NCBI GenBank assembly: GCA_001940845.1
Contig: MSGV01000023.1
Coordinates: 62,001-126,000 of the forward strand
Source of the DNA: Christensenellaceae bacterium Phil7
GTDB taxonomy: Bacteria; Bacillota; Clostridia; Christensenellales; CAG-138
Direction: 5' to 3'
DNA: 64,000 nucleotides
Under the pieces are notes generated by a model. It ran no database searches, was not told the origin of the DNA, and saw only the letters and a program-made list of their open reading frames with translations. This document shows, in pieces, positions 1-64,000 of the stretch. The first letter of the stretch is position 1. Each line of letters begins with the position of its first letter. Made by a program: the position numbers and the translations under genes.

Positions 1-2
1 AT

Positions 3-359
3 AGAATAAACGAAGAAATCAAAAAGGCTTTGAGTGAGATCATCAGAGAGATGAAGGATCCGCGAATATCTCCGATGACGACGGTTCTTTATGTTGAAGC
101 AACTAATGATCTCAAGCTTGCTAAGGTCAGGGTAAGTGTATACGATAAATCCGATGATGTGCGCAAGGAGACCGTAGCGCAGCTCAACCGTGCGGAGGGT
201 TTCATTGCGCGTGAGCTTGGGAAACGCATAGACATAAGAAGAATCCCAACGCTGAAATTCAATCTGGATGATTCCATAGAATATGCAGTGCATATTTCGG
301 AGATAATCAACAAATTACAGAGTGAGCGAACAAAGGAAAATGCCGATGATGATGAATGA
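3..359 (+). CDS. rbfA: Ribosome-binding factor A, 5' truncated by window edge
   Basis: Frame is open from the window start (RINEEIKKALSEIIREMKDPRI...); RbfA-like motif KDPRIS..TVLYVEATNDLKLAKVRVSVY; followed by NrnA and TruB as in many Firmicutes. Confidence 0.9.
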   Translation, partial: RINEEIKKALSEIIREMKDPRISPMTTVLYVEATNDLKLAKVRVSVYDKSDDVRKETVAQLNRAEGFIARELGKRIDIRRIPTLKFNLDDSIEYAVHISEIINKLQSERTKENADDDE

Positions 360-1350
360 GCATGACGATGAGTTTGATGCTTTGATTGGGCTTATAAATG
401 ATGAGAAAGAGTTTACTCTGCTTTCTCATATTTCGCCGGATGGAGATACTCTTGGTTCGGCACTGGCATTCTATGCTTTATTGGAGAAGCTGGGAAAGAC
501 TGCGGAAGTGGTATGCTCAAATCCAGTGCCGAAAATATATTCATTTCTTCCCAATGCCGATAAAGTCGTCATGCCGGAGAATGCTGTTGGCTATAGGAAT
601 GTTATCTCCTGCGATTGTGCAGATCTGCCGAGATTCGGACGCGCAATTAGAATATTCAGCAGTGCAGAGCGAACGGCTGCAATCGATCATCATATTACGA
701 ATCCACGTTTTGCACAGGTGAATCTGGTCGTATCCGATGCTGCTGCAACGGCTGAGATAATACATGAGCTATATTGCAGGATGGACATGCCAATCGATGA
801 AACCGCAATGGAATGCCTGTATACGGGCATAGTAACGGATACCGGCAATCTCTCGTATAGCAATACAACATCGAATGCACTCAGGCTCATTGCTGCTTTC
901 ATAGATAAGGGGCTGGATATTGCGGAACTCAATCGTCGCATATATAGAACGATACCCTACACCAAAACTCGTTTGCAGGGATTTGTTGTTTCAAGAATGC
1001 AGCTTGAGCATAATGGCGAAGTTGGAATTGCCGTGCTGACCAGAGCACAGAGGCTTGAATTCAATGCCACGGATGAGGATTGTGAGGGCATTGTTGATTG
1101 CGTTCGTGATGTTGACAGCGTCAAGATTGCAGCCTTTATCAGGGAGAGTTCGGATGGTACATTCAAGATCAGTCTTAGAAGCAAGTCGATTGGCGATGTA
1201 TGCCGAATTGCCGAAAGGTATGGAGGGGGCGGACATGCCCGCGCCGCCGGATACACATCACATAGCCCTTTGACTACCGTTATTGCAGAGGTAATACGTG
1301 ATGCTGCGGAGGAGCTTGGCAGGGAGCAGAAAAATCGTAATGTCGTTTGA
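340..1350 (+). CDS. nrnA: DHH/DHHA1 family phosphoesterase (NrnA-like oligoribonuclease/pAp phosphatase)
   Basis: SHISPDGDTLGSALAF, IDHHITN and GGGGHARAAG motifs; start likely ATG 340 within ORF 322..1350. Confidence 0.85.
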   Translation: MPMMMNEHDDEFDALIGLINDEKEFTLLSHISPDGDTLGSALAFYALLEKLGKTAEVVCSNPVPKIYSFLPNADKVVMPENAVGYRNVISCDCADLPRFGRAIRIFSSAERTAAIDHHITNPRFAQVNLVVSDAAATAEIIHELYCRMDMPIDETAMECLYTGIVTDTGNLSYSNTTSNALRLIAAFIDKGLDIAELNRRIYRTIPYTKTRLQGFVVSRMQLEHNGEVGIAVLTRAQRLEFNATDEDCEGIVDCVRDVDSVKIAAFIRESSDGTFKISLRSKSIGDVCRIAERYGGGGHARAAGYTSHSPLTTVIAEVIRDAAEELGREQKNRNVV

Positions 1351-2251
1351 AGGAGTTGTAAATGTTCTTAAACCACCGGGGATGACATCAAGCGATGTTG
1401 TGGTGGATTTGAGAAAAATATTTGGTGTAAAGCGTGTCGGTCATACCGGTACGCTAGATCCTGCAGCAGCGGGCGTGCTCCCGATATGTATTGGAAGGGC
1501 AACACGCCTGTTTGATTACCTGGTAGACAAACAAAAAGTATATATAGCGGAGTTCCGATTTGGTATTGCGACAGACACTATTGATGCTTTTGGAACCGTT
1601 GTGGAGAGTGCAGAATGCGATATTTATGCTGAAGCACTTAGAAAAGTTCTCCCTGAATTCCTGGGTGAGATCGATCAGATTCCACCGATTTATTCATCCC
1701 TCAGCGTAAACGGTGTAAAGCTCTATAAGCTGGCAAGAAAGGGAGAAGTAACGGCACCGATAGAAGAGCGAAAACGAAAAGTAACTATATATGAACTGGA
1801 GCTTTTGGAACAGCTTGAAAGGAACAGTTTTCTTATAAAAGTGCGATGCTCTAAGGGGACCTATATTAGAACGCTTTGTATGGATATAGGCAAAAGACTT
1901 GGAGTTCCGGCCTATATGCCGTTTCTTCTGCGAACCATGTCGGGCAGTTTTGATTTACAAAATAGCTATACGATTGCGGAGCTGCGTGAAAAGAAGGAGC
2001 GTGGAGAGCTTGCTGAAACCATTGTGCCTATGGATGCTGCGGCAGCGCATATACCGGCACTTAGATTGGATGGACTTTCTGCACGAAAAAAACGTTTGCT
2101 TATAAATGGTGCTTCAATTCCGTATGAAGGTGAATTGGAACAGGGCAAAATTCAAAGATTATATATAGAAGATGAATTCATTGGCCTTGGCATCAAGGAT
2201 GGTGGTGGCCTGCATGTTTCCGTTTGGTTGGGTAATGATGCCGATAAATAA
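1340..2251 (+). CDS. truB: tRNA pseudouridine(55) synthase TruB
   Basis: VLKPPGMTSSDVV, GHTGTLDPAAAGVLPICIGRATR, KGTYIRTL; internal start ATG 1340 preferred. Confidence 0.93.
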   Translation: MSFEGVVNVLKPPGMTSSDVVVDLRKIFGVKRVGHTGTLDPAAAGVLPICIGRATRLFDYLVDKQKVYIAEFRFGIATDTIDAFGTVVESAECDIYAEALRKVLPEFLGEIDQIPPIYSSLSVNGVKLYKLARKGEVTAPIEERKRKVTIYELELLEQLERNSFLIKVRCSKGTYIRTLCMDIGKRLGVPAYMPFLLRTMSGSFDLQNSYTIAELREKKERGELAETIVPMDAAAAHIPALRLDGLSARKKRLLINGASIPYEGELEQGKIQRLYIEDEFIGLGIKDGGGLHVSVWLGNDADK

Positions 2252-2262
2252 GACATTGAAAT

Positions 2263-3120
2263 ATGAAGAATGATGAAAAAACCGTAGTTGCTCTTGGTAT
2301 GTTCGATGGAGTACATATAGGGCATAAGAAGCTTATAGATACAGCGGTGCTTATTGCAAAAGCAAGAGGATTTATTCCTGCTGTATACACCTTTTCGAAT
2401 CATCCGCAGGAGCTTTTGGGAAATAAAATAGCACGTTTATGCACCAATGATGACAGATGCAAGTATATTAGCAATCTTGGGATTGAACGCATTGAGATGG
2501 TTGAATTCACATCCCAAATACGTGCAAGTAGTCCTAAAGGCTTTGTGGATGAGCTGATAGAGCTCATGAAGCCCGCCGTAGTAGTTGCAGGCTTCAACTA
2601 TACTTTTGGGATGAAGAAGGCGGGCAATGCGGATATGTTGAAGCAGCTTGCTCTTGCTCGCGGCATTGATGCTGCAATCGTTCCTCCCGTTCTGTTTGGA
2701 AAACAGCCCATATCGAGCACAAGAATACGCAGCCTCATAGAGAAGGGCGATGTTCAGCAGGCACAGATGCTTTTGGGAAGAACTCATAATCTTCAATGCA
2801 CCATAATAGATGCTTTTGAATTTTATGGCATCCCAATGATGGGTCTGAATATAAACAGAACGATTCTCCTGCCGGCATCAGGCGTGTATATTTGCTTTGC
2901 GGAGATCGATGGCTGCCTGCATCCTGCGATTGCATATATATGTGGCGGCAATACGAAATTATTTTTGGAGCTTGTGGAACCAATACGGAGCTTCGGCAGC
3001 GAAGCGATCGTGCTGCGCTTTATTAAAAACATTCGTATTGCTGATTTCTCTATGAATAACCTTTCTCTGGAACAGCTGAATTCCGATAGAGCAAAGGCAT
3101 GTGCATATTTTGGAATCTGA
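2263..3120 (+). CDS. ribF: RibF-type FAD synthetase/riboflavin kinase
   Basis: ALGMFDGVHIGHKKLI, FSNHPQELLG, SSTRIRSLIEKGDV; directly after truB. Confidence 0.85.
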   Translation: MKNDEKTVVALGMFDGVHIGHKKLIDTAVLIAKARGFIPAVYTFSNHPQELLGNKIARLCTNDDRCKYISNLGIERIEMVEFTSQIRASSPKGFVDELIELMKPAVVVAGFNYTFGMKKAGNADMLKQLALARGIDAAIVPPVLFGKQPISSTRIRSLIEKGDVQQAQMLLGRTHNLQCTIIDAFEFYGIPMMGLNINRTILLPASGVYICFAEIDGCLHPAIAYICGGNTKLFLELVEPIRSFGSEAIVLRFIKNIRIADFSMNNLSLEQLNSDRAKACAYFGI

Positions 3121-3151
3121 TGAACTGAAAAATATTAGCTGCATATTAAGA

Positions 3152-3185
3152 TGCTCTCCCAATTCCTCATGGTTTAGGGAGAGCA
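3152..3185. terminator. Hairpin after ribF
   Basis: 9-bp inverted repeat TGCTCTCCC...GGGAGAGCA; weak T tract. Confidence 0.5.
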
Positions 3186-3297
3186 GATATTTTAGATCAA
3201 TAAATACATGTATACTGTTTGATGGATCTCTAATGAACTCTGGTGGCAAATTATCCGCACTGTACAAAATTTTTACCAAAACCGCAAGAGATATGCG

Positions 3298-3326
3298 TTG
3301 AATATATTGACAATTGCTGTTATAAT
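3298..3326 (+). promoter_or_regulatory. SigA-type promoter for PHP phosphatase/helicase/topoisomerase operon
   Basis: TTGAAT-17 bp-TATAAT. Confidence 0.7.
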
Positions 3327-3376
3327 GGTTGTTCCGGACAGGTGCTGCCCGAATTAATTTAAGCAAGGTGAAATGC

Positions 3377-4177
3377 ATGGAACGATTTGATTATCATGTA
3401 CATACCATCTATTCGCATGACTGCTCATTTTCAGCGGCAGAACAGCTCAATGCAGCAGAAAAAAATGGGATTACGGAGCTATGCTTTACGGATCATGTTG
3501 ATTTTGACTCGCAGGATATGCCAATTTCAAGACCGCCGGCGGATTTGAGAGCACTGCGGAGAGATTTAAATTCGCTGAGAAATAATCATTTGAGCATTCA
3601 GGTAAAGCTGGGTGCGGAAATAAGTCTTGCTGATATGGCAGCTGCAAAAGCTGCGGAGGAGTATGTTTCTCCGGCTGAACCGGATTTCATAATTGGTTCG
3701 GTTCATACCGTTGAGCGTATAGATACTTATTTTCCAGAGTATTTTATCGGAAAAACGAAGCAGACGGCTTACTATGCCTATCTCGATACCATCCTGAAAG
3801 GAATAAAGGATTGCAGCATGATGAGCGTGCTGGGTCATTACGATTTTGTTGCTAAATATGCGCCATTCGAGGATAGGAGGATGACGCTTGACGTATCAAA
3901 GGAGCTATTTTCGGAGATATTCAAGGATTTGATCCTCAGAGGCAAGGGCATAGAGGTCAATACATCAGCTTGGTGGGATGGTTCCGCATGGGGGCTGGAT
4001 GTGCTTAAATTCTATCATGAGCTTGGCGGAGAATTCGTAACTACGGGTTCGGATGCGCATAAGCCAGACAGGGTGGGGAGAAGGCTGGATGAGGCTGCTG
4101 AGCTTGCGAAGATGGCAGGAATCCCATATATCGCAACTTTTGACCGTCTGAAACCAAATTTTCACAGCATACGGTAG
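3377..4177 (+). CDS. PHP-domain histidinol-phosphatase family protein
   Basis: DYHVHTIYSHDC, CFTDHVD, GSDAHKPDRVG motifs; start ATG 3377. Confidence 0.85.
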   Translation: MERFDYHVHTIYSHDCSFSAAEQLNAAEKNGITELCFTDHVDFDSQDMPISRPPADLRALRRDLNSLRNNHLSIQVKLGAEISLADMAAAKAAEEYVSPAEPDFIIGSVHTVERIDTYFPEYFIGKTKQTAYYAYLDTILKGIKDCSMMSVLGHYDFVAKYAPFEDRRMTLDVSKELFSEIFKDLILRGKGIEVNTSAWWDGSAWGLDVLKFYHELGGEFVTTGSDAHKPDRVGRRLDEAAELAKMAGIPYIATFDRLKPNFHSIR

Positions 4178-4199
4178 TATCCGCTTTGAAAGGAAAAGC

Positions 4200-7100
4200 T
4201 TGAACGAAGTATTTGAAGAAAACCAAGATATTATTTCTCCGATATTGACAATTCATGATGCGCTCGACTGCTGCATTGACCGCATGGGAAGAGTGGATTT
4301 GGATGTGATCGCCAATCTTTCAAAATCCAAAGAGTTTGATATTATTACATCTCTTCGCGGTGCGATCTACTATGATCCGGAAAAGTCGGAATTTGTGACT
4401 GCGGATGATTATCTTTCCGGCAATATACTGACAAAGCTTAAGCAGGCGCAGCGATGCATTGAGAATGAAACGAATATCCCCAGCTCGGTAGATTTGAATG
4501 ATAATATAAGGGCATTGAAAACCGTTATGCCAAAGCGCATAGGGGCGCATCAGATAAAAGCTGCTATTGGGAGCCCTTGGATTCCACCCGAGGTCTATAG
4601 TGCCTTCATAATAGCATTGATTGGAATAAAATCTAATTCGGGAAGGCCCGGCATTCAGGTGGAGTACATACGGTCGGCAAACCATTATATTATACGCGGT
4701 AAAAAGCATTTTTCAGAATTTACTCGCGCCAAACTGACATATGGAACATCGAGGATGAATGCGTTTGAGATCATAGAGAGGATGCTGAATTCACGCGAGC
4801 TTGCTGTCTATGATACCTACACCGCCTATGGGGGCAAGCAGTTGACTCGAAAGGTCAATAAAGCTGAAACCATTCTTATACAGGATCGTGCCAAGCAGAT
4901 AAGCGAACGCTTTGCATATTGGTTATTTAAAGATGAACCGAGGCGAACGGAAATGCTGGATCGCTACAATGAAAACTTCTGTGCGATCAGACCCCGGCAT
5001 TTTGATGGCAGTAAGCTTACTCTTCCGGGGAAGAATCCGGATATTAAGCTCCAGAAATACCAGCTAGATGCGATAAAGCGTGTTATAAATTCAAAAAATA
5101 TTCTTCTGGCGCATCAGGTTGGAGCAGGCAAGACCTATGTGATGGCGGCGGCTGCGATGGAATTGCGAAGAATAGGGATATCAAGACGAAATCTTTTTAT
5201 AGTACCAAATAATATACTAGAACAATGGAATAATGAATTTCTGCATCTATATCCGGATGCTGCGGTATTGATGATAGATCCTAAAAGCTTCAATCCACAA
5301 AATCGAAATCGCATCCTGCGCCATATCATGGAGCATGATTATGATGCGATAATAATGAGCTACGCAAGCTTTTCTTTGATTCCTTTATCGAGAGAGGAAC
5401 GCGAAAGAGAACTTGTTGCTGCACAGAATGATATCATTCTGGCCATGCATGATGTGCTCAATAATGAAGCTTATGCCGTGCTCAATCGCTGCTCAACGCG
5501 CCTGGGACATCGACTCCAAAAGCTATGGGCGGAGGAACCGGATACGAACGAAGAAACGATATATTTTGATGATCTTGGTATTTCGACGCTCTTTGTAGAT
5601 GAAGCTCATAACTTTAAAAATATAAGCATAGAGACGAAGCATGGCTCGCTTCCGGGGCTCAATACGAAGGGGTCCAAACGCTGTGATGACCTTATGGCAA
5701 AGATTCGTTTTATACAGCGCAATCATGGCGGCAGGGGTGCGGTATTTGCAACCGGTACTCCAATCACCAATTCGGTATCCGACCTCTATACCATGCAAAG
5801 ATACTTGGGTTATGAGCGCATGGAAAGCCTTGATCTTCTTGAATTTGATAATTGGGTGAAGATGTTTTCTGAGGTCACCGAGGAATTTGAGGTCGAGGCA
5901 AATGGTGTGGGCTATAGGCTCAGAAAACGATTGAGCAAATATTATAATTTGCCTGAATTATCGCTGCTGTTCTCCGATATTGCGGATATGTATTTCCCGA
6001 CGAGCAATGATCGAAAGCTTCCAACCAATATTGAGACGGTAAATTGCATAGTGGATTCCAGTAAAGCTTTGCGCGATTATATAAGTGAACTGGCTGAGCG
6101 TGCTGAGCGTGTGAAGGCGGGAAATGTGCTGCGCACAGAGGATAATATGCTCAAGATTACCACGGATGGAAGAAAGGCGGCTTTGGATATGCGCCTGGTC
6201 GATCCGAATGCAATTGATGAGCCTGAATCAAAGCTGAATAATTGCGTAAAGAATGTCTTTACGATATGGCAGGAAAATGATAGGCTGACTCAGTTGATCT
6301 TTCTGGATCAGAGTACTCCAAAGGATGGATTCAATCTTTATGATGATATTAAGGGGAAGCTGGTGGCTTTGGGCGTTCCTGCCGAAGAGATAGCTTTTGT
6401 TCATGATGCAGTCAATGACAATATGCGTGTATCTCTTTTTAATAAAGTACGCAAGGGAAGGATTAGAGTTCTGATTGGTTCAACATTTAAGCTCGGAACC
6501 GGTTCCAATGTTCAGAATTATCTCGTTGCGGTGCACCATCTCGATATACCATGGAGACCATCCGATGTGATTCAGCGTGATGGACGTATGCTTAGGCAGG
6601 GGAATAAAAACGATCATGTTCGCATCTATAGGTATATTACGAATGGAAGCTTTGATGCTTATTCATGGCAGCTTCTTGAAAACAAGCAGAGGTTTATCTC
6701 ACAGATCATCAATGGAGAATATCCAAACAGGATGGGCAGCGAGGTGGATGAGATTGTACTGACCTATAGTGAGGTCAAATCGCTTGCTGTTGGGAATCCG
6801 TTGATCAAGCGCAGGATTGAGATTGAAAATGATTTACAGCGCAAGATGATGCTCAAATCAAAGCTTGAGAGGCATCAGGTTGAGGCTTCTGAAGCACTAC
6901 TGCAGCTACCGGCTAAAAGAGCGGAGCTAGAACGCCTGCGAGATACCTTTAATGCGGACATAGAGCTGCTTGATCGCAGCGATAAGGAAGTCTCTGGGTT
7001 CGAGATGAGGCTTATGGGAGAGCTCTTCAGAAAGCGGCGCGATGCGGGAGAAAGGCTGATTGATCTGCTTGCGGAATTTGCCTTCATTCGCGACAATAAA

Positions 7101-7415
7101 CCTATTGGAAGTTACCGCGGGTTTGAGCTTTATCTTGCCAACGATCCATTGGATGCGAGGCGTATCTTCCTGCTCAATGGCAGAGGAAGCTATCGTTCAG
7201 ATTTGAGCGAGAGTGCGATGGGTGTGATTGCAAGGATGGATAATTGTCTGAATGGTTTGAAAATAAGGCTGGCCGATGTCTGCGCAAAGCTGGAAAAGCT
7301 GGATACCGATGAGGTTGAGTTGACAGAGGAGCGAGATAAGAGCAATGGGCTTGAAGCCGAGATCGCAGAGCTGCGCAGAGAACTGCATGCGGTGAATAAG
7401 CAGCTTGGAATGTAG
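4200..7415 (+). CDS. Stand-alone SNF2/DEAH helicase of the conjugative-element methylase/helicase type
   Basis: Walker A AHQVGAGKT, VDEAHNFKN, ATGTPITNSVSDLYTMQRYLGY, RDGRMLRQGN; C-terminal coiled coil; TTG start with AAAGGAAAA upstream. Confidence 0.85.
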   Translation: MNEVFEENQDIISPILTIHDALDCCIDRMGRVDLDVIANLSKSKEFDIITSLRGAIYYDPEKSEFVTADDYLSGNILTKLKQAQRCIENETNIPSSVDLNDNIRALKTVMPKRIGAHQIKAAIGSPWIPPEVYSAFIIALIGIKSNSGRPGIQVEYIRSANHYIIRGKKHFSEFTRAKLTYGTSRMNAFEIIERMLNSRELAVYDTYTAYGGKQLTRKVNKAETILIQDRAKQISERFAYWLFKDEPRRTEMLDRYNENFCAIRPRHFDGSKLTLPGKNPDIKLQKYQLDAIKRVINSKNILLAHQVGAGKTYVMAAAAMELRRIGISRRNLFIVPNNILEQWNNEFLHLYPDAAVLMIDPKSFNPQNRNRILRHIMEHDYDAIIMSYASFSLIPLSREERERELVAAQNDIILAMHDVLNNEAYAVLNRCSTRLGHRLQKLWAEEPDTNEETIYFDDLGISTLFVDEAHNFKNISIETKHGSLPGLNTKGSKRCDDLMAKIRFIQRNHGGRGAVFATGTPITNSVSDLYTMQRYLGYERMESLDLLEFDNWVKMFSEVTEEFEVEANGVGYRLRKRLSKYYNLPELSLLFSDIADMYFPTSNDRKLPTNIETVNCIVDSSKALRDYISELAERAERVKAGNVLRTEDNMLKITTDGRKAALDMRLVDPNAIDEPESKLNNCVKNVFTIWQENDRLTQLIFLDQSTPKDGFNLYDDIKGKLVALGVPAEEIAFVHDAVNDNMRVSLFNKVRKGRIRVLIGSTFKLGTGSNVQNYLVAVHHLDIPWRPSDVIQRDGRMLRQGNKNDHVRIYRYITNGSFDAYSWQLLENKQRFISQIINGEYPNRMGSEVDEIVLTYSEVKSLAVGNPLIKRRIEIENDLQRKMMLKSKLERHQVEASEALLQLPAKRAELERLRDTFNADIELLDRSDKEVSGFEMRLMGELFRKRRDAGERLIDLLAEFAFIRDNKPIGSYRGFELYLANDPLDARRIFLLNGRGSYRSDLSESAMGVIARMDNCLNGLKIRLADVCAKLEKLDTDEVELTEERDKSNGLEAEIAELRRELHAVNKQLGM

Positions 7416-7455
7416 ACGTGGGATAAAACGAAAGATAGGGTGTAAGGAATAAAAT

Positions 7456-9426
7456 ATGCAGCATCATGATTATACAGTGGATGATATCAGGGTAATGGAG
7501 GGGCTTGAGGCGGTTCGTGTTCGTCCCGGTATGTATATTGGAAGCACAGGCAGCCGCGGGCTTCATCATATGCTATGGGAGATAGTGGATAATGCAGTCG
7601 ATGAGGCAGCAAATGGGTTTGCCAACGAGATAAGTGTTACCCTAAATAAAGATAATTCCGTGACAGTCGAGGATAATGGCAGGGGAATTCCTGTTGGAAT
7701 ACATGAAAAGCTCCATATCTCAGGTGTTGAGGTCGTTTATACTCAGCTTCATGCAGGCGGAAAATTTGATAACGATGCCTATGGCTTTTCCGGTGGACTG
7801 CATGGCGTTGGAGCTTCGGTAGTAAATGCGCTTTCAGAATATGTTGAGGTAGAGGTAGCCACGGCGGGAAAGCTTTACAGGATTCGCTTTCATAGCTATG
7901 AGGATGAGAACGGCATCATGCATTCCGGTATTCCGACAGCTCCGCTGGAGGAGGTAGGCAGAACCAGAAGGCAGGGCACAAGGGTCAACTTTTTGCCGGA
8001 TAAGAGAGTTTTTGAAACCGTAGAAATGAGCTATGATGTAGTTTCAAAGCGCATAAATGAGCTTGCATACCTCAATAAAGGCGTTTTATTTAGGTTGACC
8101 GATTGCAGGCGAAAGGATGAAAGCAGAACGCGCGAATATAAATATGATGGTGGAATCGTTGATTTTGTTTCATATTTGAATGCTGACAAGACCCCTTTAT
8201 ATAAGGAACCAATTTATTTTAAGGGGATTAGAGGCACCGGTAAAAATACCATTATAGTTGAGATAGCCATGCAGCATAATGATGGCTATACTGAAAGCAT
8301 GTTCTCATATGTCAATAATATCCCTACAACGGAGGGCGGAACTCATGAAACCGGTTTCCGATCTGCACTGACAAAGGTGATGAATGATTATTGCCGTAGG
8401 ATAGGTCTGCTGAAGGATAAGGATGCATCGCTTTCGGGAGAGGATTTCAGAGAGGGGCTCACAGCTGTAATATCACTTAAAATGAGTTCGATACAGTTTG
8501 AAGGGCAGACCAAGACCAAGCTTGGCAATACGGAGGCGCGTGCAGCAGTCGAATCCGTTGTCATTGATGAGCTGATACCAATACTTGAGGATCTTAAAAA
8601 TGCCGAGCTTGCTGCTCTGATCTCAGATAAGGCGGTCAAGGCTGCAAAGGCGAGGGAGGCCGCCCGTAAGGCCAAAAGCATGGCAAGGGAGAAGTCAAAG
8701 CTGGAGAATGCACCTCTCGTTGGGAAGCTTTCAAGCTGTACAGGCCGCAATGCAGAGATAAATGAGCTTTTCATAGTTGAGGGCGATTCGGCAGGAGGCA
8801 GTGCGAAGCAGGGAAGGGATCGGCGTTTTCAGGCGATATTGCCGCTCAGGGGCAAGCCGCTCAATGTGGAAAAACGCAGGATAGAGCAAGTTCTTGAAAA
8901 TGATGAATGCAGATCCATCATAACAGCACTTGGTACCGGTATTGGCGAGGATTTTGAGCTTAAGAATCTTAAGTATAATAAGGTCATCATTCTCTCCGAT
9001 GCCGATCAGGATGGCGCGCATATCCGTGCGCTGCTGCTGACCTTCTTCTATAGATATACACGCGAGCTGATAACCAGCGGCCATGTATATATGGGTATGC
9101 CACCGCTTTATAAGGTACAGAAGGGTAAGGAAGTATCTTATGCCTATGATGATGATGAGCTTGCAAGGCTTACAAAAGGAATGAGAGGCTATACCCTTCA
9201 GCGTTATAAGGGCCTTGGCGAGATGAACCCGGAACAGCTCTGGGAAACAACTTTGAATCCTGAAAATCGATCATTAGTGCAGGTTTCAATAGAGGATGCC
9301 GCCTATGTTGAGCATTTGGTTACGCTGTTAATGGGAGATAAGGTGGCTCCCCGAAAGGAATATATTACAGAACATGCTGATTTTAATAAAATAGATACCT
9401 TTGAACAGAGGGTGACAACAGAATAA
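7456..9426 (+). CDS. Type IIA DNA topoisomerase subunit B (GyrB/ParE family)
   Basis: RVRPGMYIGST, EIVDNAVDEA, GGLHGVGASVVNALS, EGDSAGGSAKQGRDR, DADQDGAHIRALLLTFFYR, QRYKGLGEMNPEQLWETT; no A subunit adjacent. Confidence 0.93.
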   Translation: MQHHDYTVDDIRVMEGLEAVRVRPGMYIGSTGSRGLHHMLWEIVDNAVDEAANGFANEISVTLNKDNSVTVEDNGRGIPVGIHEKLHISGVEVVYTQLHAGGKFDNDAYGFSGGLHGVGASVVNALSEYVEVEVATAGKLYRIRFHSYEDENGIMHSGIPTAPLEEVGRTRRQGTRVNFLPDKRVFETVEMSYDVVSKRINELAYLNKGVLFRLTDCRRKDESRTREYKYDGGIVDFVSYLNADKTPLYKEPIYFKGIRGTGKNTIIVEIAMQHNDGYTESMFSYVNNIPTTEGGTHETGFRSALTKVMNDYCRRIGLLKDKDASLSGEDFREGLTAVISLKMSSIQFEGQTKTKLGNTEARAAVESVVIDELIPILEDLKNAELAALISDKAVKAAKAREAARKAKSMAREKSKLENAPLVGKLSSCTGRNAEINELFIVEGDSAGGSAKQGRDRRFQAILPLRGKPLNVEKRRIEQVLENDECRSIITALGTGIGEDFELKNLKYNKVIILSDADQDGAHIRALLLTFFYRYTRELITSGHVYMGMPPLYKVQKGKEVSYAYDDDELARLTKGMRGYTLQRYKGLGEMNPEQLWETTLNPENRSLVQVSIEDAAYVEHLVTLLMGDKVAPRKEYITEHADFNKIDTFEQRVTTE

Positions 9427-9448
9427 TTTTTATGTTAGGGGATATTCA

Positions 9449-9958
9449 ATGATGGAATTTCGAATGGCAGCAGCGGCCGAGCTGCCTGAGCTAAATTCGA
9501 TGTTTAAAACATTGGTTAAGGACATGGATGCAAAGGGGATCAATATCTGGGACGAAGTATACCCGTGCTGCTGCTTTGATGAGGATATTAGAGAAGGGCG
9601 TCTATACGTTTTGAGCGATGATAAAGCGCTTGTTGCTGCAATCTCGATCTGTGATTCAATCGAAGGAGAAAAGAGTATAGAGTGGTCTGAGCCGGAGACA
9701 AAGGCAGTGTACCTTTGCAGATTTGGAGTAAAGATCCAATATCAGCGTATGGGGATAGGCGAGCTTATGATGAAGCATATTATTAAGCTTTCAAAAGCTC
9801 GGGCTGAGTATCTGAGATTTATTGTGGCGGATATCAATGCGCCGGCAATCAGACTTTATGAGAGGCTTGGCTTTAAAAGAGCCACAGGAATTCACATCCT
9901 GAATTTGGAGGATGGCCGAACACTTTATGGATATGGTTATGAAATGAAGTTGAATTAA
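9449..9958 (+). CDS. GNAT family N-acetyltransferase
   Basis: FGVKIQYQRMGIGELMMKHI and AIRLYERLGFKRATG acetyl-CoA binding pattern. Confidence 0.85.
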   Translation: MMEFRMAAAAELPELNSMFKTLVKDMDAKGINIWDEVYPCCCFDEDIREGRLYVLSDDKALVAAISICDSIEGEKSIEWSEPETKAVYLCRFGVKIQYQRMGIGELMMKHIIKLSKARAEYLRFIVADINAPAIRLYERLGFKRATGIHILNLEDGRTLYGYGYEMKLN

Positions 9959-9965
9959 AACGAAA

Positions 9966-10008
9966 AGGAAAGGGACTGCTGTGCGGATTTCGCGGCGATC
10001 CCTTTCCT
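9966..10008. terminator. Hairpin between convergent genes
   Basis: AGGAAAGGGA...TCCCTTTCCT, 10-bp perfect stem. Confidence 0.6.
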
Positions 10009-10030
10009 ATGATGTCGCTTGGATTCTGAA

Positions 10031-11257
10031 TTAAACCACTTGAAAAATATAAAATTTGAGGTAGTCGGTTTCGGGAATATTCCAAAGTATTGGATGATCG
10101 GGCGATTGCTGTCTTCCCTCGATTTGACGGAGCTGAATACCGGCATCATCCGCAGCTTCATGAAGCATACGGCGGAAAAGCTCATCAGTCATGAAATGGG
10201 AGCAGGAACAAGTCGCGAGATAACCGCCCCTTGGAAGCAGTTTCATGGCTTTTGCGTTGATGGCTTTATAGCCATTGAAAGCACTACGCAGAGTTTCACG
10301 GCTCTTGGTAAACGCGGGGGGATCCAGGATAATGAAATCATACCCGCAGTTCCTTCGATTCTCCATCTCCGTAAGCAAATCAAATACATCGGCACAGATA
10401 AAGCTCATCCTTCCCTCAAGCCCATTTAATTGTGCATTTCGTTTGGTAAGCTCAATAGCATCTGCCGAAATATCGACGGCAGTAACATGCTTAGCTCCAT
10501 GCATTGCAGCATTGAGCGCAAACGCCCCCGTATGAGTGAAACAATCAAGCACATTTCTGCCGTTTGCAATTCTGGCGGCAGAGAGGCGGTTATATTTTTG
10601 ATCCAGAAAGAATCCCGTTTTTTGGCCGTTTAGAATATCTATTTCATATTTAATTCCGTTTTCGGTTATGAGCAGCTTTCCATCCAGAATTTGCTCCAAA
10701 TTCCCATATTTATAAAAACGCTTATATTGATCCAAGCCCTCTTTATCACGTATGCCCACATCATTTCTTTCGAGCAGGGAGCGAATTTTGATATCATATT
10801 CGGCACAGACCTCGATGAGCAATGGAAAAAGCATATCCTTGATGCGGTCCATGCCAAGGGATAGCACCTGAACCACAAGGACATCTCCAAACCTATCAAC
10901 GGTCAGTCCCGGAAAGCAATCTGCTTCGCCAAATATTATACGACAGCAGTCAAAATCATTCCCCATAACGGTTTTTCGATAATCTATGGCGTAGCGCAGT
11001 CTTCTGCGGTAAAAGTCCTTATCAAATCGATCATTTGCGTTGCGTGAGATGATACGAATACGCATTGCCGAATTATCATTAATAAAACCGGTGCCTAAGA
11101 AACGATGCTTGCGCGTATAAACATCAACAAGATCGCCGTTTTCATAATCGCCTTTAATTTCTATTACCTTTTCGGCAAAAACCCAAGGGTGGCCACGTTT
11201 GATTGCAGCCTCCGCTTTCTCATTGACCGTTGCTTTTGGAAATCCTCTATCCGCCAT
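10031..11257 (-). CDS. Class I SAM-dependent rRNA methyltransferase, RlmI-like with N-terminal PUA
   Basis: KRGHPWVFAEKV, VLDCFTHTGAFALNAAMHGAKHVTAVDIS, DFIILDPPAFTKSR. Confidence 0.88.
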   Translation of the reverse strand: MADRGFPKATVNEKAEAAIKRGHPWVFAEKVIEIKGDYENGDLVDVYTRKHRFLGTGFINDNSAMRIRIISRNANDRFDKDFYRRRLRYAIDYRKTVMGNDFDCCRIIFGEADCFPGLTVDRFGDVLVVQVLSLGMDRIKDMLFPLLIEVCAEYDIKIRSLLERNDVGIRDKEGLDQYKRFYKYGNLEQILDGKLLITENGIKYEIDILNGQKTGFFLDQKYNRLSAARIANGRNVLDCFTHTGAFALNAAMHGAKHVTAVDISADAIELTKRNAQLNGLEGRMSFICADVFDLLTEMENRRNCGYDFIILDPPAFTKSRETLRSAFNGYKAINAKAMKLLPRGGYLATCSCSHFMTDELFRRMLHEAADDAGIQLRQIEGRQQSPDHPILWNIPETDYLKFYIFQVV

Positions 11258-11363
11258 ATTTTGATGACCCTTCAGTATTTTTGGCTACTATAACATAAAG
11301 CATCAGTTTTTTCAATAATCCAAAGCAGCATATATAATGCTTCGGAATCTGAGGAAGAAGCGA

Positions 11364-11885
11364 TCATTCTATTATGTATGAGGAAACTATTTCCCCATAA
11401 TATGCTTTATGGAAATTGTCGCCTTCACCAAGTTCGGCTGGGAAGTTCTGCCGACGCACTTCGTCGGGCATAAAGGCACCCTCCTGCTGCTGAGCATAGA
11501 TCATCCTGCATTCCAGGGTAAGCGGAAATTCACGTATACCAGGTACGCTGATGATTTCCGGTTTCTCCAACGTGAGTCCGCATTCCTTTATCTTATCCAT
11601 ATCCCGGAAGCTTTTTGTGCCACAAATGCGAAGTGCATCCCTGTCCGGAATGCCGATAGGAATATTTATCGTGAATTCAGGGTTCTTTTCAAGCAGCTGC
11701 ATGGTGTACCTGCTCTTACGCACAACAGTGATAAATATCGGCTTGTTGAATTCGATTCCAAGGAAGCCCCAGCTAATAGTCATAGTATTAACCTGATCAT
11801 CCGCCTTGGTGGTGAGCAGAATGCCACGTTTTAGGGCAGCAAATATATCAGCAGTATAGTCAAATGGATCGATCTTTCTCTTCAT
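11364..11885 (-). CDS. Flavin reductase-like domain protein
   Basis: GILLTTKADDQVNTMTISWGFLGIEFNKPIFITVVRKSRYT. Confidence 0.85.
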   Translation of the reverse strand: MKRKIDPFDYTADIFAALKRGILLTTKADDQVNTMTISWGFLGIEFNKPIFITVVRKSRYTMQLLEKNPEFTINIPIGIPDRDALRICGTKSFRDMDKIKECGLTLEKPEIISVPGIREFPLTLECRMIYAQQQEGAFMPDEVRRQNFPAELGEGDNFHKAYYGEIVSSYIIE

Positions 11886-12088
11886 AGCAGTTCCTCCGTT
11901 ATTTATGTTTTGAATAGCAAGATATGCAAATTCATAATCACTATTCTTATCTTAATTATATAGTGATGTTGCACGAAAGTAAATAGCAGCAATAAGATAT
12001 TTAAGGATAATGGGGAGTATCGGCTTAGTAAGCTTGAGCTTTTTGTCAGGGAAATGAACGCAAATTTCGCAGATTTATTCAATTGGCA

Positions 12089-12117
12089 TTTACAGTAAAG
12101 CCGATTTGGAGTATAAT
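12089..12117 (+). promoter_or_regulatory. SigA-type promoter for PBP gene
   Basis: TTTACA-17 bp-TATAAT. Confidence 0.7.
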
Positions 12118-12140
12118 CCATATGTGGAGTTATCTAGCGG

Positions 12141-14618
12141 ATGGATCCTATCATGATTAAGAACTGGGATGGTAAAAGCCATATGAATATTAAAAGTACA
12201 AAAGTTAAAAAAATATGCTGGATGGTCATTAAGCGAATAATGGCTGTATTGCTTGTTTTCAGTATGCTTATGGTATGCGCATGCAAAAATTCGGCGGTGG
12301 ATGAGGGAGATAAGGATGTTTTCAAGTACTTTATGGAAGCATTATGTCAGGGTGAATTTGTTGAGGCATATTCATTTCTATCCGAAAATATTGCGGTCGA
12401 TAATGGAGAATATAATAGCAGGAAGAGTGCTAACGCCATCACACGCAACGAGTTTGTCAGCAGGTATACGAGCATCTTCGATCTTCTTGGCATTAATGAT
12501 ATCGAGTATTCCATAATTGCAGATGATGCGAATGGAAAAAAGCGGACAATTGAGTATAAGCAAATATATAAGACGGATAACCTGGGTGATTTGGAGGCCG
12601 ATGGAAGTACAACGCTTAGCCTTGAAAATGGCGTTTGGAAGCTGGATTGGACGCCTTCTTTGATTTTTCCGGAGATGACGTGGGGGGATAGCATTGTTTC
12701 AAGTAAACTGAGCGCAGATCGAGGAGATATTCTTGCGAGCGGGACAGCGATTGCAGAGAATGTTGAACTCGTGACGGTCTATTCTTTGCTTATAGAGTAT
12801 GCGGATCAGGATGAGCTTATCGATAGGATAATGCAGGCTGAGAAACTTCCTGATGAAGCCTTAAAACAGCTTGCAAGGATGACGGACTGGTCGGAACTCA
12901 CACAGGATGAGCGCGATGAACGTACCGATGCTTATGCAAGAAAGCTTGCACAGGACAGGCTTAAAGCATATATGAAGGATTATAAGGGACTTTTTTCAAG
13001 GCTTTGCCCCAATGAGCTGGACAGCATTTCGGCAGCACTTTATGATGCAATCGGTATGGAGCGCGAGGAATTTGATAAGAAGATGACTCATGTCTATGGT
13101 GATGAGGGCTCCTGTACGCTTGCGCAGTTTTATCCGCAGGAAATTACGGCAGAACAAATTGAAATGTTGAAACAAATCCCCAGCATTCACGTTGCTACAG
13201 AGAATTTTGGTTCTGCCAGGTATTATCCATACGGATCAACATTAGCTCACATACTCGGATACATGGGCAGTGCAAATCAAAATGATATAGATAGATTTAA
13301 CGAGGGTCGGGAAGTAAGCGATGGGCTTTATACAGAGGATAGCATTGTAGGCAAAAGCGGCATTGAACGATTATATGAAACGACTTTGCGTGGAAAGGAT
13401 GGTTACCGTTACTTTATACGCAGCAGTGATGGGCAGAATAAGCGCACCCTTTTTCTCAAGGATAAGGAGGATGGACTGGATATTGAGCTTACAATCGATC
13501 TTGAACTTCAGCAGTATACGGAAAAGCTCATGGAGCTCGTCATCTTTGGTGAAGAGGTAACGGGTGCAGTTGTCGTAATGAATCCCAAGACCGGTGCAGT
13601 AAATGCTATTGCTTCATTTCCTGATTATGATTTGAATTCCATAACTCAGGGTGTGGATGGCTATTATTCATCTCTGCTTAATGATTCGAGACGTCCTCTT
13701 GTCAGTAAAGCTGTGGACGGAAGTTACCCTCCGGGTTCCATAGCAAAGGCATTTGTTGCGGCTGCGGCACTCGATCAGAACGTGGTAAATGAGAGCTATG
13801 TTTTTACCGGGCTTATAAATAATGATTATTGGACGCCGACTGGATATGGCAATTGGATATGGCCGGCCATCAAACGTACAAGGGTTAATAACCGTACCGA
13901 ACCCAATAATATGACGAATGCAATGCTGCATTCAGATAATATTTATTTCGCAGATATCGCACTCAAGATAGGGGAGGAACGCTTTATAAGCTATATGGAG
14001 AAGCTTGGAATGGGAGAAAAATTTCCATTTGAGCTTGGCGGAGGAAAATCTCAGGTGCTTGGCAGAAACTCAAAGATGAATTTTAAGATGCTTGCTGATT
14101 CAGGTTATGGTCAGGGAGAAATGCTGATATCACCATTGCAGCTTGCAACCATGTTCTGCGCTTTCAGAAATGATGGCAGCATTCCAAAGCCCTATATTAC
14201 GGATTCATTCTGTACAACCGTTGGGGTGGACTATGAGAGCGTGGAAAGCACCGTGCCGTCTGATTGGATAACCAATGCTATAGATAAATCTACCGTTGAT
14301 AAGATAATCCCAATGCTCGAAGGCGTAATGGATCCGACAAAGAATGGTACGGGCAGACCGCTGCGCGTTAAGGATTATGTTATCGCGGGCAAAACAGGTA
14401 CAGCTGAGCTGGATACCTCCAAGAGCCGCGCTATATCGTGGTTTGTGGGCTTTAGAGAGGGAGTTGAGGATATCGATGAGGAACGGCTTGTCCTCATCAT
14501 GCTGGATGTTCCCTATACCAGCCAGTACACATCGCTTAAATTTAATATTGCAAGAGAACTGCTAGAGAACGAAAAGACAAATTCTTTAAATGATCCATCG
14601 ACAGCGAACGTGCAATAG
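12141..14618 (+). CDS. Class B penicillin-binding protein with NTF2-like MecA_N domain, probable lipoprotein
   Basis: Hydrophobic leader ending LMVCAC; NTF2-like YFMEALCQGEFVEAYSFLS; transpeptidase SIAK, SDN and KTGTAE motifs. Confidence 0.88.
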   Translation: MDPIMIKNWDGKSHMNIKSTKVKKICWMVIKRIMAVLLVFSMLMVCACKNSAVDEGDKDVFKYFMEALCQGEFVEAYSFLSENIAVDNGEYNSRKSANAITRNEFVSRYTSIFDLLGINDIEYSIIADDANGKKRTIEYKQIYKTDNLGDLEADGSTTLSLENGVWKLDWTPSLIFPEMTWGDSIVSSKLSADRGDILASGTAIAENVELVTVYSLLIEYADQDELIDRIMQAEKLPDEALKQLARMTDWSELTQDERDERTDAYARKLAQDRLKAYMKDYKGLFSRLCPNELDSISAALYDAIGMEREEFDKKMTHVYGDEGSCTLAQFYPQEITAEQIEMLKQIPSIHVATENFGSARYYPYGSTLAHILGYMGSANQNDIDRFNEGREVSDGLYTEDSIVGKSGIERLYETTLRGKDGYRYFIRSSDGQNKRTLFLKDKEDGLDIELTIDLELQQYTEKLMELVIFGEEVTGAVVVMNPKTGAVNAIASFPDYDLNSITQGVDGYYSSLLNDSRRPLVSKAVDGSYPPGSIAKAFVAAAALDQNVVNESYVFTGLINNDYWTPTGYGNWIWPAIKRTRVNNRTEPNNMTNAMLHSDNIYFADIALKIGEERFISYMEKLGMGEKFPFELGGGKSQVLGRNSKMNFKMLADSGYGQGEMLISPLQLATMFCAFRNDGSIPKPYITDSFCTTVGVDYESVESTVPSDWITNAIDKSTVDKIIPMLEGVMDPTKNGTGRPLRVKDYVIAGKTGTAELDTSKSRAISWFVGFREGVEDIDEERLVLIMLDVPYTSQYTSLKFNIARELLENEKTNSLNDPSTANVQ

Positions 14619-14639
14619 AGCAAATGGGGGAAATGCAGA

Positions 14640-15497
14640 ATGTACTTGACCGGCTTTAGATTCCCATCCGCGGATAAGGAATTTGATTATATTTTAAGTG
14701 TTAAGCGTACCTGCTATGACTCATACTATCCATTTCAGATACTTGGAAGGAACGATCCAATCGAGCTGCGCTTTGAGCCGATAACTTTTCTATATGGAGG
14801 AAATGGATCGGGAAAAAGTACCGCGCTCAATGTTATAGCCGAGGAATTGAACCTTGAAAGGGATACCCTTTTTAATAACAGCAGCTTTTTTGATGATTAT
14901 GTTAAGCTATGCAGCTGTGATGTCACCTTTGATTTGCCGAAGGAGAGCAGAATCATAACGAGTGATGATGTGTTTGATTATATGATAAATATGCGCATGC
15001 TCAATGATGGAATAAGCGCTCGCCGGGAGGAACTGTTTGCTGACTACCTGAATGCAAAGTATGCGGGGTTTCGTTTGGAGTCCATAGATGATTACGAGCA
15101 GCTTAAAAGGGTGAATCTTGCGCGGAGCAGGACGCAATCAAAATATGTGAAGAAGAACCTCATGCTCCATGTTCGAGGGCATTCGAATGGGGAAAGTGCA
15201 ATAAAGTATTTTACGGATAAGATAGGTGAAAGCAGTCTTTATCTTTTGGATGAGCCTGAAAATAGTCTTTCGCCTGAAAAGCAGCTTGATCTCATGCAGC
15301 TTATCGATAATGCGGCAAGATTTTATGGATGCCAATTCGTTATAGCAACTCATTCCCCGTTTCTTCTTTCCATGCGCGGAGCGAAAATTTATGATTTGGA
15401 TGATGAGCCCATTGGAATAAAAAAATGGACGGAGCTTCCAAATGTAAAGATATATCATGATTTTTTTGCAAGATATTCAAGCGCTTTTGAGCTTTAG
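14640..15497 (+). CDS. AAA/ABC-type ATPase (COG3910-like)
   Basis: Walker A YGGNGSGKST, Walker B SLYLLDEPENSLSP, IATHSPFLLSMRGAKIYDLD; 21 bp after PBP gene. Confidence 0.8.
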   Translation: MYLTGFRFPSADKEFDYILSVKRTCYDSYYPFQILGRNDPIELRFEPITFLYGGNGSGKSTALNVIAEELNLERDTLFNNSSFFDDYVKLCSCDVTFDLPKESRIITSDDVFDYMINMRMLNDGISARREELFADYLNAKYAGFRLESIDDYEQLKRVNLARSRTQSKYVKKNLMLHVRGHSNGESAIKYFTDKIGESSLYLLDEPENSLSPEKQLDLMQLIDNAARFYGCQFVIATHSPFLLSMRGAKIYDLDDEPIGIKKWTELPNVKIYHDFFARYSSAFEL

Positions 15498-15512
15498 AAA
15501 ATGCGCCGCATT

Positions 15513-16361
15513 CTATAATCGTTCACTGCTTCTCATGCTGCGATTTAATTTATGTTCATTAATTATTATGCAGGCTCCGGCGATGCAGAAAACAAATCCT
15601 GATGCGGCACGCATATAGATCGAATAACGCACAAAGAAAGAAAATGCGAATAACGTTAATCCCAATAGAAGGTATTTCTTTGTTCTGTCAGGCTTTAGCG
15701 CATCCTTAAAGCTATAATGCTTGGCACTCTTTTTGCCGAATTCAAAAATGATCTCTTCATCGATATCGTTCGATGAGATGTAAATCTCGCTTATAATTTC
15801 TGGAATTTTATCGATTGATTTCAGCTTGATTTTATCTGCAAATACACCATCACAGATCCTCTTTGTTTCTTCACTGAAATCGGATACGCTTATGATATAA
15901 AAGAACTGTGATGGATCATCATGATTCATACTGCGGAAGGCTTCGTATAGTGAATTTATATCGAATTCCGCAGTGCTTTGAGAAATATAACAATCCGCTC
16001 CCAGAATATGCTCAGCCCTTGCTTTGAGAATATCCGATTTCATGCAAAGGAGTCTGCGCCGTATAAGCTTTTGTTCAGTACTCGCTCGAAGTCTTTCTTC
16101 GTGTTTACTAAATCTGTGATTTGATAGCATGCTTGATATGACTGCAAGAATGGATGAGATAATGGCGGTGAGCAGCAGCCTCAATGGAAGCGCTTTGATG
16201 CTTTGCATCAATACGAGGTAAACTGCAAGAAATCTCAAAGCATTGAAACATATGAAATCAAGGATGGTTGCAACAATACCTCTCCCGCCGTTATAGCTCC
16301 GTCTTACTGCTTTTATGTAACTCTCTTTCATAAAAATAGTTTCGGCTAAATTCATATTTTC
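15513..16361 (-). CDS. Predicted membrane protein of unknown function
   Basis: Four hydrophobic segments in two pairs around a soluble middle region; start likely ATG at 16361 within ORF 15513..16400. Confidence 0.6.
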   Translation of the reverse strand, partial: ENMNLAETIFMKESYIKAVRRSYNGGRGIVATILDFICFNALRFLAVYLVLMQSIKALPLRLLLTAIISSILAVISSMLSNHRFSKHEERLRASTEQKLIRRRLLCMKSDILKARAEHILGADCYISQSTAEFDINSLYEAFRSMNHDDPSQFFYIISVSDFSEETKRICDGVFADKIKLKSIDKIPEIISEIYISSNDIDEEIIFEFGKKSAKHYSFKDALKPDRTKKYLLLGLTLFAFSFFVRYSIYMRAASGFVFCIAGACIIINEHKLNRSMRSSERL

Positions 16362-16363
16362 CA

Positions 16364-16392
16364 TTCCAAAATCGCAATATATGTAGTATAAT
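16364..16392 (+). promoter_or_regulatory. Candidate promoter giving a leaderless nadD-yqeK transcript
   Basis: TTCCAA-17 bp-TATAAT; -10 ends 6 bp before the ATG at 16399. Confidence 0.5.
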
Positions 16393-16398
16393 TGGCAC

Positions 16399-17622
16399 AT
16401 GAAAATAGGAATCTATGGTGGAACATTCGATCCCGTGCATAACGGGCATATTATGGTCGCAAAAGCAGCGCTTCAGCAGCTGAAGCTGGATCGTGTTATT
16501 TTTGTGGTTGCCAGCGATCCGCCGCATAAGCATGATTCCAACAGAACTCCCGGATTGGAGAGGCTTGAAATGCTTAATGCGGGGATTGGTGTTGAAAGGT
16601 GTTTTGCTGCCTCCGGTCTTGAGCTGAAAAGGGGCGGTGTCAGCTATACGGTCGAAACGCTAGGTCAGCTAAGCAGAGAGCATAGTGGAGCAAAGCTCTA
16701 TTTCATTGTCGGAGCGGATATGCTCATGAATTTCAGAACATGGCATAGGCCGGAGGAAATATTGAAGCTCGCAGATCTTGTGGCGATAGGCAGGATGCAA
16801 GCGGGAAGTGATATGCCTGCTCAGCATGGTGTGCTTGGAGATATCGCGGGCTCGATAGAAAGTGAGCTTGGCGGAAAAGTCATCGTGCTCAATACATATG
16901 GGCCAGATATTTCATCAACCAAGATACGCAGCCTTGTATCTAACGCTCGATCGATAGCGGAGTTTGTCCCATTGAGCGTTGAAAAATACATCTATACGCA
17001 CCTTCTTTATTTTGATGATGAGCTGAAGGCGATGGGGGAAAGGCTTCGAAATACGCTTGATGAGAATAGGTTTGAGCATACGATGCTTGTTGCACGAGAA
17101 GCGGTAATGCTGGCGGAAAGGTATGGATTTGATACGAAGCGTGCTAGGATCGCAGGAATGCTGCATGACTGCATGAAGCTTGGAAGCAAGGAATTGATAA
17201 AATTCGCAAAGTCGCATGGATATGAGCTTACTGAGGATGAGTTAAAATATCCATTCACGCTGCATGGGAGGCTGGGAGCAGAGATTGCAAAGTGTGAATA
17301 CGGTATATATGATGACGAAATACTTGAGGCCATACGTAATCATACGATTGGAAGCACGGAGATGTCAATGCTCGATAAGATAGTGTTTCTGGCTGATAAA
17401 ATTGAACCTTCACGTACCTATCGAAGGATCGAGCATATAAGGAAGCTTGCGTATGAAGATCTGGATGCCGCAGTTATAGCGGTTATGAGGCATACCATGC
17501 AATATACAAAATCCCGGGGAATGGCCGTACACCCTGATACGCTCATTATAATAGAGGCGTTGGAGAGGAAAGCTAATAAAAAATCAAAAATGGAGGACCA
17601 GATTAATAATGGAAGAAACTAA
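16399..17622 (+). CDS. nadD-yqeK: NadD nicotinate-nucleotide adenylyltransferase fused to YqeK-type HD hydrolase
   Basis: MKIGIYGGTFDPVHNGHI, DPPHKHD, STKIRSL then NRFEHTMLVAREAVMLAERYGFDTKRARIAGMLHDCMK in one ORF. Confidence 0.92.
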   Translation: MKIGIYGGTFDPVHNGHIMVAKAALQQLKLDRVIFVVASDPPHKHDSNRTPGLERLEMLNAGIGVERCFAASGLELKRGGVSYTVETLGQLSREHSGAKLYFIVGADMLMNFRTWHRPEEILKLADLVAIGRMQAGSDMPAQHGVLGDIAGSIESELGGKVIVLNTYGPDISSTKIRSLVSNARSIAEFVPLSVEKYIYTHLLYFDDELKAMGERLRNTLDENRFEHTMLVAREAVMLAERYGFDTKRARIAGMLHDCMKLGSKELIKFAKSHGYELTEDELKYPFTLHGRLGAEIAKCEYGIYDDEILEAIRNHTIGSTEMSMLDKIVFLADKIEPSRTYRRIEHIRKLAYEDLDAAVIAVMRHTMQYTKSRGMAVHPDTLIIIEALERKANKKSKMEDQINNGRN

Positions 17623-18007
17623 AAATATCGTTATGGAACCTGAACAGAAATATCAGCAGGAGCTCAGAGGCATGATAGAGAGGCTTATGCAGGCAAGCCA
17701 TGATAAGCGCGCAGAGGATATCATTGCCGTTCATGTTGCGGATAAGACCATTGTTGCTGATTGGTTTGTCTTTATGAGTGGAACCTCACAGATCCACGTT
17801 AAAGCATTGTGTGATGAAGTTGAGGATAGAGCAGCGGAACTGGGATTCGTTTTAAGGAGAAGAGAGGGCTATAACGAGGGGCGTTGGATTGTACTGGATT
17901 TTTCGAGCGTGCTCGTCCATATCTTTCATCCTGAGGAGAGGGAATACTATAATGTGGAAAGGCTTTGGATGGATCCGGCGTCGGATGTTATCCGTATCAG
18001 TGAATAA
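17609..18007 (+). CDS. rsfS: Ribosome silencing factor RsfS
   Basis: DWFVFMSGTSQIHVKALCDEVED, GRWIVLDFSSVLVHIFHPEEREYYNVERLW. Confidence 0.93.
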   Translation: MEETKNIVMEPEQKYQQELRGMIERLMQASHDKRAEDIIAVHVADKTIVADWFVFMSGTSQIHVKALCDEVEDRAAELGFVLRRREGYNEGRWIVLDFSSVLVHIFHPEEREYYNVERLWMDPASDVIRISE

Positions 18008-18027
18008 GTATTTGTTTTTGGAGGCAG

Positions 18028-19626
18028 ATGATGGCATATCATGCCCTGTATAGGAAATATCGTCCGATCCGCTTTTCTGAGGTCATAGGGCAGGAGCATA
18101 TAACGAGCATACTGCGCAATCAGGTGCGCAGTGGACGCGTTGCACATGCATACTTGTTCAGCGGATCAAGAGGTATTGGTAAAACCAGCACGGCAAGAAT
18201 TTTTGCCAAGGCTATAAATTGCCTGAATCCAAAGGATGGGGAGCCATGCGGGGAATGTGAGGCTTGTAGGCTCAGTGCGCAGGATAGCATCGATATCATT
18301 GAAATGGATGCGGCTTCCAATTCGCGTGTGGATGAGATGCGTGCATTGTTGGATAAAGCGGAGTTTGCTCCGGTTTATTTAAAAACAAAGGTTTATATCA
18401 TCGATGAGGCACACATGCTTTCCAAGAGCGCAAATAATGCATTGCTCAAGACGCTTGAGGAGCCTCCGGCGCATGTGGTTTTCATCCTCGCCACTACAGA
18501 ACCGCAGGCATTGCCGGCAACAATACTATCGCGATGCCAAAGGTTTGATTTCAGGAGACCGTCCGTTTCGGATATGGTAGGTCTTTTGAAGCGCATCCTT
18601 GATGATGTTGGAGCAAGTATCGATGATGAGGGAATGATGTGTATCGCTCGTGCTGCCGATGGCGGCGTTAGAGACTGCCTGAGCATAGCGGATCAGTGCC
18701 TTTCGTTTGTTGGAAATGATCTGACGGCAGATGATGTGCTTGCCGTGCTTGGCAGTATGAATGCGGATTTCCTATTCGGATTTGCGGATAGCATAATAAA
18801 ATCAGATGTGGTATCGGTAATCAGGCAGGTGGATGCGGTCATTTCCGGCGGGAGAGATATTGGAATATTTGTTCAGGATCTTGCGGCGCATTTCCGTGCA
18901 TTGCTCATGGCAAAGGTGTGCGGGGAGTGCTCGGGAATACTTGACTGCACGCAGGATACTATGAAGCTATATATGGAGCAGGCGAAAAACGCATCTCATG
19001 AAAGGCTTGAGCGTACGCTGACGGCGTTGATGCAGCTTCAGCCAAATCTTCGCTGGGTAACGATGCCAAGGGTGCTTCTGGAAAGCACACTGCTGCAATT
19101 ATGTCATCCGGAGGAGAGCCATGAGGTGATCGCACTGTCCGATAGAATTGCGGAGCTGGAAACGAAGCTGCAAAACGGAGCTTTCAGCGTTACTTCATCA
19201 AACGGGGATGTTAAGGATGAGGAGCAGTGCAGGGATACGGAGCTTCCGCCATGGGAGAATGAGTCCGAGCTCCCGACTGTATCGGACCAGCACGAGCCGA
19301 TGATTCCCGATGCTTCACCGAAAGCAGAGGAGCTGTTCAAAGCATTCATGGCTGCTGTAATGCGTAATGATATCATGCTTGGCATTCAGCTTCAACTCGC
19401 AGCAGCGCATTGGTGTGATGACGAGCTGCTCTATATTTGTTTTGACAAAAAACGAAGTTCAAATTATAATTACCTAATCGAAGCCGAGATCAAGCAGAAG
19501 CTAAGGCGTATTGCTGCCGAGAGTATCGCCCCATACAGCATAGAGATCGTGTCTAATGATGCTGCCGATGGTACGGGAGAGTTTCCGAGGGAGTTATTTG
19601 GCGTGGAAATAAAACGGGCGGACTAA
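18028..19626 (+). CDS. dnaX: DNA polymerase III subunit gamma/tau
   Basis: YRKYRPIRFSEVIGQEHI, GSRGIGKTSTARIFAKAINC, CGECEAC, VYIIDEAHMLSKSANNALLKTLEEPP. Confidence 0.95.
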   Translation: MMAYHALYRKYRPIRFSEVIGQEHITSILRNQVRSGRVAHAYLFSGSRGIGKTSTARIFAKAINCLNPKDGEPCGECEACRLSAQDSIDIIEMDAASNSRVDEMRALLDKAEFAPVYLKTKVYIIDEAHMLSKSANNALLKTLEEPPAHVVFILATTEPQALPATILSRCQRFDFRRPSVSDMVGLLKRILDDVGASIDDEGMMCIARAADGGVRDCLSIADQCLSFVGNDLTADDVLAVLGSMNADFLFGFADSIIKSDVVSVIRQVDAVISGGRDIGIFVQDLAAHFRALLMAKVCGECSGILDCTQDTMKLYMEQAKNASHERLERTLTALMQLQPNLRWVTMPRVLLESTLLQLCHPEESHEVIALSDRIAELETKLQNGAFSVTSSNGDVKDEEQCRDTELPPWENESELPTVSDQHEPMIPDASPKAEELFKAFMAAVMRNDIMLGIQLQLAAAHWCDDELLYICFDKKRSSNYNYLIEAEIKQKLRRIAAESIAPYSIEIVSNDAADGTGEFPRELFGVEIKRAD

Positions 19627-19670
19627 ATACGCGGATCATCGAGCTTAAAAAGAAAAACGGAGGAATAACC

Positions 19671-20927
19671 ATGCAAATTCAAGCGCCTAAGGGTACAAAG
19701 GATGTGCTGCCAAGCGAAAGTTATAAATGGCAGTATGTGGAAGAAGAGATAAGAAAGCTTTGCAGGAGCTATGGCATTTATGAGCTGCGCACTCCGGTAA
19801 TAGAGCATACGGAGCTATTTGCGCGCGGCGTAGGGGATACAACGGATATCGTTCAGAAGGAGATGTACACCTTTAAGGATAAGGGTGATAGATCCATAAC
19901 TTTGAAACCGGAGGGAACTGCGGGCATGGCGCGCGCTTTCTTGGAAAACAGGCTTTTCAATGAAGCGATGCCTCAGAAGATGTATTATCTCAATGCTCCC
20001 GTTTTTCGCTATGAAAAACCACAGGCCGGAAGACTTCGTGAGCATCACCAATTTGGTGTGGAGTTTTTTGGCTCTGCATCATATGAGACGGATGCAGAGG
20101 TGATAATTCTTGCGCTTACGCTGCTCAAGCGGCTTGGAATTGGAGAATTGACTCTTAGGATCAACAGCATTGGGGATTCAAATTGCCGTAAAAATTACAA
20201 TAACGCATTGTATGAATATTTGAAGGGTCACATAGACGATATGTGCCCCACATGTAAAAGCAGGCTTGAACGCAATCCTATGAGAATTCTTGACTGCAAG
20301 GAGGAGCGTTGTAAGGAGATCTGCAAGGGAGCACCGCGAACGCTTGATTATCTTTGCGATTCATGCCGTATACATTTTGAAGGATTAAAGCGCTGCCTGG
20401 ATATTGCAGGTGTTGATTATATTGTTGATCCGGACATAGTGCGTGGATTGGATTATTATACGGGAACTGTTTTTGAGATCGTATCAAACAGAATAGGCTC
20501 TCAGGGAACCGTTTGCGGCGGCGGCCGATATAATGATTTGATAGCTGAACTTGGAGGGCAGCCAACGCCGGCCGTTGGTTTTGGGCTTGGACTTGAAAGG
20601 CTTCTTATGGTGATGGAGAATAACCATGCTTTTATTCCGAAACCCGATCCGGTGAAGGTTTATTTTGCTGCAATGGGCGAGCAGCCAAAATTGATCTCAT
20701 TCAATCTCGTGCGGCAGCTTCGTGAGCGGGGGATATATGCTGAATTCGATCATATGGATAGAAGCCTTAAGGCACAGTTTAAATATGCGAATAAGCTTGG
20801 TGCCGAATATACGGTTGTCATTGGAGAGGACGAGCTTGTTCAGGGAATTGCAAAGGTAAAATCCATGAAGGATGGCATTGAAAACTCGGTAGCAATAGGA
20901 GAACTTGTGAGCTACTTTGCCGATTAA
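19671..20927 (+). CDS. hisS: Histidyl-tRNA synthetase
   Basis: APKGTKDVLPSES, LKPEGTAGMARAFLEN, GRYNDLIAELGG, GFGLGLERLLMVM. Confidence 0.95.
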   Translation: MQIQAPKGTKDVLPSESYKWQYVEEEIRKLCRSYGIYELRTPVIEHTELFARGVGDTTDIVQKEMYTFKDKGDRSITLKPEGTAGMARAFLENRLFNEAMPQKMYYLNAPVFRYEKPQAGRLREHHQFGVEFFGSASYETDAEVIILALTLLKRLGIGELTLRINSIGDSNCRKNYNNALYEYLKGHIDDMCPTCKSRLERNPMRILDCKEERCKEICKGAPRTLDYLCDSCRIHFEGLKRCLDIAGVDYIVDPDIVRGLDYYTGTVFEIVSNRIGSQGTVCGGGRYNDLIAELGGQPTPAVGFGLGLERLLMVMENNHAFIPKPDPVKVYFAAMGEQPKLISFNLVRQLRERGIYAEFDHMDRSLKAQFKYANKLGAEYTVVIGEDELVQGIAKVKSMKDGIENSVAIGELVSYFAD

Positions 20928-20961
20928 AAATAAATATTTATCGTTAATTGATAAAAAATGC

Positions 20962-21010
20962 TTGACAAACGATATCTGTGGTAGTAATATGTACTAAACG
21001 GATATCGTTT
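20962..21010 (+). promoter_or_regulatory. Consensus promoter with a 10-bp inverted repeat spanning the spacer, -10 and start site
   Basis: TTGACA-17 bp-TAATAT; AAACGATATC (20967-20976) and GATATCGTTT (21001-21010). Confidence 0.75.
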
Positions 21011-21055
21011 TTAATTATGGACGTATTCGAAATTTAGCTGAAAGGGAGATCCATT

Positions 21056-22408
21056 ATGGAACAAAGAGCTAATCAAGAACCCCATGTGCATTCGCCGGCA
21101 TATTCTATCGGAGAGATAAAACCCGAGTTTGAAAAGACCTGCAATGATGAAACAAAAAAGAAGCTGCGGCTTCTGCTGGTCTTTGCGCCTATATTAGGTT
21201 TGCTTGCAGAACTGGCGGTATTCCGGCCTTATCCAAAGGACTATAACCTCTTCTATATGGGATTTTTTGTCATATTCGCGGTTGTGCTCATCTCATATAA
21301 TTGGGGCAGCTTCAGGCGCTCAAAGGAAGGGTGGTTTGCCGCAGCAATGATGATATTGCTGCTTGCGAATATTCCTTATATGAATGAGGTGATGATGCCA
21401 AAGAGAAATGATATAATCATTATGAGCGATTACCAAAATCTCCATAGTGTTTTGAGCACGACCAACATGTTGCTTGCAATACCTCTTTGCCTTGTTCTGA
21501 TTTCTACTCTTATCGGAAACGGCTTGCAAAAGGATTCCGTTCGCTATTTTCTTAATAGCTTTGGCATGAATCTCATTCCAAATTGGTTTAAAAACTTGCC
21601 AATGCCGTTTCGTGTGCTTGGAAACAACGTTGAACGGGATAGAAAGAATATAGGCAAAGTCATGTTAGGCATTGTACTGGGCATCCCGGTGTTTATAGTG
21701 CTGATGCTTTTGCTGGCAAGCGCGGATGATGGATTGAGCAATTTTCTGCATAACTTGCCAAGTCTTCCTAGTGAATGGCTGCTTCGCGTCTGCACCATTG
21801 CTTTTATGGCACTGACCTCATATTCAATGATAGCTTCCTGCCTTGAAGCGGGAAGCAAATCGAAGCGGGAGCTTGTACTGACGGTTGGACATTGGAGCAG
21901 CACAACTCCGGGAATAATCATAGCTATGATGCTAATTGCCTATGTGATATTTGCAGCGTTTCAATTTGATTATCTTTCCGGATTTAAGGGACTTCCCTCG
22001 GAATTTACATATTCGGAATACGCAGTTAAAGGCTTCAATGAGCTGAATGTGGTTTCATTCATAAATATTGCAATGATAGTTGTTAGTATGATGTTCTGCA
22101 AGGACGATTCCGGAAGGGTCAGAAAGCCGATCCGGGTGCTGTTGATTGTGCTGTTGGTATGCTCTTTTTTGATAGCGGCTTCTGCACTGCTCAGGCTGCT
22201 GATGTATATAGGAGCGTATGGTCTGACCTCGAAGCGAATACTCGCATTTTGGTTCGAGATCGCTATCTTTATAGTTTTTTCACTTGCAGCAATAAAGCTT
22301 GCTGATAGAAAGTTCAGGGTTGTGTATTGGGGTGTCGGCGTCCTGATGATCTGGTATGTGTTATTGAATTATATTGCTCCGATACTGGCCAGCAGTATGA
22401 TTGCATAA
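21056..22408 (+). CDS. DUF4173-like multi-pass membrane protein
   Basis: Multiple TM segments; FNELNVVSFINIAMIVVSM, LLRLLMYIGAYGLTSKRILAFWFEI resemble DUF4173. Confidence 0.7.
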   Translation: MEQRANQEPHVHSPAYSIGEIKPEFEKTCNDETKKKLRLLLVFAPILGLLAELAVFRPYPKDYNLFYMGFFVIFAVVLISYNWGSFRRSKEGWFAAAMMILLLANIPYMNEVMMPKRNDIIIMSDYQNLHSVLSTTNMLLAIPLCLVLISTLIGNGLQKDSVRYFLNSFGMNLIPNWFKNLPMPFRVLGNNVERDRKNIGKVMLGIVLGIPVFIVLMLLLASADDGLSNFLHNLPSLPSEWLLRVCTIAFMALTSYSMIASCLEAGSKSKRELVLTVGHWSSTTPGIIIAMMLIAYVIFAAFQFDYLSGFKGLPSEFTYSEYAVKGFNELNVVSFINIAMIVVSMMFCKDDSGRVRKPIRVLLIVLLVCSFLIAASALLRLLMYIGAYGLTSKRILAFWFEIAIFIVFSLAAIKLADRKFRVVYWGVGVLMIWYVLLNYIAPILASSMIA

Positions 22409-22435
22409 ATGGATTGCCGCATATAATTTTGCTTC

Positions 22436-22463
22436 GCCCCCATAGCCGCTGCGGCATGGGGGC
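22436..22463. terminator. Bidirectional hairpin between convergent genes
   Basis: GCCCCCATaGCCGCtGCGGCATGGGGGC. Confidence 0.65.
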
Positions 22464-22500
22464 AATATCTTAACAATGCAATTGCAATATTGAGTTAATC

Positions 22501-23982
22501 CTATAGAAGAATGCAGATCAGGCTGTTGCAGCCTTCATTCACCATGCGATTTATAGCATTTTGAAGCTTCAATTGTACTTCCTGAGGAAGACTTGAGACC
22601 TTTCCGCTCATACCATCCTTGACCATATCATAGAGCGATTTACCGAAAATATTGGTTGACCATATCTCATCAGGACTCTTTTCAAATTTATCCATAAGTC
22701 CGCGCACAAGCTCCTCGCTCTGCTCCGCCGTGCCGACCAGGGGATTGATCTCACTTTCTATATCGACTCTGATGACGTGCAGCCCGGAAGCATGCGCCCG
22801 AAGTCTTACTCCGAATCGTGAACCATGCTGAACGATTTCGGGCTCATCAAGCCTCATAGCATCTATCTCGGGAGGCACAAGTCCATATCCGGTATCCTCG
22901 GCGGCAGCAATGGCGGATGCAACCCTGTCATATGCTTTCTTGGCTTTCACAAATTCCTTTAGCGATTTGATCAGCTCCGTTTCATTCTTGATGCTGTAAT
23001 CGCATTCCTCGCTGATAATGCGGTAAAATACATCTTCATTGGGTTCAAGCTTGTAGATTGCAAATCCGCTTCCAAGCCTTAATTCATCTTGTTTGATGGG
23101 CTTAAAATCGGAGAGCTCGCTGAAAGCATCGGGTATCTTTGCTGCGTCGCGCATACGGTTGAGTTCGGGCATTATCGATCTGGCGCGCTCTATAAGCGAG
23201 CTGAGCAGTGGATGCTCGAAGCCCAATGCCTTAAGCCATGATGGAATTCCAATGCCTACAGTGCGGATGGGGAATTCCATAAGTATTCCTTCCAGCATGG
23301 CCTGGATATCATCATTGCTCATATTCATCACATCTACAGGCGTAACCGATACGGAATATTTTGCCGCAAGCGATTTTGCGAGCTCGACACAAGCGGAATC
23401 AGCCGGGTTTGCACTGTTGAGAAGTACGATGAAGGGCTTACCGGTAGCAGTGATCTCCTTTAGAACTCGTTCCTCCGCATTTTCGTAATCGCTCCTGGCG
23501 ATGCCGGTAATACTTCCATCGGTGAGCACGACGATCCCAATTGTGGAATGTTCGTTGATTACCTTTCGTGTACCAAGCTCCGCCGCTTCATCAAATGGAA
23601 TATCGTGATCGAACCATGGAGTGCGCACCATGCGTGGAAGCTCATCCTCTGTCCCACCGATCGCTCCATTCACCATATATCCGACGCAATCCACCATGCG
23701 CACCCTGACCGTGCCGTCATCATCACCTATGTTAAGCTCCACCGCATCGTTTGGAACGAATTTGGGCTGGGTTGTCATAACGGTTTTTCCCGATCCGCTT
23801 TGAGGAAGTTCATCAACAATTCGAGCTTTTGCAAATTCATCACCAATCTTTGGCAATATCATCAAATCCATGAATCTCTTGATGAAGGTTGATTTTCCCG
23901 TTCGAACAGGCCCCACAACTCCAATGTAGATATCGCCTCCGGTTCGCTGCTCGATATCTCTATAAATGCTTGTATCTGCCAT
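22501..23982 (-). CDS. spoIVA: Stage IV sporulation protein A
   Basis: IYRDIEQRTGGDIYIGVVGPVRTGKSTFIKRFMDLMILP; ERVLKEITATGKPFIVLLNS. Confidence 0.95.
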   Translation of the reverse strand: MADTSIYRDIEQRTGGDIYIGVVGPVRTGKSTFIKRFMDLMILPKIGDEFAKARIVDELPQSGSGKTVMTTQPKFVPNDAVELNIGDDDGTVRVRMVDCVGYMVNGAIGGTEDELPRMVRTPWFDHDIPFDEAAELGTRKVINEHSTIGIVVLTDGSITGIARSDYENAEERVLKEITATGKPFIVLLNSANPADSACVELAKSLAAKYSVSVTPVDVMNMSNDDIQAMLEGILMEFPIRTVGIGIPSWLKALGFEHPLLSSLIERARSIMPELNRMRDAAKIPDAFSELSDFKPIKQDELRLGSGFAIYKLEPNEDVFYRIISEECDYSIKNETELIKSLKEFVKAKKAYDRVASAIAAAEDTGYGLVPPEIDAMRLDEPEIVQHGSRFGVRLRAHASGLHVIRVDIESEINPLVGTAEQSEELVRGLMDKFEKSPDEIWSTNIFGKSLYDMVKDGMSGKVSSLPQEVQLKLQNAINRMVNEGCNSLICILL

Positions 23983-24162
23983 AAAAACCTCCGGTTATCA
24001 CTATCCTATCTGTAAATGTTTATGGTATTGCTTCGGTATTTATTCGCAGATTATCGGTTTTGAATCTGAATGAGCAGCCTAAATTATACTGACGCAAGAT
24101 AAATCTATGCGGAATGCCATGGTTTGGAAAGTCCGCACAGATATTTTAATTAGATAATCCGA

Positions 24163-25935
24163 TTAATTATTCTTTTTTCTTAATAGGCTGATACCAAAAC
24201 CGAAGAACAGTGCAGCTATTCCGAATAGAGAAAATGCAGCGCCGCCTGTTGAGGGGGCAGGGATTGGAGAAGGTGAAGCCGGAATATCGGATGGATCGGT
24301 GGAGGGATCAGCAGGATCCGTTGGAGCTATTGTTGGCTCGATTGGAGCGTCCGTAGGATCAACGGGTTCACTGGTTGGTTCATCAGGAGCGTCTGTGGGA
24401 TCAATGGGCTCGGGTGTGGAGGGTTGTGCTGGAAGGATATTGATTACGGCATAGTCGATATCAACCGAGTTAAGATCGGTGACATCGTAATGACGGAAGG
24501 CAACTTTTATATTGCATCCAACATAGTCGGCAAGGTCAACGGATTGGCGGACGTATTCATCTGTGGCTACGAAATATCCAAGTTCATCGCTCCACGAAGT
24601 GCCTCCATCTGTGCTTACATATATTCCAATAACCTCTGCTGCGCCATTTTCGCCAAACATCATGAACGAGAGTTCTGCAATCGATGCTTCGTTTGGTATG
24701 CTGATTTCAGGGCTGATAAGCCAGTTATCAGGGGTAAGTGCACCGGCATAGCGATGATAGGATGCCGAATTCATGCATCCATTTCCCTCGTATGGAAAAC
24801 CTCCCATTGTTCCCTGCATCCAGTTCCAATTCATATTATCACCATCGGCATCGATGAGACTCCAGCCTAAGTTAGCAGGTTCTTCATTGAAATCCCATGT
24901 GACCGCAAGTGGGTTGGTATAGTTCGCCGTAATAACCCTATCAAGAAATATTGGTTCGCCTGCATAATCCCACCCTGTGAATTCATATCCAAAGTGTACT
25001 GGGGGCTCGGGGAAGGCAATATCCGGAATCGATGCTCCATATGGAACTTCGTATGCGCTTATTTCCTCGCCGGTAAGACCATCAATAAAGCTGATGTAGG
25101 CATCCGGAGCTTCGGGCACGTAACCGTCAAGATCATTTTCGATGAAAAGTCCGCAGATCTCTGATCCGGAACCTATTCTGCAAATGTATGCTGCTTCACC
25201 TGTTTCGGGATTGATCTCACAGAGCCCATTATTTTCAGCATCATAATATTGAGCCCAGTAAAGCTTATTGTTATTGTGATCCCATGCCATGGACTGAACA
25301 TACTGCAAGCCGTAACCGGTTTCACCGATAAGGGAGATGCCTCCTGCGTTCAAATCCACCGAATATAGCTTGGCATTCTGCCCATAAGAGAGCATGAATG
25401 CCTCGCCGTCCGTACTGATGGCGAGGTTTGCGAATTGTTCGATGCCGCCTGTAAGAATGCTGCTTTCATTTATTGGCATGTATTCATTGAGTTCGCCGGT
25501 GATTATATCGACTGTAGCAATGAACGTGCCTACATATGCATGGCTCGTAAGTGCATACATTGTATCATTCGCATGATTATACGCCATATCCAGCACCGTG
25601 ATAGTGCTGCCATATGGGTTTGAGACATCGTAAAGTGCCATGCTATCCGCATTACCTACGCAAAATGTTCCGTCGAGCTTATATGCATAGATTCTGCCGC
25701 CCATAAATTCTGCCGCAAAAACAGTATCAAAGCTGTCAAATTGGGTAATAGATGTTGGATCGCTGCTATTGAACTTGCCAAAAAATCCGTATTCGCTATC
25801 AACACAGTAGTTGAAGTAGCCGCCGAAGATGATGCCATCTTTTTCTGGCTCGTTTTTGGCAAAGCCAACTGTCGGAAGCACAAGTGCCGAAAGCAGAAGA
25901 GCAAATGCGATCAGTGCTGCGCTCAGTCGTTTCAT
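24163..25935 (-). CDS. Secreted surface protein with choice-of-anchor-J-like domain and C-terminal sorting-like signal
   Basis: Signal peptide; WDFNEEPANLGWSLIDADGDNMNW...NWLISPEI; Asp/Pro/Thr spacer; tail PAPSTGGAAFSLFGIAALFFGFGISLLRKKNN. Confidence 0.8.
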   Translation of the reverse strand: MKRLSAALIAFALLLSALVLPTVGFAKNEPEKDGIIFGGYFNYCVDSEYGFFGKFNSSDPTSITQFDSFDTVFAAEFMGGRIYAYKLDGTFCVGNADSMALYDVSNPYGSTITVLDMAYNHANDTMYALTSHAYVGTFIATVDIITGELNEYMPINESSILTGGIEQFANLAISTDGEAFMLSYGQNAKLYSVDLNAGGISLIGETGYGLQYVQSMAWDHNNNKLYWAQYYDAENNGLCEINPETGEAAYICRIGSGSEICGLFIENDLDGYVPEAPDAYISFIDGLTGEEISAYEVPYGASIPDIAFPEPPVHFGYEFTGWDYAGEPIFLDRVITANYTNPLAVTWDFNEEPANLGWSLIDADGDNMNWNWMQGTMGGFPYEGNGCMNSASYHRYAGALTPDNWLISPEISIPNEASIAELSFMMFGENGAAEVIGIYVSTDGGTSWSDELGYFVATDEYVRQSVDLADYVGCNIKVAFRHYDVTDLNSVDIDYAVINILPAQPSTPEPIDPTDAPDEPTSEPVDPTDAPIEPTIAPTDPADPSTDPSDIPASPSPIPAPSTGGAAFSLFGIAALFFGFGISLLRKKNN

Positions 25936-25977
25936 GATAGATTCCTCCGAAGTGAATTTCGTTTATGCGATCAGCAA

Positions 25978-26021
25978 TATTCAAGCTTAAATCAACATAA
26001 CGATTTTAATTAAGTTGAATA
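25978..26021. promoter_or_regulatory. Candidate operator (imperfect inverted repeat)
   Basis: TATTCAAgCTTAA ... TTAAGTTGAATA overlapping the minus-strand -10. Confidence 0.5.
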
Positions 26022-26046
26022 TAGCACCCTTTGAGACATTTGTCAA
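26018..26046 (-). promoter_or_regulatory. SigA-type promoter of the surface-protein gene
   Basis: Minus strand TTGACA-17 bp-TATATT. Confidence 0.75.
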
Positions 26047-26086
26047 TAGCTTTTTTAAAATAACTGTGTTAAAATAAAAAAAGATT

Positions 26087-27214
26087 ATGGAGGGAATGAT
26101 TATGGTAGAATACGAACCAATTCCGATTTTTGAAGCAATGCAGTTGCTTCTGAACCGCTCTAATTCAATTGATGGGTTTTTTGATGCTATGGCATTACGC
26201 TACCCTGCAAATTTAGAGGAATATAAAGAATATCGGGCTATGCTCAAGCCGTTGAAAAAAGCCCTGCTCAAGAGCGTTTCTGTGGATGAAGCGACACTTA
26301 ATGTTTTATTTTCTCCGCTTGTAGAAGAGAAGCATGGAAATAACCAGCCTGATTCCGTCCCACCGATTGCATCAATAATAATTGGAAATATCTCGAATTA
26401 TATTAATCTTGACGAAGCAAATTTCTTTGATGTGCTGCGGGCAAACCCGGAATGGATTTTTGAAAGCATATTGCGCTGCGTGTATGATTGCATAACGGAT
26501 GATGCGTTGGCAGCGGAATCACGCAAAGATCCGGAAAATGAAAGCGAGCTGCTGCGTTTGATTCTTAAAAGCGAGCTGCCTGTGTCGGCAAAGATGAGAC
26601 TGATAGAGCTGACACTGAGTCCAATTGAATATATTGACATGCTGGAAAAGACGGTCATGCCTGTTGCAAGCGTATTTTCTTCAATGAGGGATAGATGGGA
26701 GCCCCTTGTTGAGTTATATCGCAGAAGCTATGCGAATATTACAGATGCGAAGGAGATAGTATGTGATCGATATAAATATGTTCCGGAAAATGCAGAAAAA
26801 TTTACGATATACCCGAGTGTCATGATGTACAATTCCTTTAATTTTTCGACAGATTTTCCAATACCAAATGCCGCAGGCGGATTCGTAGGAGTTCTGTTTG
26901 ATGTATTTTGGAGCAGTGCGGGATTGACGAGCTTTAATGATTCTGAAATTTCGAGAATTCTTTCGATAGTGGGAGATCGCGTTCGATTCGAAATAATAGA
27001 GCACTTGGTCAAGGGGCCGTCTTATGGAAGGGAGCTTACGAAACTTCTTAACTTGACTCCGGGGGCTGTATCGCGGCACCTCAGTATTCTGGCGGGAACT
27101 GGACTTGTCGTAGCAAATGCAGACGGAAAAAAGATATATTATTCATTGGACCGTGAACACATGAAGGAATTTCTAAGCATGCTGAACCATATCTTTCTGC
27201 CGGATATGAAATGA
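26087..27214 (+). CDS. ArsR-type winged-helix regulator with long N-terminal domain
   Basis: C-terminal VRFEIIEHLVKGPSYGRELTKLLNLTPGAVSRHLSILAGTGLVVANADGKKIYYSL; about 280 aa N-terminal region of unknown family; start may be ATG 26102. Confidence 0.85.
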   Translation: MEGMIMVEYEPIPIFEAMQLLLNRSNSIDGFFDAMALRYPANLEEYKEYRAMLKPLKKALLKSVSVDEATLNVLFSPLVEEKHGNNQPDSVPPIASIIIGNISNYINLDEANFFDVLRANPEWIFESILRCVYDCITDDALAAESRKDPENESELLRLILKSELPVSAKMRLIELTLSPIEYIDMLEKTVMPVASVFSSMRDRWEPLVELYRRSYANITDAKEIVCDRYKYVPENAEKFTIYPSVMMYNSFNFSTDFPIPNAAGGFVGVLFDVFWSSAGLTSFNDSEISRILSIVGDRVRFEIIEHLVKGPSYGRELTKLLNLTPGAVSRHLSILAGTGLVVANADGKKIYYSLDREHMKEFLSMLNHIFLPDMK

Positions 27215-27229
27215 ATTTATTATACTGAA

Positions 27230-27260
27230 GCCCGCCGCACGATTTGAGCATGCGGCGGGC
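27230..27260. terminator. Hairpin between convergent genes
   Basis: GCCCGCCGCA...TGCGGCGGGC, 10-bp perfect stem. Confidence 0.55.
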
Positions 27261-27289
27261 GGTGGATTATGGCACGTGGAATTCAGGCT

Positions 27290-28621
27290 TTAATTGATCT
27301 CATCCTTTTCTCCGCGCTTTCTTATAATAAGGCGAATGGGCGTTGCCGTAATGGAAAAGGACTTGCGGATATAGTTTTCAAGGTATCTCCTATAGGAGAA
27401 ATGCATCAGATCAGGTTCATTTACAAATATTACGAAGGTTGGCGGCCTTGTGCTGACCTGTGTTGCATAGTAAACCCTGAGCCTTCTGCCATTATTCACC
27501 GGAGGATCATTCATGGTGATGGCTTCATTGACTATATCATTAAGCTTACCGGTGGAGATACGTATGCTGTTTTGTTCAAATGCATAGTTTGCCATCTCCA
27601 TAACCTTATGGACGCGCTGACCGGTTTTTGCTGAGATAAAAAGCATGGGTACATAGCTCATAAATGCGAGATCAGCCAGCATCTTCTTTTTGAATTCTTC
27701 AACGGTATAGGTATCCTTTTCAATGATATCCCATTTATTTATTATCAGCACGCTGGCCTTGCCCTCTTCATGTACATAGCCCGCTATGCGAACATCCTGC
27801 TCACTGAGCCCTCGTTCGGCGTCCACAACGATGAGCGCAATATCACAGCGCCTGATAGCGGCGAGGGATCGTATGACGCTGTAGCGTTCAACAGTTTCAT
27901 CCTCAATGGAACGCTTTCTTCTGATTCCGGCAGTGTCTATAAGGTTGTATTCCTGGTCATTCCATATGAATGGCGAGTCTATTGCATCTCGAGTAGTACC
28001 GGGCACATTGCTGACTATGGTGCGTTCCTGGCCGAGCAAAGCATTGACCAAGCTTGATTTGCCAACATTCGGACGGCCAACAACGGCAATTCCTATGGAG
28101 GAATCCTCGTCCTCGTCATCCATGGCGGAAAAATCTGCGACAACTTCATCGAGCATATCACCGATACCAAGCCCCTGCTCGGCAGAGATACCGATGGGAT
28201 TGCCGATGCCCAGCGCATAGAAATCATAGATGCTATCCTCAAACTTTGGATGATCGACCTTGTTTACAACCAGAACGATTGGTTTTTTGCTGCGGCGCAG
28301 CATCTCCGCCACCTCTTCATCCGCTGCGGTAATCCCGGCTCTTCCATCAACGATGAATATTATGACATTTGCTGTTTCTATCGCAAGCTCAGCCTGGCGC
28401 CGCATCTGCTTTGCAATGATATCATCGCTTTCCGGTTCGATTCCACCGGTATCTATGAGGGTGAATCGATAGTTCAGCCAATCTGCATCGGCATATATCC
28501 TGTCTCGGGTCACTCCAGGGGTATCCTCCACGATGGCGATGCGCTTTCCTGCGATCTTATTAAATAAAGTGGATTTTCCAACATTGGGTCTGCCCACTAT
28601 GGCTACCAAGGGTTTCATCAT
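27290..28621 (-). CDS. der: Ribosome biogenesis GTPase Der (EngA)
   Basis: Two G domains: [16 protein letters not shown] and [38 protein letters not shown]. Confidence 0.95.
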
Positions 28622-28624
28622 TCA

Positions 28625-29935
28625 TCAACCTTTCAAATTATTTATAACTTCGATCAAGTCATCAACAAAATCATATCCATCATCCGCCGATAGTTTAAAA
28701 ACGGGAGTGTCCAGTCTTTTTGAAAGCTCATCGGTGGTCATGCCATCCAGAAAGACTATGTCATTCTCGCGGAGCATCGTATGCGGCAGCAGGAGTGCTG
28801 ACCCGTGCAGCGATCCCTTGAGCTGTTCAATAATATCTCGCGCGGTCGTTAAACCGCTGACGGTGATGCTATGACCAAAGAAGTCATTTTTGACAGAGTG
28901 AACATTAACTCTGATATTGTAGGGAAGGAGCTTGTCAAATAGGTTTTGCATCAGAGGGGCTATCGATACCCCGGAGACCGAATCGAATTCATAAAATCTG
29001 CTTTGAACGGGAAGCTCCTCTATCGCAGCATTGAAATCGGATTCGAATTTTCTGAACAGACCAACCCCGTTTTCGATCTGTTCAAAGTCGCCGCATTCCT
29101 CATATGAAGGCAGAGGTAACTCAGCGCGCAGGTACATCTCATCCGAGGCATAGGCGAAGCCATGTATTCCGTGCTTGCGTTTAAAATCCTCTATCTGGGA
29201 TATGACCTCCGCAGCAATCTCCTTTGTTATTGGTGCAATGGGCGTTAGTCCTTCGCGATGTTCGGTCAGACCCACCGGGACGACTGCAAGAGAACGGCAT
29301 TCCGGACGCAGCAAATAGAGATCATGCAGCGTTTTATCTAAAACTGCGCCATCGTTATAACCAGGACAGAGCACTACTTGGCAGTGAAAACCAAGCCCCT
29401 CAGAATGCAGACGATTCAGACGAGTCAATATGCTTTCTGCATTCCGGCTTCGCATCATCTGCTTTCTGATGCTACCATCCGTCGCATGTACGGAGATGTA
29501 AAGAGGAGAGACCCTTCGTTCTATTATCCTCTCAAATTCTTTTTCGCTGACGTTTGTAAGGGTAACGTAATTGCCCATTATCAGCGATAGCCGCCAATCG
29601 TCATCCTTGAAATAAAGGGTCTTGCGATTTCCGTGCGGCATCTGATCTATGAAGCAGAATATGCAGTGATTGGCGCATTGACGTATAGGGCTCATGAGAC
29701 TACTTTCAAAATTCAAACCAAGCGGCTCATAGGTATCCTTGAATATTCTTATCCGATCGATCTCACCATTGCCCTTCTCGATCTCCAACAGCAATTCCTG
29801 CTTGGCGGTAAGCTGCTCATAATCGATAACATCCCATACGGGGCTGCCGTCAATGCTATTAAGCAACCAACCCGCTTCTATTCTTGCTCTGTCGGCAGGG
29901 GAGTTAGCATCTATGCTCGTTATCCTCTGTTTCAT
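28625..29935 (-). CDS. DUF512/PDZ radical-SAM-like Fe-S protein
   Basis: N-terminal PDZ-like segment; CANHCIFCFIDQMPHGNRKTLYFKDDDWRLS; adjacent to der. Confidence 0.88.
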   Translation of the reverse strand: MKQRITSIDANSPADRARIEAGWLLNSIDGSPVWDVIDYEQLTAKQELLLEIEKGNGEIDRIRIFKDTYEPLGLNFESSLMSPIRQCANHCIFCFIDQMPHGNRKTLYFKDDDWRLSLIMGNYVTLTNVSEKEFERIIERRVSPLYISVHATDGSIRKQMMRSRNAESILTRLNRLHSEGLGFHCQVVLCPGYNDGAVLDKTLHDLYLLRPECRSLAVVPVGLTEHREGLTPIAPITKEIAAEVISQIEDFKRKHGIHGFAYASDEMYLRAELPLPSYEECGDFEQIENGVGLFRKFESDFNAAIEELPVQSRFYEFDSVSGVSIAPLMQNLFDKLLPYNIRVNVHSVKNDFFGHSITVSGLTTARDIIEQLKGSLHGSALLLPHTMLRENDIVFLDGMTTDELSKRLDTPVFKLSADDGYDFVDDLIEVINNLKG

Positions 29936-30029
29936 AGCGCATACCTCTTCGTCAAAACTGATTCAAGGTGCATTGTAACATAAAATGGAAGCATTAACAA
30001 GATTTTAAACTTCAAAATTCAAATTTCGA

Positions 30030-30059
30030 TTGCAAATGCCCCGAACAATGTGGTATACT
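30030..30059 (+). promoter_or_regulatory. SigA-type promoter
   Basis: TTGCAA-18 bp-TATACT. Confidence 0.5.
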
Positions 30060-30103
30060 TGATCGAGATATAGCTTCTTTCGGCTTTTAAGGGGGAATTG
30101 ATT

Positions 30104-30865
30104 ATGAAGAGAATTATATCGATATTTATTGCTGTTATGCTGCTCGCTATAGCGTTTTCTCCGGCTCTTGCGGTCAATGATACCGCTTATTCAAATGGAT
30201 CGACAGGGGAGGCTGTCGTCAGGATACAGATACGTCTTGCGGAACTGGGATATCTGAATTATAAGGCAACTGGTGCATATCGCTCCATGACGGTGGAAGC
30301 GGTCAAGGCATTCCAGCAGCGCTGCTGTGATGTTGGAAATTCCGTACAGATAGATGGGGTAATAGGGGCGGAGACAATGAATCTGCTTTTTTCTGTAAAT
30401 GCGCCTAGAGCAAAGATACCCGATTCCGTACATATCGCTATCGGACCGACTCATGAAACCCTTGAAGTCAAGGGAGAACTTTTAGAGTGGAATGCTGTCA
30501 AAGACAAGCTTTCGGTCGGCAGAAGTTATGAGGTTACAGACTGCAATACCGGCGAAAGCGTTCTGCTTGCTTTTTATGGAGGTGAAAATCATGCGGAGAT
30601 GGAGCTTGCGTCATCGGAAGAGCTTGCGGAATTCATGAAGATATGCGGCAGTGATTTTAATTACTATAAACGCCCAGTCATCGTAAAATTGGATGGAAAA
30701 AATATAGCTGCATCGCTCCAGTGCTATCCGCATGGATCGGAAAATATTTCGGATAATGGAATGGATGGACATATTTGTGTTTTCTTTAAGGATAGCCTAT
30801 CGCATGTGGGGCAGCTGCCGGATGTTGAGCATAATGCCAATGTCTATGCGGCGGCAGGACAGTAA
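30104..30865 (+). CDS. Secreted peptidoglycan-binding (PG_binding_1) domain protein
   Basis: Signal peptide MKRIISIFIAVMLLAIAFSPALA; GSTGEAVVRIQIRLAELGYLNYKATGAYRSMTVEAVKAFQ. Confidence 0.85.
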   Translation: MKRIISIFIAVMLLAIAFSPALAVNDTAYSNGSTGEAVVRIQIRLAELGYLNYKATGAYRSMTVEAVKAFQQRCCDVGNSVQIDGVIGAETMNLLFSVNAPRAKIPDSVHIAIGPTHETLEVKGELLEWNAVKDKLSVGRSYEVTDCNTGESVLLAFYGGENHAEMELASSEELAEFMKICGSDFNYYKRPVIVKLDGKNIAASLQCYPHGSENISDNGMDGHICVFFKDSLSHVGQLPDVEHNANVYAAAGQ

Positions 30866-30880
30866 GTTTTAGAAAGAATA

Positions 30881-30915
30881 TCGGACCCGGAATGCATATC
30901 GGCATCCGGGTCCGA
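30881..30915. terminator. Bidirectional terminator hairpin
   Basis: TCGGACCCGGA...TCCGGGTCCGA followed by TTAAAAA. Confidence 0.65.
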
Positions 30916-30936
30916 TTAAAAATACGCCAATTAAAC

Positions 30937-31830
30937 TCAATTTTCAGCTTCAAGCCTATATTTTTCAAGCATTGCGCAGGGCTTATAGCTTTCTTTTGAT
31001 CTGCGAAGCCCTTCATCGCCGGCATCATCCTGTCTGTTGATATAAATAAGTCTATCGTTTTTCATATATTCAGCAAAGGACATGGCAAGAACCTGATAGG
31101 TACCAATGAACTCAGTAAGAGCCTTTTCGACATGCACATGCAGCGTATCTCCGATCGGCTCTCCGATTGTAAATCCCAAGACTTGTCCATCGAGCATCAA
31201 ATAGCCTCCATAAAGTTCGAGCGATTCATATGCGTCGAAAATATTGCAAAGATTGGAAAGCTCCGCTTCTGCCGATTCCTCGTCCTTATCGAATGCAGCT
31301 CGATTTTCAATCATGAACTGGCGTGCCAAATCGATATTATCTGCCGACATTGCAATAAACTCATATCCGGGATGTTCCTTTATAAATCGGTTTACATGAT
31401 TTCGCTGGCCGTGAAGAGCGTTGCCGTGATATCCGCAGAAGTTTGCATATGGGTAAAGGTAATCGGACCATATAGATTCATAATTTACTTTATCCAAATG
31501 AGGGAATCGATGAGTAAGCTTATCGATATATTCACTTGGAATAGCACAAAAACGGATATCTATATTTCGCTCTATAGAATCGGCCTGGATAGCGTCCAAT
31601 GCATCATCAAAATTCCCATCACCGACGGGCAGAGTGTAGGATAATTTGCCGTTTTCCTGCTCGACAAGCCCGATCATCATTCCTTTGTACATACAGATAC
31701 TCATATTGGAATACCCGCCCCAAAGGGACAGACAGCCCGGTGCATAATCGCAAAGGCGTGTGGCTGAATCATCTATATGTTGTTTATATTCTTTAAGTAT
31801 TTCAGTGGTAATAGGGCTAAAATTCAGCAT
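30937..31830 (-). CDS. DUF2156/phosphatidylglycerol lysyltransferase-C-like protein
   Basis: LCDYAPGCLSLWGGYSNMSICMYKGMMIGL; YHGNALHGQRNHVNRFIKEHPGYEF; LIYINRQDDAGDEGLRRSKESYKP. Confidence 0.8.
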   Translation of the reverse strand: MLNFSPITTEILKEYKQHIDDSATRLCDYAPGCLSLWGGYSNMSICMYKGMMIGLVEQENGKLSYTLPVGDGNFDDALDAIQADSIERNIDIRFCAIPSEYIDKLTHRFPHLDKVNYESIWSDYLYPYANFCGYHGNALHGQRNHVNRFIKEHPGYEFIAMSADNIDLARQFMIENRAAFDKDEESAEAELSNLCNIFDAYESLELYGGYLMLDGQVLGFTIGEPIGDTLHVHVEKALTEFIGTYQVLAMSFAEYMKNDRLIYINRQDDAGDEGLRRSKESYKPCAMLEKYRLEAEN

Positions 31831-31854
31831 AAATCAATTTTTATGTACATAGCA

Positions 31855-31891
31855 CGAACCGGTTAACCATCGAATCTGGCGAACCGGTTCG
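31855..31891 (-). terminator. Hairpin downstream of the Fe-S gene cluster
   Basis: CGAACCGGTT...AACCGGTTCG between the nifU-like and DUF2156 genes. Confidence 0.5.
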
Positions 31892-31905
31892 AATTTTTAA
31901 AATAC

Positions 31906-32349
31906 TTATTCCTCTGGAATATCGTGGTGCTCCTCTTCACCTTCACAGTTCACGCAATTGCATTCACAATCGGTTTTGCCGGATTTGCGATCATAATAAT
32001 TATCAATCGCTGCCCTGACAGCCTGCTCTGCAAGTACGGAGCAATGGAGCTTCTGAGGGGGAAGCCCTTCCAGTGCTTCCACAACTGCGGAATTGGTGAG
32101 CTTAAGAGCTTCATCAATACTTTTGCCTTTGATCAGCTCAGTTGCCATACTGCTGGTTGCAACGGCGGCGCCGCAGCCAAAAGTTTTAAAGCCAACATCC
32201 TCGATGATGCCGCTATCATTGACCTTTAGGAACATCTGCATGATGTCGCCGCATTTTGCGTTGCCAACCATGCCGATTCCATTTGCTCCCTCTACCTCAC
32301 CCATATTGCGAGGATGTGAGAAGTGATCCATAACTTTTTCGGTATACAT
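31906..32349 (-). CDS. iscU: Fe-S cluster scaffold, NifU/IscU-like, with Cys-rich tail
   Basis: FSHPRNMGEVEGANGIG, GNAKCGD, TFGCGAAVATSSMATEL, KLHCSVLAEQA; tail DCECNCVNCEGEEEHH. Confidence 0.93.
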   Translation of the reverse strand: MYTEKVMDHFSHPRNMGEVEGANGIGMVGNAKCGDIMQMFLKVNDSGIIEDVGFKTFGCGAAVATSSMATELIKGKSIDEALKLTNSAVVEALEGLPPQKLHCSVLAEQAVRAAIDNYYDRKSGKTDCECNCVNCEGEEEHHDIPEE

Positions 32350-32379
32350 AGCTTAAAACCTCCAATATAAATTAAATTA

Positions 32380-33540
32380 TCAGCCGTGATAAAGCGGAGA
32401 CATCTTTCGGAGCTTCATGACTATCTCGGGGAGCACCGAAAGCACATAATCAATATCTTCCTCGGTGGTCTCATCACCGAGAGTAAGACGAACGGAACCA
32501 TGAGCAGTTTCATGGGGCATTCCCATAGCAAGCAGCACATGAGAAGGATCCAGCGAGCCGCTTGTGCAGGCCGAACCGCTGGATGCGGCTATGCCATTGA
32601 TATCCAACATGAGCAGTATGGATTCGCCTTCAATATACTTTATGGAGAAATTGACGTTACCCGGCAGTCTCTCTGTCCGATGGCCGTTCAATTTAACTTC
32701 AGGAATACTGGATTCTATGCCTGCGATGAGCTTATCGCGCAGGGAGCTCATTCGCTGCGCATTCCCGGTTATGTCTGTACAAGCAAGCTCAATTGCTTTG
32801 CCAAGGCCAACGATGCCGGCAACGTTTTCAGTTCCCGCACGCCTTTTGCGCTCCTGAGCACCACCGTGGAGAAGGGGAGGGATGATGAGTCCCTTACGGA
32901 TATAGAGTGCACCGACGCCCTTTGGCCCATGAAGTTTGTGGGCAGATAGTGAAAGCATATCGATATTCATTTTCTTAACATCGATTTCGACATGACCGAC
33001 GGCCTGAACGGCATCGGTATGGAAAATTACGCTTCGTTCATGACAGATTTCACCTATCTCCTTTATGGGCATGATTGTGCCGACTTCATTATTGCCAAAC
33101 ATTATGCTGACGAGAATGGTATCTTCGCGAATGGCATTTCGAACCTGCTCGGCTTTGATCATTCCATATTCGTCAACGGGGAGATATGTGATCTCAAAAC
33201 CATGCTTTTCAAGATATTGGCAGGTATGAAGTATGGCATGATGCTCAACTGAGGAGGTGATAATATGCTTGCCCTTATTTTGATACTTTTCGGCAACTCC
33301 CTTCAGTGCCATATTATCCGATTCGGTGCCGCAGCCCGTGAATATGATTTCGTTATCAGCAGCCCCTAAAGCCGATGCGACCTGGTGCCTTGCATTTTCA
33401 ACCGCAGTATGCGCTTGCTGACCGAAATAGTGCAGGCTTGATGGGTTTCCGTAAATATCGGTAAGGTACGGAATCATTGCATTAAGCACTTCTTTATTCA
33501 GCGATGTGGTCGCTGCATTATCCATATAAACTCTTCTCAT
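32380..33540 (-). CDS. iscS: Cysteine desulfurase NifS/IscS-like
   Basis: YMDNAATTSLNKEV, GNPSSLHYFGQQA, SLSAHKLHGPKGVGALYIRKG, SSGSACTSGSLDPSHVLLAMG. Confidence 0.95.
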   Translation of the reverse strand: MRRVYMDNAATTSLNKEVLNAMIPYLTDIYGNPSSLHYFGQQAHTAVENARHQVASALGAADNEIIFTGCGTESDNMALKGVAEKYQNKGKHIITSSVEHHAILHTCQYLEKHGFEITYLPVDEYGMIKAEQVRNAIREDTILVSIMFGNNEVGTIMPIKEIGEICHERSVIFHTDAVQAVGHVEIDVKKMNIDMLSLSAHKLHGPKGVGALYIRKGLIIPPLLHGGAQERKRRAGTENVAGIVGLGKAIELACTDITGNAQRMSSLRDKLIAGIESSIPEVKLNGHRTERLPGNVNFSIKYIEGESILLMLDINGIAASSGSACTSGSLDPSHVLLAMGMPHETAHGSVRLTLGDETTEEDIDYVLSVLPEIVMKLRKMSPLYHG

Positions 33541-33544
33541 GGAG

Positions 33545-33979
33545 TTAGTTCATCCTTTCAGATTGTATTTTATAATCATCCGCCATATCGCGGATGGAGG
33601 TTGAATCCAGAACATTATCAATGCCGCGCTGGAGCTTGAGCCAAAGCGGACGCGCAGAGCAGGAGCAAACATTTGTGCAGTCGGTTCCATCCGTTCCAAC
33701 ACAATCAACGATGGCCGTGCTGCCCTCGAGTGCTTTCAGAACGGCTCCTACGCTTATGAGTTCGGGAGCTCTTGATAGGGAATAGCCGCCCTGAGATCCG
33801 CGTGAAGCGGTAACAAGTCCGGCTTTGCGGAGACTGCCTATGAGCTGCTCAAGATACGCAGCACTGATGCCCTGCTTCTCAGCAAGCTGGGATATGGAAA
33901 GCTTGCTGCTGCATTCATAGTTGATAGCAAGATCAACCATGGCTTTTATTCCGTAGCGGCCTTTGGTGGATAATCTCAT
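33545..33979 (-). CDS. iscR: Rrf2 family regulator (IscR-like)
   Basis: MRLSTKGRYGIKAMVDLA, GISAAYLEQLIGSLRKAGLVTASRGSQGGYSLSR, CVGTDGTDCTNVCSC. Confidence 0.92.
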   Translation of the reverse strand: MRLSTKGRYGIKAMVDLAINYECSSKLSISQLAEKQGISAAYLEQLIGSLRKAGLVTASRGSQGGYSLSRAPELISVGAVLKALEGSTAIVDCVGTDGTDCTNVCSCSARPLWLKLQRGIDNVLDSTSIRDMADDYKIQSERMN

Positions 33980-34023
33980 CCCTTTACTCCTTCCATCAAT
34001 CGATCGTTCGTTTGAACAATGAA

Positions 34024-34052
34024 ATCATACCACTTTACTAGGATATTGTCAA
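34024..34052 (-). promoter_or_regulatory. SigA-type promoter of the iscR-iscS-iscU operon
   Basis: Minus strand TTGACA-17 bp-TATGAT. Confidence 0.8.
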
Positions 34053-34157
34053 CCAATTCCGAGCGATCTACTTGGATATATTGTGCAATCGGTCTGATAT
34101 TTATTCGAAATCGGATCAGCGGGTTCCATATGAAGCGAAATTTACAGTGAATTTACA

Positions 34158-34697
34158 ATGAAATTACGCATGGATGCTGGTGTTGGCAGATCATTTATGC
34201 TATCTTATCAACGAAACGATATGAAAGCTGTAGGTACAAAAATGAAAAATAGAAGACTATTGGCTGCAATTGCCTTTTTTTCAATAGCTGTACTGGGAAT
34301 TACTATTTTCATTTTCCACCCTATGAGGGCTTTGTCTTTTGATGGAGCGGATAATGATATATTGGTCATAAAAATCAGTGATGAGGTGGAAATAAAGGAT
34401 TTTTCAGCATTTCCGGTCGGCAATTCTGTAGTAGTAACTGTGGATAGCTCAAAACAGGAGTACTTCCAAATATGTGAGCTTTTTGAAAATTTAAAGTATT
34501 CTCATTGCTTCCATACCATTTCAGCAAAATGGTTCTCATCCAATCAGAGCTTAGATCTGATTCGCTTATCAATTGAAGGTCACGACATATGTTTATCGAG
34601 GCAATCTTCACATGTCATGATCGATCAAAAAATGTATAGGATTTCGAGCGAAAATGAAATCTATCAATCCATCGATAGGCTGCTGGCAAATCTATAG
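34158..34697 (+). CDS. Hypothetical single-pass membrane protein
   Basis: One N-terminal hydrophobic segment (LLAAIAFFSIAVLGITIFIF); start uncertain (34158, 34197 or 34221). Confidence 0.6.
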   Translation: MKLRMDAGVGRSFMLSYQRNDMKAVGTKMKNRRLLAAIAFFSIAVLGITIFIFHPMRALSFDGADNDILVIKISDEVEIKDFSAFPVGNSVVVTVDSSKQEYFQICELFENLKYSHCFHTISAKWFSSNQSLDLIRLSIEGHDICLSRQSSHVMIDQKMYRISSENEIYQSIDRLLANL

Positions 34698-34729
34698 CAG
34701 AATATCCCTTAAATGCATACATAAAATGA

Positions 34730-34766
34730 TTTGTCGGCAGCAAATTTTAAATTGGCTGCCGACAAA
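34730..34766. terminator. Bidirectional terminator between convergent genes
   Basis: TTTGTCGGCAGC...GCTGCCGACAAA, 12-bp perfect stem with A/T flanks. Confidence 0.75.
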
Positions 34767-34786
34767 TTTTAAATTAATCTATATGC

Positions 34787-37153
<2,367 letters not shown>

Positions 37154-37424
37154 TTCACACCTCTTTATCGCATTTTGTGCAGTGAAAATGCGACTTCATG
37201 TTGTTTTCGTTTGTATTATACATACTCAATTAAAAAAGAACAACACACAATATTTGGTCGATGTGCAATATGCAGGAACTTATACCTTGTTTGATCAATA
37301 TTGTGCAGATTAGGCAGTTATTTCGGCTATATATAGAAGTGCATGCAGCTCCGGACAGAGGAATATCGCGGCATAGTTGTTTGTGTTAAAGCAAAAAGAC
37401 GACGCTTGACGTGATGCGCGTGCG

Positions 37425-38201
37425 ATGATAGTATTGTTTAAAAAGAAAAACAGCGTCTTTGGGATGGAAATTAGCTCTATGTGCAAATTGTTCATTGTCG
37501 ATCATACTCAAACTGCCGATGCGGAAATAAAGCATATCATGGATAGCAGCTTTATTTCCGGGGAACGCGCAGAGGAATTGCATATGCTTAGCCGGAATGC
37601 AGATTCAATGCATTTCCGCTCAAGTTTTCTACAGGCCATTTCGGCAGAGCTTATGATAGCTGCGGCAATGCGCAGCGAGGATCTGCCTTATGCTCCCCCT
37701 GAATATTATAGGATGGAGCGTGGAAAACCAATGGCGGACAATAGATTTTTTAGTGTATCGCATACGAAGGGTTATGCCTGCTGCATAATATGCAGTAAGC
37801 CGATAGGGATAGATATGGAGGTCAATAGGTCGGTTAAGCCGGAGATCGCCCGGAAACTGCTTTCGGATGCTGAGCTGGTCAGTTATGCAGCATCAAAGGA
37901 TCGGAATCGCTTTCTGTTGAGACATTGGGTAGCTAAAGAGAGCTATTTGAAGCTTACAGGCGATGGTCTGGCAGGAGGCCTTCGGCATCTGTATTTTGAT
38001 GAGAACAATTCAAGCATTGAAGCCGGCGAAGGCCGCTGCAAGGTGAGGCTGATAAGATTTGATGGCGGCAGATGGCATATGCACTGCAATGATGATGATA
38101 GCTTTGATCTTTTGATTTCCGTTTCTGGGACGGATAATGATCTTATACGAGTTAAATTTTTCAAAGATCTAGCGTCTGTAATGAAATTTCTTGAAAACTA
38201 A
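37425..38201 (+). CDS. Sfp-type 4'-phosphopantetheinyl transferase
   Basis: FFSVSHTKGYACCIICSKPIGIDMEVN and HWVAKESYLKLTGDG; start uncertain (37425 or 37464). Confidence 0.85.
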   Translation: MIVLFKKKNSVFGMEISSMCKLFIVDHTQTADAEIKHIMDSSFISGERAEELHMLSRNADSMHFRSSFLQAISAELMIAAAMRSEDLPYAPPEYYRMERGKPMADNRFFSVSHTKGYACCIICSKPIGIDMEVNRSVKPEIARKLLSDAELVSYAASKDRNRFLLRHWVAKESYLKLTGDGLAGGLRHLYFDENNSSIEAGEGRCKVRLIRFDGGRWHMHCNDDDSFDLLISVSGTDNDLIRVKFFKDLASVMKFLEN

Positions 38202-38220
38202 GATGCTATTTATGCAGTGT

Positions 38221-38249
38221 TTGACACATTAGGATAATAATGTTATAAT
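38221..38249 (+). promoter_or_regulatory. Perfect consensus SigA-type promoter for the SGNH-DUF4358-MBOAT operon
   Basis: TTGACA-17 bp-TATAAT. Confidence 0.85.
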
Positions 38250-38344
38250 GCGACTGGATATGAGCTGGAAGGTCGTATCGAAAGAAGAGGGAACTGTATT
38301 AGCGGCAGTTCCGAAAATACAGGTGTAAATGAGGTACAGACGAA

Positions 38345-39313
38345 ATGTATAAAAAATTTTGGCGAATACTTCTATTGATTTTGACAATAGCTGCTGCGCT
38401 GCTTATTGCGGGCTGCAAACACAATCATGAAGATGACGAAACGCCGAATCCAACCGAGATTTCAACAGCTATTGGCAGCATGGGGTCAAATTTACCCGTG
38501 GCAACCCCGCATATAACGAAAACGGAGGAGCCAAGTTTGGAACCAACCGGGTCATTTGAACCAAATACGGATAATGCTGAATATTCCGGCTATATCTATA
38601 TCGAAGATAATGGAGTCCCTGCACGAGATACGATGCCGACCGATCTGAATGGATTGTCTGAAGGTGAATGTGAAGCCTGGTTTTCTGATTGCGTATTCAT
38701 TGGGGATTCGATTATGCTCGGCTGGAAGAATTATAATTCGCTGATGCTCCAGAAGGACGGCACTTTTTTCGGTAATACAAGGTTTTTCTGCGAGGGAAGC
38801 TATGGGTTTGGACATGCGCTTGAGCCGGTTACCGATGATAGCCTCCATCCGATGTACGGCGGTCAAAAGTGTTCTGTTGGAGAAGCTATAAATCTTATGT
38901 CCGCAGAAAAGGCATTCATCTGCTTTGGTCTGAATGATCTGAGCATTTACGGCGTGGACGGCACTCTTACAAACTGTGAAGAACTCATAATGAGGATCTA
39001 TGATGAGGCTCCATGGGTTGATCTGTATTTCATAAGCGCTATGTATATGTATAAGGGCAGTGAACGTAACATCCTTAATAATTCAAATATTATGAAGCTG
39101 AATCAGGGGATAGCGAAAATATGCGATAAGTATGATATAACGTTCGTAAACATTGCAAGCAATCTGATCGATGAAAATGGTTATGTGCCCGATAAATTCA
39201 GCAGCGATCAATATGTACATCAGACTTATGCTGCTTATGATGTCTGGGCTGCGGTGCTCAGGAGCACTGCATCAAGGGCTATCGTTGGCATTCCTGATCC
39301 CAAATTTAAGTAA
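38345..39313 (+). CDS. SGNH/GDSL-like hydrolase lipoprotein
   Basis: Lipobox LLIAGC; CVFIGDSIMLGWKNY; CFGLNDLSIYG; catalytic-region YVHQTYAAYD. Confidence 0.8.
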   Translation: MYKKFWRILLLILTIAAALLIAGCKHNHEDDETPNPTEISTAIGSMGSNLPVATPHITKTEEPSLEPTGSFEPNTDNAEYSGYIYIEDNGVPARDTMPTDLNGLSEGECEAWFSDCVFIGDSIMLGWKNYNSLMLQKDGTFFGNTRFFCEGSYGFGHALEPVTDDSLHPMYGGQKCSVGEAINLMSAEKAFICFGLNDLSIYGVDGTLTNCEELIMRIYDEAPWVDLYFISAMYMYKGSERNILNNSNIMKLNQGIAKICDKYDITFVNIASNLIDENGYVPDKFSSDQYVHQTYAAYDVWAAVLRSTASRAIVGIPDPKFK

Positions 39314-39332
39314 GATTAATATAGAGCAGTGA

Positions 39333-39839
39333 ATGAATTGCAGTGATAGAAAGGAGAATGAATGTATGAAAAAGATTTTTGCGATCACTTTGGTGATAGT
39401 ATCCGCCCTATGCAGCATTTTGGGCTGCACAGGAGGCTCTGCGGTTAAGGATGCCGATGTTAACGAGGTATATAACAAACTCATTGCATCAGGCGATTTT
39501 GGCCAGATGATCCCGGTCAGCGAACGCGATATGTTTGAGATTTATGGGATAAAGCTTGAAAATGTGAAACAATCGGCCTTTTATATGTCCGAGAATTCAT
39601 CCATAAATGCGGATGAGATTGCCATATTTGAGGTAAGCGATCCGGAGTATCTTGAGACCTTGTACAACATACTTTGCACCCGCATCAGCAACCAGATCAA
39701 CCTTGCTAAGACCTATAGCCAGGATCAGGCAAGCAAGCTTGAAAAAACCGAGGTTAAGAAGGTTGGTAATTATTGCTACTATGTTGTAAGCGATAACTAT
39801 AATGCTCATATGCAGATAATGAAGGATAACATAGGCTGA
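39333..39839 (+). CDS. DUF4358-like lipoprotein
   Basis: Lipobox SILGC; MSENSSINADEIAIFEVSDPEYLETLYNILCTRISNQINLAKTYSQDQASKLEKTEVKKVGNYCYYVVSDN; likely start 39366. Confidence 0.8.
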   Translation: MNCSDRKENECMKKIFAITLVIVSALCSILGCTGGSAVKDADVNEVYNKLIASGDFGQMIPVSERDMFEIYGIKLENVKQSAFYMSENSSINADEIAIFEVSDPEYLETLYNILCTRISNQINLAKTYSQDQASKLEKTEVKKVGNYCYYVVSDNYNAHMQIMKDNIG

Positions 39840-41242
39840 TGGTTTTTTCGACACTGCTCTTCATCTTTATATACCTTGTAGTGGTGTTGGGATTATACTA
39901 CCTGATACCAAACAGGCAGTATCGCAATATAGTTCTATGCGTATGCAGCATCTTTTTCTATGGCTGGGGCGAACCGGTCTATGTGCTTTTGATGCTGTTT
40001 TCAATTGCTTTGAATTATGTTTTCGGAAGGATGATCGAAAGCGATCGAGCGAATCAGCGGAAGTGCAGGCGGGTTCTTACTGCTGCGGTAGTTATCAATC
40101 TGCTGCTGCTTGGAGTATTCAAGTATACGGGCTTTGTAGTTACAACTCTTCAGAGCATTTTTCCGTTTCTGCGGAGCTTTGCTGCACCGGTAATTCCTTT
40201 GCCGATCGGAATTTCGTTCTATACCTTCCAAGCAATGAGCTATGTCATCGATGTTTATCGCTGCGATGCTCACGCTCAGAAAAATCCATTGTACTTCGGA
40301 GCATATATATCGCTCTTTCCGCAGCTGATAGCTGGACCGATAGTTCGATATAAGGATATTGCCGATGCGCTGACCGACAGGCATGAAAATATTGCTCAGT
40401 TTTCATCGGGCATTAAGCTGTTTGCAGTTGGTCTTGCAAAAAAGGTGCTGATTGCAAATCAGATGGCAGAATTATGGAAGGTTTTGAGCAACGGAGCTGC
40501 AAGTAATGGCGTTATAGGATCGTGGATTGGAATCATAGCATATTCATTTCAGATATATTTTGATTTCTGCGGTTATTCCGAAATGGCCATCGGTCTTGGA
40601 AGAATGTTCGGCTTTGAATTCCTGAAAAACTTTGATTATCCGTACATCTCGAAGAGTGCAACCGAATTCTGGCGCAGGTGGCATATATCGCTGGGAACAT
40701 GGTTTCGCGAATATGTCTATATCCCGCTTGGCGGAAATAGAAAGGGTAAACCAAGGCAGCTATTAAACCTCCTGATCGTTTGGATGCTGACCGGCTTGTG
40801 GCATGGAGCTTCCTGGAACTTTGTAATTTGGGGGCTATATTATGGTGTGCTGCTCTGTATTGAGAAGTTTTTCTTGCTCAATCGACTGAAAAAGCTGCCG
40901 AAATGGATTCAGCATACCTACGGTTTCCTAGTTGCAGTACTGGGTTGGATACCATTTTATTTTACCGATATGAGGGCGATGGGTGCATTCATAGCATCCC
41001 TCTTCACGGGAGGAGGTCTTCTGATCTCGCATGATGCACTCGTCTATTGCATTGCATATTTGCCAGTACTTATAATCGCTGCAATAGCATCAACGCCATT
41101 GGTGAAGAATATCTATGCTAGATTTGAAGCTAAATCATGGCGGAATTGGGCAGATATTGGGCTTGTGCTGCTCGCATTGCTTCTCAGCACCGCTTCCTTA
41201 GTAGCGGGAGGTTACAATCCATTCATCTATTTCCAATTTTGA
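39839..41242 (+). CDS. MBOAT family O-acyltransferase (AlgI/DltB-like)
   Basis: PIGISFYTFQAMSYVIDVYR, FPQLIAGPIVRYKDI, FWRRWHISLGTWFREYVYIPLGGNR, MLTGLWHGASWNFVIWG; overlaps preceding stop as TGATG. Confidence 0.95.
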   Translation: MVFSTLLFIFIYLVVVLGLYYLIPNRQYRNIVLCVCSIFFYGWGEPVYVLLMLFSIALNYVFGRMIESDRANQRKCRRVLTAAVVINLLLLGVFKYTGFVVTTLQSIFPFLRSFAAPVIPLPIGISFYTFQAMSYVIDVYRCDAHAQKNPLYFGAYISLFPQLIAGPIVRYKDIADALTDRHENIAQFSSGIKLFAVGLAKKVLIANQMAELWKVLSNGAASNGVIGSWIGIIAYSFQIYFDFCGYSEMAIGLGRMFGFEFLKNFDYPYISKSATEFWRRWHISLGTWFREYVYIPLGGNRKGKPRQLLNLLIVWMLTGLWHGASWNFVIWGLYYGVLLCIEKFFLLNRLKKLPKWIQHTYGFLVAVLGWIPFYFTDMRAMGAFIASLFTGGGLLISHDALVYCIAYLPVLIIAAIASTPLVKNIYARFEAKSWRNWADIGLVLLALLLSTASLVAGGYNPFIYFQF

Positions 41243-41273
41243 TTTGTTCCATAATCGATGCGATAAAAATGTG

Positions 41274-41306
41274 GGGGTGCTCCGAATAAAGAGCATCCCG
41301 TTTTTT
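41274..41306 (+). terminator. Rho-independent terminator
   Basis: GGGGTGCTC...GAGCATCCC followed by GTTTTTT. Confidence 0.8.
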
Positions 41307-41325
41307 GCAAATGGCATAAGAAAAT

Positions 41326-41742
41326 CTAAATGATGTATTTTCTTAGAAAGTCTGGCATAGCGCCGCAGATTCCTTCGCTGCTGACAGATATCACGAGATC
41401 AACATGAAGCGCTTCGCTGAAGCGTGCAAAAAATAAGAACATATCATCGAGCTCTGCAAGAGGATGATGGACAAGCTTCATAAAGCTATTTATATATATT
41501 GCCTGCAGATCAAAATCCTGTGAAGCTATTCCGGATATGAAACCGCTGAACATCTTTGGACCATCAATGAGATATTCAGCAGCATTGATAAAGCGAATGT
41601 TTCTATCTAGCTCATACATATGATCGCAGTCTTTATCTATGAAAACGCAGTGGCCTGGATAGGCTGCACTTTGAGCGTTGGCAAGAGTAATAAGCCTTGC
41701 CGATTTACCAGTACCCCTTTTGCCGTATAATACTTTTATCAA
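41326..41742 (-). CDS. Small P-loop protein of unknown function
   Basis: VLYGKRGTGKSARLITLANAQ Walker A; no other recognised domain. Confidence 0.65.
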   Translation of the reverse strand: MIKVLYGKRGTGKSARLITLANAQSAAYPGHCVFIDKDCDHMYELDRNIRFINAAEYLIDGPKMFSGFISGIASQDFDLQAIYINSFMKLVHHPLAELDDMFLFFARFSEALHVDLVISVSSEGICGAMPDFLRKYII

Positions 41743-41877
41743 CCTGCAGTTCCTCCCATGTCAATTAAAAATTACGAGTATATTTTAGCATAAATGCGGT
41801 ATTTTTGCAACAGAATTCCTCATTTGAAACCAAAAACAAACAAATCACATGGAAATATCGATAAAAAATGAAAAGTC

Positions 41878-41906
41878 TTGCATAATAATCTAAAGTCAAG
41901 TATAAT
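41878..41906 (+). promoter_or_regulatory. SigA-type promoter for DUF885 gene
   Basis: TTGCAT-17 bp-TATAAT. Confidence 0.65.
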
Positions 41907-41937
41907 TGGGTTATACCAAATAAGTTAGGAGAAAAAG

Positions 41938-43755
41938 ATGAAGAGACTTTTTGCGATGCTGCTTGCATTGATCGTGACGCTTAGCGTTGCTGCCTGCAGG
42001 CATACTTCACCAGATGATCCGACCAAAGCGCCGGAGCCAACACCGATACCCGGTTCTATGAATACGGAGTCACCGAGTGCAGAACCGACTCAGTCCGCGA
42101 GTGCTGCTGATATAGAATTCGCGGAAATGGATAAAAAGCTTTTTGTAAGCAGCGTCATTCGAGACGGACTTACATATCATCAGTATGTGAAGGATCCGGC
42201 ATCCTTCGGTATTGATGAGGCCGAGGTTGAACGCGGCTGGGGAGATGAAAGCTATGCCGCATATCTCAATGGCGTTGATGAGGATAAAAAGCTTTTGAAT
42301 GATCTGAACTCGATCGATTATGCATCGCTTTCGGATTACAATAAGCTTGCGTATGATAACATAAAGCTTATTCTTGAACAATCATTGCAGATGGGAGATA
42401 CTTATTATTATGAAGAACCATTGCTTCCGCTCAATGGTATTCATAGCATGCTTCCTCTCATGCTAACTCTGTATGAGATCAATGGTAAGCAGGATGTTGA
42501 TAACTACCTGACCTTGCTTGAAGATTCTGCAAGATATCTTGGACAGATAGAACAATTCGAAATTGAAAAGGCGAATAAGGGTCTGTTTATGACCGAAAAT
42601 GCGCTGGATCAGGTGCTCGAAACCTGCAATAAGTACGTCAAAGAGGGGAAGAATTTTTTCCTGATAGAATTTTTCGAGAAAACAATCGGTGAGAATGAGC
42701 TTGGCATCAGCAATGAGGATAAGCAGGCCTATCTCAGCCGTAACGAAAAATATATCATTGATGAACTGCTGCCGGCTTATGAGAAGTTGGCAAATACCCT
42801 TGACTCCTTGCGTAGCAAATGTATGGAGTTTTCGGGTGCAGTGAATCGAGGAGAGGATGCACTCAAATGGTATAAGTATGATGTTCAGCAAAGCGGAGCC
42901 TGCTTCTATGATATCAGCGAGATCGAAAAGCGGCTTAAGAATCTGTGCGAATCCACATATGTTGATATGATAGGCATCATGCAGAACAATCCGAACATAT
43001 ATAATCATTATTTTGACAGCATAACATCCGGCAATGCGGAAAGCGATGTGGAATATCTCGAATCCTTGATAACCGATATATATCCTTCTCTTCAGGAGCA
43101 GGAGATAGATTTTCTGACGGTACCTGAAGCTGTTGCAGATGATTTCAGCCCTGCTGCATATCTGATTTCGGCATTCGATGATCCATCAAGGAACGTTGTT
43201 ATGTTTAATCCTTCTGCGGATACATCGACGCTTTTATTCACTCTTGCCCATGAGTGCTTCCCGGGGCATCTTTACCAGACTCAGTATTTCCGCCAGCTGG
43301 AGGGGCTTTCCCTCAGCCAGCAGCTTATCGCTCCAACGGGCTATACAGAGGGCTGGGCGGTATTCTCGGAGGTATTTATTGCGGATTACGCATCTGATTA
43401 TGATGCAAAGACCTGTAAAGTAAAGCAGCTTGAGAGCACCCTTTTCAACGTTCTGATACCGGCTTATGTCAGCCTGAAGATCAATATGGATGGCTGGACA
43501 GACGATCAGGTAGGAGCGTACCTGGATACCTATAGCATCAATCAGGATGGTTATAGGGATGTTTTATACGAGTATGCGGTGGATATGCCAACATATTTCT
43601 TCAACTATGCGCTGGGTTATATGAATACCAAGCTGATCTATGACGGAGTTAATCCAAATGGAAATGCGGAAAACCTGGAATTCTTCACGGAATATCTTAA
43701 TTATGGTCCGTGCGCATTCAATATTTTGTTTGATAAGTTCAATATAAGTTTCTGA
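41938..43755 (+). CDS. DUF885 family metallopeptidase-like lipoprotein
   Basis: Lipobox VAAC; TLAHECFPGHLYQTQYFRQL (HExxxGH-type), GYTEGWAVFSE. Confidence 0.9.
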   Translation: MKRLFAMLLALIVTLSVAACRHTSPDDPTKAPEPTPIPGSMNTESPSAEPTQSASAADIEFAEMDKKLFVSSVIRDGLTYHQYVKDPASFGIDEAEVERGWGDESYAAYLNGVDEDKKLLNDLNSIDYASLSDYNKLAYDNIKLILEQSLQMGDTYYYEEPLLPLNGIHSMLPLMLTLYEINGKQDVDNYLTLLEDSARYLGQIEQFEIEKANKGLFMTENALDQVLETCNKYVKEGKNFFLIEFFEKTIGENELGISNEDKQAYLSRNEKYIIDELLPAYEKLANTLDSLRSKCMEFSGAVNRGEDALKWYKYDVQQSGACFYDISEIEKRLKNLCESTYVDMIGIMQNNPNIYNHYFDSITSGNAESDVEYLESLITDIYPSLQEQEIDFLTVPEAVADDFSPAAYLISAFDDPSRNVVMFNPSADTSTLLFTLAHECFPGHLYQTQYFRQLEGLSLSQQLIAPTGYTEGWAVFSEVFIADYASDYDAKTCKVKQLESTLFNVLIPAYVSLKINMDGWTDDQVGAYLDTYSINQDGYRDVLYEYAVDMPTYFFNYALGYMNTKLIYDGVNPNGNAENLEFFTEYLNYGPCAFNILFDKFNISF

Positions 43756-43762
43756 GGATTGT

Positions 43763-43788
43763 TGCCGGAGCAGTTTCCTGCTCCGGCA
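43763..43788 (+). terminator. Strong hairpin
   Basis: TGCCGGAGCAGtttcCTGCTCCGGCA, 11-bp perfect stem; no T tract. Confidence 0.6.
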
Positions 43789-43805
43789 TATATGAAGTTT
43801 GTTTA

Positions 43806-45251
43806 ATGACGTATAAAAACAAGAGGACGACTATGCGATCCGTTAATCAAAAGCGTAAGAGAATAAGCATATATTTCAAGTACTTTTGCGATGAACAGCG
43901 CGAAAGTATCTTGCGCACACTAAAAAGACATATAATAAACCGTGGAGCAACGCTGGCATGCGTATTCTGTGATAGTATCAATGCTCGGGGAGTTGAATTG
44001 GATCGGCTAATGCAGTGCGTGATGTCCGGCGCTGTTGAAGCAATACTTGTGCCGGATCTTTGTATGCTCGGATCGGACAGGCTGTTGGTTGAAAAGAATA
44101 TAGCAATAATCAGGTACATGTGCGTAGAATTATTTATTCTCAACAATGATTTTTCATTCGTGAACTACAGTTTGCTTCGTGCGATAAGGAGCTATAATTC
44201 GCTGGGATCGCAATGGGAAAATGAATATGGAGATCTCTATAAAAAGCCCGTGCATAAGCTTTATGCAGGAAATTTACCCTTTGGTTATTATAGAGGTGAA
44301 AATGGTCAGCCGATAGTTGAGGAAGAGGATGCCGAAATTGTCCGTAAAATATTTGGCATGTGCAGCATGGGCATTGGTGCGAGAGAAATTGCAGAGCGAA
44401 TAGAAGAAGAGGACGGAATAAATATATCTCGAAGTACAGTTCGCTTGATAATTGAGAACAAACGTTATTGCAGCAATGCTCATGGACGAATGGATACTTT
44501 CCAACCATTGGTATCCAATGGATTATGGCTTAGAGCAAACAGTGTTCAGCATAGGCGTTCTTCCAGAGAGAAAATTGGAAGAACCCATTTGCTCGAGTAT
44601 ATAACCGTCGCCGGAAGTCGTATCATTCTGGAGCCAAGTGTTTCGATGATACTTCGTGATTGTGGAAATGCTTACTCATGCTGGCTTACCGAAGGCAGGT
44701 TCGAAGCAAATGCCTGCATAGTAGATACCGCCGTGGTGGATATTGTGTCGCATATGCTGGAAAGTGATGGACAGAAATTGCGTGATGAGGTCAAGTCGTA
44801 TAAGACTGAGCAAAGGGCTGAAATGCTCGAAACTATGAAAGAGCTTGAGCGCAGCGGTTTGATAACCGAAACGGATGCAAAAATTGCTTTGGGTAAATTG
44901 AATATCGAGGAGCTTGCAAAATTTGAATCTCTAAGGCTTCGGATTCGCGAAAACAGGCAGCGTTATGTGCGCGCAAAATTGGATTATCTATTGTTTGGCA
45001 TGGACGATGATGAAATAGACGATTACTTTGATCATATGTTTTTGTTTAAGGATCTCGGCTTGCTGGAAAAACAGTACTATATAGACCTGCTGGTTAGAAA
45101 GGTAATAATCGCAGACAGGAGCATAAAATTGCAATTCATCAACGGAAAGGTTATCCGTAAAAATTTTGAAAGGAGAATCCTTTATAGACAACTTGCTGGC
45201 AGTAAATGTCGGTGGGCGGTTGATATTGATGAAAATTATGGCGAAAATTAA
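43806..45251 (+). CDS. Large serine recombinase-like protein with degenerate active site
   Basis: Recombinase-domain core NLPFGYYRGENGQPIVEEEDAEIVRKIFGMCSMGIGAREIAERIEEEDGINISRSTVRLIIENKRYC; resolvase-like N-terminus ISIYFKYFCDEQRES. Confidence 0.8.
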   Translation: MTYKNKRTTMRSVNQKRKRISIYFKYFCDEQRESILRTLKRHIINRGATLACVFCDSINARGVELDRLMQCVMSGAVEAILVPDLCMLGSDRLLVEKNIAIIRYMCVELFILNNDFSFVNYSLLRAIRSYNSLGSQWENEYGDLYKKPVHKLYAGNLPFGYYRGENGQPIVEEEDAEIVRKIFGMCSMGIGAREIAERIEEEDGINISRSTVRLIIENKRYCSNAHGRMDTFQPLVSNGLWLRANSVQHRRSSREKIGRTHLLEYITVAGSRIILEPSVSMILRDCGNAYSCWLTEGRFEANACIVDTAVVDIVSHMLESDGQKLRDEVKSYKTEQRAEMLETMKELERSGLITETDAKIALGKLNIEELAKFESLRLRIRENRQRYVRAKLDYLLFGMDDDEIDDYFDHMFLFKDLGLLEKQYYIDLLVRKVIIADRSIKLQFINGKVIRKNFERRILYRQLAGSKCRWAVDIDENYGEN

Positions 45252-45726
45252 AAAAGGAAAATCAGCGTACGATGCTGCGCTCGATTATCTTACTCCAAAG
45301 GACAGGACGCAGAGGGAAATTGAAATATACTTAGATGGAGAGAATTATTCTGAGATTGAAATAATAAATACGGTAGAACGATTGAAGAATAGCGGATTAA
45401 TTGATGATGCACGCTATGCAGAAAATTTTATTGAATCGCGTTTGAATACCAAGCCTGTCAGTAAGCGCAGGCTTATGCAGCAGCTTGAGGAGCATTTTAT
45501 CGGGCAGGATATCGTAGCTGATGCATTGACAAGGATCGACGAGGGGATGGAGTACGATAATGCCAGAAGGGTTGCGGATAAATTCTATCGTCAATTCTCT
45601 AAGTTGGAGGAGGAAGAACGGCTTAAACGTGTGGGTTTAAGACTTAGTGCAAGAGGATATGATTATGATTGCATTAAGCAGATAATCGGCATGCTGCGGG
45701 AGCGGGGAGAATTGGACAATGATTGA
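45229..45726 (+). CDS. recX: Regulatory protein RecX
   Basis: AYDAALDYLTPKDRTQREIEIYL, RLKNSGLIDDARYAENFIESRL, KPVSKRRLMQQLEE; overlaps the recombinase-like gene. Confidence 0.9.
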   Translation: MKIMAKIKKGKSAYDAALDYLTPKDRTQREIEIYLDGENYSEIEIINTVERLKNSGLIDDARYAENFIESRLNTKPVSKRRLMQQLEEHFIGQDIVADALTRIDEGMEYDNARRVADKFYRQFSKLEEEERLKRVGLRLSARGYDYDCIKQIIGMLRERGELDND

Positions 45727-46477
45727 TATAGCGGTTATTGAGCATATTACGGAGGTGGATTCTACAAATACTGAGCTGAAACGCAGGATCAGCTTGATGA
45801 CAGAAATGCCGGAATATATGGCCATCACTGCGGATAAGCAGAGTTCTGGGCATGGGCGAATTGGCAGAGTTTGGTCAAATACCGATGGAGCACTCCTTAT
45901 GAGCGTGGCCTTACCGACGAATGGCTTGAGCGGAAAGGAACTCCCAATGCTGAATTATGCAGCTGCACTTGCGGTATTTGATTCGATTTCCGAACTGGAT
46001 AGCATTGGAAATATTGTAAGCATCGAAATAAAATGGCCAAATGACATACTGCTCAATGGAAAGAAGGTATGCGGGATCCTCTCAGAGCTTGTCAAAAATG
46101 CTATTGGTGAGATATATGCGGTCATAGGAATTGGAATAAATGTCAATGCTGATGTGCTCCCGGACGAACTGCTGCAATCGGCCTCTTCTTTGAAGGCATC
46201 CTTTGGATACTCTATAGAGCTGGAATCGTTTAAGAAGGTACTGCTGAAAATGCTGTTGCAGCGAACGAAAATTCTCATAAGTGGAGGCAGGGAGATGCTG
46301 CTGCGTGAATATAAAAAAAGATGCATAACGTTGAATAAAAGAATCATTGTGCATCCGAATTTTGGCAAGAGCTATGAGGCTTTTGCAGTGGATTTGGATA
46401 TGTATGGCAGGCTTTTGATAAAAAATGTTGAGGATGAATTGATCCTTCTTGATTCTGCCGATGTATCAATAAGGTGA
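45719..46477 (+). CDS. birA: Biotin-[acetyl-CoA-carboxylase] ligase, without N-terminal HTH
   Basis: EVDSTNTELK, ADKQSSGHGRIGRVWSNTDGALLMSV, IKWPNDILLNGKKVCGILSE, IGIGINVN. Confidence 0.92.
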   Translation: MIDIAVIEHITEVDSTNTELKRRISLMTEMPEYMAITADKQSSGHGRIGRVWSNTDGALLMSVALPTNGLSGKELPMLNYAAALAVFDSISELDSIGNIVSIEIKWPNDILLNGKKVCGILSELVKNAIGEIYAVIGIGINVNADVLPDELLQSASSLKASFGYSIELESFKKVLLKMLLQRTKILISGGREMLLREYKKRCITLNKRIIVHPNFGKSYEAFAVDLDMYGRLLIKNVEDELILLDSADVSIR

Positions 46478-46500
46478 AGTATGATGAAGAAAGGGCGGAT

Positions 46501-47970
46501 ATGGAACCAATTGTTGGTAATGCACTAAGCAGGGAGATAGACCGCTGCCTGATGGATGAAGTCGGGATACCTGGAATTGTTTTGATGGAGAATGCTGCAT
46601 TTTCCGTAGCAAATGCTGTGATTAATTCTGGCCATCGGGGAAGGATTATTATAATTATCGGCGGCAGGAATAATGGCGGGGATGGTCTTGCAGTAATGCG
46701 CATACTCAAACTTGCCGGCTTTGAATCTATAGGGCTGCTTTGCTGCGATGAAATGAGATTTTCGGGAGATGCACTGATAAATTATAGGATAGTGCAAAAT
46801 ATGCGGCTGCCGCTGACGCATGATATGGGCGTTATGAAGGATGCGGCTATCATTGTGGATGCACTATTTGGAACAGGGCTTACAAGGGAAATAACGGGCA
46901 TTGCTCGTAATATTGTTGAATATGCAAATTCTTGTCGGGCGTACCGTATTGCGATCGATATTCCATCCGGGATAAACGGGGATACCGGCGAAATAATGGG
47001 TACTGTATTCCATGCAGATGAAACGATCACCGTGCAGTATATTAAACGCGGCCTGCTTTTGACAAAGGAACGCGAAGCTGTGGGAAAGATCAGCATATGC
47101 CGAATAGGCGAAATGCCTGAATCATGGATACAAAAGCTGGGCAAAGAGGAATTGATCGATAAAGCGTTTGTAGCTTCGCTACTTCCCGATAGGCGGCTTG
47201 TATGCAATAAAGGAGACTATGGCAGAAGCCTTATCATTGCAGGCAGCAGCGGAATGAGCGGAGCGGCAGTCATGGCTGCATCTGCGGCACTAAGAGCGGG
47301 GTCAGGTCTGGTAAATGCATATGTCCCGAAAGGAACAGCGGATGCCTTTTGCGTGCGACCCGAGATAATGGTAAATACTGATGTGGGTATAATGCAGCTT
47401 GAGACCTTGATTGCGAAGTCTTCTGCAATAGGTATAGGCTGTGGCAGCGGGAATGATCCATTTCTCAAGGAGAAGCTGCTTGCAGTGTTGAATAGTAAAA
47501 AGCCCTGCGTCATAGATGCTGATGCGCTCAATGGGTTGGGGGAGGATGGCTCTGCATTGCTGCATGAAAACTGTGTTTTGACCCCCCATCCAGGTGAGAT
47601 GTCAAGACTGCTGGGCATAAGCGTTGCAGAGGTAGTAGGTAATCCGGTTGATACAGCAAGAAATTATGCGGCAGAGCATGATTGTACGTTGCTTCTCAAA
47701 TCCTCGGTTTCCGTAATCGCGTCTCCTAAAGGCTGTATTCGCTATAATACAAGCGGAAATCCGGGGCTCGCAAAGGGCGGGAGCGGTGATGTGCTTACAG
47801 GAATAATAACTGCTTTGCTTGCTCAGGGGCTGAAGCCATTTGATGCGGCGAGCGTTGGTGCTTTTTTGCTGGGCTCATCGGCAAATAAAGCGTTGGATCT
47901 GTTGAAAAACAGAACTCTTGCTGCGGGAGATGTGATAGAGGCCGTCTCTTTGGCAGTAATTGATGATTAA
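46501..47970 (+). CDS. nnr: Bifunctional NAD(P)H-hydrate epimerase / ADP-dependent dehydratase
   Basis: LMENAAFSVANAV, GRNNGGDGLAVMR, DIPSGINGDTGE; LTPHPGEMSRLLG, GNPGLAKGGSGDVLTGIITALLAQG. Confidence 0.93.
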   Translation: MEPIVGNALSREIDRCLMDEVGIPGIVLMENAAFSVANAVINSGHRGRIIIIIGGRNNGGDGLAVMRILKLAGFESIGLLCCDEMRFSGDALINYRIVQNMRLPLTHDMGVMKDAAIIVDALFGTGLTREITGIARNIVEYANSCRAYRIAIDIPSGINGDTGEIMGTVFHADETITVQYIKRGLLLTKEREAVGKISICRIGEMPESWIQKLGKEELIDKAFVASLLPDRRLVCNKGDYGRSLIIAGSSGMSGAAVMAASAALRAGSGLVNAYVPKGTADAFCVRPEIMVNTDVGIMQLETLIAKSSAIGIGCGSGNDPFLKEKLLAVLNSKKPCVIDADALNGLGEDGSALLHENCVLTPHPGEMSRLLGISVAEVVGNPVDTARNYAAEHDCTLLLKSSVSVIASPKGCIRYNTSGNPGLAKGGSGDVLTGIITALLAQGLKPFDAASVGAFLLGSSANKALDLLKNRTLAAGDVIEAVSLAVIDD

Positions 47971-48006
47971 TGCTTTGACTAATAGTATATATGGAGGAAA
48001 TTAGTG

Positions 48007-49170
48007 ATGAAAGTTTTTAAAAATGGTAATGTGATCCCGGTTGCAGGTGAAGCATTTATTGGTGATATCGCTGTGGATAACGGCAAAATAGCTGCGATAG
48101 GTGCAAATCTTGAATATCCTGAGGCTGAATATATCAACTTATCAGGCTGCACATTGATCCCCGGAATTATAGATGCTCATTGCCACATAGGCATGTTTGA
48201 GGATGGTATGGGATTTGAGGGTGATGATGGAAATGAGCGTTCGAATCCCGTCACACCTGAGCTTCGTGCGATAGATGCAATAAATCCCTATGATAAATGC
48301 TTTAAAGAGGCCTGTATGGGAGGTGTGACCTCCGTTGTAACAGGTCCCGGAAGTGCAAATGTTATCGGAGGCCAATTCGTTGCGATGAAGACAGCCGGAG
48401 GCAGAGTGGAGGACATGGTGATCCGTGAGCCGATCGCGATGAAGGCGGCATTCGGTGAAAATCCAAAGCGGGTATATTCTGGAAGCAAGACCTTCTATAC
48501 CCGTATGTCCATTGCATCGACTTTGAGGAAAACGATTATTGAGACTTTGGACTACGATAGAAAGCTGAAGGAAGCGGGAGAGGATGAGAGCAAAAGACCG
48601 CCCTATAATTTCAAGCTTGAATCCATGCTTCCTGTCGTTCGCCGGGAGCTGCCGCTTAAGATCCATGCGCATCGCGCTGATGATATCCTGACGGCGATAC
48701 GAATTGCAAAGGAATTTGATCTGCGGATTACGTTGGATCATTTCACAGAGGGCTATTTGATAATCAACCGCATTAAGGATGACCTGCGGCAGTTGGGCGC
48801 CGGTGTTATAATAGGTCCATTGCTTTCAGATAGAAGCAAGATTGAACTTCGCAATCTGAGCATGATCGCACCCAGAACCCTTTATGAGAATGGAATCAAG
48901 TTTGCTATGATGACCGATCATCCTGTAATTCCGGAGCAGTATCTGTCGGTATGTGCTGCATTGGCAGTTCGCGAGGGGCTTCCGGAAAAGGCTGCGCTTG
49001 AATCCATAACGATAAATGCAGCAGAGATAGTTGGCATTGCAGATAGGGTGGGATCTCTTGAGGTCGGAAAGGATGCGGATATTGCGGTATTCTATGGGCA
49101 TCCATTTGATTTCCGGACAAGGTGTGTTATGACCATCGTAAACGGTGAAATCGTATTTGATGAGCTATAA
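48007..49170 (+). CDS. Amidohydrolase family protein
   Basis: LIPGIIDAHCHIGMFEDGMGFEGDDGNE, GGVTSVVTGPGSANVIGGQ, MMTDHPVIPEQY, VGSLEVGKDADIAVF. Confidence 0.9.
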   Translation: MKVFKNGNVIPVAGEAFIGDIAVDNGKIAAIGANLEYPEAEYINLSGCTLIPGIIDAHCHIGMFEDGMGFEGDDGNERSNPVTPELRAIDAINPYDKCFKEACMGGVTSVVTGPGSANVIGGQFVAMKTAGGRVEDMVIREPIAMKAAFGENPKRVYSGSKTFYTRMSIASTLRKTIIETLDYDRKLKEAGEDESKRPPYNFKLESMLPVVRRELPLKIHAHRADDILTAIRIAKEFDLRITLDHFTEGYLIINRIKDDLRQLGAGVIIGPLLSDRSKIELRNLSMIAPRTLYENGIKFAMMTDHPVIPEQYLSVCAALAVREGLPEKAALESITINAAEIVGIADRVGSLEVGKDADIAVFYGHPFDFRTRCVMTIVNGEIVFDEL

Positions 49171-49763
49171 TGGACAGGTTTATTGAGAATTGTGGTACTA
49201 TGGCGGAGCTCAAGAACGAGCTTCGCCGTGCCCTTAGAAAGCAGCGCAGGGAACAGGATGAGCTCGCAGCAAGAGCCGGATCAGCGGCTGTGTGCGAGAG
49301 GGTTATTGCCCTGCCAGAATATCCTGGCGCAGAGCTTATCCTTGCATATATGGCAGCCAAGGGAGAGGTGGACGTTTCATACATAGTTGATGATGCAATG
49401 AAACGGCAAAAAAAGATTGCGTTCCCGCTATGCGCAGAAAATGGCGGGCTAAGGCTTATGGTACCGAATACGACCGATAGTTTCAAGCTGGGTGCATATG
49501 GCATAATGGAACCCGATATTGATGACTCGGTTGAAGTCGATGCCTCCGAGCTGGATTTGATAATAGTTCCGGCAGTGGCGTATATGCGCGATTGTTCAAG
49601 GCTGGGACAAGGTGGCGGATATTACGATCGGCTGCTTGTGAAAACTTCTGCATTTACGGTTGGAGTGGGGTATGATTTTCAATTGATCGATTGGCTTCCT
49701 GTTGAGCCGCATGATAGGCCGCTGAACTGCGTTGCTTTACCAAGTGAATTGATACGCAGATAA
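49170..49763 (+). CDS. 5-formyltetrahydrofolate cyclo-ligase
   Basis: KNELRRALRKQRREQ, YMAAKGEVDVSYIVDDAM, DCSRLGQGGGYYDRLL. Confidence 0.92.
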   Translation: MDRFIENCGTMAELKNELRRALRKQRREQDELAARAGSAAVCERVIALPEYPGAELILAYMAAKGEVDVSYIVDDAMKRQKKIAFPLCAENGGLRLMVPNTTDSFKLGAYGIMEPDIDDSVEVDASELDLIIVPAVAYMRDCSRLGQGGGYYDRLLVKTSAFTVGVGYDFQLIDWLPVEPHDRPLNCVALPSELIRR

Positions 49764-49875
49764 ATAATATACGAACAAAATGAACATATGCGCTTGCAAT
49801 ATCATGCTATGCGGTGTTAAAATTAATATGAGCTTATATGAGGCTGACGGATCACATTTTAAGGAGTAATATAGT

Positions 49876-50457
49876 TTGCGTATAATTGCAGGTAAAGCAG
49901 GCGGCAGGAGATTTGAAGCACCGATCGGAAGAAATACGCGCCCGACTCTCGATAGAGTAAAGGAAGCAATGTTTGGAATGATCCAATTCGATATAGAGGG
50001 TCGAAGGGTGCTTGATCTTTTCGCCGGGAGCGGAGGCTTGGGTTTAGAGGCAATATCTCGCGGAGCGGAATATGCTGTATTTTGCGATATCGATAGAAAT
50101 GCAGCAAAGCTGATCGAATCCAATATCCGTACACTTTGCTTTGATAAGCAATGCGAAGTTTTTTCGCTTGATTGCTTCTCGCTCATATCGCAGCTTGGCT
50201 TACGGGAAGATAAATTTTCACTCGTATTGCTGGATCCGCCGTATAATGCCGGATTTCTTGAAAAGGTCTTGAACCGCCTCGTGAACTTGAAGCTTCTATG
50301 CAATGGATGCATCATACTGGCGGAGCATTCCTGGAAGCAGTCCATTGATTTCGATTCGTTGGATGATGGAGTAAAAGCGGTATTAGAATTTCGAGAGCCC
50401 AGGAAATATGGAGATACCGGGGTAACATACATAAGATTTAGTGGAGATCGGGAATGA
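49876..50457 (+). CDS. rsmD: 16S rRNA (guanine(966)-N(2))-methyltransferase RsmD
   Basis: RIIAGKAGGRRFEAPIGRNTRPTLDRVKEAMFGM, VLDLFAGSGGLGLEAISRGA, LLDPPYNAG; TTG start with AAGGAG. Confidence 0.95.
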   Translation: MRIIAGKAGGRRFEAPIGRNTRPTLDRVKEAMFGMIQFDIEGRRVLDLFAGSGGLGLEAISRGAEYAVFCDIDRNAAKLIESNIRTLCFDKQCEVFSLDCFSLISQLGLREDKFSLVLLDPPYNAGFLEKVLNRLVNLKLLCNGCIILAEHSWKQSIDFDSLDDGVKAVLEFREPRKYGDTGVTYIRFSGDRE

Positions 50458-50927
50458 AAGCTGTTTTCGCAGGAAGCTTTGATCCGTTTACTATAGGGCA
50501 TTTGGATCTTGTGCAGCGTATTTCAAAGCAATTTGAAAAGGTATATATATCAATTCTGTATAATCCGGGAAAGGATTCCGCGCTATTCACGATTTCAGAA
50601 CGTGAGGAATTGATACGTGATGCAACCGCAGGGATGAAAAATATTGAAGTAACTCATTTTAACGGATTGCTGGTCGATCATGCAAAATATCTCGGCGTTG
50701 GATGCATAATTCGAGGAATCCGCACGGGTGCCGATGTTGAATATGAAAGAATGCTGGAGACGGTAAATAATAAGCTGGATTCGAACATAGAAACATTATA
50801 TATATTGGCCAAGCCAGAATATTCTTACATCAGCTCAAGCTTAGTCAGGCAATTAATGGAACTAAATATCGATATTGATGATTTGGTGCCGAATTCCAAA
50901 CATGAAATTTTTTTAGAAAGGAAATAA
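50454..50927 (+). CDS. coaD: Pantetheine-phosphate adenylyltransferase
   Basis: KAVFAGSFDPFTIGHLDLVQRISKQFE, GIRTGADVEYERMLETVNNKL, EYSYISSSLVRQL. Confidence 0.95.
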   Translation: MKAVFAGSFDPFTIGHLDLVQRISKQFEKVYISILYNPGKDSALFTISEREELIRDATAGMKNIEVTHFNGLLVDHAKYLGVGCIIRGIRTGADVEYERMLETVNNKLDSNIETLYILAKPEYSYISSSLVRQLMELNIDIDDLVPNSKHEIFLERK

Positions 50928-50932
50928 AGATT

Positions 50933-51880
50933 ATGCCTACCGATAGAGAGGAATGCACAAAACTTGTAGAGGAACAGCTCGACACTATTTCCAAGTATGT
51001 TTGGGCACAGAAGACGCCGCTTTGGGGAGATTCAGAGGGGCGAATCGTAAGTGCTGTTGTGCTTGATGAGATGCTTAATGATGTTCGAACCTGTTTGCCC
51101 GATGATATCAGGCTGGCAAACAGCATACTGCGTGAAGAGGAGCATATCAAGGAACGTGCGCATGATGAAGCAGACAGAATGGTGGATGATGCTGCGAGGG
51201 AGGCTGATAAGATAGTCTCTGATGCCAATCAGGAGGCACAGAAGGCCATTGATGATGCCAACCGCTATCGCAATGATGTGACTGTTGAAGCCGATGAATA
51301 TGATACAAATACGAGAGAGGCCGCTGATAAGTATGCTGACGGGCGCAGGGCCGCCGGCGATGAATACTTTGAATCGCGGACGGGGGATGCTGATGGCTAT
51401 TATGAGCGCAAGATAGCTATGGCGGAGGAGGATGCTGCGGAGATCATTGCCGAAGCCGAAGCTGAGGCGGAACGCCTTATCAGCGAGAGCGAGATAATGC
51501 GTCAAGCGAATGAACGAGCCGATCAGCGTCGCCGCGAGGCAGTGCTGTGGTGCAATAGGCTTCATGGTAATGCCAGAAAGATGGCCGATGATATCATGGA
51601 AGAGCTTATGGTTGCGCTGGAGGATTATCTTAATCTTATAGGCGAGGAACGTGAAAAGCTCAGAATTCACGGTGAAGGCGGGGATCAGGGCGCAGCAGCT
51701 CAGCAGAATACGGCTCCTCGTGAAAATAATATTCAGCAGGAACAACAGCAGGAATATGCTTTGGGCGAGGATGAGGTTGAATATGGCGGCGAGAATGATG
51801 ATTTCCGCAGCCCACTTTCAAAGCTCGGAGGGCTGTTTAGAAATAGGCGGCAATCATATAGTAATGATTCCGAAGATTGA
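50933..51880 (+). CDS. Acidic coiled-coil protein of unknown function
   Basis: Ala/Glu/Asp-rich heptads (DEADRMVDDAAREADKIVSDANQEAQKAIDDANRY..., EEDAAEIIAEAEAEAERLISESE); directly after coaD. Confidence 0.75.
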   Translation: MPTDREECTKLVEEQLDTISKYVWAQKTPLWGDSEGRIVSAVVLDEMLNDVRTCLPDDIRLANSILREEEHIKERAHDEADRMVDDAAREADKIVSDANQEAQKAIDDANRYRNDVTVEADEYDTNTREAADKYADGRRAAGDEYFESRTGDADGYYERKIAMAEEDAAEIIAEAEAEAERLISESEIMRQANERADQRRREAVLWCNRLHGNARKMADDIMEELMVALEDYLNLIGEEREKLRIHGEGGDQGAAAQQNTAPRENNIQQEQQQEYALGEDEVEYGGENDDFRSPLSKLGGLFRNRRQSYSNDSED

Positions 51881-51895
51881 TCGATTGAAGGAATG

Positions 51896-51932
51896 AAGCG
51901 TAGTGTGAATAAATTTTCACATTACGCTTTTT
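51896..51932. terminator. Bidirectional terminator between convergent genes
   Basis: AAGCGTAGTGTGAA...TTCACATTACGCTT then TTT. Confidence 0.8.
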
Positions 51933-52980
51933 ATGATGCACGGGTTTTTCCGGAGATGATAATGGAGAATAATATTGCAATGCTCGAAGCAAATGCGCCG
52001 CAAAGCGCAAGCTCCCCCATGGTGAGCAGATTTGCTAAAAAAAGTGTATGATCAAAAGAATTGGTGACAGCCGATATTTTATCGGGCATGTATGGAAAAA
52101 TAAAATAGCATAAAGCTCCGGCAGTGATAGCATGGAAAAGCTTGGTACCGAGATATGGAAGGGGTGAGAGCTTTGAAACACTTGATGCCTGAATGAATAT
52201 GCATATGCCGCCGAGTGAGAGCAAAGCACTTATCAAGCTTAGAGTCAGCCTTGGCTGTATACCGGAGCAAGCTAATATTTCAATACCATTTGTCATTTCA
52301 ATGATGCCGAAAATCAGACCGCGATCCAACGGCGGCATGGAAGTAATAAGATGAAACCCTGATAGAATTCCGATTATAACAGAAAAAAATATGAGTGTTC
52401 CGCCAAGGCGCAGCATTGTCTGCATGGATTCTGCAATCGACTCGGGCAGAACATATTGCAGCCCTATGGGTTTTCCAATGGTATGAGTTTCTTTTGCATG
52501 GATTTTGTTCCGGTTGAAAACCATGAAAAGAATGAGAAGCAATGCCGAGGTGCCATAATGTGATATAGCTATCGGGATCGCGAGCTGCGTATGACCGAGC
52601 ATATTGGTGCAGACTGCTCCAATTATGAATACCGGGCTTGAGAGATTGCATATTGCTGAGAGAATGCTTCTTTTTCGCAGGGAAAGCAATGGGATATCGC
52701 CTCCAAAGCTGTTATCGACCAATAGAGAACCCGTGGGAGACCCAGATATGCAGCATAGCATGAAAATTTCCAGAACTGTCATTGCCGGTTTGGAATTTTT
52801 TACTTTAAAAGCTCCAAGCCTTTTGAGCGAGGAGATGCATACAAAGAATGGGAACAGCGCAGGGAAAACATTCGCTATAAAAAGTTCAAATCCCCTGGCG
52901 GCACCAAGCATTGATGATGAACTGAACATCACCAATGCAGTACAGAGCAGAAGAATAATGGCTATAAAGAACGATTTCAT
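51931..52980 (-). CDS. ylbJ: Sporulation integral membrane protein YlbJ-like
   Basis: Multi-TM; ANVFPALFPFFVCISSLKRLGAF, CCISGSPTGSLLVDNSF, LGGTLIFFSVIIGIL, FGIIEMTNGIEIL; start ATG 52980 within ORF 51931..53145. Confidence 0.88.
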   Translation of the reverse strand: MKSFFIAIILLLCTALVMFSSSSMLGAARGFELFIANVFPALFPFFVCISSLKRLGAFKVKNSKPAMTVLEIFMLCCISGSPTGSLLVDNSFGGDIPLLSLRKRSILSAICNLSSPVFIIGAVCTNMLGHTQLAIPIAISHYGTSALLLILFMVFNRNKIHAKETHTIGKPIGLQYVLPESIAESMQTMLRLGGTLIFFSVIIGILSGFHLITSMPPLDRGLIFGIIEMTNGIEILACSGIQPRLTLSLISALLSLGGICIFIQASSVSKLSPLPYLGTKLFHAITAGALCYFIFPYMPDKISAVTNSFDHTLFLANLLTMGELALCGAFASSIAILFSIIISGKTRAS

Positions 52981-53032
52981 AGCAAAAGCTATGCCGAAAG
53001 TATGAATGGTATGCCGATAAGGGAATGTATTA

Positions 53033-54232
53033 TCATACGATGATAAGTGCTGATGCAAACTCATCCTCTGTGGATTTATCAGTCGGCTGTGCCGCAGCGC
53101 GAACCATTGAAGCGAGTGCGGTATGATCGAAAATTCGTTTAGCATTGTCGGGCAGCTTTTTTATATCCGAGTGCCGTGATATTATCGGAAGTGCAGCGCA
53201 GCGGTTGAGTTCGGATAATAGCTGGATTGATCTTCGGCGCAGACCCAACACACGGATATAGAGCGAATCAGAGGCGTTGATCGCTAGATCCTGCAAATCA
53301 GCGGTGCTGGATAGAAGGGCATTGATAAGGATTCTCCGCAGTCTTGCCATGGTATAACGCTTCGTCTTTACTAAGTTTAGAAGCTCATCGCAATTGCTAC
53401 ATGCTTTTGCGGCATTAAAAAGGGGATTCTCCAATCCTTCAGACACCTCTGCAAGGGCGGAGATTCCGGAATTACCAAGCTTTCTTAGTGAATAAAGTAT
53501 GGGATCTGAAAGCGTTTTCATGGATGCTGGGAATCTGCCGGATTTCATCTCAGCTTGAATGGTACGCATTACGTTGTCTGGCAGTGCTTTGATATTCGTA
53601 TCGGAAAGGGGTTGAAGTAATTTTGCACGGATGGCTGTTGCAGAAGCAAATTCACCGATATCCGATATGTCATTATAGCCGCTGCCCATTCGCTTGACAG
53701 TGAAGGCTTTAAGCTTGGGATTTATACGGGCTATGGCACGGAGGTATTCGATGCCAAGCATGTCGTTTGGGGAATCCATGGAAATATTGGCTCCGTTTTT
53801 GCCAAGCGCAGCATTCATTGCCGAAGGATAGGAATTCCCATTGGAGAGCTTGGCTCTCAATACCGCCGGATCGGGCGTATTGTTTGAAATATCCTGCAAT
53901 AGGCTTATATTCCCGCTTTCGCTGCCAAAACATATTCCGGAAACGATGCCTGCTGCATTGAGCAGCTTGATCCCTCCGGTCGCAAATCTTTCAGCACAAG
54001 AAACGCTGAGTATATCGGGAAGCTCGATAACCATGTCTGCACCGCCTTCCAATGCCCATCTTGTGCGCATGAATTTATCGGCGCAGGCAGGTTCTCCGCG
54101 CTGAACAAAGCTTGCACTCATACAAACAATGACAAAATCGCAGGCAGAGATACGCCTTGCCTCATTAAGCTGGTACGAATGACCTTTGTGAAATGGATTG
54201 TATTCGGCAATGACGCCAATGCAGCCGTTCAT
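53033..54232 (-). CDS. tmcAL: tRNA(Met) cytidine acetate ligase TmcAL-like nucleotidyltransferase
   Basis: GVIAEYNPFHKGHSYQLNEAR, CMSASFVQRGEPACADKFMRTRWALEGGADMVIELP, CFGSESG. Confidence 0.92.
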   Translation of the reverse strand: MNGCIGVIAEYNPFHKGHSYQLNEARRISACDFVIVCMSASFVQRGEPACADKFMRTRWALEGGADMVIELPDILSVSCAERFATGGIKLLNAAGIVSGICFGSESGNISLLQDISNNTPDPAVLRAKLSNGNSYPSAMNAALGKNGANISMDSPNDMLGIEYLRAIARINPKLKAFTVKRMGSGYNDISDIGEFASATAIRAKLLQPLSDTNIKALPDNVMRTIQAEMKSGRFPASMKTLSDPILYSLRKLGNSGISALAEVSEGLENPLFNAAKACSNCDELLNLVKTKRYTMARLRRILINALLSSTADLQDLAINASDSLYIRVLGLRRRSIQLLSELNRCAALPIISRHSDIKKLPDNAKRIFDHTALASMVRAAAQPTDKSTEDEFASALIIV

Positions 54233-54277
54233 AATAAAAGCTCCGCTCAAATTCTAATTTTATATTTCACTCGATTA

Positions 54278-54306
54278 TTCCAAAGTTCATCTTATTATGT
54301 TATAAT
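54278..54306 (+). promoter_or_regulatory. Candidate promoter for ackA
   Basis: TTCCAA-17 bp-TATAAT (weak -35). Confidence 0.5.
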
Positions 54307-54398
54307 ACAAATAAACAAGTTCGTCAATGGCTTTGACGGTGTAAGTACCAATATTCGTGAGGTATGTCCCACGGTATATGATGAAAGGATTGTTTTAT

Positions 54399-55604
54399 AT
54401 GAAGGTTCTTGTTATTAACGCTGGCAGCTCTTCTCTGAAGTATCAGCTTATAGATGTTGATACCGAAGCGGTTATAGCCAAGGGTCTTATCGATCGTATC
54501 GGCATTAAGGATTCGAATATTATTTATAAGCCCACTCTCGGAAAGACGGGATTTGAGATCGTTCGAGATGTGAAGGATCATACCGAAGCGATTCGTATCG
54601 TCATCGATGCAATGCTTGACCCCGAAAATGGTGTCATTAAGAGCATGGAAGAGATCGATGCTGTGGGTCATCGCGTCGTTCATGGCGGTGAGAAATTCAC
54701 TCAGCCGGTTCTGATCGATGATGAGGTTATTGCAACTATTGAGACTCTGACCGATCTGGCTCCGCTGCATAATCCGGCGAATATGATGGGCATCAGGGCT
54801 TGCCGCGAGATCATGCCCAATGTTCCCATGGTGGCTGTGTTCGATACGGCCTTCCATCAGACAATGCCTGCAGAGGCATATATGTATGCCCTTCCATATG
54901 AAGCCTATACCGATCATATGGTACGCCGCTATGGCTTCCATGGCACTTCTCATAACTATGTTTCCAAAGTTGCGATAGAAATGCTCGATAAGCCGGCCGA
55001 GGAGACCAAGATCGTTACCTGTCATATTGGCAATGGCTCTTCAGTTGCAGCCATAAAAGGCGGAAAGTGCATTGATACCAGCATGGGTCTCACTCCTCTT
55101 GAGGGGCTCCCAATGGGAACCCGCTGCGGAGATATCGATCCTGCCATCGTGCTCTATCTGATGAAGAAGCTTGATTTAAATGCTGCTGAAATGGATGCTT
55201 ATATGAATAAGAAAAGCGGCGTGCTGGCTCTCAGCGGCGTATCAAGCGATATGCGCGATATAGTTGCGGCTTCCAGAGAGGGAAATGCTCGTGCTGAACT
55301 CGCTATCGCGACCCTGTGCTATAAGATCAAGAAATACATCGGAGCATATACTGCCGCAATGGATGGCATTGATGCTATAGTATTTACCGCCGGAGTCGGC
55401 GAAAATGCGTATTATGTACGCGAGCGTGTGCTCAATGGACTTAATTATCTTGGAGTTGTGCTCAATGATGACCTCAACGAGCATTGCCCGAGGGGACAGA
55501 ATGTTGAGATAACGATGCCTGAAAGCCGTGTCAAGGCGTTTGTAATTCCTACAGATGAGGAAATGATGATTGCAGCGCAGACGGCTGAACTCGTCAAAAA
55601 ATAA
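54399..55604 (+). CDS. ackA: Acetate kinase
   Basis: VLVINAGSSSLKYQLID, GHRVVHGGEKFTQPVLID, VFDTAFHQTMP, RYGFHGTSHNYVS, CHIGNGSSVAAIKGGKCIDTSMGLTPLEGLPMGTRCGDIDP. Confidence 0.98.
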   Translation: MKVLVINAGSSSLKYQLIDVDTEAVIAKGLIDRIGIKDSNIIYKPTLGKTGFEIVRDVKDHTEAIRIVIDAMLDPENGVIKSMEEIDAVGHRVVHGGEKFTQPVLIDDEVIATIETLTDLAPLHNPANMMGIRACREIMPNVPMVAVFDTAFHQTMPAEAYMYALPYEAYTDHMVRRYGFHGTSHNYVSKVAIEMLDKPAEETKIVTCHIGNGSSVAAIKGGKCIDTSMGLTPLEGLPMGTRCGDIDPAIVLYLMKKLDLNAAEMDAYMNKKSGVLALSGVSSDMRDIVAASREGNARAELAIATLCYKIKKYIGAYTAAMDGIDAIVFTAGVGENAYYVRERVLNGLNYLGVVLNDDLNEHCPRGQNVEITMPESRVKAFVIPTDEEMMIAAQTAELVKK

Positions 55605-55637
55605 TTCATTATATTTCTCAAAATATTGAGAAAAAGG

Positions 55638-55666
55638 TTGACAAGGTAACCCGATACATATAAAAT
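55638..55666 (+). promoter_or_regulatory. SigA-type promoter for yceD-rpmF
   Basis: TTGACA-17 bp-TAAAAT. Confidence 0.8.
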
Positions 55667-55693
55667 GTGGAAGGTTGTATTGTGCAACATAGA

Positions 55694-56230
55694 ATGGAGT
55701 ATTGTGTGGAACTGAATGTTGCTGCGGAGCTAAAGTTGGCGGGCAAGCCTGCCAAAAGGCATTTTGAGGAAGAGTTGGGGCCTATAGATTTTGGTGGGCA
55801 TGAGCTGCGATTCATTATGCCCGTATGCGTTGATATCACCTATGTCTTTGATGGAGAGGGATTCAGCGTTTCCGGTGTGCTCAGCTCCAGATTGCGGATG
55901 AACTGCACTAAATGTAATGAGGAATTTGATCAGGATTTCAGTGTCGATTTCTCCGAGAGGTTTATAAAAGCCTCCGAGGAGGAAGCGGATGAGCTTGAAT
56001 GCTATCCGTTCAGCGGTGAAATGCTTGATCTTGATAGGATGGTTTTAGATCTTATTATTCTAAATGCTCCATTATACGGCTTATGCAAGCCGGACTGCAA
56101 GGGGCTGTGCCCAATTTGCGGTTGTGATTTGAATACTATGCAGTGTTCGTGTTCAAGTTCGGTGAAGAATGCCAACTTCGCTTCCTTAGAAGAACTCGCG
56201 CAACTGCTCAATGATGAAGAGGAGGTGTAG
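55694..56230 (+). CDS. yceD: YceD/DUF177 family protein
   Basis: LRMNCTKCNEEFDQDFSVDFSERF, LCKPDCKGLCPICGCDLN; immediately before rpmF. Confidence 0.9.
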   Translation: MEYCVELNVAAELKLAGKPAKRHFEEELGPIDFGGHELRFIMPVCVDITYVFDGEGFSVSGVLSSRLRMNCTKCNEEFDQDFSVDFSERFIKASEEEADELECYPFSGEMLDLDRMVLDLIILNAPLYGLCKPDCKGLCPICGCDLNTMQCSCSSSVKNANFASLEELAQLLNDEEEV

Positions 56231-56233
56231 AAA

Positions 56234-56428
56234 ATGGCAGTACCTAAGAGAAAAACATCGAAAGCAAGGCGTGATAAGCGTAGAGCTAACAACTGGAAGC
56301 TCACCGCCCCCGCTGTCGTAGAATGCCCTCAGTGCCACGAGAAAAAACTCGCTCACAGAGTTTGCAGGCATTGTGGCTGCTATGATGGCGTTCAAGTCAT
56401 CAAGATGGACGAAGAAGAGGCTAAGTAA
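56234..56428 (+). CDS. rpmF: 50S ribosomal protein L32
   Basis: [52 protein letters not shown]. Confidence 0.97.
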
Positions 56429-56452
56429 TTTACTTATCTCCCAAAGATCAAT

Positions 56453-56489
56453 AAATCCGGGCATATCAATCGTACGCCCGGATTTTTTT
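56453..56489 (+). terminator. Rho-independent terminator after rpmF
   Basis: AAATCCGGGC...GCCCGGATTT then T run, 10-bp perfect stem. Confidence 0.9.
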
Positions 56490-56567
56490 ATATCCATATC
56501 TGAACAGCAATAAAATTAAGGTTCCAAAATGTTTTGTACATTTTGAAACCATACTCAATTCAGGGCT

Positions 56568-57842
56568 TTAGATCAATGCTTGAGCAAATGCATCGGCATC
56601 AAAGGGCTGAAGATCATCAATACCCTCTCCGATGCCTATAAAACGAACGGGAAGATGCAGTTCATCCTTAACCGCAACCACTACGCCGCCCTTTGCAGTT
56701 CCATCGAGCTTTGTAAGTATTATACCGGTCAGTCCGGCATTTTCACCAAAAACCTTTGCTTGTGCAATCGCATTTTGGCCGGTTGTTGCATCAAGCACGA
56801 GCAATACCTCGACCGGAATACCGGGGAGTTCCCTATCGATGACGCGACGCATCTTGGAAAGCTCATTCATCAGATTGACTTTGTTATGAAGCCTTCCCGC
56901 AGTATCGCAGATGAGTATATCGCTGTTCTTTGCTTTAAATGATGCAATCGAATCAAAAACGACGGCAGCGGGATCGGCACCTTCTCCATGCTTGACTATT
57001 GGAACATCCGCGCGTTCTGCCCAAATTGTGAGCTGCTCGGCGGCAGCTGCTCGGAAGGTATCGGCCGCTGCAAGCATAACGGACTTTCCATCGGCCTTAT
57101 ACATCGATGCAAGCTTGCCAATGGATGTGGTCTTTCCGACGCCATTCACGCCGACAATCATGATAACCGCTTTGTCGACATCGGAAAGGAATTCATCGTC
57201 GGGCCGCATGGTTTCCGAAAGCAGCTGTATCATGACCTTCCTGGCTTCCGTTCGGGTGTGAATGCCATTTGCCTTAAGCTCTTTGCGAAGCTGAGTCAGA
57301 AGCTTTTCCGTGGTTGTCATTCCCATATCGGAAATTATCATAGCTTCCTCCAGCTCCTCATAAAACTCGTCATCGATTTTTTCTCCATTTTCAACAAACA
57401 GACTTCCAAGCAGGGTATCCCTGGTTTTGCGCAGCCCGTCCTTGAGTTTTGAGAAAAAACCTTGCTTTGCGGGTTTATCGGGTTTTGCGGGTTTTTCCTG
57501 CTGAATAGAAGCCGAAGAATCCTCTGTATTGAGCGGTTCCGCATTTCGTTCAGTTGTTGTGTTGGGCTTTGTTTCGACTTCTTCAGTGATTTGCGGTACC
57601 GTGAGCTCATTCGGCAAATCCTTTTCGGCTTCATCTCCTGGCAAATCATGCGTATCCATAGGCGAACACTCAGATGTTGAATCGCACGGACACTCTTCGG
57701 GAGTCTGCAATTCACCATCGCAGCGCATGGATGAATCCTGTTCGTCCATTGGCTGTTCGATGGATGCAGTCTTTTCTTCGGCAATCGCTTCCTCTTTGTT
57801 CTTGCCCTTGTTTTTGCGCTTGAAAATATCCCACATTGACAT
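56568..57842 (-). CDS. ftsY: Signal recognition particle receptor FtsY
   Basis: Acidic N-terminus; VGVNGVGKTTSIGKLASMYK, AADTFRAAAAEQL, DTAGRLHNKVNLM, ILTKLDGTAKGGVVV. Confidence 0.96.
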   Translation of the reverse strand: MSMWDIFKRKNKGKNKEEAIAEEKTASIEQPMDEQDSSMRCDGELQTPEECPCDSTSECSPMDTHDLPGDEAEKDLPNELTVPQITEEVETKPNTTTERNAEPLNTEDSSASIQQEKPAKPDKPAKQGFFSKLKDGLRKTRDTLLGSLFVENGEKIDDEFYEELEEAMIISDMGMTTTEKLLTQLRKELKANGIHTRTEARKVMIQLLSETMRPDDEFLSDVDKAVIMIVGVNGVGKTTSIGKLASMYKADGKSVMLAAADTFRAAAAEQLTIWAERADVPIVKHGEGADPAAVVFDSIASFKAKNSDILICDTAGRLHNKVNLMNELSKMRRVIDRELPGIPVEVLLVLDATTGQNAIAQAKVFGENAGLTGIILTKLDGTAKGGVVVAVKDELHLPVRFIGIGEGIDDLQPFDADAFAQALI

Positions 57843-57854
57843 AACACTATCTCC

Positions 57855-60800
57855 TTAATCTTGATTAAATTTAGCAGATACGATGGTCGAAATGCCCTTT
57901 TCCTGCATGGAAACGCCATAAAGGGCATTGCAAACGGCCATAGCACCTTTTCTATGAGTGATTATTATAAATTGAGTGCCTACAGAGTATTCTTTAAGAT
58001 ACCTGGCAAAATTATCAACATTGGCTTCATCGAGCGAAGTATCGATCTCATCCAAAATGCAGAATGCAGCGGGTTTGAGCTTCAATATCGCAAATAGAAG
58101 CGCGATGGCAGTAAGCGCTTGCTCTCCGCCGGACAGCAGGGAGAGCAATTGGAGCTTCTTTCCGGGAGGCTGAGCAATGATATCAATATTGCAATTGAGG
58201 ACATCGCTTTTATCGGATAATACAAGCTCCGCTTTACCTCCGCCGAACAAAGCCGTGAATGTATCGCTGAAGTTCGACTGTATTAGCGAAAACTGTGCTG
58301 AGAATTCAGCTTCCATTGTAGCGGTAAGCTTCGATATCAATTCGTTAAGGTCGGATTCGGCTCGGCGCAGATCGCTGCATTGAGCGGTCAATTCATCATA
58401 TCGAGCTTTAACCTCCCGATACTCCTCAATCGAGGAAGCGTTGACCTGCCCCAGCGATTTGATGAGTTTCCGAAGTTCATCAGCACGCATATGGGATTGC
58501 GTAGCCTGGATATCTCGCTTGAATGGGAGCGCATTATCATATGTGAGCTCATATTCCTGCCATATACGTTCGCAAAGGCTGCTTATATCTCCCTGCGCAC
58601 GGCTGAGGTTAAGCTCACATCGGTGATGGCGATCCCGAAGGTCGATGAGCTGCTGCGCAATATTTTCACGTTCTGCACGCTTTTCATCGAGAAGTTTAAG
58701 CTTAGCGGCGCGTTCAGCTTCAAGATCGCCTTGTTTTGCCTTTAAAGCATCAAATTTCTGACGTTCTATGGCTATGGCTTGTGAAAGCTCGTTCAGTTCA
58801 GCATTGATGCTTTCAATATCTTCGAGCGCCTTTTTTATTGCGCCCTTTGCAGAAACCAGCGAAATTTTTTTTGAACCGATATCGCTCGTAATGCGTTTGA
58901 TATCGGAATTGGCAGAATTCCTTTCCTTTTCGGACGCCATAAGCCTGACTCTGATTTCACTCAGCGAATCGTTTGCGCTCTGAAGCTTAATACGAAGTTT
59001 ATTCAGTTCGCTCTGTACGGCTCGAATATCCTCGTTCGTTGTAGCGTTGCCCTCGGATAACCCGGATTCAGCGACAAGTGCCTCCTTAGTCTGTGCATCA
59101 ATCTCAGAAAGGGAATCCAAAAGTTGATCAGCCTCAACATCGAGCTTTGTGGCCGATTCGGAATTTTTTTGTATGTATTTCTTGATTATATCGGCTCGCT
59201 CATTTGCTGAGGCAAGCTTTACATCCAATGAACGGAGCTGTTCTGATGCATATGAAGCATCATCCCTTGCCCTTGACAGCCGATTTTTGATCAGCCTGAT
59301 CCGCTCGGAAGCCTCCGAAATCTCGCTCTCAAATCGCTTGCTGCGTTCGATAAGCTCTTCAATCTCGCGCTCGCGTCCAAGCAGACTTATCTCACGCTTC
59401 TGCATACTGCCGCCAGTCATACTGCCACCGGGATTGAGAAGATCGCCCTTCAGCGTTGCTATACGGAATGATGAGCGAGCCCTTCTGTTTATAGCTATTC
59501 CGACATCGAGATCTCGAACGATGACAACTCTTCCCAGGAGGTTATCGATGACCTTTTGATATATGGAGTCATAGCCAACCAGCTCCGATGCCGTGCCAAA
59601 GCAGCCGTCGATCTGCGTATAAGAGAGTTCCTCGCTGCTCAGGAGCCTTGGGCGCATACTGCTGACTGGTAGGAGTGTGGCTCTGCCATAATCCCTTCTT
59701 CTAAGGTATTCGATAATAAATTTTGCATCCTGCTCCGTAGGCACTACAATATTTTGCAGAGCCGAACCAAGGGCAGCTTCTATAGCAGCCTCATATTCGG
59801 CAGGGACCGAAATCAACTCTGCCAACACTCCATGTATGCGTTCAGAAAGCTGTGCATTATTAGAGGCATCATTTAGCAGACGCTTAACGCTGGCATAATA
59901 GCCATCATGAGCACGCTTGAGATCCTTAAGAACTCGAATTCGAGAATTGATTGAATTGAGCTCATTTTCATGCTTCCGCTGTCCGGCAGAACATGCTGAG
60001 AGCTCCTGATCTAATGCTTTAATGCATTCCGTGGAGGATAAATAGCTGGTCTTCAGCGTACCTTTTTCAATGGAAACGCGGCTTATTTCTTCCTCCGCAT
60101 CCAAAAGCTCCTGTTCAAGCTTTTGAGCATCCAATTCTAATTCATGTTTCTCGGATTTTATAGCCTCAAGTCTGCTGTCGATACTTGATTTCATCGTTTC
60201 AAGCCTTGAAATACGGCTTTTGGCATCAGCAATGCTATTCATGGCAGCCATCATAGCCTGCTTACGCCGCTCAAGCAGCTGCTCCTTATCTGATATAGTG
60301 GCTTGGAGTTCGGATAGCTCCCTCTCCTGAATATCCATATCGGCACGCATTTCAGTGTAAAGGTCGGATTCTTCGCTGTAATGTGAATGAAGCGTGCCAA
60401 GCCGTTCATTTGAAACTTCAATATCCCGCTCGAGCTGTTCGATCAGAGCTTTTTGATGCTCAATTTCTGCCTCAAGCGCAGCTTTTCTTTCATGAAGCAG
60501 TTTTTCATGTCCGACAGATGCTTCTACCTCGGATGACATTTCTATCAATAGCTGCGCAAGCTCGCTGAGAGAGCCCGAGAGTGATCGTTCCTGCTCTTCG
60601 ATGCAGGTACATCCGTAAGCAAGGCGTGATTCTTCCGCCGCAGAGTCTTCAATTGCCGCAGCCATCATTTCTGCACTTTCGGATAGCTGTTTGATTTTTT
60701 CGCTGGATTTATCGTATTGATACAGGAAGAGATTTATCTCCAAATCCTTAAGCTCTTCACGGTATTTGAAATATTCGGAAGCCTTTTCGCTGTCGCGTCT

Positions 60801-61415
60801 GAGCGGCTCCAGCCTGGATTCCAACTCGATGATGATATCATCAAGCCTTGTGAGATTCTTAGTGGTGTTTTGAAGCTTTCGTTCAGCATCTTCCTTTCGA
60901 GCACGGTATTTCATAACACCGGCAGCCTCTTCAAAAACCTCGCGTCTATCTCCGGAACGATCTGATAATATCTCTCCGACGCGCCCCTGACCAATGATGG
61001 AATAGCCGTCCTTGCCTATGCCGGTATCGCGGAACAACTCATGTATATCCTTGAGTCGGCAGGGGATCTTGTTTATGAAATATTCGCTCTCGCCGGAACG
61101 ATAGGAATGGCGGGATACGACAACCTCGGAGTACGAAGAAGCCAAGGTACCATCCGAATTATCGAAATACATTGATACCTGACAGTAGGATAGGGGACGG
61201 CGCGTTTCCGTTCCGCCGAATATGAAATCTTCAACCTTCTTACCTCTTAAAGCACGTGCGCTCTGTTCTCCAAGAACAAATCGGAATGCATCGGCTATAT
61301 TACTCTTTCCACAGCCATTCGGACCTAATATACCGGTAATGCCGGGCTCAAATATGAGCTCGGTTCGCTTGGCAAATGATTTGAATCCGCTTATTTCGAG
61401 TTTCGTTAGCTGCAT
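57855..61415 (-). CDS. smc: Chromosome segregation protein SMC
   Basis: LEISGFKSFAKRTELIFEPGITGILGPNGCGKSNIADAFRFVLGEQSARALRGKKVEDFIFGG; coiled coils, hinge, LLSGGEQALTAIALLFAIL. Confidence 0.97.
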   Translation of the reverse strand: MQLTKLEISGFKSFAKRTELIFEPGITGILGPNGCGKSNIADAFRFVLGEQSARALRGKKVEDFIFGGTETRRPLSYCQVSMYFDNSDGTLASSYSEVVVSRHSYRSGESEYFINKIPCRLKDIHELFRDTGIGKDGYSIIGQGRVGEILSDRSGDRREVFEEAAGVMKYRARKEDAERKLQNTTKNLTRLDDIIIELESRLEPLRRDSEKASEYFKYREELKDLEINLFLYQYDKSSEKIKQLSESAEMMAAAIEDSAAEESRLAYGCTCIEEQERSLSGSLSELAQLLIEMSSEVEASVGHEKLLHERKAALEAEIEHQKALIEQLERDIEVSNERLGTLHSHYSEESDLYTEMRADMDIQERELSELQATISDKEQLLERRKQAMMAAMNSIADAKSRISRLETMKSSIDSRLEAIKSEKHELELDAQKLEQELLDAEEEISRVSIEKGTLKTSYLSSTECIKALDQELSACSAGQRKHENELNSINSRIRVLKDLKRAHDGYYASVKRLLNDASNNAQLSERIHGVLAELISVPAEYEAAIEAALGSALQNIVVPTEQDAKFIIEYLRRRDYGRATLLPVSSMRPRLLSSEELSYTQIDGCFGTASELVGYDSIYQKVIDNLLGRVVIVRDLDVGIAINRRARSSFRIATLKGDLLNPGGSMTGGSMQKREISLLGREREIEELIERSKRFESEISEASERIRLIKNRLSRARDDASYASEQLRSLDVKLASANERADIIKKYIQKNSESATKLDVEADQLLDSLSEIDAQTKEALVAESGLSEGNATTNEDIRAVQSELNKLRIKLQSANDSLSEIRVRLMASEKERNSANSDIKRITSDIGSKKISLVSAKGAIKKALEDIESINAELNELSQAIAIERQKFDALKAKQGDLEAERAAKLKLLDEKRAERENIAQQLIDLRDRHHRCELNLSRAQGDISSLCERIWQEYELTYDNALPFKRDIQATQSHMRADELRKLIKSLGQVNASSIEEYREVKARYDELTAQCSDLRRAESDLNELISKLTATMEAEFSAQFSLIQSNFSDTFTALFGGGKAELVLSDKSDVLNCNIDIIAQPPGKKLQLLSLLSGGEQALTAIALLFAILKLKPAAFCILDEIDTSLDEANVDNFARYLKEYSVGTQFIIITHRKGAMAVCNALYGVSMQEKGISTIVSAKFNQD

Positions 61416-61422
61416 CTGGCAA

Positions 61423-62133
61423 TCAAATGGGTTGGTTCAGGAGTTCTAGCGTTGCCTTTGCGGCATGCTGCCCGGCTTCCTGTTTTGAACTGCCATCTCC
61501 AAAACCATATACAACTCCGCCTATGCTTACCTGCATAGTGAAAATACGCTTATGATCAGGACCATTAATTCCAATAACAGTATATTTTAGCTCTCCTGCA
61601 TGACGATGCTGCACATATTCTTGCAGCAATGTTTTATAATCCTTAACGGAAACGCTCTTGATAGCATCCTCTATGCTGGTGCGCACAAAGCTCAATATGA
61701 ATTGTCGGGCAGGTTCAATACCTCCATCAAGGTAGATAGCTCCAATGACGGCTTCAAGCGCATCGGAGAGTATTGAGGGCTTTTCGCGTCCGCCGGTATT
61801 TTCTTCGCCGTGACTGAGCAGCAGATAGCTGCCAAGATTGAGGCTTCGAGCGACATCAAAAAGCGCAGGCTCGTAAACCGCACGTGAACGAGTTCTTGTC
61901 ATCAAACCCTCATTCATATTCGGATAATTTTTGTAAAGGTATTCGCTGACGCAAAGCTCAAGTACAGCATCACCTAAGAACTCCATTCGTTCGTTGTGTT
62001 TATGTGCTTTGTTTTCACCATTTACATAAGAAGAATGGGTGAGCGCAACATTTAGAGTTTCAAGGTCTGTGAAGTTGTAGCTGAGCTTTGCGGAAAGTTG
62101 ATTAAGTGACGCAATGCGTGTTTCAGAAAGCAT
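61423..62133 (-). CDS. rnc: Ribonuclease III
   Basis: HNERMEFLGDAVLELCVSEYLY, SDALEAVIGAIYLDGG, C-terminal dsRBD GFGDGSSKQEAGQHAAKATLELL. Confidence 0.96.
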   Translation of the reverse strand: MLSETRIASLNQLSAKLSYNFTDLETLNVALTHSSYVNGENKAHKHNERMEFLGDAVLELCVSEYLYKNYPNMNEGLMTRTRSRAVYEPALFDVARSLNLGSYLLLSHGEENTGGREKPSILSDALEAVIGAIYLDGGIEPARQFILSFVRTSIEDAIKSVSVKDYKTLLQEYVQHRHAGELKYTVIGINGPDHKRIFTMQVSIGGVVYGFGDGSSKQEAGQHAAKATLELLNQPI

Positions 62134-62218
62134 TTATTCCTCCGCAAAAGATATGTTTATTCGCCCATACCGTAATTCAATTCTATCAAGAGCGGCATGG
62201 GCGAATACCGATAAGTAT

Positions 62219-62440
62219 TTATTTGGATTCAACATAGGCGGCAACGTCGCCGACGGTTTTTAGCTTGGGCAGATCTTCTTCCGGGATCTCGATGCCATAG
62301 CGTTCTTCAAGGCCGGTGACGAGCTCCACTATATCGAGCGAATCGGCTTTAAGATCATCGATTAGTCTGGATTCTGCTGTAACAGTATCAATGGAGATAC
62401 CAAGCTGAGCAGCAATGCTCTCGCGAATTTCATTAAGCAT
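62219..62440 (-). CDS. acpP: Acyl carrier protein
   Basis: DDLKADSLDIVELVTGLEERYGIEIPEEDLPKLKTVGDVAAYVESK. Confidence 0.97.
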   Translation of the reverse strand: MLNEIRESIAAQLGISIDTVTAESRLIDDLKADSLDIVELVTGLEERYGIEIPEEDLPKLKTVGDVAAYVESK

Positions 62441-62530
62441 ATCTATTCTCCTTTTGAATGATTGAATTAATCCAACGCTATTTTAGCGCAAATTGCGCTT
62501 TAAGTCAAATCAAAATTGCGAGGACAGAGT

Positions 62531-63553
62531 TTATTCTGAGGTTTGCATGGATTTTTCAACAAAATCCTCTATTTGACCGACAACATTACCATTTATGAGC
62601 ATACGAGCTTGATTTATCGCAGATGCAATAGCTTTTGCATCGCTGTTACCATGCGCTTTGATGATGCCGCTGCGTATTCCAAGCAGCGGAGCTCCGCCAT
62701 ACTCCTTATAATCCATCTTTGCTTTGAGAGATTTAAAGGCAGATTTGCTCATCGCTGCACCAAGCTTAGATAGAGTTGAGCCCATGAGCTCGGCTTTAAG
62801 CATTGTCAGCAGGGTGGAGATGGTTCCCTCCATGCTTTTAAGTATGGCGTTTCCCACAAATCCATCACAGACGACTACATCATAATCACCGCTCATAACT
62901 TCGCGCGCTTCGCAGTTGCCGATGAAATTTATATCTTCCTCTGCTTTAAGCAGCGCGTATGATGCTTTGGTGAGCTCATTGCCCTTTCCCTCTTCAGTTC
63001 CGTTGCTGATGATTCCAATGCGGGGAGCACTGATGCCGAGCACACCATTCATATATGCAGTTCCCATCTTTGCGAACTGAACCAAATATTCAGGCTTGCA
63101 ATCAGCGTTGGCTCCGCAGTCTATAAGCATGACAGGCCCTTTAAGCGAGGGCATAACCGGAGCAAGCGCAGGGCGAAGTATGCCGCGAATACGCTTGACG
63201 ATGAGTGTGGCTCCGGCAAGTATTGCTCCTGAGCTGCCCGCCGATATGAAGCAATCCGCCTCACCATTGGCAACGATTTGAAGTGCTTTCACGAGCGAGC
63301 TCTCCTTCTTATGCTTGATAGCGATCGTCGGCTGTTCATCGCAGGTGATGATATCCGGAGCATGAACGATTTTTATTCGGTGTTTCAAGCCTGTGTAATC
63401 GGATTCATATTTGCTGAGCTCATTCTGGATCAACGCAGCATCGCCGGTGAATATGATGCTGAAGTCATCATACCTGGACATTGCCTGAAGTGTGCCTTCA
63501 ATGATTGCACCAGGAGAATTGTCCCCTCCGAATGCATCAATGGCAAATTTCAT
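62531..63553 (-). CDS. plsX: Phosphate acyltransferase PlsX
   Basis: MKFAIDAFGGDNSPGAIIEG, CFISAGSSGAILAGATLIVKRIRGILRPALAP, VCDGFVGNAILKSMEG. Confidence 0.96.
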   Translation of the reverse strand: MKFAIDAFGGDNSPGAIIEGTLQAMSRYDDFSIIFTGDAALIQNELSKYESDYTGLKHRIKIVHAPDIITCDEQPTIAIKHKKESSLVKALQIVANGEADCFISAGSSGAILAGATLIVKRIRGILRPALAPVMPSLKGPVMLIDCGANADCKPEYLVQFAKMGTAYMNGVLGISAPRIGIISNGTEEGKGNELTKASYALLKAEEDINFIGNCEAREVMSGDYDVVVCDGFVGNAILKSMEGTISTLLTMLKAELMGSTLSKLGAAMSKSAFKSLKAKMDYKEYGGAPLLGIRSGIIKAHGNSDAKAIASAINQARMLINGNVVGQIEDFVEKSMQTSE

Positions 63554-63756
63554 AAATAATACCACCTTTCATTATCACGAATGAATGTATGATTGCATGG
63601 AGCGAATGAAAGATAAATATATGTAAAACACGAGAACCTTCCATATCGTTCGCACGCATCGGGTTTGCTTTACGGTCGGTATAAAGTATGATGCCTGATG
63701 AATTGGATAATACAAAGCAAAGCCGACGGTAATCGCGAAACCTTCATTATTATAGT

Positions 63757-63785
63757 GTATTTTATGGAAAATTTCAATTGTTTAT
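63757..63785 (-). promoter_or_regulatory. SigA-type promoter of plsX with long leader
   Basis: Minus strand TTGAAA-17 bp-TATAAT; coordinates approximate. Confidence 0.6.
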
Positions 63786-63882
63786 CAAAGCCGGATCAGG
63801 CATTATCATCGTTTTTGCTGTGTTATTGAAATTAATGCCGGTTTATGTTAAAATAGAATCAATATGATCGGAGGATAAAAAA

Positions 63883-64000
63883 TTGAAAAAGACACTTGCG
63901 TGGATCTGTATTGCGCTTACTGGGGCAGCATTTATAATGCTTTGCCTGGTGCTGATATTACGAATTCAACTATGGATTCCTATCATAATGTTTGCGATTG
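63883..64000 (+). CDS. Start of a membrane-anchored protein, truncated by window end
   Basis: GGAGG followed by TTG start: (M)KKTLAWICIALTGAAFIMLCLVLILRIQLWIPIIMFAI, open to window end. Confidence 0.5.
   Translation, partial: MKKTLAWICIALTGAAFIMLCLVLILRIQLWIPIIMFAI

Follow-up and report, generated by a model that had tools for sequence, protein, structure and literature searches.

A gene in the window (the whole 64,000-nucleotide stretch of DNA analysed here) probably encodes an exapted, vertically inherited large serine recombinase, referred to below as the dead integrase, which no longer performs strand exchange and is most likely a DNA-binding regulator or architectural protein. The cutting chemistry has been lost, yet the gene is intact and single-copy in 20 genomes, and an old selfish enzyme therefore appears to have become a resident host protein. 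Full-length members of the family were found, one copy in each genome, in eight genomes of the genus of the window (g1), in one of a second genus (g11) and in 11 of a third (g40); among the sampled genomes they are confined to these three genera, which belong to one family of rumen and gut Clostridia. Large serine recombinases combine a Resolvase domain (PF00239), a Recombinase domain (PF07508) and a zinc ribbon (PF13408), examples being the Listeria LI integrase (4KIS), phiC31, Bxb1 and TP901-1, and host-adopted serine recombinases are known mainly where catalysis itself has been adopted, as in skin excision and phase inversion.

Loss of the active site

The reading frame, which the original prediction had described as intact, was confirmed as open (Table 1). 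ATG 43833 is a likelier start codon than 43806 because AGAGGA sits just upstream of it. Only the Recombinase domain of the window protein was recognized by Pfam (PF07508; E = 1.8e-6, residues 173-246, 28.6 bits against a cut-off of 21.1), and neither PF00239 Resolvase nor the PF13408 zinc ribbon was matched. A weak similarity to CcrA, below the cut-off, was obtained with NCBIfam, and PHROGs places the protein with the integrase family phrog_95.

Table 1. Positions of the dead-integrase gene, its parts and its neighbours in the window
Feature	Position	Strand	Basis
DUF885 gene; neighbour common to the dead-integrase genes of G004 (g1), G020 (g11) and g40	41938..43755	+	Pfam, loci compared
GC-rich hairpin GCCGGAGCA-GTTTCC-TGCTCCGGC, no T-run, between DUF885 and the dead-integrase gene	43764..43787	+	sequence
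Longest ORF of the dead large-serine-recombinase-like gene, 481 aa	43806..45251	+	ORF and Pfam
Coding region from the likelier start, 472 aa, AGAGGA before ATG	43833..45251	+	sequence
Former YxRxS motif: K25 in the Arg8 column, F27 in the nucleophilic Ser10 column	43878..43886	+	alignment
Former DRLSRN motif, now VPDLCMLGSD: M87 in the Arg68 column, S90 in the Arg71 column	44049..44078	+	alignment
PF07508 Recombinase domain (residues 173-246), which probably binds DNA	44322..44543	+	Pfam
Remains of the zinc ribbon, its Cys set missing, residues about 247-296	44544..44693	+	alignment
Predicted long helices, coiled-coil region, residues 297-397	44694..44996	+	AlphaFold model
recX, overlapping the 3' end of the dead-integrase gene	45229..45726	+	ORF and Pfam

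The active site was analysed by aligning the window protein and 19 relatives with 14 ordinary large serine recombinases, which came from its own genome and related genomes; resolvase numbering is used for the columns. Arg8, Ser10, Arg45, Arg68 and Arg71 are present in all 14 ordinary proteins; the window protein has Lys25, Phe27, Gly, Met87 and Ser90 at these positions. The replacements that had been read from the sequence, Ser to Phe and Arg to Lys in YxRxS and the loss of both Arg residues in VPDLCMLGSD, were thus borne out, and Phe, Met and Ser were found in place of a Ser and a DRxxR motif in register. No member of the family retains Arg45, Arg68 or Arg71 (0/20, against 14/14 in the ordinary proteins), and Ser10 is retained in four of the 18 readable rows (G001, G006, G007 and G008). 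Apart from Arg8, the catalytic columns are no more conserved within the family than typical N-domain columns, and constraint on the chemistry is therefore gone. Structural positions near the lost catalytic columns remain conserved: the non-catalytic positions LGxDxY..LEN.LF..RNG are nearly invariant in the N-domain of the g40 members. Asp91, within VPDLCMLGSD, is invariant across a 12-sequence alignment.

The zinc ribbon, which had been described as mostly gone, retains two Cys residues in the window protein compared with 4-5 in the ordinary proteins. The corresponding region contains 0-3 Cys across the family, so that the Cys set is gone throughout, and no member is matched by PF13408. In Pfam searches PF00239 matched none of the 20 members at E <= 0.01 and PF07508 matched 18. 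By ancestry the family belongs to the large serine recombinases. As a functioning large serine recombinase the window protein fails on four tested features, and the reading of its active site as dead is supported.

That the protein is still a recombinase and uses other residues is extremely improbable. Ser10 is in register in the four members named above; however, the three Arg columns, vacated in every member, are variable and have acquired no fixed substitute. Furthermore, a single S10A substitution abolishes the activity of CD1231, the skin recombinase of C. difficile (PMC5025042), which supports inactivity of the dead integrase wherever its Ser is missing.

Predicted structure

In Foldseek searches of the PDB, serine integrases ranked best for the AlphaFold models of both the window protein, which was predicted with 12 sequences at a moderate pLDDT of just 64.5, and a g40 relative (pLDDT 88.7, pTM 0.85). 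The top matches of the g40 model are full-length serine integrase-att complexes, with E values to 5.6e-11. Global TM-scores are low (about 0.2), which is attributed to a different arrangement of the domains; the N-domain alone superposes on the catalytic domain of TP901-1 with an r.m.s.d. of 2.5 Å over 100 columns.

Distribution and phylogeny

The family was searched for with the window protein in 41 related genomes and with profiles in 103 genomes of the same family and then in 396 genomes of the order, the sampled genomes being MAG-based. The profile for the 103 genomes was built from seven members and the 13 others were left out of building; 12 of these 13 scored 131-182 bits, and G096 scored 96.5 bits over part of its length, the best non-member scoring 94.6. 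The order-wide profile held all 20 members and hence favours members; with this profile none of the ten members sampled fell below 380 bits, and the highest score after theirs was 131. The 20 members form a single clade in the tree, with a support of 100/100 and long branches, and the identity between genera is about 20%. A search for orthologues with the same substitutions had been suggested, and both this clade and the uniform loss of the three Arg residues support the family.

Those g40 records that carry a name are MAGs of unclassified Clostridia, the majority of them recovered from the rumen and other ruminant gut sites. No match was obtained when a contig collection was searched with the single window protein; the g40 alignment as the query did match. 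The profile search detected no family copy in the congeners G002, G005 and G010, in which the gene is lost, unassembled or too diverged. A tblastn search of a phage collection with one relative gave five partial matches at 26-37% identity, of which the annotated ones are integrases or resolvases; a phage origin was not adopted on these five matches.

Selection on the open reading frame

No member contains an internal stop codon, and the only truncations, in G101 and G107, are cuts at contig ends, so the orthologues are open rather than mostly frameshifted. The ratio dN/dS, which had been suggested as a check, is 0.16 (dN 0.011, dS 0.072) for G007 and G008, the only close pair. In this pair 21 of the 34 changes are synonymous compared with 9.4 expected in simulation (p about 3e-4), and constraint is separately evident for the N-domain (p = 0.009) and for the recombinase domain (p = 0.002), with no significant constraint in the C-terminal part (p = 0.15). 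This single close pair shows purifying selection on the dead-integrase gene, including its dead catalytic domain. The earlier argument that an intact frame speaks against decay is strengthened by these results and by the 20 open orthologues.

The reading of the gene as a decaying pseudogene, kept open by chance or through its overlap with recX, is largely refuted and retains almost no probability. Divergence in the tree is fast and no copy was found in the three congeners mentioned above; however, 20 open copies from three genera form one clade, the ratio of 0.16 is accompanied by significant constraint, and copies other than that of the window do not adjoin recX.

Putative DNA-binding role

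A DNA-binding, non-recombining protein is favoured because conservation along the protein is highest in the recombinase domain (mean identity of 0.47 within g40, compared with 0.18-0.41 elsewhere) and a helix region with basic residues, TVK..LRN.RYLG in g40, is kept in it. Binding to DNA with no strand exchange, as originally suggested, is plausible, and we infer that the dead integrase most likely binds DNA, dimerizes and has a regulatory role.

In the proposed mechanism, an ancestor of this Clostridia family would have acquired a large serine integrase, which would then have lost its strand-exchange chemistry. Purifying selection would since have maintained it as a host gene, inherited vertically in one copy. 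The recombinase domain would recognize a DNA site, and the remodelled N-terminal domain and the coiled coil would mediate oligomerization or contact with a partner, giving a dimeric, sequence-specific DNA-binding protein that may act as a transcriptional regulator or a local architectural protein. Against this explanation, the neighbourhood of the gene differs between clades, and there is therefore no constant regulon partner; in addition, active integrases gain further DNA contacts from the zinc ribbon and the linker helix, both of which are degenerate in the family. The recombinase region of several members also has a net charge close to zero or negative, divergence between genera is high, and the measure of selection comes from one close pair.

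Integrases use their recombinase and coiled-coil regions to bind DNA and one another, and the retention of both regions would also suit a factor that pairs with the active serine integrases of mobile elements or competes for their sites, thereby restricting or steering integration and excision. The 11 PF00239 loci found by a scan of the whole genome of the window, all away from the dead-integrase gene, are a further point in favour. Interference of this kind is nevertheless decidedly unlikely. The family is very distant from its ordinary relatives, and genomes that carry the gene still hold up to 11 PF00239 loci. Furthermore, the gene is kept in G102 and G098, whose incomplete assemblies (91% and 70%) yielded no PF00239 protein at E <= 1e-6, a mild argument against its having to work with active integrases.

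Comparison with known systems

The dead-integrase family shares with serine integrases, its best structural matches, the domain order, the predicted fold, the Recombinase domain and a long helical coiled coil. It differs from them in lacking Arg45, Arg68 and Arg71 (20/20), in most members the Ser, the zinc-ribbon Cys set and a PF00239 match, and in being vertically inherited in the chromosomal backbone. SpoIVCA and CD1231 are likewise large serine recombinases in host use in Firmicutes (PMC5025042); however, these are catalytic and excise an element, whereas the dead-integrase family has neither an intact active site nor a consistent sigK linkage. A parallel in loss of function is MrpR, the master repressor of SPbeta, which has a tyrosine-recombinase fold, has lost recombinase function and is a DNA-binding repressor (PMC10516654). 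Both are site-specific recombinase folds without catalysis, the repressor role being that of MrpR; MrpR is a tyrosine-type protein in a prophage, whereas the dead-integrase family has a serine-integrase fold and is located among chromosomal genes.

A literature search of partial coverage found no large serine recombinase family described as catalytically dead; the useful analogue was MrpR. Recombinase domestication as such is already known, and the dead serine-integrase family is a variant of it. The chances are about even that it represents a previously undescribed host family, namely an exapted dead serine integrase that is present in several genera, acts as a non-recombining DNA-binding regulator and is the serine counterpart of MrpR in the chromosomal backbone. 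If this is true, the DNA-reading and assembly parts of an integrase are useful alone after the chemistry has been lost, natural recombination-free relatives are available for comparison with the integrase tools phiC31 and Bxb1, and the annotation 'recombinase family protein' can conceal resident host proteins.

Gene neighbourhood

Neighbouring genes without a Pfam test were named by sequence resemblance. The order in g40 and g11 is AlgI-type MBOAT, AlgJ/DHHW-like, DUF885 and dead integrase, and in three g40 genomes (G100, G102 and G103) the start codon of the dead-integrase gene overlaps the DUF885 stop codon by 4 bp; the two genes are therefore probably co-translated. DUF885 is also directly upstream in the window genome and in G004. 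The gene lies between an amidohydrolase-like gene and miaB-mutS-mutL in G001, G006, G007, G008 and G009, and adjoins a sigK-like gene in G003. Seven g1 genomes (G001, G002, G003, G005, G006, G008 and G010) have DUF885 followed by recX with no dead integrase between them, and much of the run downstream (window 45229-50454) recurs with this order. Since DUF885 is common to the three genera, it is likely to be the stable, older neighbour; the linkage to recX, seen only in the window genome, is local and the adjacency incidental. Of the housekeeping operon with recX that had been proposed, the 3' overlap with recX (about 14-23 nt) stands, but the shared neighbour is DUF885, and the recX linkage suggested as a check in orthologues was not seen, the other copies lying away from recX.

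The tight linkage to DUF885 in g40 and g11, together with the loss of the zinc ribbon and the conserved non-catalytic N-domain positions of g40, would fit a protein-binding scaffold in which DNA binding is also gone and the remodelled N-domain or the coiled coil works with another protein. This alternative is unlikely. The region most conserved is the recombinase domain, DUF885 linkage is missing from six g1 genomes that carry the gene, and the DUF885 protein is probably outside the membrane, because its N-terminus reads as lipoprotein-like, whereas the dead integrase has no such signal. A DNA-binding protein without recombination is still the preferred reading.

Only in G003 and G008 do genes for sigK-like sigma factors lie close to the dead integrase (L030:7533-8222, + strand, and L033:1839-2531, - strand), at about 185 bp and divergent in G003 and at about 2.5 kb in G008. 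It is very improbable that the family, whether or not it has a function today, is what remains of the recombinase of a skin-type element interrupting sigK: the window genome (G000) and the remaining members in which a sigK-like gene could be located carry it uninterrupted on a different contig. The sporulation link was therefore rejected and a skin-element origin not adopted. A defence role was also rejected, PADLOC giving only three weak hits, each in a single member.

In the g40 operon the AlgI-type gene is directly abutted by the gene upstream of it, and no intergenic target in the form of a conserved promoter or palindrome was found there. No terminator was called at the hairpin upstream of the dead-integrase gene in the window. 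A 138-aa ORF with a TTG start and a Walker A-like GKRGTGKS motif (window 41326-41742, - strand) had no Pfam match and no counterpart in any relative locus retrieved. The base composition of the dead-integrase gene resembles that of the adjoining genes. The run at 45229-50454 (+ strand) comprises recX, a biotin/lipoate ligase (birA-type), nnr, an amidohydrolase, 5-FTHF cyclo-ligase and an rsmD-like gene. Elsewhere in the genome of the window, two ordinary serine recombinase genes are adjacent to each other at G000:C1:80591-82353 (loci L001 and L002).
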